IMG/VR virus record: IMGVR_UViG_3300023198_000260
Location: 1 to 20,346 of that record
Source of the DNA: a virus
Strand: one strand, 5' to 3'
Length of the DNA: 20,346 bases
Position numbers and translations under genes: made by a program. Of the stretch, positions 1 through 20,346 are shown one piece after another (the first letter of the stretch is position 1; each line of letters opens with the position of its first letter). The notes beneath the pieces were generated by a model. It searched no databases. It saw nothing but the letters and a program-made list of their open reading frames with translations, and had not been told where the DNA came from.

Positions 1-14
1 CATATCTTTAGTAT

Positions 15-524
15 TTAATAGTATTGGTTTTCATGCTCTCCCTGGATGTTCATTGAGTGACCCAGCAGGCCCTCAAAGTTATCCTGTAGGACCACCTGGA
101 GCCTGTCATTATTAGCTCCTATGAGCCTTAGTCCCTGGTTCCCTTTATCAAAGGACCACCTGACTGAGACTATATCATTACCCTGTCCCCAGCCTTTTAG
201 TTCAGCATCATGGCACATAGCAGCCCATTCAGCATTAGTTTTGATAGTCCCTCCATCCAGCAGATCTATAGTCTCTCCATCCTGGATCAGATGGATATGG
301 ATCCCATTGGTCAAAGTTATCCCATTCCCATACTTGTCTGCATCTATCCCTGCTGTGTCCTTTATATGGATGATCATCCTCTTGATAACTACTACATCAT
401 CAGCTCCTGGCTGATAATAGAAATTAGTAGCAGTCCCATAGTCTCCTATCATAACTGAACTACCTCCAGCCTCTTTAAGCCATGTATAGAGAGGCCTCCT
501 TAGCTTTAAATTTTCTGCTGGCAT
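15..524 (-). CDS. head accessory / virion structural protein
   Basis: Predicted 169-residue protein encoded directly after the major capsid gene, the usual place for a capsid decoration, head-fibre or head-completion protein. It has no signal peptide or membrane segment and is rich in beta-prone stretches, with a Trp-Lys-Glu-Ala N-terminal region and a conserved-looking KTNAEW...GWGQGND block near residues 95-115. I recall similar post-capsid proteins in other tailed phages, but no function is established for them that I can cite. The start ATG is preceded by an A/T-rich leader without a Shine-Dalgarno sequence. A strong hairpin separates it from the capsid gene, so it may be expressed at a different level. 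After its TAA stop, an ATG reading leftwards lies at positions 3-1 and is probably the first codon of the next virion gene, cut by the window edge. Confidence 0.75.
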   Translation of the reverse strand: MPAENLKLRRPLYTWLKEAGGSSVMIGDYGTATNFYYQPGADDVVVIKRMIIHIKDTAGIDADKYGNGITLTNGIHIHLIQDGETIDLLDGGTIKTNAEWAAMCHDAELKGWGQGNDIVSVRWSFDKGNQGLRLIGANNDRLQVVLQDNFEGLLGHSMNIQGEHENQYY

Positions 525-541
525 ATCTTATCAAAGTTTAA

Positions 542-575
542 ATAAAGGGGAGGAGATCCACAGCCTCCCCTTTAT
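542..575 (-). terminator. hairpin terminator after capsid gene
   Basis: A perfect 12-bp inverted repeat, ATAAAGGGGAGG (542-553) and CCTCCCCTTTAT (564-575), with a 10-base loop, lies 18 bases beyond the capsid stop codon. On the minus strand it is followed by TTTATTTAAA, a modest T-rich tail. It is nearly symmetrical and could work in both directions. It probably attenuates transcription or stabilises the capsid mRNA 3' end rather than fully ending the operon, since head/tail genes must continue to the left. Confidence 0.75.
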
Positions 576-593
576 GATTATCAATTAATAGAT

Positions 594-1964
594 CTATGCA
601 GATCCCTGAGCCAGAGCTACAGTAAAGTCTCCATATGTAAATGCAGAGGGTCTGTAAACTGCCAGGGCCAGTCTCTCTGATCCCCTTACTGTTACCATTC
701 CCTTTACAAAATTATCTTCACTCTCTTTACTAAACTCTATGGCCACCTGTTTCCTGTCAAAGATCTGGGCTCCCATAGTAAAGTCTCCTACTAGGAATTT
801 ATCAGCAGTCATGGCAGTGGTCTCCATAATAGGTACACCTCCCACTGTAGGAGTAGCTCCAGAAAAGATCCAGGGCATAATATATCTGCCAGTAGTATCT
901 TTCTCTAGTCTGATAGCTGATACATCAGTAGGATGGAGCAGTATATAATTAGCTCTATACTCATCTACTCTGACCTGTCTGATAGCATCTGCCAGGACAT
1001 CTATCCTGGTTACTGTAGAGTCTGCTAGAGCATCACTATAAGCATCTGCCTGGGTAGCAATACCATTGAGCTGGACTCCAGTCCCTGCTCCAAATAATAT
1101 CTGCTGATCCTCTTTGAGCTTGATCTTCTTAGGCAGCCTGGCCAGGATGTAAGATGTCAGTCCCTCTACATCTTCCAGCATCTCCTCAGATAGGATAATA
1201 TAGTTGGTTATCTTTCTCACATTAGCAGTGTATAATTTGAGATCAAAATCTCCCTGCTTATACTCAGCTCCCTCAGTAGTCACATCAGTAGCATCACTAT
1301 AGGCCTCCTCCTTAATGTAGCCTATAGAGTTCTGACTGGTCACTCCCTGGGTCAGTATGTCTCTCACGTGCTCAGCCCTATCAGGATCATATACAATACC
1401 TGGGACTCTCATCTCTCCCACTACATCAGTGGACTCAAATGAATTAGCTCCAGTCATGTCATCAGCCTTAGTGACCCCTTTAGTTACCAGGAGATCTACT
1501 ACAGCCTTTTCAGTTATACCCTCTCTGAAATTCTTTAGCTTATCATCAGACAGGAGGGCTTTCATTAGGATAGTTCCCCAGTTTTTAGGACCATCAGATT
1601 TAACATCCAGCCTGTTAGCCTTAGTCTCTATCTCATTAACTCTGTCAGTCAGTTCTTTCTGGAGTTCATTATACTTACCTACCATGGCCTCTACCTCAGT
1701 CTTGAGGTTATCAGCTACAGCAGTCAGGCTCTTATCCTCCCTGGACTTGGCCTCAGTGACCATACTCTCCAGCTTGGTATCTATGCCCTCTGCAATTTCA
1801 TCCAGCTCTTTTTTGAGCTCATCAGTTATACCTCCTCCAGCTCCATCAGGAGACCTCATGATAGGCATGACCATAGCCAGGCTCATCCCAGCAGTGACCT
1901 TAATAGAGGCCACAGCCATGACAGCCAGGACCATAAATAGCATTAATCTTAAATAGCTTTTCAT
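594..1964 (-). CDS. major capsid protein, HK97 fold, with hydrophobic N-terminus
   Basis: 456-residue HK97-family major capsid protein (Phage_capsid family). Order: a hydrophobic stretch at about residues 5-26, a Gly-rich break (about 40-45), a charged coiled-coil region (about 48-120) matching the delta/scaffolding domain normally removed by the prohead protease, then the capsid fold with typical A- and P-domain stretches (VDLL..GVT, ATPTVGG near residue 380, ending before AQGSA). The ATG overlaps the protease stop as ATGA, which supports this start by translational coupling. The odd part is the N-terminus: Lys-Ser-Tyr-Leu-Arg followed by about 20 Leu/Met/Val/Ala residues looks like a signal peptide or membrane anchor, which is unusual for a cytoplasmic capsid precursor. 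An internal start at Met27 or later would remove it. Confidence 0.93.
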   Translation of the reverse strand: MKSYLRLMLFMVLAVMAVASIKVTAGMSLAMVMPIMRSPDGAGGGITDELKKELDEIAEGIDTKLESMVTEAKSREDKSLTAVADNLKTEVEAMVGKYNELQKELTDRVNEIETKANRLDVKSDGPKNWGTILMKALLSDDKLKNFREGITEKAVVDLLVTKGVTKADDMTGANSFESTDVVGEMRVPGIVYDPDRAEHVRDILTQGVTSQNSIGYIKEEAYSDATDVTTEGAEYKQGDFDLKLYTANVRKITNYIILSEEMLEDVEGLTSYILARLPKKIKLKEDQQILFGAGTGVQLNGIATQADAYSDALADSTVTRIDVLADAIRQVRVDEYRANYILLHPTDVSAIRLEKDTTGRYIMPWIFSGATPTVGGVPIMETTAMTADKFLVGDFTMGAQIFDRKQVAIEFSKESEDNFVKGMVTVRGSERLALAVYRPSAFTYGDFTVALAQGSA

Positions 1965-2692
1965 AATTTTAGCTTTCTTTTAAATGTTAATAATAGTTCA
2001 CTTATCTGCTTTTCAGTCGGCTGCTCAGACTTGGCTGGAGTAGGATCCTCTCCACCTGGCTCCATAGCTTTGTCTAGTAGTGACTTTATAGTAGTCTTTA
2101 TCTGCTCATACTCCAGCTCTATTAGCTGGTATGTCTCATCAGTCATGTTACCCTTTCTCATAGTCTTACCCAGGAGATCCATCCTCTTGATCAGGGCCTC
2201 TGGATCCTGAGCCTCCAGGCTCTTTACTCCTCCTATAGTGGGAGTCCTCTCATTGGCTCCCCAGGTTACTGAGGATCCCTCCCACATCTTTACCTCCAGG
2301 ACCCTCTGAGACTCCTCATCCACTCTCTCAGTCTTTAGGATATTGATCCCTACTGAGTGCTCAGTGATTACCTGGTCCTCATATAACTGGAGGACATCTC
2401 TGCCCCAGGATGTCTGGGAGATCTTAGTCTTAAAGGCCAGGCCCATATCATCCTCATTCAGCTCTATAGGCTTAGCCAGGGGCTTATAGGAGTCATGCTG
2501 CCATAGATGAAATATCCTGGGCTTAGAGCTCTCAGGGCCTCTCTCCTTTATTGTCTTACTATAGGCTCCTTTCATGATGATGTCCCCATCACTATCCCTG
2601 TTACCAAAGGCTGAAAAGTAGCCAGATACTATCCCTTGCTTAGAGTCAATATCTTTGACCACTGCTGCCATACTTTTAATAATGTATTTCAT
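1961..2692 (-). CDS. HK97-type prohead protease (peptidase S78)
   Basis: 243-residue prohead maturation protease. The N-terminal half shows the S78 family pattern: GYFSAFGNRDSDGDII near residues 24-39, a catalytic-type His in LWQHD near residue 64, and the EHSVG serine motif near residue 112, then the family's EVSxVTWGAN-like strand. The C-terminal 90 residues are charged and probably form a coiled coil or disordered scaffold-like tail. In this family the enzyme cleaves the capsid delta domain and then itself during head maturation. The gene lies between the basic 93-residue protein gene (4-bp ATGA overlap) and the capsid gene (4-bp ATGA overlap), so all three are likely translationally coupled. 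Confidence 0.93.
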   Translation of the reverse strand: MKYIIKSMAAVVKDIDSKQGIVSGYFSAFGNRDSDGDIIMKGAYSKTIKERGPESSKPRIFHLWQHDSYKPLAKPIELNEDDMGLAFKTKISQTSWGRDVLQLYEDQVITEHSVGINILKTERVDEESQRVLEVKMWEGSSVTWGANERTPTIGGVKSLEAQDPEALIKRMDLLGKTMRKGNMTDETYQLIELEYEQIKTTIKSLLDKAMEPGGEDPTPAKSEQPTEKQISELLLTFKRKLKL

Positions 2693-2970
2693 ACTTTTTT
2701 TATTTTAAATTTAGGCCTGATCCTCAGCCATCCCATGATCCTGAGCTGCCAGCCTCTCCTGGTTACTTTCTTTTTTAAATATGTTAGGGCCTCAGATACT
2801 CCCTCCAGGCCATGCCTCATATAGATCTCATTTAGTTTCTCTACTGGGACAGCTCCATCCAGATCCTTACATAGAGCTACCAGGTAGTCATGGACCCTCA
2901 TAGATCTGCCTTTATAGACTACTCTCTTGGATCTCTTTTGCTGCCTGGTTAATTCTTTTACCTCTGTCAT
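2689..2970 (-). CDS. small basic protein of the head operon, unknown function
   Basis: 93-residue, strongly basic protein (many Lys/Arg, especially the first 25 and last 30 residues) with a helical middle. I do not recognise a family. There is no signal peptide or membrane segment. It sits between the small acidic protein gene and the prohead protease, with an ATGA overlap into the protease gene. The charge suggests contact with DNA or with an acidic head component, but that is inference only. Confidence 0.65.
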   Translation of the reverse strand: MTEVKELTRQQKRSKRVVYKGRSMRVHDYLVALCKDLDGAVPVEKLNEIYMRHGLEGVSEALTYLKKKVTRRGWQLRIMGWLRIRPKFKIKKV

Positions 2971-2981
2971 TTGTCTCTATT

Positions 2982-3242
2982 TTAATGTACTTTCATAAGC
3001 TCATCACTGCCCTCCTCATACTCTCCATCAAATTCCTCCATGATCTCCATCTTACTGGCCACTCCCAGTCTCACTAAATTACTCACTGCATCCAGGAGAG
3101 GATCTGGGTCCTGTGGTCCCTCAGCAGTCTCATAATAGCTATTGATATATCCATCCAGGATCTCATCCCCAGTGTTTATCTCCTGGAGATCTGAGACTAC
3201 CAGGATCTCATCAGTATGCTTGTATATAAATCTTATAGTCAT
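2982..3242 (-). CDS. small acidic protein of the head operon, unknown function
   Basis: 86-residue acidic protein (Asp/Glu-rich, pronounced in the last 25 residues). No recognised domain, signal peptide or membrane span. Its ATG overlaps the stop of the MuF-fusion gene as TAATG, so translation is probably coupled. An acidic protein encoded right after a gene for a MuF protein with a metallopeptidase-like end could be a partner or inhibitor of that domain, but it could equally be a head-assembly factor. Nothing in the sequence decides this. Confidence 0.65.
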   Translation of the reverse strand: MTIRFIYKHTDEILVVSDLQEINTGDEILDGYINSYYETAEGPQDPDPLLDAVSNLVRLGVASKMEIMEEFDGEYEEGSDELMKVH

Positions 3243-5083
3243 TATCCTCCTTTATTCCTTGCCTCTATTAAGGCCCTGTATATTGTTTCAAAATAATCCC
3301 TGTCAGTCTTATAAAATCCCAGGGGATCCCTGCCCATCTCTGTAAACCACATAGAGGTTAGCTCAGTGGCCCTAAATGTCTCTATCTCTCCTGCTGTTAT
3401 GCCTGTCCTGCTGGCCACTATCCTGGTCCCTCCCCAGCCACTTGCAGATCCCATCCCTCCTCCTATGTTTTGATAGCCATATATTTTACCCATGTATGGC
3501 TCAGAAAACTTATCCTCCCAGGCTATCTCCCTGGAGTCATAATTTAATCCAGTCAGGTCTCTTAATTTCTTACTCTTATCTGTCCCTGCCCTCCTCCTGA
3601 GAAAGTCATGGACTTTACTGGAATATATTTTATCCTCCTGCTCCAGCCAGTGTCCTGCCTCATGAGCTGTAGTCTCAAATGGATCTTTTTTCATCACATT
3701 AATGGTCTGCCTGCTCTGAAAAGCTCTGCCCCTGGCTGCCTTTACCTGGAGAGCTTTGCCCCTGATGGCAGCATTATCTCCTACCATCCCATTAAATAAT
3801 TTCATCCCATCCTTTACAGCCTTATGGTTAGTCATAGCAGCAGATCCAGTCAGCTCCATTGTTACTGCATCTCCCAGGGACATGACCTCCAGGAGATCAT
3901 CTGAGGCCTGATGTCTTAATTTTAGTATCTCCTTTCTAGCTGCTTTCAACTCTGCTCTTATAGCATCACTCCTGAGCAGTCCAGCCTTTGGATCCAGGCC
4001 TCTATTTTTTACCAGCTCATCCCAGTTCTCATCATATTGGACTTTAAGTTTTTTTATTTTACCGTCCAGGCTGTCTATCTTTTTACCCAGTGGTCCTAAA
4101 TCTTTCATCTTAGCCTCCACCTGTTTCATCTTTAGATCTGCATCTACCTGGACTCTACCTCCCTGGGCCTCCACTGGTTTAGGAGGTTTAGGTTTTGGAG
4201 GTTTTGGGATCCTGGCCACTGGCTTTGGAGTAGGTTCTGGAGGGATCTCCTCATCCTCCTCCTGGTCCTTTGGCCTATAGCCTAGACTACATCTACAATT
4301 TATCACATTCCAGGCAGATCCATTAGGGTCCCCTGGGTAGTTCAGATCCTGGCCAGTCTTTATAAAGGGATCTTTTAGATCTACAGTCTCATTGTTAGCT
4401 TTTGCATGAGCAGACCTGATCCTCCCATCCAGGGCAGAGATCCACAGCTTTACCTGTTCTATATCTGATGACTCTGCTCCCATTAGGCTGCCCTTATTAG
4501 ATGCAGATACCAGCTCAGTCCTGGCTATCCTATCAGCCCTATACTTGCTCATATCTCCCCAGCCCTCTTTTAGATCTGCCCTCATCCTGATAGATGTCTC
4601 TGAGATCCCCAGGCCCTCCTGGACAGATTGCTCCATGGATCTCCTCATGATCCTCCTGGCATTGATCTGGCTGGTCCCAGTTATGGATGTGATCCTGGAT
4701 CCCATCTCTCTCCCCTGGACAAAGGCCAGCATACTCACTCTCCAGTTACTATTTAGATCATCCAGGTCAGTCTTGATATTTAGATCCTGGGGATGGCCAG
4801 ACTTTAGATCTCTATAGGTCTGATCAGCAAAGGCTGTCCCTACCTGGACATAGGTCCTCTCAAATGACTTGATAAAGGGATCCTCTTTAATCAGATACTC
4901 TACCTTATTGATATACTCATTAGGCTGTAAACTATTTCCAGTACTTTCAAAGAACGAATTTAGAGGCTCTATCTGCTCCTTAAATGCTAGCCTCATATAT
5001 TTTGTCACTCTAGTCCTATAGGCTCCTCTCAGCCTCTCTGTAGCCCTCCAGGACCTAGCCTGCTCTCTTTGTGTTAATGTCAT
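3242..5083 (-). CDS. MuF-type head morphogenesis protein fused to a HEAGH metallopeptidase-like domain
   Basis: 613-residue minor head protein, about twice the length of a plain Mu F-like protein. Residues 1-270 are the Phage_Mu_F region, with the typical RIARTE motif at 185-190, the ALDGRIRSAHAKAN stretch (217-230) and the closing NCRC cysteine motif (262-265). A proline/lysine-rich linker (about 281-303) and a charged helical segment (310-400) follow. The C-terminal 200 residues contain FETTAHEAGHWLE, a zinc-metallopeptidase HExxH motif with HEAGH at 474-478. MuF proteins bridge portal and capsid and can be ejected with DNA; MuF fusions to enzymatic or toxin domains are known. This tail may therefore be a delivered protease, or a protease acting during head assembly. 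The third zinc ligand is not obvious; Glu residues near ATELTSMWFTE are candidates. Confidence 0.88.
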   Translation of the reverse strand: MTLTQREQARSWRATERLRGAYRTRVTKYMRLAFKEQIEPLNSFFESTGNSLQPNEYINKVEYLIKEDPFIKSFERTYVQVGTAFADQTYRDLKSGHPQDLNIKTDLDDLNSNWRVSMLAFVQGREMGSRITSITGTSQINARRIMRRSMEQSVQEGLGISETSIRMRADLKEGWGDMSKYRADRIARTELVSASNKGSLMGAESSDIEQVKLWISALDGRIRSAHAKANNETVDLKDPFIKTGQDLNYPGDPNGSAWNVINCRCSLGYRPKDQEEDEEIPPEPTPKPVARIPKPPKPKPPKPVEAQGGRVQVDADLKMKQVEAKMKDLGPLGKKIDSLDGKIKKLKVQYDENWDELVKNRGLDPKAGLLRSDAIRAELKAARKEILKLRHQASDDLLEVMSLGDAVTMELTGSAAMTNHKAVKDGMKLFNGMVGDNAAIRGKALQVKAARGRAFQSRQTINVMKKDPFETTAHEAGHWLEQEDKIYSSKVHDFLRRRAGTDKSKKLRDLTGLNYDSREIAWEDKFSEPYMGKIYGYQNIGGGMGSASGWGGTRIVASRTGITAGEIETFRATELTSMWFTEMGRDPLGFYKTDRDYFETIYRALIEARNKGG

Positions 5084-5093
5084 ATCTCATCTA

Positions 5094-6440
5094 TTACAGC
5101 TCCTCTCCTGGGATGATACTGTCAGACATTGGAGCCAGTCCTGATGGGATCCATATATCATCAGCATCTTTCATCTCAGAGACATCATATCCCATGGCCA
5201 CTCTCCTCTCATTAGGGCTCAGCCACCATGCAGTGGCCAGCCTGGTTACAAGTTTCTCTATCTCCTCCTGGAGCTCAGGGATAACTGATACATCATAGTC
5301 AAAAAATAATTTCTCTCCTCCCTTTTGAAAGGCTGGGATCCACCATCTATTTAGTTCATCTCTCATGTCATCCAGCTCAGGGAGAGCTGCATTAGTAAAT
5401 AGAGATTTCATGGCATCCTTTTGATTAGCATAAGTCTTATTCTCTGGGTCATTCAGTAGCTGGCTCTGGATCCCATAGAGATTACAGATAGATCTGATAT
5501 CCATCTTTTCTCCCTCCAGGAGCTGGAGATCTATAGGGCTCAGTCCCATCTGCTCCCATCTCATCCTGGCCCCAGTGATGACTATCTTACCAGCATTGTC
5601 TGGACCTCCATAGTCCTCATAATATTTCTCTTTTAAATTGAGAGCCTGGTCCTGGGTCAGTTGTGCTCCTCCAGGAGGCATATCTCCCACCAGGATCCCT
5701 CTGGCTCCCTGGTTCTGTAGCTGGGCCACTGATGTCTGATAGGCATCATTTGACCTGGTTATCACTTTAGATCCTGCCTGGATAGGGCTGAGTCCATAGA
5801 GAAAGGCTCCACTGGCATAGAGGGGAGTCCAGTACTTTCTATGGAGGATCTGCTCAGGAGGGATCAGTAGCTCTGGATCCATGGAGGAGGTATATCCTTT
5901 GATAGGCTGGGCCATCCCTCCTGTCCTGATCTTAATGATCTGACTGGGCAGATTGTATAGCTCATGAAATTGACCAGCATCTCCTCCTGTATCTGGACCA
6001 GCTCCAAAAGTATATGAGTTCCCTGTAGTCAGTTTAAATCCTATGTTCTGGCTGATCCATTCAGTGGTCCCCTGGTTAGGATTAGGCCTAGCCCAGATCT
6101 CCATGATCTTATGATCACTGGCCTCCTCCAGGGCCTTGGTCCTCATGATAGTCTTAATGGTCAGGTCCTCTGCCCTGGCTGCCTTATACTTGGCCAGGCT
6201 CTTATCATCTTTAACTCTGTAGACTTGCCAGGGGACTCTTATGGCTGCCCTGATGATCAGATTAACTATAGAGTAGACTGTAGCATTATAGGCATAGCCT
6301 TTGTTTATCAGCTTTTCTGGAGAGATCCCCATCCAGTTAGGAGCCATGACTCCCATCCTGCCCATCATTATGCCATAAGCCACCTCATTGATCTGCCTGG
6401 TAGCTGCTTTTGTTATCCAGTTAATAAATTTATTTTTCAT
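5094..6440 (-). CDS. phage portal protein, HK97 family
   Basis: 448-residue portal protein, a normal length for the HK97-type portal family (Phage_portal). It shows the family hallmarks: an N-terminal VYSIVNLIIRAAIRVPWQVYR strand-helix block near residues 55-75, a PEQILHRKYW-like block, ...LSPIQAG near residue 220, and the central GARMRWEQMGLSPIDLQLLEG...ICNLYGI block (about 290-325) leading to the wing/crown. A dodecamer would form the DNA channel at the head vertex and dock the terminase. The start overlaps the terL stop as ATGA. The MuF gene follows after a 10-base gap, the standard terL-portal-MuF-protease-capsid order. Confidence 0.95.
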   Translation of the reverse strand: MKNKFINWITKAATRQINEVAYGIMMGRMGVMAPNWMGISPEKLINKGYAYNATVYSIVNLIIRAAIRVPWQVYRVKDDKSLAKYKAARAEDLTIKTIMRTKALEEASDHKIMEIWARPNPNQGTTEWISQNIGFKLTTGNSYTFGAGPDTGGDAGQFHELYNLPSQIIKIRTGGMAQPIKGYTSSMDPELLIPPEQILHRKYWTPLYASGAFLYGLSPIQAGSKVITRSNDAYQTSVAQLQNQGARGILVGDMPPGGAQLTQDQALNLKEKYYEDYGGPDNAGKIVITGARMRWEQMGLSPIDLQLLEGEKMDIRSICNLYGIQSQLLNDPENKTYANQKDAMKSLFTNAALPELDDMRDELNRWWIPAFQKGGEKLFFDYDVSVIPELQEEIEKLVTRLATAWWLSPNERRVAMGYDVSEMKDADDIWIPSGLAPMSDSIIPGEEL

Positions 6441-7708
6441 GCTATTGCTATTGTGTTATTAATCATCAGCTCAAACAGAGCCCATACCAGGGCATCTATC
6501 CTGTTAGGACTTTTCTCCCCTTGCATCCCTGCCCAGGTAGTCATCTCTGTCTCCAGCTCTGGGAGGATCCCTGTATGATGGACCCTGCCCTGCTCATATA
6601 GGGCTGCTATAGGCTCAGCCCTGGCTACTTTACCCTTGCTGGCCCAGACTTTACTGTATGGGATATTCTTGTCCAGTCCCCTGATGACTGTCTCTATCAG
6701 ATCTCCTCCATTGTTTGCCTCTCCTATGATCCTATCTCCCTGCCATTTGTTGTATAGATTAATGGCTATCCTGGCCCATTCATTAGGAGAGTGGATCCCA
6801 GTGACATCCTCCAGGACATATCCCTGGCCATCTGTCCCCAGGCCAGCCACTATGATCCCAGTCTCATCTGAGTGTTTCTCTGATGTTACTGCTGGATCCA
6901 GGGCCACTACTATCCTCTGCATCTCTGGCATCTCCTGGACCCTTAGATCCTCTATCATCTTATAGGTCCATAGAGCTCCCAGGACATCCTCCAGGATGTT
7001 ACCATAGATCTCCTGGGATCCTAGCCTGGTCCCCTCATATTTCTTTTTAATCTTATCCAGGAATTTAGCTGAGACATTACCTACATTCTCATAAGTGGAT
7101 CCAGTGGTCTGGATAGTATCAGCCTCTGCTATCAGTGTCTTTATGATCTTAGTAGGTCTGGGAGTAGTGGTCACTATGATCTGAGGATTAGGTCCTAGCC
7201 TGGTCCCCAGGATCAGATTATCCCAGGCATCAGGTTTCTTCCAGGAGGCCATCTCCTCAGCCCAGGCCTTATGGCATTGTGGTCCTCTCAGGACATCAGG
7301 CTCATCAGCAGAGAACAGAATAGCTATAGATCCATTAGGCCAGGTCAGTCTCCTCTTGGATGGTTCATACAGTGGTCTCTCTCTTTTGGGGCTTATAGCC
7401 AGGATCCCACTCTCTCCCTCTATCATCACATCTCTGACATCAGCAGCAGTCCTCCCTACAAAATGGATAATTGGATTAGTATCTTTCCAGATCCTCACTG
7501 TCTCAGCTCCTGTCCTGGTTTTGCCCCAGCCCCTGCCTGTCCTTATCAGCCAGGTAAACCAGTCCCCAGGAGGGATCATCTGGCCAGGTCTGGCCCAGAT
7601 CCCTAGCCAGTCATAGGAGAGGGCCTGGATATCCTCCTCTGACATCTCTGCCATGACTTGACTTAGGACTATTGGATCTGTCTCTTTGATCTGCTGGAGG
7701 ACATTCAT
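6437..7708 (-). CDS. terL: terminase large subunit
   Basis: 423-residue DNA-packaging motor. The ATPase half has Walker A GRGWGKTRTG (58-67), Walker B-type HKAWAEEM around 146-153 with the catalytic Glu pair, and the coupling motif TTTPRP (180-185). The nuclease half has the acidic triad positions ALDPA (Asp271), GEANNGG (Glu330) and NRIDALVWA (Asp405), an RNase H-like arrangement. The Walker A and TTTPRP patterns resemble the Terminase_6/COG5323 group found in many HK97-type siphophages. The gene overlaps terS upstream and the portal gene downstream, each by 4 bp. Confidence 0.96.
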   Translation of the reverse strand: MNVLQQIKETDPIVLSQVMAEMSEEDIQALSYDWLGIWARPGQMIPPGDWFTWLIRTGRGWGKTRTGAETVRIWKDTNPIIHFVGRTAADVRDVMIEGESGILAISPKRERPLYEPSKRRLTWPNGSIAILFSADEPDVLRGPQCHKAWAEEMASWKKPDAWDNLILGTRLGPNPQIIVTTTPRPTKIIKTLIAEADTIQTTGSTYENVGNVSAKFLDKIKKKYEGTRLGSQEIYGNILEDVLGALWTYKMIEDLRVQEMPEMQRIVVALDPAVTSEKHSDETGIIVAGLGTDGQGYVLEDVTGIHSPNEWARIAINLYNKWQGDRIIGEANNGGDLIETVIRGLDKNIPYSKVWASKGKVARAEPIAALYEQGRVHHTGILPELETEMTTWAGMQGEKSPNRIDALVWALFELMINNTIAIA

Positions 7709-8169
7709 CCCTTATCCTCCTTACTTTTCTTTAGTTCCATGATTCTCTCCAGGAGCCTGTCTCTAGCATCTCCTATCTCTACTCCTCCCTCATGCTCTAT
7801 GACTTGCTTATCTTTCCATCTCCCAGGTCTCCTATTCTTGAGCCAGAATATACCAGGGACATCTGCTGGAGGAAAATATTTTTTAACTCTGACCACCTCT
7901 CCCCTATGTACCTCCTCCACTTTCTTAGTGAAACCAGTAGCCCTCTTAAAAAATGATTGCTCTACCTTATCATCAGCCATATCCCTGCCATTTTTTATAA
8001 TGTCGGAAAACTCTTTATGATTGTTCATCCAGTCATGGACTGTATCTCTATGGATCTCTAGAAATTCTGCTACCTCCTGGATAGTGGCTCCCTTTTGTAG
8101 ATACTTTAGGACCCTGGCTAGATCAGCCTCAGATAGCTTTTTATATTTGGATGGTCTCCCTCCTGGCAT
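7705..8169 (-). CDS. terS: terminase small subunit
   Basis: 154-residue small terminase, which would recognise the packaging site and recruit TerL. The N-terminus reads PGGRPSKYK, typical of TerS proteins. A helix-turn-helix follows at about residues 26-47 (ATIQEVAEFLEIHRDTVHDW), then FFKRATGF, and then FPPADVPGIFWLKNRRPGRWKDK, a family block seen in many terS products. I chose Met at 8169; an in-frame ATG at 8199 adds ten mostly hydrophobic residues, but it falls inside a strong hairpin and the family normally begins near MPGGRPS. It ends in a 4-bp overlap with terL. Confidence 0.92.
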   Translation of the reverse strand: MPGGRPSKYKKLSEADLARVLKYLQKGATIQEVAEFLEIHRDTVHDWMNNHKEFSDIIKNGRDMADDKVEQSFFKRATGFTKKVEEVHRGEVVRVKKYFPPADVPGIFWLKNRRPGRWKDKQVIEHEGGVEIGDARDRLLERIMELKKSKEDKG

Positions 8170-8192
8170 AATTATAAAATATATTAAAGGCA

Positions 8193-8227
8193 GGGCCATA
8201 ATCAGTGTCGGTATCTGACTATGGCCC
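8193..8227 (-). promoter_or_regulatory. long hairpin upstream of terS, CpG in loop
   Basis: Arms GGGCCATA (8193-8200) and TATGGCCC (8220-8227) pair perfectly; after one mismatch, TCAG (8202-8205) pairs with CTGA (8215-8218), leaving a 9-base loop that contains one of only 14 CG dinucleotides in the window. No T-tract follows on the minus strand, so it is not an ordinary terminator. It lies 24 bases before the chosen terS start and could be an mRNA-processing site, an operator, or a recognition or packaging element next to the terminase genes. Confidence 0.5.
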
Positions 8228-8284
8228 CTGTAGTTTAACCAAAACTAAAACCCTTTTACTAAACCTATTACATGAAATAACTTT

Positions 8285-8551
8285 CTACTCTGGAGGCAGT
8301 GTCACAACATAAGACATAGAGGTTAGATCTACCTCTAGATCATCCTTTATAAATGCTAACATCTCTGCTGCTGTTTTTGAATTAGCAGGATGAGCCAACA
8401 GAGCCCTGTCCTCATTTGTAGCAAATACATACTTTGTAGCCTGGCCAGCCTGATGTATTGCATACATTTTTTTTGCACTACCATCATTCTCCTCACAGGC
8501 ATGATATCCTGGAGTAAATCCTCCTACTGCGAAACCACCTTTAGATCCCAT
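8285..8551 (-). CDS. unknown protein, first gene of packaging/head operon
   Basis: 88-residue protein with a Gly-rich N-terminus (GSKGGFAVGGFTPGYHACEE), then a mixed alpha/beta pattern ending VVTLPPE. I do not recognise a family; there is no signal peptide or membrane span. It is the first gene after the terminator at 8662-8692 and precedes terS by 115 bases, so it probably opens the late transcript. The leader TAAAAACATTTTATT is A/T-rich without a Shine-Dalgarno sequence. It contains one of the rare CpGs, at a codon junction (TTC|GCA). Confidence 0.65.
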   Translation of the reverse strand: MGSKGGFAVGGFTPGYHACEENDGSAKKMYAIHQAGQATKYVFATNEDRALLAHPANSKTAAEMLAFIKDDLEVDLTSMSYVVTLPPE

Positions 8552-8661
8552 AATAAAATGTTTTTAATTGATACTGTTTTTATTCTCTCATGACTATAAA
8601 GATCAGGAGATCCTGGGATATATTTATAGATCTGTTCTGAGATGTTTTAAACAATGGCCAT

Positions 8662-8692
8662 AAAAAAAGCCTGGAATTATGATCCAGGCCTT
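8662..8692 (-). terminator. Rho-independent terminator after lipoprotein gene
   Basis: On the minus strand AAGGCCTGG pairs with CCAGGCTTT (nine pairs, one G-T) around a 9-base loop and runs into seven T residues (8668-8662). It lies 24 bases after the lipoprotein stop and separates the early region from the packaging/head operon. The remaining gap (8552-8661) should hold the late promoter, but I find no TAnnTTTG box there, which would fit control by a phage-encoded activator. Confidence 0.88.
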
Positions 8693-8715
8693 AATATTAG
8701 ATTGTTAATAACTCC

Positions 8716-9099
8716 TTAATATATTTTATACATCACTGTAGGGAGCTTATTATGATATATGACCTGGCTGGTCCCCTGGTAAACAAACTCCCAGGCTGGC
8801 CAGCTCCATGTCTTACCATCCAGAGCTACATAGGCCTCCATAAAATCCACTGCAAAGAAAGTCCAGGATCCCTCCTCTGTTATTACATTATCCTCAGTCA
8901 CAGTATAGGTCCCATCATTTAGATAATTGATGACAGTCATGGCCCCTGTAGGGAGATATCCTACTGAGTGGATCTCCCAGGATCCTACTACATACTCCTG
9001 GAATTTATTAGCTCCCTGGGGCTGTGGGACATACTCATCTTTATTACAGCCCATAAATACAGTCATCATGACTGCAAAGATTAAAATTGTTTTTCTCAT
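8716..9099 (-). CDS. surface lipoprotein, lipocalin-like, candidate superinfection-exclusion factor
   Basis: 127-residue lipoprotein. A signal peptide (Lys-Thr-Ile-Leu-Ile-Phe...) ends in the lipobox VFMGC with the lipidated Cys at residue 18. Immediately after it comes NKDE, which matches the Bacteroidetes lipoprotein export signal (Cys-X-Lys-Asp/Glu-Asp/Glu) that sends lipoproteins to the outer face of the outer membrane. The mature part is beta-rich, with VVGSWEIHSVG near residue 37, similar to the GxW start of lipocalin-like Bacteroidetes lipoproteins. The gene sits alone between the early region and the late operon and has its own terminator. A surface lipoprotein expressed from a phage suggests receptor masking or host-surface conversion; that role is inference. 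Confidence 0.85.
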   Translation of the reverse strand: MRKTILIFAVMMTVFMGCNKDEYVPQPQGANKFQEYVVGSWEIHSVGYLPTGAMTVINYLNDGTYTVTEDNVITEEGSWTFFAVDFMEAYVALDGKTWSWPAWEFVYQGTSQVIYHNKLPTVMYKIY

Positions 9100-9128
9100 A
9101 CTATTAGTTTTGTGGCCCCTGGGCCTGG

Positions 9129-9845
9129 TTAGATTATCTCCAGATTTAATTTGATTAGTATAGGAGCCTTTGATCTGCTACACTCCCCAAAGTAGGTCAT
9201 GTCAAATAGGCCAGGGTCTAAATGGACTGGCTTAATTTGGAGCCCTCTATGGGACGATCTACACCTGGGGCAGTATTCTATATTAATCCAGATAGATCTG
9301 CTGGCTCTTAGCCTCTCAGTGTCCTTATTTTTGATTTCAGCCCCTGATCTATCTACCTGGATAGGGGCCAGCTTATAAACTACTTTAGCTCCTGGATCTC
9401 TTTTTTTTAGGACCAGCTCCTGCTTTTGTTTATCCAGGATCCTCTTTGTGATCTTTGGATCTACTGGCTGTCTCTTATTGTTTACCAGGACCTCAGTGGC
9501 CAGATCTTTCAGCTCCTCATGTATTCTGCCATGCCATTCCCTGATCATAGCCCTGGCCTTATCATGGATCTGTCCTGGGATGATTGCTGCCCTGGTATAT
9601 TTGCTCACATTAGTGTAAGGGATCCCAGCCTTTACTATTAGCTCAGCCCATTTGTCATCAGAGATATCTCCCAGGCTGGCCTTATTCTTTACCAGGTACA
9701 TGGTAGCTGGAAAGACATCTATCTCCTTGGCATAGCTATTGAGATTTAGTCCCATAAATTTGACCCTATCTACCAGCCAGATTGCTATAGCTTTTCTCTG
9801 ACCAGGATCAAAATATCCTTTATTAGATCTCTTGCCCTGGCTCAT
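9129..9845 (-). CDS. putative DNA-binding protein with CxxC motif, unknown
   Basis: 238-residue protein. The N-terminus (about residues 15-70) is helical and reads like a Cro-type or related helix-turn-helix region (LNSYAKEIDVFPATMYLVKNK), followed by a basic middle (PVDPKITKRILDKQKQELVLKKR) and a C-terminal IEYCPRC...GECSRS segment with three to four Cys/His that may bind zinc. I do not recognise a family. As the last gene of the early block before the lipoprotein and late operon it would be well placed to encode a late regulator, but this is inference. Its ATG overlaps the preceding gene's end by 4 bp. It has one rare TCG codon. Confidence 0.7.
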   Translation of the reverse strand: MSQGKRSNKGYFDPGQRKAIAIWLVDRVKFMGLNLNSYAKEIDVFPATMYLVKNKASLGDISDDKWAELIVKAGIPYTNVSKYTRAAIIPGQIHDKARAMIREWHGRIHEELKDLATEVLVNNKRQPVDPKITKRILDKQKQELVLKKRDPGAKVVYKLAPIQVDRSGAEIKNKDTERLRASRSIWINIEYCPRCRSSHRGLQIKPVHLDPGLFDMTYFGECSRSKAPILIKLNLEII

Positions 9846-10117
9846 GGCTCCAGCTTATTAATCCTGGCCTCAGCCTCATAAATAAGATCACTGATCTCTT
9901 TGGTCAGTATCATTATAGTGCTATCATTCTCCTTTGGGGCTATAGCCATCCCTGCTATCATCTTAATTAGGATGACCTTATAGCCCTGGAGTAAACTCTC
10001 CAGATCCCTGGTCATCTCATCCATAAATTTACCCATCCCTGGCTGGCCCTTTGCAAATCTGTCCTGGACAAAGGTCATGGCTATGTCCTGCTCTGTCATG
10101 GTTTTCTTTTTACTCAT
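9842..10117 (-). CDS. early-region protein, unknown function
   Basis: 91-residue mostly helical protein with a basic start (SKKKTMTEQD) and a hydrophobic/Met-rich middle (VILIKMIAGMAIAP, about residues 48-61) too short to be a confident membrane span. No recognised family. Its leader carries TTAACCAAAA, the element shared by many early genes here, 14 bases before the ATG, and a box CACTTTG preceded by TAAT slightly farther upstream. It is coupled to the following gene by a 4-bp overlap. Confidence 0.7.
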   Translation of the reverse strand: MSKKKTMTEQDIAMTFVQDRFAKGQPGMGKFMDEMTRDLESLLQGYKVILIKMIAGMAIAPKENDSTIMILTKEISDLIYEAEARINKLEP

Positions 10118-10211
10118 GGTTTTTAATTTTGGTTAATAATTCAAAGTGATTAGGATCCTGCCCATCTGGACCCAGGCATATCTTAGATCCCTGGAGATCC
10201 TCCAGGCCCAT
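10110..10211 (-). CDS. possible 33-residue microprotein
   Basis: An ORF in the gap between the zinc-finger gene (10243-10443) and the gene at 9842-10117. It runs from ATG at 10211 to TAA at 10112-10110 and overlaps the next start as ATGAGTAA. The product begins MGLEDLQGSKIC and ends TKIKNHE, with ordinary composition and the same lack of CG as its neighbours. Against it: the gap also holds a perfect 7-bp hairpin (10190-10206) inside the ORF and a candidate promoter (10142-10149), both of which would explain the space without a gene. Confidence 0.35.
   Translation of the reverse strand: MGLEDLQGSKICLGPDGQDPNHFELLTKIKNHE
10142..10149 (-). promoter_or_regulatory. weak candidate -7 promoter box
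   Basis: Minus-strand TCACTTTG differs from the Bacteroidetes -7 consensus TAnnTTTG at one fixed position. It lies 24 bases before the ATG at 10117, close to the spacing of the better boxes at 14067 and 14720, and is followed by the shared TTAACCAA leader. A near copy, TAATCACTTTA, precedes the gene starting at 11510. No -33 TTG is visible. Confidence 0.35.
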
Positions 10212-10242
10212 CTTGACAGGACTGATATTTTAATTTTTACTT

Positions 10243-10443
10243 TCATCTTTTATATACATCTCCTCCACAGTCTGGACAGACCCTGGGGCTGTGATCAGGC
10301 TGCTCTTTACTGTCCTTTACTTTCTGCCAGGAGTAGGATCCTCTCCAGGAGCAGGCCATACATATTACCAGGACAGAGATCCTCTCTGACTGGACCAGTA
10401 CTGTAGTATGCCTGACCCTGCTATTAAATAATCTTTTCATCAT
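10243..10443 (-). CDS. small zinc-finger protein
   Basis: 66-residue protein with two Cys pairs, CMAC (about residues 28-31) and CPDC (about 57-60), forming a probable zinc ribbon with a Trp-rich loop (SWRGSYSWQKVKD) between them. The N-terminus is basic. Two adjacent ATGs (10443 and 10440) overlap the TGA of the replication-protein gene as ATGATGA, so translation is coupled to that gene. Phage-encoded ribbons of this kind often act as small nucleic-acid or protein adaptors; the specific role is unknown. Confidence 0.72.
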   Translation of the reverse strand: MMKRLFNSRVRHTTVLVQSERISVLVICMACSWRGSYSWQKVKDSKEQPDHSPRVCPDCGGDVYKR

Positions 10444-11180
10444 TGTCTTAGATCTTTAGATATATCTGCCACTGACTGGACTGCCTTGGATCTCTTACCT
10501 GAGACCTCCCTATCTTTTCTCAGGTTCTGCTTAGACTCTGCCTCCAGTGCAAACTCTGTTTTTTTCTTTATCCATGTTGCTATCCTCAAATTAAGGCTCC
10601 AGGTTTTCTGATCCTCCCAGAGCATTATATCAGTTCCCTGGATGACTGCTGCCCAGTGCCTGTAAAAGTCATTAGCATCCTCCCTGGCTATCCTCTTACC
10701 TACCTCTGACCTGATAGTCTCCTGGAATATCTTTTGTCTCTCCTGGAGTGGTTTGATTAATTTTGTTTTTTTTCTGGCCACTCTTTTCTTATTTCTATTC
10801 TTATCTATATTTACATCTTCATTTTCATCTTCCATATGGGAGGTCATATGACCTACTTTATTTTTCTTTTTTGTATGCTGATTAACTCCTTTAATATTGT
10901 TCCTCCTGGACTCAGAGTATGCTCTCCTCTTGACTTTCTCCTCCTCCAGCCTGGGATTAAAAAAACTCCCAGACTCATCCTCCTCAAATTTATCTTTAAG
11001 GGCTGGCCATATTTTGTCCATACTTTGACCTAGCATATGACCTATCATATGAGTGGTCATATGACCTCTATTAAATTGCAAAATAAGGAGCTCTATATAG
11101 GCCCCTTTCTCCTCAAAAGTCATACCCATAGTCCCTCCCATAAAGTCATTAGGGTAAAATAAAAATGCAGGATCTTTCAT
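10440..11180 (-). CDS. replication initiator-like protein (DUF1376 N-terminus)
   Basis: 246-residue protein whose first 90 residues match the DUF1376/YdaU pattern seen in phage replication proteins: KDPAFLFYPNDFMGG, MTFEEKGAYIELLILQF, then a winged-helix-like domain. A low-complexity basic hinge follows (about residues 90-140, many Lys/Arg/Asn), then a second helical domain with WEDQKTWSLNLRIATWIKKK near residues 187-206, similar to C-terminal regions of such proteins. The family usually accompanies helicase loaders and lambda O-type functions. Inside the gene lie two clusters of 12-bp-spaced CATATG repeats, encoding GHMTTHMIGHM and GHMTSHM, next to an A/T-rich stretch, resembling an origin within the initiator gene. 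The start overlaps the end of the HNH gene region closely. Confidence 0.82.
   Translation of the reverse strand: MKDPAFLFYPNDFMGGTMGMTFEEKGAYIELLILQFNRGHMTTHMIGHMLGQSMDKIWPALKDKFEEDESGSFFNPRLEEEKVKRRAYSESRRNNIKGVNQHTKKKNKVGHMTSHMEDENEDVNIDKNRNKKRVARKKTKLIKPLQERQKIFQETIRSEVGKRIAREDANDFYRHWAAVIQGTDIMLWEDQKTWSLNLRIATWIKKKTEFALEAESKQNLRKDREVSGKRSKAVQSVADISKDLRQ
10833..11066. repeat. iteron-like CATATG repeats, candidate replication origin
   Basis: CATATG occurs at 11034, 11046 and 11058, exactly 12 bp apart, and at 10833 and 10845, again 12 bp apart. Two units are the identical perfect 12-bp palindrome GGTCATATGACC (10842-10853 and 11055-11066). The stretch next to the second cluster (about 10745-10900) is markedly A/T- and pyrimidine-rich. 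Lambda-type phages place origin iterons and an A/T-rich region inside the initiator gene, so this is a plausible origin. Caveat: His-Met pairs encode CATATG by necessity when His is CAT. Confidence 0.5.
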
Positions 11181-11510
11181 CTATTTAGTTTTTTGGTTAT
11201 TAATAATTCCATAATGACTCCCTCCCCTGGCCTTATTGATATCCAGGCAGAGATGGTCCTGCTCATGGCAGTCCAGACATAAAGTAATTAAATACTCATC
11301 AGGAGTCTCCCAGGGATATGTCCCTACATACTTTAAATGATGGACATTTAAGTAGTTTATTATTCTAGCCTCATATCTATTCAGAAACATATAGGACTCC
11401 AGGCTCTCATTGTGGCATCTTTGACAGGTATTATTATCCCTCATCAGGATCTCATCCCTCTTATGGATCCATCTTGGATCCCTTAATAGTCTACTATACC
11501 AGTCACTCAT
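11181..11510 (-). CDS. HNH endonuclease
   Basis: 109-residue HNH-family nuclease. It starts with WYSRLLRDPRWIHKRDEILMRD, a common lead-in of small phage HNH proteins, then the zinc pair CQRC (residues 29-32), the active-site HH dyad in LNVHHLKYV (about 56-58), the family's PDEYLITLC stretch and the second zinc pair CLDC followed by HEQDH (about 79-87). The catalytic metal-binding residues therefore appear intact. It lies between the XRE repressor and the replication protein rather than beside terminase, so a role in recombination, host-DNA cutting or homing is as likely as packaging. The leader reads TTTAACCAATG, with the shared element touching the start codon. Confidence 0.85.
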   Translation of the reverse strand: MSDWYSRLLRDPRWIHKRDEILMRDNNTCQRCHNESLESYMFLNRYEARIINYLNVHHLKYVGTYPWETPDEYLITLCLDCHEQDHLCLDINKARGGSHYGIINNQKTK

Positions 11511-11538
11511 TGGTTAAACTTTAGTAAAGTGATTAAAT

Positions 11539-11569
11539 AAAAAAAGTCACTGCCTTAATAGGTCAATGA
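11539..11569 (-). terminator. terminator overlapping XRE stop codon
   Basis: On the minus strand TCATTGACC (11569-11561) pairs with GGCAGTGA (11554-11547), with one bulged A and one G-T pair, around the loop TATTAA. A run of seven T (11545-11539) follows one base later. The stem ends at the XRE stop codon. With the promoter box at 11726 it makes the repressor gene a self-contained transcription unit. Confidence 0.7.
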
Positions 11570-11720
11570 TCTTATTATTAATATGATCAGGCATAGGAGT
11601 AGTCCCACTCAGATACTGACTGAGTAAACTCTTTGAGACCCCTATCTGCTCTGCTACCCAGTTGTATCTCAGGCCTCTATCCCTGATCCTCTGCTTTAGT
11701 GTTTTAGTGATTGTTTCCAT
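11547..11720 (-). CDS. XRE/Cro-type transcriptional repressor
   Basis: 57-residue helix-turn-helix protein: METITKTLKQRI, then YNWVAEQIGVSKSLLSQYLSG (about residues 19-39) is a textbook Cro/C1 HTH with the recognition helix SKSLLSQYL. I chose Met at 11720. An upstream in-frame ATG (11810) would add 30 residues (SFYLSYLPW...), but that stretch covers palindromic operators and a promoter box and does not resemble the family. The promoter-to-ATG distance is very short, so the mRNA may be nearly leaderless. Palindromes just upstream suggest autoregulation. This protein is the best candidate for a lysogeny or early-gene switch. Confidence 0.85.
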   Translation of the reverse strand: METITKTLKQRIRDRGLRYNWVAEQIGVSKSLLSQYLSGTTPMPDHINNKIIDLLRQ

Positions 11721-11725
11721 ATCTG

Positions 11726-11733
11726 CAAAATTA
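11726..11733 (-). promoter_or_regulatory. candidate promoter of XRE gene
   Basis: Minus-strand TAATTTTG matches the Bacteroidetes -7 box TAnnTTTG and lies five bases before the XRE start codon, so transcription would start at or near the ATG. It is overlapped by the inverted repeat TTAAAC-ATTA-GTTTAA (11731-11746). No clear -33 TTG is present. Confidence 0.5.
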
Positions 11734-11808
11734 AACATTAGTTTAATAATACCTGTATGATATATATCATGTTTCCAGGGGAGGTAAGATAGGTAAAATG
11801 ATTTTACC
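11731..11808. promoter_or_regulatory. three palindromic operator candidates
   Basis: The 94-bp gap between the XRE and sulfotransferase genes holds three inverted repeats: TTAAAC-ATTA-GTTTAA (11731-11746, overlapping the promoter box), the perfect 14-bp palindrome ATGATATATATCAT (11757-11770) and GGTAAAAT-G-ATTTTACC (11792-11808). They differ in sequence, so they may bind different proteins. The TGATATA core of the middle one recurs near other early promoters. Confidence 0.6.
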
Positions 11809-11814
11809 ACTCTG

Positions 11815-12483
11815 TTACCTATAGCCTAGATGATCCATGATCATCCTGACCTCTGGGTCCTGATAGAGCTCCAGCTCTCCTGCTGTCAGGATCTCCTTAT
11901 ACTTACTCTTAGCCTGCTGAAATGGTCTATTAATCTGCCAGGACCTATAGAGAGCATTAGTCTCCCTGGAGGGCTCCTGGCTAGGGATCTCCCTTGCCTC
12001 TATAGGGATCCTCCTCTTAGTAGTGTCCAGGACCCCTGGGATGATCTCCAGGTCCAGCCACTCAAATAGATCCAGGATCCCCTGGTAAAATAGATCCTCA
12101 TACTTGACCAGGAGGCCATGACCTCCAGTAGTTATCTCCATAGAGTTTATAGTACACTCTATCCAGGATCTCCTAAACTTATCCCAGGTCATCTGACCCT
12201 TAGTGTATCTCTGTTTTAAGGAGGCCCAGGTCTCCCTGGGATCTCTAGTAATACAGATGACTTTAATCTCTCTCTGGATCTTCTGGATCTCATCCAGGAG
12301 GTAGTCAGATAGCAGTGGACTTTTCATGACTACAGATGGATGGCCCCAGTCCTCTGACATCATATCAGCCAGACATTTAGGCTTGATCTCATGTAGTACA
12401 TCATAGACCTGGGGATGATTACCTATAACCTTTCTCAGGATGGATGTCCCTGAGTGATGAAAACCTGTAATTAAGATCTTCAT
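11815..12483 (-). CDS. sulfotransferase family protein
   Basis: 222-residue protein with the two PAPS-binding signatures of sulfotransferases: the 5'-phosphosulfate loop in ITGFHHSGTSILRKVI (residues 5-20) and the 3'-phosphate motif in ICITRDPRETWASL (about 76-89), plus a DVLHE stretch (28-32) and the KYEDL motif further on. The length suits a minimal cytoplasmic sulfotransferase; there is no signal peptide or membrane anchor. It would move sulfate from PAPS to an unknown acceptor, perhaps a surface glycan or a small molecule. It sits in the early region, between the recombination genes and the repressor, coupled by a 4-bp overlap to the upstream small gene, so it is likely made early in infection and is unlikely to be structural. 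Confidence 0.85.
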   Translation of the reverse strand: MKILITGFHHSGTSILRKVIGNHPQVYDVLHEIKPKCLADMMSEDWGHPSVVMKSPLLSDYLLDEIQKIQREIKVICITRDPRETWASLKQRYTKGQMTWDKFRRSWIECTINSMEITTGGHGLLVKYEDLFYQGILDLFEWLDLEIIPGVLDTTKRRIPIEAREIPSQEPSRETNALYRSWQINRPFQQAKSKYKEILTAGELELYQDPEVRMIMDHLGYR

Positions 12484-12701
12484 TTTTCTTTTTTTAATGG
12501 ATCTGGCCCAGGGTCCATCCCCTCAGTCAGATCATTTATGATAATAGTATTTAATTCCTTTGAGGTCCTGGCCAGGTTGTCTATGATCAGCTTATAGGTA
12601 GCTGGATCCTTATCCTTTAAGTTGTGCCTGGCATTGATCATGAGCTGATACAGATCCTCCTGGATCTCAATGGATGTCATTTGCTTAATTTCTTTTGTCA
12701 T
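12480..12701 (-). CDS. early-region protein, unknown function
   Basis: 73-residue, mainly helical protein (TSIEIQEDLYQLMINARHNL, then ...LARTSKELNTII) with a Pro/Asp-rich tail. No family recognised. The start follows an A/T-rich leader directly downstream of the 12-bp hairpin at 12717-12745, and its end overlaps the sulfotransferase start by 4 bp. The pairing with the sulfotransferase may be functional or only organisational. Confidence 0.65.
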   Translation of the reverse strand: MTKEIKQMTSIEIQEDLYQLMINARHNLKDKDPATYKLIIDNLARTSKELNTIIINDLTEGMDPGPDPLKKEK

Positions 12702-12716
12702 GATATTAATTTTAAA

Positions 12717-12745
12717 GGCCCCAGGGAGGAGATCTCCCCAGGGCC
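12717..12745 (-). terminator. strong hairpin between recombination genes
   Basis: On the minus strand the 29 bases from 12745 to 12717 fold into a 12-bp stem (GGCCCTGGGGAG against CTCCCTGGGGCC, two G-T pairs) with the loop ATCTC. Only TTTAAAATT follows, so as a terminator it would be leaky. It may attenuate expression of the downstream small gene and sulfotransferase relative to the ERF operon, or act as an RNA-stability element. Confidence 0.55.
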
Positions 12746-12752
12746 ATGTTAT

Positions 12753-13190
12753 CTATAGGAATGTAATTGATGTTACATCAGTGGTCCTCTTAGATGGTTT
12801 ATGGATGATCTCTCCAGTCTCCCCATCCAGGATCCCCTCATCAGGGATGGCCTTTAGCAGGACCTCCCTCTGCTTTTTAGCCTCAGCTATCTCATTCCAT
12901 TTATCATCCTCTGAGTATTGATAGGCTCCTTTCTGGGTCCTCTGATAGACAGCAGCATTATAGCTGAAAGTCTTACCTGGATATTTGTCCAGCTCATCTG
13001 AGAGGACCTCCCTAAATGCTGGGTCCTGTCTGACTTTCTTAATGATATTCTCCAGGCTCTTTAGGAGGACATCTACCTCCATAGGATTAGACTCTCCATC
13101 CAGGACTGGATCCAGGATGTTCTTAGCTACCTCTGCCTGTTCTTTCTTTCCTCCTGTAGCTATGGATCTGATGGTTTGTAGGTTGTTCAT
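12753..13190 (-). CDS. conserved ERF-partner protein, unknown function
   Basis: 145-residue protein with a helical, charged N-terminal two-thirds (probable coiled coil, EVDVLLKSLENIIKKVRQDP near residues 38-57), then YPGKTFSYNAAVYQRTQKGAYQYS, and a characteristic tail IPDEGILDGETGEIIHKPSKRTT...TSITF. I recall this PGKTF / DPETGEI-type architecture in Bacteroidetes phages next to single-strand annealing or recombination genes, without an assigned activity. It overlaps the ERF gene end by 4 bp, supporting a shared recombination role. Confidence 0.75.
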   Translation of the reverse strand: MNNLQTIRSIATGGKKEQAEVAKNILDPVLDGESNPMEVDVLLKSLENIIKKVRQDPAFREVLSDELDKYPGKTFSYNAAVYQRTQKGAYQYSEDDKWNEIAEAKKQREVLLKAIPDEGILDGETGEIIHKPSKRTTDVTSITFL

Positions 13191-13780
13191 ATTGCTTGGT
13201 CTATTAAGGTTTCAGAATTAGCTTTGCTCAGCTTGTATTTCTTTTTAATATCCTGGAGGGTCCCTCCATTTTTCAGATACTCTACAGCCTTATCCCAGGC
13301 CTCAGTCTGAGGATTTAGCCAGCTTAATTGTGGGAGCCTATCATCCTTAAACTCTGCCTTAGTTTTCTCCTGGGGACCTCTGTCCTGGAGCTCCTTAGCA
13401 TCTGAGTCCTCCTCTGTTACCAGGTTCAGAATAGCAGACAGAGCATATCTCCTGAGATAGGTTATCCCAGATCCCAGGGCCTGGTAGTTGTTCATCTTGG
13501 CCTGGGCTGCTACAGTGCTAGACAGAGAGCTATTGATGACCTCTCCACTATCTACATGGTAGAGATCTGTTATCAGTGTAAAGGCTCCAGCTCCCTCTGG
13601 GATCTCATCTGGAGTCTCCACTCTCTGGACTATTAATAGATCACACTCCCTCAGAATAGGATTGACTATCTGATGGATCCTCTCCAGGCTGGCATAATTA
13701 TAGCCATAGCCTTTAGCATCCTTATCTATGGGAGGACATTTGTCCTGGAATAAGGCCAGGGCCTTTAATAGGTTTTTCAT
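13187..13780 (-). CDS. erf: ERF-family single-strand annealing protein
   Basis: 197-residue recombinase of the ERF superfamily, which anneals complementary single strands in phage recombination and genome circularisation. The core is clear: YNYASLERIHQIVNPILREC (residues 28-46) and QALGSGITYLRRYALSAILN (100-119) followed by VTEEDSDA, the family signature including the acidic EEDSDA. The C-terminal 60 residues (after DRGPQEKTK) carry a small helical domain with GTLQDIKKKYKLSKANSETL, which resembles a helix-turn-helix and may contact partners or DNA. The start follows a leader with AACCAAAACCAAAAGC. No dedicated exonuclease gene is recognisable nearby. Confidence 0.93.
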   Translation of the reverse strand: MKNLLKALALFQDKCPPIDKDAKGYGYNYASLERIHQIVNPILRECDLLIVQRVETPDEIPEGAGAFTLITDLYHVDSGEVINSSLSSTVAAQAKMNNYQALGSGITYLRRYALSAILNLVTEEDSDAKELQDRGPQEKTKAEFKDDRLPQLSWLNPQTEAWDKAVEYLKNGGTLQDIKKKYKLSKANSETLIDQAI

Positions 13781-13802
13781 GCTTTTGGTTTTGGTTTTAA
13801 AA

Positions 13803-14036
13803 CTACTTTTTTATCTCATACTCTTTGGCTGCATTTGCTCTGGCCTCATCCTCCAGGATCTTTAATCCTCTGACTATAGCCTCCAGGATCTTATCCCTCT
13901 TAGTTACTCTCAGAGACAGTCTGCTGGACTCCTCTAGGGCCAGGAGGGCTGCTCTATTGTGGACAGTGGATGGGATAGCCATCTGGACTGCCACAGTGTT
14001 CTCATTCTTAAAATGTCTGTTTAAATAGTTTTCCAT
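13803..14036 (-). CDS. ribbon-helix-helix-like small protein
   Basis: 77-residue protein with a short strand (TVAVQMAIP, about residues 14-22), a helix (HNRAALLALEESSRLSLR), a turn and a second helix (RDKILEAIVRGLKILEDEARAN). Strand-helix-helix at this size resembles ribbon-helix-helix DNA-binding proteins, but the match is by pattern only. It has its own promoter box (14067-14074) and a TATTAACCAA leader, and precedes erf by 22 bases, so it may regulate the recombination operon. Confidence 0.65.
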   Translation of the reverse strand: MENYLNRHFKNENTVAVQMAIPSTVHNRAALLALEESSRLSLRVTKRDKILEAIVRGLKILEDEARANAAKEYEIKK

Positions 14037-14066
14037 AAGTATTAATTTAATTGGTTAATAGTTTTG

Positions 14067-14074
14067 CAAATATA
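14067..14074 (-). promoter_or_regulatory. candidate early promoter
   Basis: Minus-strand TATATTTG fits the Bacteroidetes -7 consensus TAnnTTTG and lies 30 bases before the ATG at 14036. Upstream, where a -33 TTG is expected, there are instead repeats of the form AATGTTATAA (14085-14071), related to the TGATATA repeats at 14734, 17018 and 17185. Confidence 0.6.
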
Positions 14075-14092
14075 ACATTTATAACATTGATA

Positions 14093-14257
14093 TCATCTAT
14101 CCTCTCTAGTATCTCTCTGCTCATCAGGATCTGGGCCACTATAGATCAGATGGCCACAGCCCTCACATTGGATGACATCTCCCAGATCTTGTAGGTATGG
14201 AGAGTCACACTCAGGACAGATATAAGGTCCATCATATACAGGCATAGATAGAGCCAT
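14093..14257 (-). CDS. small zinc-ribbon protein
   Basis: 54-residue protein starting MALSMPVYDGPYICPEC, with Cys pairs CPEC (residues 14-17) and CEGC (31-34) followed by GHLIYSG: a compact four-cysteine zinc ribbon with an acidic tail. It is short and easily missed, but the evidence is good. Its ATG overlaps the previous gene's TAA as TAATG, the same junction used at 3242, the codons avoid CG like all real genes here, and the Cys spacing is typical. It ends just before the promoter at 14067. The function is unknown; ribbons of this kind resemble parts of transcription or DNA-repair proteins. Confidence 0.78.
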   Translation of the reverse strand: MALSMPVYDGPYICPECDSPYLQDLGDVIQCEGCGHLIYSGPDPDEQRDTREDR

Positions 14258-14688
14258 TAAGATCCCTCCTCTCTAGGCCTAAACCTCTCAGCCATTGTCT
14301 CAAATAGACTGCCCTGCTTTTGGGGAGGAGCAGACCTAAAGGAGTCTATGATAACATCTACCTGATCCATGACCTCAGAGACATGATCTCTGACCTCTGC
14401 TGCCAGCTTATGCCTGTCATGATACTTAGCTCCCCTGGTCTCAGGATAGTGCTCCTGGACCAGCCTCCTGGCTCTACCTATACTCTCTGGAGATGTAAAC
14501 TCCCCAGATACAAAGTCTTTTAAAAAGTCTGAGACATCATACAGATCTGGGGACCTGTTAAATTTACCAGTCTCTCCCTGCCAGAATAAGACAGCCAGGA
14601 GATTATCATTATCCCTGGCCCTGGGCTCTGCCTCCAGGATAGACTTTACTCTCTTAGTAGCTCCTTTTAATTCTTTAATTTTACTCAT
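14257..14688 (-). CDS. early phage protein, unknown function
   Basis: 143-residue helical protein. The middle section SPESIGRARRLVQEHYPETRGAKYHDR (about residues 66-92) resembles a motif I recall in uncharacterised phage early proteins (RxxRxxQExxPxLRG type). The ends are charged, and there is no membrane span or signal peptide. It is the first gene after the promoter box at 14720-14727 and is coupled to the zinc-ribbon gene by TAATG, so it probably opens the operon leading towards erf. Confidence 0.72.
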   Translation of the reverse strand: MSKIKELKGATKRVKSILEAEPRARDNDNLLAVLFWQGETGKFNRSPDLYDVSDFLKDFVSGEFTSPESIGRARRLVQEHYPETRGAKYHDRHKLAAEVRDHVSEVMDQVDVIIDSFRSAPPQKQGSLFETMAERFRPREEGS

Positions 14689-14719
14689 GTTTATTGGTTT
14701 TTAGTTAAACTGATTTTCA

Positions 14720-14727
14720 CAAAGTTA
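14720..14727 (-). promoter_or_regulatory. candidate early promoter
   Basis: Minus-strand TAACTTTG fits TAnnTTTG and lies 31 bases before the ATG at 14688. The -33 position is occupied by the tandem repeat ATGATATAAATGATATAA (14751-14734) rather than TTG, suggesting activation or repression by a protein that binds this repeat. Confidence 0.6.
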
Positions 14728-14733
14728 ATATAA

Positions 14734-14753
14734 TTATATCATTTATATCATTT
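14734..14753. repeat. TATATCATT tandem repeat near early promoter
   Basis: TTATATCATT occurs twice in tandem, 10 bp per unit, immediately upstream of the promoter box at 14720. The same 18 bases recur exactly at 17185-17202. The core TGATATA is also in the palindrome next to the XRE gene. A 10-bp period puts both units on the same face of the helix. Confidence 0.6.
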
Positions 14754-14937
14754 AGTCTCTGGGATCTGGGAGCTCCTCCTCCTTATCATATGCCCTGCAA
14801 CATTCATGTAGCCTCCTGATCTCAGCCCAGCAGGCCTGCTCTTTCTCCTCAGCCTTGACCAGTTCATCCCTTAGCCCCTGGAGCTCTACCTCTAGGGCCT
14901 CTATTGTGTTTATAACATTTTGTGTTAATTCATTCAT
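14752..14937 (-). CDS. small coiled-coil protein, unknown function
   Basis: 61-residue protein with a heptad-like, Glu/Leu-rich helix (IEALEVELQGLRDELVKAEEKEQA, about residues 12-35) followed by HECC and an acidic tail ending PDPRD. It is probably a coiled-coil oligomer. It overlaps the previous gene by 4 bp, and its stop codon lies within the TATATCATT repeat. No family recognised. Confidence 0.65.
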   Translation of the reverse strand: MNELTQNVINTIEALEVELQGLRDELVKAEEKEQACWAEIRRLHECCRAYDKEEELPDPRD

Positions 14938-15185
14938 GATTTTGATTTTAATAGTTTATAAAATTCCTTATTCTCAGTGGCTCTAAATGGCTGGTCCTTT
15001 ACCCTGGATCCCAAAGAGAAAAGACTGAGGATGGTCTCCTTAGTCAGACATTTCTCCTGGCCATTAGCTACAGTATAGTATCTGATCTGATCTCCAGATC
15101 TCCTGGCCTCCAGGATATACTCCTGGAGACATTTGATCCACCTATAGTCCTTATTAGGCCTGGCTGTGGCTAGTATGTTTCTCAT
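14934..15185 (-). CDS. early-region protein, unknown function
   Basis: 83-residue basic protein with mixed alpha/beta character (ATARPNKDYRWIKCLQEYILEARRSG, then YYTVANGQEKCLTKETILSLFS). No recognised domain. Both ends overlap neighbouring genes by 4 bp, so it is part of the same translationally coupled series from 15996 to 14752. Confidence 0.68.
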   Translation of the reverse strand: MRNILATARPNKDYRWIKCLQEYILEARRSGDQIRYYTVANGQEKCLTKETILSLFSLGSRVKDQPFRATENKEFYKLLKSKS

Positions 15186-15556
15186 GCTCCCATCCTCCTC
15201 TCATCAGCCTCCTCCTTGGCAGAGATCCTCTCCTCCAGGCTCCAGTCCTCTATAGCTACCCTGGCCCATTTAGGGAGCCATTCAAAGTCTATGCTCATGA
15301 CTACCCTTAGCCCTTTACAGTTACTACAGATCTGATCATAGGATCCCTTATGATAGGCCTCTATCCCCTCCAGATCTCCATCCTCCTCCATGCTATCTAT
15401 CAGCCTGGAGTCATCCAGGTCATTCCTTACATGAGTGCCATGACCACTACAGACAGGACAGACCTCATATCTGGCTGGGGCCAGTATAAAGTCTCTCCCA
15501 TTATTCTCATGGCAATATTCCAGGGCTGGATGCTTATACTCTTTTAACTCTCTCAT
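15182..15556 (-). CDS. DnaJ-type zinc-binding phage protein
   Basis: 124-residue protein with two Cys pairs in DnaJ-like Gly-rich contexts: CPVCSGHG (about residues 33-40) and CSNCKG (about 76-81), separated by an acidic helical insert (NDLDDSRLIDSMEEDGDLEG...YHKGSYDQI). The layout PxxYEVCPxCxGxGTHVxxxIDxxx...YDQxCxxCxGxRVV recurs in phage and plasmid proteins of many hosts, but no activity has been assigned that I can cite. It probably acts as a zinc-stabilised adaptor. It is coupled to both neighbours by 4-bp overlaps. Confidence 0.78.
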   Translation of the reverse strand: MRELKEYKHPALEYCHENNGRDFILAPARYEVCPVCSGHGTHVRNDLDDSRLIDSMEEDGDLEGIEAYHKGSYDQICSNCKGLRVVMSIDFEWLPKWARVAIEDWSLEERISAKEEADERRMGA

Positions 15557-15996
15557 GACTGTAGTATATGGATGGTCACTCCCTTGGATCCTATCCAGTG
15601 CTGAGATCCTGACTTGCCTATCAGATCCATCCTCCCGAACTTGCCCAGGGGCCTCCCTCTTTCATCTGTCCCTATGGCTACATAGTCCCTATGGGTCCAG
15701 GTAGACTCATATATGATCTCTCCCTGGAGGTTCCTGCAAATGTATTTTTTTATTGCTCCAGTCACTACATAGGATCCTTTGGTCCTCTTGTTAATTCTCT
15801 CCAGGGTCTCAGTCATCCTGCATCCTCCAGGTCCCCTGGTCTCATCAGGTATCAGATAGACCATGACATCCTTTACCCTTATGATCCCAGCCTGCTCAGC
15901 TACATAGATCTCATGGCCAGAATATCCATACTGTAGTAAAGATCCCACTAAAGTCTGTCCATCATTGTCTTTCAAATAGTCTTTAATTGTTTTCAT
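15553..15996 (-). CDS. early-region protein, unknown function
   Basis: 147-residue protein with a beta-rich pattern in the C-terminal half (GSYVVTGAIKKYICRNLQGEIIYESTW). Residues 1-20 (KTIKDYLKDNDGQTLVGSLL) look like a short helical cap. No recognised family. It starts a coupled series of four genes; its leader is GGACTAACCAAAACATAAAGC, the clearest copy of the shared early leader. A hairpin (16031-16048) lies between it and the TOPRIM gene. It contains one rare CpG at a codon junction (TTC|GGG). Confidence 0.68.
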   Translation of the reverse strand: MKTIKDYLKDNDGQTLVGSLLQYGYSGHEIYVAEQAGIIRVKDVMVYLIPDETRGPGGCRMTETLERINKRTKGSYVVTGAIKKYICRNLQGEIIYESTWTHRDYVAIGTDERGRPLGKFGRMDLIGKSGSQHWIGSKGVTIHILQS

Positions 15997-16026
15997 GCTT
16001 TATGTTTTGGTTAGTCCTCTACTGCC

Positions 16027-16048
16027 AAAACCCAGGCTTTACCCTGGG
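16027..16048 (-). terminator. small hairpin between TOPRIM gene and next operon
   Basis: On the minus strand AGCCCAGG pairs with CCTGGGTT (one G-T) around GTAAAG, followed by a few more T and then GGC. The T-tract is short, so termination is probably partial. It separates the TOPRIM gene (stop at 16071) from the coupled series starting at 15996. Confidence 0.6.
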
Positions 16049-16070
16049 CTCTGACTGCATTAAAATTGTA

Positions 16071-16949
16071 TTATAAATTACTTACATATTCCTTGAGCCT
16101 GGCCTTATAGATCTCCTGCTCCTCAGCCTCCTGCTCCAGGACCTTATCATAGATCTCTTGGTCCCACACATCCATGATAGCCTCTCTGCATAGTCTCTGT
16201 AATTTCACTGGCTCCAGAGCATCTAGCTCCACCTGGCCCAGGCCATTCCAGGAGGCAGTCCTGGAGTCTGTAGTCTTGGCTGGGGCTGGAGGGAGATCCC
16301 ACTCTACTACCTGGTCCTCCATTAAGGCTATCCTCCTGACCTCTACCTCTACTCCTAGCTTAGCCAGGTTCTCCTTTAGGCTCCTGGGGATGTCCTCTCC
16401 TGATGGATCATAGTCTCCAAAGTAAAGGATGACAGGCTTATGGCCAGCTCTCTCAGCCTCCTTTAATCTCCTGGCTGTATCATTCAGAAAAGTCAGGGAT
16501 GGATATCCCTTACAGGCTCCTACTGCTACATCCAGGCTCCTACATGGTTTCTCAAATACTCCCTGGAGTGCTTTCTTTTCTATAAACACCTCTGGATAAT
16601 AGGTCTGTTTCTCCCACCTGTTTCTCTTGTAGTGGGTCATCCAGGCTAGGATCTGCTCCTGGCCATACTCTATACTATACTCCAGGTCTTTCTCATAGGA
16701 GGAGGTATGTCCTATCATCTCCCTGTCATGGTCTGAGAAAGTCTCAAATCTTACTTGCTCATTCCATCTGGCCTGGGTCATGGCTGCTACTACTCTCTTG
16801 TAGTGCTGTAGAGTATTGGTCATCCCTCTAGCTACCAGCCTATAATGGAGTCCCCTTAATGTCAGGATCCCTGCCTCATAGTTTCTGATCTCCTCCATGG
16901 CATTGGTTATGATCCAGGATCTTGTAAATTCATCAGCTTGCTTGTTCAT
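16071..16949 (-). CDS. Topo VI A/Spo11-like TOPRIM protein
   Basis: 292-residue protein related by motif to the TOPRIM half of topoisomerase VI subunit A/Spo11-type proteins. The helical N-terminal part (to about residue 110) could hold a winged helix. FIEKKAL (catalytic-type Glu near residue 124) and then LYFGDYDPSGEDI (about 176-188, with the DxD metal site) form the TOPRIM signature, followed by VEVEVRRIAL and LPPAPAKTTDSR. Such phage proteins are usually uncharacterised; cutting or nicking DNA with Mg2+ is plausible but unproven, and the Spo11 catalytic tyrosine is not assignable by eye. I chose Met at 16949 because its leader carries ACTAACCAAAACAATC and a promoter-like box lies 42 bases upstream. 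The alternative ATG at 16985 would be nearly leaderless. Confidence 0.8.
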   Translation of the reverse strand: MNKQADEFTRSWIITNAMEEIRNYEAGILTLRGLHYRLVARGMTNTLQHYKRVVAAMTQARWNEQVRFETFSDHDREMIGHTSSYEKDLEYSIEYGQEQILAWMTHYKRNRWEKQTYYPEVFIEKKALQGVFEKPCRSLDVAVGACKGYPSLTFLNDTARRLKEAERAGHKPVILYFGDYDPSGEDIPRSLKENLAKLGVEVEVRRIALMEDQVVEWDLPPAPAKTTDSRTASWNGLGQVELDALEPVKLQRLCREAIMDVWDQEIYDKVLEQEAEEQEIYKARLKEYVSNL

Positions 16950-16990
16950 TGTTTTGATTGTTTTGGTTAGTACCTTATTTTCCATACGTG

Positions 16991-16998
16991 CAATTATA
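16991..16998 (-). promoter_or_regulatory. weak promoter box upstream of TOPRIM gene, flanked by CpGs
   Basis: Minus-strand TATAATTG differs from TAnnTTTG at one fixed position. It lies between two of the window's rare CG dinucleotides (16987 and 16999) and downstream of overlapping palindromes GATATA-GT-TATATC (17011-17024) and ATATCA-TT-TGATAT (17020-17033). This looks like a regulated early promoter. Confidence 0.45.
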
Positions 16999-17010
16999 CG
17001 GAATTTATTT

Positions 17011-17033
17011 GATATAGTTATATCATTTGATAT
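17011..17033. repeat. overlapping GATATA-type palindromes
   Basis: GATATA-GT-TATATC (17011-17024) overlaps ATATCA-TT-TGATAT (17020-17033). Both carry the TGATATA/TATATCA core found at 11757, 14734 and 17185. They lie just upstream of the TOPRIM promoter box and are probable operator sites. Confidence 0.55.
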
Positions 17034-17049
17034 ATATTAATTGACAGGC

Positions 17050-17088
17050 AAAAAAGAAAGGGACCCAGATCCTCAGATCTTAGATCCC
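17050..17088 (-). terminator. strong terminator after the lysis cassette
   Basis: On the minus strand GGGATCT (17088-17082) pairs with GGGTCCC (17066-17060, two G-T pairs); an inner stem AGATC/GATCT with the loop TGAG completes the hairpin, leaving one bulged A. TTTCTTTTTT follows at 17059-17050. This is the strongest Rho-independent terminator in the window and marks the end of late (tail-lysis) transcription before the early region. Confidence 0.9.
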
Positions 17089-17105
17089 TCTCCAGAGACA
17101 GGGGA

Positions 17106-17113
17106 CAAAAATA
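17106..17113 (-). promoter_or_regulatory. promoter-like box just before the terminator
   Basis: Minus-strand TATTTTTG matches TAnnTTTG and lies only 18 bases before the terminator stem at 17088. A transcript starting about seven bases downstream would be a short RNA of roughly 50 nt ending in the terminator. It may be a chance match in A/T-rich DNA. No protein is encoded in this stretch. Confidence 0.3.
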
Positions 17114-17184
17114 CAATACCCTAAACTGCTTTATAACATATCTGATCCTCAGTCATTAGCCTTATCTCTACTGTAGTGTTATAC

Positions 17185-17202
17185 TTATATCATTTATATC
17201 AT
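17185..17202. repeat. second exact copy of TTATATCATTTATATCAT
   Basis: The 18 bases TTATATCATTTATATCAT are identical to 14734-14751. Here they lie in the 285-bp noncoding gap downstream of the spanin-like gene and upstream of the terminator and the early region. No TAnnTTTG box lies at the usual distance on either side, so this copy may bind a regulator or belong to a larger structure rather than serve a promoter directly. Confidence 0.6.
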
Positions 17203-17234
17203 GATGCTCTTAGATCTCATCTAAAGGGCCTCTA

Positions 17235-17759
17235 TCAGCCTCCCCTGGTTTTGAGTTTACTGACCACTTTGACCAGTAAAATGACAGCAGCTATGGCCAA
17301 AACTACCCAGAGGATCCTCTCCAGTCTGCCCTTTTTATGCTTTATAACATAGTTCTGATTAGTGATCTCAGTCACTTGGTTCTTTAAAATAGTGGTTTCT
17401 CTGATAGCATCCTGGAGCATTATCTCCAGGGCCAGGATAGTATCTCTCTGGACCAGCTCTCCCTTTAAGATAGATCTCTGGACTACTGCCCAGGCTGTGG
17501 CCAGATCTGTCTCCATCCATAAGGTATCAGAATTAACCAGGCCATCAGATCCTATATAGACTGGATAGGGGATAGAGTCCACTACTGTCTTTCCTGGGAT
17601 GTAGTGATGGAGCCAAATAGTAGTATCTCTGACTGTCTCAAATGTATCTACCTGGATGGTCCTGATAGTATCTACCTGGGTCTCTATACATCTCTGAGGG
17701 ATCATCCTACAGCATGAGCCCAGGGCCATGACTGCTATGGCTATGACTATAACTCTCAT
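17235..17759 (-). CDS. unimolecular spanin-like lipoprotein
   Basis: 174-residue protein with an N-terminal lipobox, MALGSC, with Cys16 as the lipidation site; a long periplasmic region (beta-rich to about residue 95, then a probable coiled coil near residues 95-140); and a C-terminal membrane span (ILWVVLAIAAVILLV, about 149-163) with a short basic end KLKTRGG. A lipid anchor in the outer membrane joined to an inner-membrane span in one chain is the architecture of u-spanins such as T1 gp11, which fuse the two membranes at the last step of lysis. The residues after the Cys lack an export signal, as expected for a protein kept facing the periplasm. It is the last gene of the lysis cassette, with a 4-bp overlap to the preceding gene. 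Confidence 0.82.
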   Translation of the reverse strand: MRVIVIAIAVMALGSCCRMIPQRCIETQVDTIRTIQVDTFETVRDTTIWLHHYIPGKTVVDSIPYPVYIGSDGLVNSDTLWMETDLATAWAVVQRSILKGELVQRDTILALEIMLQDAIRETTILKNQVTEITNQNYVIKHKKGRLERILWVVLAIAAVILLVKVVSKLKTRGG

Positions 17760-18253
17760 CTTATTATCCAGTCAAAGTAGTCAGGGCAAATGATATTCCT
17801 ATAGCATTTAATACTAGGATCCTCTGGATCCAGACCTAGCTCCTCCCAGTTAAACTCCTCCTTAAATAGCTCCTCATTCATTACTACCCATCCAGCAAAT
17901 GTCATATAGACATCATGGATCTGATCTGTATTGTAAGCAACTGTATCAGTAAACCACAGGACTGGAGGGATGGTGTCCAGGAGCATGACCTGGAAAGTGC
18001 TTGCATTGATATTCCCTGCCTGGTCAGTAGCTGTGATAGTTACATCTGTATGGACAGAGATATAAGCATGAGCTGGAGGATCCTGGGCCAGGGAGACCTC
18101 ACTGCAATTATCATCCATTGAGACTATCTGTAGGTAGTCTGGGAGCTGAGCCTTACAGCTCTCATCTACATATAAGTATTGAGTCTGTAGCTGCCCTATA
18201 CAAGTACAACCCATAAAGACAGCTATAGACAAAAAAACTACTAGCCTCCTCAT
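17756..18253 (-). CDS. lipoprotein with HYR-like segment, lysis cassette
   Basis: 165-residue lipoprotein: signal peptide RRLVVFLSIAVFMGC, with the lipidated Cys at residue 16. Residues about 60-100 (VTITATDQAGNINASTFQVMLLDTIPPVL) match the core of a hyalin-repeat (HYR) Ig-like domain, common in secreted Bacteroidetes proteins. The C-terminal 60 residues are acidic with a Cys pair (CYRNIIC). The post-Cys residues TCIGQ do not look like a surface-export signal. It lies between a holin candidate and the u-spanin-like gene with 4-bp overlaps at both ends, so it probably helps disrupt the envelope or block early lysis, but no such function is documented for HYR proteins that I know of. Confidence 0.72.
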   Translation of the reverse strand: MRRLVVFLSIAVFMGCTCIGQLQTQYLYVDESCKAQLPDYLQIVSMDDNCSEVSLAQDPPAHAYISVHTDVTITATDQAGNINASTFQVMLLDTIPPVLWFTDTVAYNTDQIHDVYMTFAGWVVMNEELFKEEFNWEELGLDPEDPSIKCYRNIICPDYFDWIIR

Positions 18254-18456
18254 TCTACTGAGTCCTTAGCTGCAAAGACAGCTATCAGGCCAGTCACTCC
18301 AGTCACTACTCCAGCCACTGCCTCCACAATAGATGTCCCATACTCAGTCACATCCCCAGTCTGCTCAGGTGTCAATACTCCAAAACCTACCAGGAGAGAG
18401 ATGACCACTGTGATCAGTCCCATAATAGTAGTTTTCCACTGCTGTAAATTTTTCAT
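18250..18456 (-). CDS. holin candidate, two membrane spans
   Basis: 68-residue protein: a short basic start (KNLQQWKTT), a membrane span (IMGLITVVISLLVGFGVL, about residues 11-28), a polar acidic turn (TPEQTGDVTEYG) and a second span (SIVEAVAGVVTGVTGLIAVFAA, about 42-63). Size and topology fit class II holins such as the phi-LC3-like group, which form lesions that release endolysin. It lies between a larger membrane protein and the lipoprotein gene. Which of the three membrane proteins here is the true holin cannot be decided from sequence. Confidence 0.75.
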   Translation of the reverse strand: MKNLQQWKTTIMGLITVVISLLVGFGVLTPEQTGDVTEYGTSIVEAVAGVVTGVTGLIAVFAAKDSVE

Positions 18457-18480
18457 GATCTTTTTTTATTTAGTTATTAA

Positions 18481-18858
18481 TTAGGTCCCAGACTTTAGCC
18501 TGGCCTTGGTTTTACTATTCATAGATCCTACTATACTATCTACATTATATCCCATGGCCACTGCCAGGAAAGGAGTTAATGGATAGCCATTTATATCCTC
18601 AAAAAAGATGAGCATGACTGCAAAGAGGAGCAGGATCCCCAGCCATCTCCATGGATTATCTTTGACCAGGTAGAGGATGCTAAACTTTCCAGGAGTGGTC
18701 CTGTCCCTCTTAATAGATTTCTGGACATCTATGGTCAGATGGATCCCCACTCCTACCATAAAGAGGACAGTGTAAGCTATCAGCTTTGTCAGAGTCCAGC
18801 CCTGGAGGATGATCCCCCAAAATTCTGCCCAGTCTATTGGTCCTATCTGTATTATCAT
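18481..18858 (-). CDS. membrane protein of lysis cassette, holin or holin partner
   Basis: 125-residue membrane protein with spans at about residues 22-43 (KLIAYTVLFMVGVGIHLTI) and 70-88 (WRWLGILLLFAVMLIFF), and a weaker hydrophobic stretch near 93-105. A basic cytoplasmic-type loop (SIKRDRTTPGK) lies between the first two, and the end is basic (KTKARLKSG). No family recognised. Its ATG overlaps the endolysin stop by 4 bp, and similar membrane proteins accompany endolysin genes in Bacteroidetes phages, so it may be a holin or antiholin. Confidence 0.7.
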   Translation of the reverse strand: MIIQIGPIDWAEFWGIILQGWTLTKLIAYTVLFMVGVGIHLTIDVQKSIKRDRTTPGKFSILYLVKDNPWRWLGILLLFAVMLIFFEDINGYPLTPFLAVAMGYNVDSIVGSMNSKTKARLKSGT

Positions 18859-19289
18859 TTATAATAAGGTATAAAATAAATCCCATTCTTATTGGTCCAC
18901 CTACAGTCTCCATGGATCCAGGTCTCTGTCCCCAGCTCTACAGTAGTCAGGCCAGCTCTTATAAATAGCTGCTGATTTCTTTTAATGTCCTCCCTGATCT
19001 CATCCATGACCATAGGATCCTGGAGCCATTTAAGATCTCCAGCCCTCCCAAATTTATGCTGGCTCATGCTGGCTCCTACTCCAGTGCTCCAGTACCTGAG
19101 CCCTGACTGGTTCCTATTACCTCCACTATGCCAGTCATTGATAGTGATGGCCTTGCCATATCTATCCCTCAGAAACTGGGCAAAGGTTATGACCCTCTGA
19201 TCTATAAACCAGATAGAGCTCTCTCCAAATTTGTCCCAGATCCCAGGAGGGATAAACTCCTGGATGATAAAGTTATTAGATACTTTCAT
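18855..19289 (-). CDS. endolysin, peptidase M15 family
   Basis: 144-residue zinc peptidase of the M15 type, which cleaves peptide cross-bridges of peptidoglycan. The zinc site reads SQHKFGRAGDL (His78 and Asp85, the SxHxxGxAxD signature) with the later His in WIHGDCRW (His126); a Glu in the preceding VELGTETW stretch is the likely catalytic base. It lacks a signal peptide, so it needs a holin to reach the wall. The single short domain without a separate cell-wall binding module is typical for Gram-negative hosts. It sits between the XhlA-like gene and the membrane proteins, each with 4-bp overlaps. Confidence 0.9.
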   Translation of the reverse strand: MKVSNNFIIQEFIPPGIWDKFGESSIWFIDQRVITFAQFLRDRYGKAITINDWHSGGNRNQSGLRYWSTGVGASMSQHKFGRAGDLKWLQDPMVMDEIREDIKRNQQLFIRAGLTTVELGTETWIHGDCRWTNKNGIYFIPYYK

Positions 19290-19510
19290 AATTTTATTAT
19301 CAGTGCTGAGATGATGGCTGTGACCAGGCCTACAGCCAGGCCAGCTAAGCCTCCCATGACTGCTGCCTTAGTCTTGACCCTGATCATATCATCATGGAGA
19401 TTACCTACCTCCCTCTCTGTAGCCTCCAGGGTTTTTACAACCCAGATAGCCCACTCATCCCAGGATCCTATATTCCTGCCTGTCTTATCTATACCATTTT
19501 TATCTATCAT
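19286..19510 (-). CDS. XhlA-like membrane-anchored lysis protein
   Basis: 74-residue protein: a polar N-terminus with EWAIWVVKTLEATEREVGNLHDDMIRVKTKAA (likely amphipathic or coiled-coil helix, about residues 19-49) and a C-terminal membrane span (GGLAGLAVGLVTAIISALIIKL). A cytoplasmic helix followed by one C-terminal span is the layout of XhlA-type haemolysin/holin-associated proteins. It overlaps the cupin gene by 11 bp and the endolysin gene by 4 bp, so it begins the lysis cassette. Confidence 0.72.
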   Translation of the reverse strand: MIDKNGIDKTGRNIGSWDEWAIWVVKTLEATEREVGNLHDDMIRVKTKAAVMGGLAGLAVGLVTAIISALIIKL

Positions 19511-19913
19511 TTGGATACGATTTTTCTGCTGGCATAGTTACTCCCACCGTCTCTGAGTCCTGTAAGGCCACACATTTATGGCCCTGGCCAGCCTTAATTG
19601 TAATAGTCTCCCCTGCCTTTATTATCACTGCCTTACCTCCTGTCATAAATTTTATAGATCCTTTATAGACATGGATGATCTCTACTATAGGGATCCTATG
19701 CTTATGGCATTCCATTTTTGTCCCACTGCTTATGATGGTCTGCTGGACTGCTATCATCTCTCTCTTTAATAGGCCCCTCCCTATACAGATCCCATCCCCT
19801 CCATCATACCTGACTATGTTGCCCCTCTTATCTTTCTGAGTTACCAGGTCTCCCAGGGATGGGAGGGATTTAGTCAGGTTCTTTAGTTTTCTTATGTTTT
19901 CTGACTCCTCCAT
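19500..19913 (-). CDS. small cupin-domain protein
   Basis: 137-residue single-domain cupin. Motif 1 reads GTKMECHKHRIPIVEIIHVYKG with metal ligands His70, His72 and Glu78; motif 2 reads AGETITIKAGQGHKC with His112. All four expected metal ligands are present, so a metal-binding beta-barrel is likely. The activity is unknown: cupins include dioxygenases, isomerases and sugar-binding proteins. It lies between a baseplate-type gene and the lysis cassette, so it is probably expressed late. It could be virion-associated or could act on a host sugar or wall component. It holds two of the rare CpGs (TCG and ACG codons) within 31 bases. Confidence 0.85.
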   Translation of the reverse strand: MEESENIRKLKNLTKSLPSLGDLVTQKDKRGNIVRYDGGDGICIGRGLLKREMIAVQQTIISSGTKMECHKHRIPIVEIIHVYKGSIKFMTGGKAVIIKAGETITIKAGQGHKCVALQDSETVGVTMPAEKSYPNDR

Positions 19914-20251
19914 TATGATGGATCTGTCTCTACTGTTCTGTCTACTGTGATGACTCCCTCAGTAGGAGAGTAGACATATCCTCCTGCCTTAAATACTGCT
20001 ACCTCATAGACCAGCTTACCATATAAGATCTTACTCTCCTCATTAGTGATGACTCCAGAGTAGGTCCCTGCTGGGGCTGATACTATGGCCAGCTCCTGGT
20101 CCAGGACCAGGGTAGTGTCCTCCTTATTCTTTTTAGCAAAGAGTCTGAGAGTATAGTCTGTCAGATCAAAGGCAGCCCCTCCCTGGGTTATGGTCCCAGT
20201 AAAGGCAAACCTCCTGCCGTACTGAATTGTAAAATGTTTAATTGTGCTCAT
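19913..20251 (-). CDS. baseplate-type Ig-like protein (BppU N-terminal-like)
   Basis: 112-residue beta-rich protein with the layout RRFAFTGTITQGGAAFDLTDYTLRLFAKKN near residues 13-42, then APAGTYSGVITNEES and YEVAVFKAGGYVYSPTEGVITV. This matches the pattern of the N-terminal Ig-like domain of BppU-family baseplate upper proteins, found as a stand-alone domain in many phage tail clusters. It would sit on the tail or baseplate. The start ATG follows the sequence ACATATATATC. Its stop overlaps the cupin start. One rare CpG lies at a codon junction (TAC|GGC). Confidence 0.68.
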   Translation of the reverse strand: MSTIKHFTIQYGRRFAFTGTITQGGAAFDLTDYTLRLFAKKNKEDTTLVLDQELAIVSAPAGTYSGVITNEESKILYGKLVYEVAVFKAGGYVYSPTEGVITVDRTVETDPS

Positions 20252-20262
20252 GATATATATGT

Positions 20263-20346
20263 TTATAAAGTTTGTCTCATGGTCCCTGCTATCTCCAGGA
20301 TCTCTATGGACCCATCTATCTCTCCCAGGATCCTCACATCATCAAA
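20263..20346 (-). CDS. C-terminal end of a virion gene, cut by window edge
   Basis: An open frame enters from the right edge and ends with TAA at 20265-20263. The visible 27 residues read ...DDVRILGEIDGSIEILEIAGTMRQTL. The composition and absence of CG match the real genes here, and it ends 11 bases before the next ATG. By position it should be a tail or baseplate protein, but too little is visible to name it. Confidence 0.65.
   Translation of the reverse strand, partial: FDDVRILGEIDGSIEILEIAGTMRQTL

Follow-up and report, generated by a model that had tools for sequence, protein, structure and literature searches.

A phage gene encoding a protein with similarity to the poorly known DUF1376 family seems also to contain, as DNA, the origin from which the phage genome is replicated. 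Short CATATG repeats, arranged in two arrays and lying next to an easily melted A/T-rich stretch, are kept by hundreds of related phages even when the encoded amino acids change. Because this reading rests on anatomy, co-variation and gene context, binding by the protein, melting of the tract and the start of replication are inferred rather than shown, but we consider an iteron-plus-unwinding-element origin inside the gene of the initiator that binds it to be the best explanation (probability about 0.86). The gene was found in a virus record of 20,346 nucleotides, which was analysed at its full length and is called the window here. The features discussed are listed in Table 1.

Table 1. Positions of the putative origin, the initiator gene and other features in the window
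Position	Strand	Feature
632	.	CATATG outside the gene
10440-11180	-	Putative initiator gene, 246 aa: N-terminal winged-helix-like DUF1376-type domain (predicted), charged linker, variable C-terminal module
10785-10832	-	Putative DNA unwinding element: A-rich hexamer tract GAAGATGAAAATGAAGATGTAAATATAGAT... (pyrimidine-rich on the plus strand)
10833-10853	-	Block B iterons in the linker: GGTCATATGACC TCC CATATG
10833-10838	.	CATATG core, block B, abutting the A/T-rich tract
10842-10853		GGTCATATGACC palindrome, block B
10845-10850	.	CATATG core, block B
11025-11066	-	Block A iterons, codons 39-52: GGTCATATGACC / ACTCATATGATA / GGTCATATGCTA / GGTCAA, 12-bp units inside the region coding for the winged-helix-like domain
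11034-11039	.	CATATG core, block A (an HM specific to this phage; most relatives have GGTCAA here)
11046-11051	.	CATATG core, block A
11055-11066		GGTCATATGACC palindrome, block A
11058-11063	.	CATATG core, block A
11181-11510	-	HNH endonuclease gene directly upstream of the initiator gene; a similar neighbour is seen in one relative (L055); context only, not part of the origin
11547-11810		HTH repressor (Cro/C1-like) gene
11815-12483		Sulfotransferase-like gene (PF13469, E 3.5e-7), among the replication and recombination genes
14787	.	CATATG outside the gene
16071-16985		Protein matching PHROG 'DNA topoisomerase' (phrog_6247, E 5e-62)

The original prediction, which described five CATATG repeats with exact 12-bp spacing in two clusters, two identical palindromes and an adjacent A/T-rich, pyrimidine-rich stretch, was confirmed. 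Both palindromes read Gly-His-Met-Thr on the minus strand. It is the clustering that is unusual, since the window as a whole contained only 7 copies of CATATG, which is not above chance (expected 10.7). Against synonymous-codon shuffles of this one gene the excess of in-gene repeats was modest (p about 0.016; word shared between blocks A and B, p about 0.01), and a search for repeat families in the region found none at the thresholds used. GC skew was monotonic along the window and uninformative. The strong evidence comes from relatives, and it supports the further proposal of the original prediction that the repeats are selected as DNA and resemble a lambda-style origin within the initiator gene.

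The protein matched the PHROG 'primosomal protein' families 9327 and 3992 (E 2e-8 and 7e-9), as did 53 and 46, respectively, of 59 N-terminal relatives. Its match to Pfam DUF1376 (PF07120) was below the gathering score (E 4.6e-4, 20.9 bits against a cutoff of 30.1), but 46 of the 59 N-terminal relatives matched this profile at E<=0.001, as did 38 of 62 full-length relatives. Only one weak homologue of the window protein was found in a collection of annotated phages. While an AlphaFold2 model from the single sequence was poor (pLDDT 46), a model of residues 1-105 based on an alignment of 59 sequences was confident (pLDDT 89). This model resembled many winged-helix domains, among them ORC2, RAP30 and IclR, though only at middling scores (Z 6-6.5); Foldseek gave no match at E<=0.001 and a PDB profile search found no relative. 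The C-terminal module varied among relatives, three of 62 carrying the DnaD-like DnaB_2 domain and two Phg_2220_C. The gene downstream was most often a DnaB-type helicase, a primase-helicase or a helicase-related ATPase (DnaB_C in 16, AAA_25 ATPase in 13 and a G39P-type loader in 1 of 44 downstream genes). In the window itself, however, profile searches showed no helicase or loader among the next genes downstream.

It might be argued that HMxxHM is a functional peptide, for instance for metal or helicase binding, and that codon usage is incidental, since HM motifs are conserved in both places in close relatives. The codons argue strongly against this. In 72 distinct relatives the His codon of HM was CAT in 313 of 314 cases, against 141 of 200 for other His codons in the same genes, and the flanking Gly and Thr codons were nearly always GGT and ACC wherever those residues were kept. 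Over 48 non-redundant genes synonymous choice was frozen mainly in two blocks, codons 39-52 and codons 110 to about 126, and was mostly free elsewhere. In most relatives block A reads as the 12-bp units GGTCATATGACC / nnnCATATGATA / GGTCAAACGGTA / GGTCAA, whereas block B reads GGTCATATGACC nnn CATATG and runs directly into GAAAAT/GTAAAT hexamers. In one relative (L143) the linker array is expanded to six tandem 12-bp CATATG units (GHMTSHMTTHMTSHMIGHMIGHM). The one relative with CAC (L047) has no CATATG left in either block.

In more distant relatives from Clostridia, Bacteroidales and Flavobacterium genomes CATATG recurs at 11-bp pitch, so that it moves through all three reading frames and HM is replaced by NIC, SYE or STY. 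In relative L089, for example, the word is read as TYE, NIC, SYE and HM within one gene. Over 180 non-redundant genes there were 725 CATATG against 475±9 in shuffles that keep protein and codon usage; off-frame copies were 168 and 83 against 58 and 13, and spacings of 12 (181 times) and 11 (175 times) dominated. These frame-shifted copies contradict a peptide function for HM, which we regard as all but excluded. Both blocks carried the word in 149 of the 180 genes, 19 had it only in B, 2 only in A and 10, including L047, in neither.

Interestingly, some lineages have swapped the word for another in both blocks, even in different frames. Relative L102 shares the 25-bp word AAAGATAACCCAAAAGATAACCCAA between A (frame KITQ) and B (frame DNPK), L097 shares the 12-bp word CCATTAGGTTAT in two frames, L106 a 17-bp word and a Leptolyngbya phage a 17-bp word in inverted orientation. 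Lineages differ in their words (CATATG against GATAACCCAAAA), and two further relatives, from a Victivallaceae MAG and the human gut phage MT837034, carry TACCACGGTA in the linker instead of CATATG. Some of the genes lacking CATATG have no clear replacement word. The bases flanking CATATG agreed more between A and B of one gene than between genes (4.07 against 3.24±0.09 of 6; for different-frame pairs only, 3.13 against 2.86±0.08).

These agreements bear on a possible role at the RNA level, in which the palindromic arrays would form hairpins or a long A-B helix controlling translation of the mRNA. The mRNA of the window does fold well (z = -4.3, with a 14-bp A-B helix), but this pairing follows automatically from the palindromes. 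A/B flanks agreed more often in direct than in complementary orientation (78 against 31 genes), and L102 has five direct and no complementary copies. As the off-frame 11-bp phasing and the A-rich tract are also left unexplained, we consider this explanation very unlikely.

In the A-rich tract after the last linker CATATG, wobble positions were more conserved than first and second positions for over 30 nt. Tract codons were GAA 508/GAG 0, AAT 549/AAC 2 and GAT 111/GAC 1, against 2320/645, 1771/979 and 1401/692 in the rest of the genes. By computed stability, the weakest 48 bp of the gene started within 24 nt of the tract start in 140 of 168 genes. In the window the tract overlaps the least stable 48 bp of the gene, and only 0.5% of 48-bp windows in the 20 kb are weaker. 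In three relatives (L093, L205 and L148) a T5orf172/MUG113 (GIY-YIG-like) domain has been inserted in frame between the winged-helix-like domain and the iteron-bearing linker, but block B and the tract remain adjacent. This suggests that B plus the tract is the core and A an accessory.

Alternatively, the arrays could be operators, bound by the protein itself or by the product of the nearby Cro/C1-like gene upstream in order to regulate the gene, and palindromic sites would indeed suit dimeric regulators. However, the sites lie about 110-350 nt inside the gene with no promoter-like excess around them, and the strictly adjacent low-stability tract with its frozen wobble positions is not explained. 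Moreover, lambda and SPP1 show that iterons plus an AT-rich tract inside an initiator gene form an origin (PMC5043065, PMC6316719). An operator role is unlikely as an alternative but cannot be excluded as an added function. It is also conceivable that short homology is kept for recombination which swaps the C-terminal modules, because these are highly variable, block B lies at the module boundary and the window encodes an Erf annealing protein. This is very doubtful, as it does not explain block A, the 11/12-bp phasing, the within-gene co-change of words or the easily melted tract.

CATATG-N5-6-CATATG pairs occurred in 46 of 49 whole virus records. In a set of places that was not exhaustive, all fell in the A/B cluster except one CATATG-N6-CATATG pair at 42181-42198 in the record of relative L036, far from the initiator gene.

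The most likely mechanism is that the N-terminal domain of the initiator binds palindromic CATATG-centred iterons laid out close to helical pitch (12 bp here, 11 bp in other lineages), and that binding at the linker array melts the directly adjacent 40-50 bp A-rich tract. The variable C-terminal module, or the product of a neighbouring gene, would then bring in the DnaB-type helicase. Block A may serve extra initiator loading or looping, or copy control and autoregulation.

To see how far this layout extends, ten classical DUF1376-type genes from annotated phages and E. coli K-12 were examined. Nine had more internal 8-mer repeats than synonymous shuffles (p<0.01), five of them also in shifted frames at p<0.01. 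Examples are Pseudomonas phage PfDIW6 (AACGACCGTT twice at 11 bp in the linker, ACGTTGAACG twice at 11 bp in the domain region), Moraxella phage Mcat18, Acinetobacter phage QH4 and ydaU of the Rac prophage. In contrast to this region-free count, a test for the longest word shared between A and B with fixed region limits was not significant for most of these genes; the limits missed block A of QH4, so that A/B sharing in this group is suggestive only. It is more likely than not that DUF1376 proteins as a whole are phage initiators whose own genes carry the origin as two iteron blocks, one of them written into the coding sequence of the DNA-binding domain. The recognised word would have turned over repeatedly while both blocks changed together, so that DNA selection dictates the peptide inserted into the linker and into part of the winged-helix-like domain.

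Origins inside initiator genes are known. What appears to be new is the assignment to DUF1376, the two-block layout with one block in the coding region of the putative DNA-binding domain, the use of one word in three frames and the turnover of that word; a literature search for DUF1376 or ydaU/ydaV in connection with replication found nothing on point, although most subscription papers lay outside it and the absence of reports is weak evidence. The findings assign a likely function and a concrete DNA target to a widespread phage family of unknown function, give predicted origins for hundreds of uncultured phages and offer an unusually clean natural example of one DNA word selected in all three reading frames of a gene.

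The origin of bacteriophage lambda lies inside the initiator gene: O binds near-palindromic iterons within gene O, a neighbouring 40-bp A+T-rich region melts, and a partner gene for helicase delivery lies downstream (PMC5043065, PMC7466680). Lambda has one block of four 19-bp iterons, while here 6-bp cores at 12- or 11-bp pitch form two blocks, one of them inside the coding region of the putative DNA-binding domain. In SPP1, gp38 binds direct repeats of oriL within gene 38 next to an AT-rich unwinding element, and the loader gp39 and the DnaB-type helicase gp40 act with it (PMC6316719); as noted above, one relative has a G39P-type neighbour. SPP1 also has a second origin, oriR, about 13 kb away, whereas the pair search in 49 records, though not exhaustive, gave only the in-gene cluster, bar the one extra pair. 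The DUF1376 gene ydaU of the E. coli K-12 Rac prophage (L344:6120-6977) lies next to ydaV, a gene for a putative ATP-binding protein. Its linker carries repeats of a different word, TGTTCAAACA, in direct and inverted orientation, followed by an A-rich tract of AAAGAT/ACAGAT hexamers. Rac has an active origin, oriJ (PMC3945230), to which this origin-like layout may correspond, and ydaU provides a ready prediction in E. coli K-12. Finally, iteron plasmid origins also have iterons in phase with the DNA helix next to an A+T-rich unwinding region (reviewed in PMC5043065), but the iterons described here lie inside the coding sequence.
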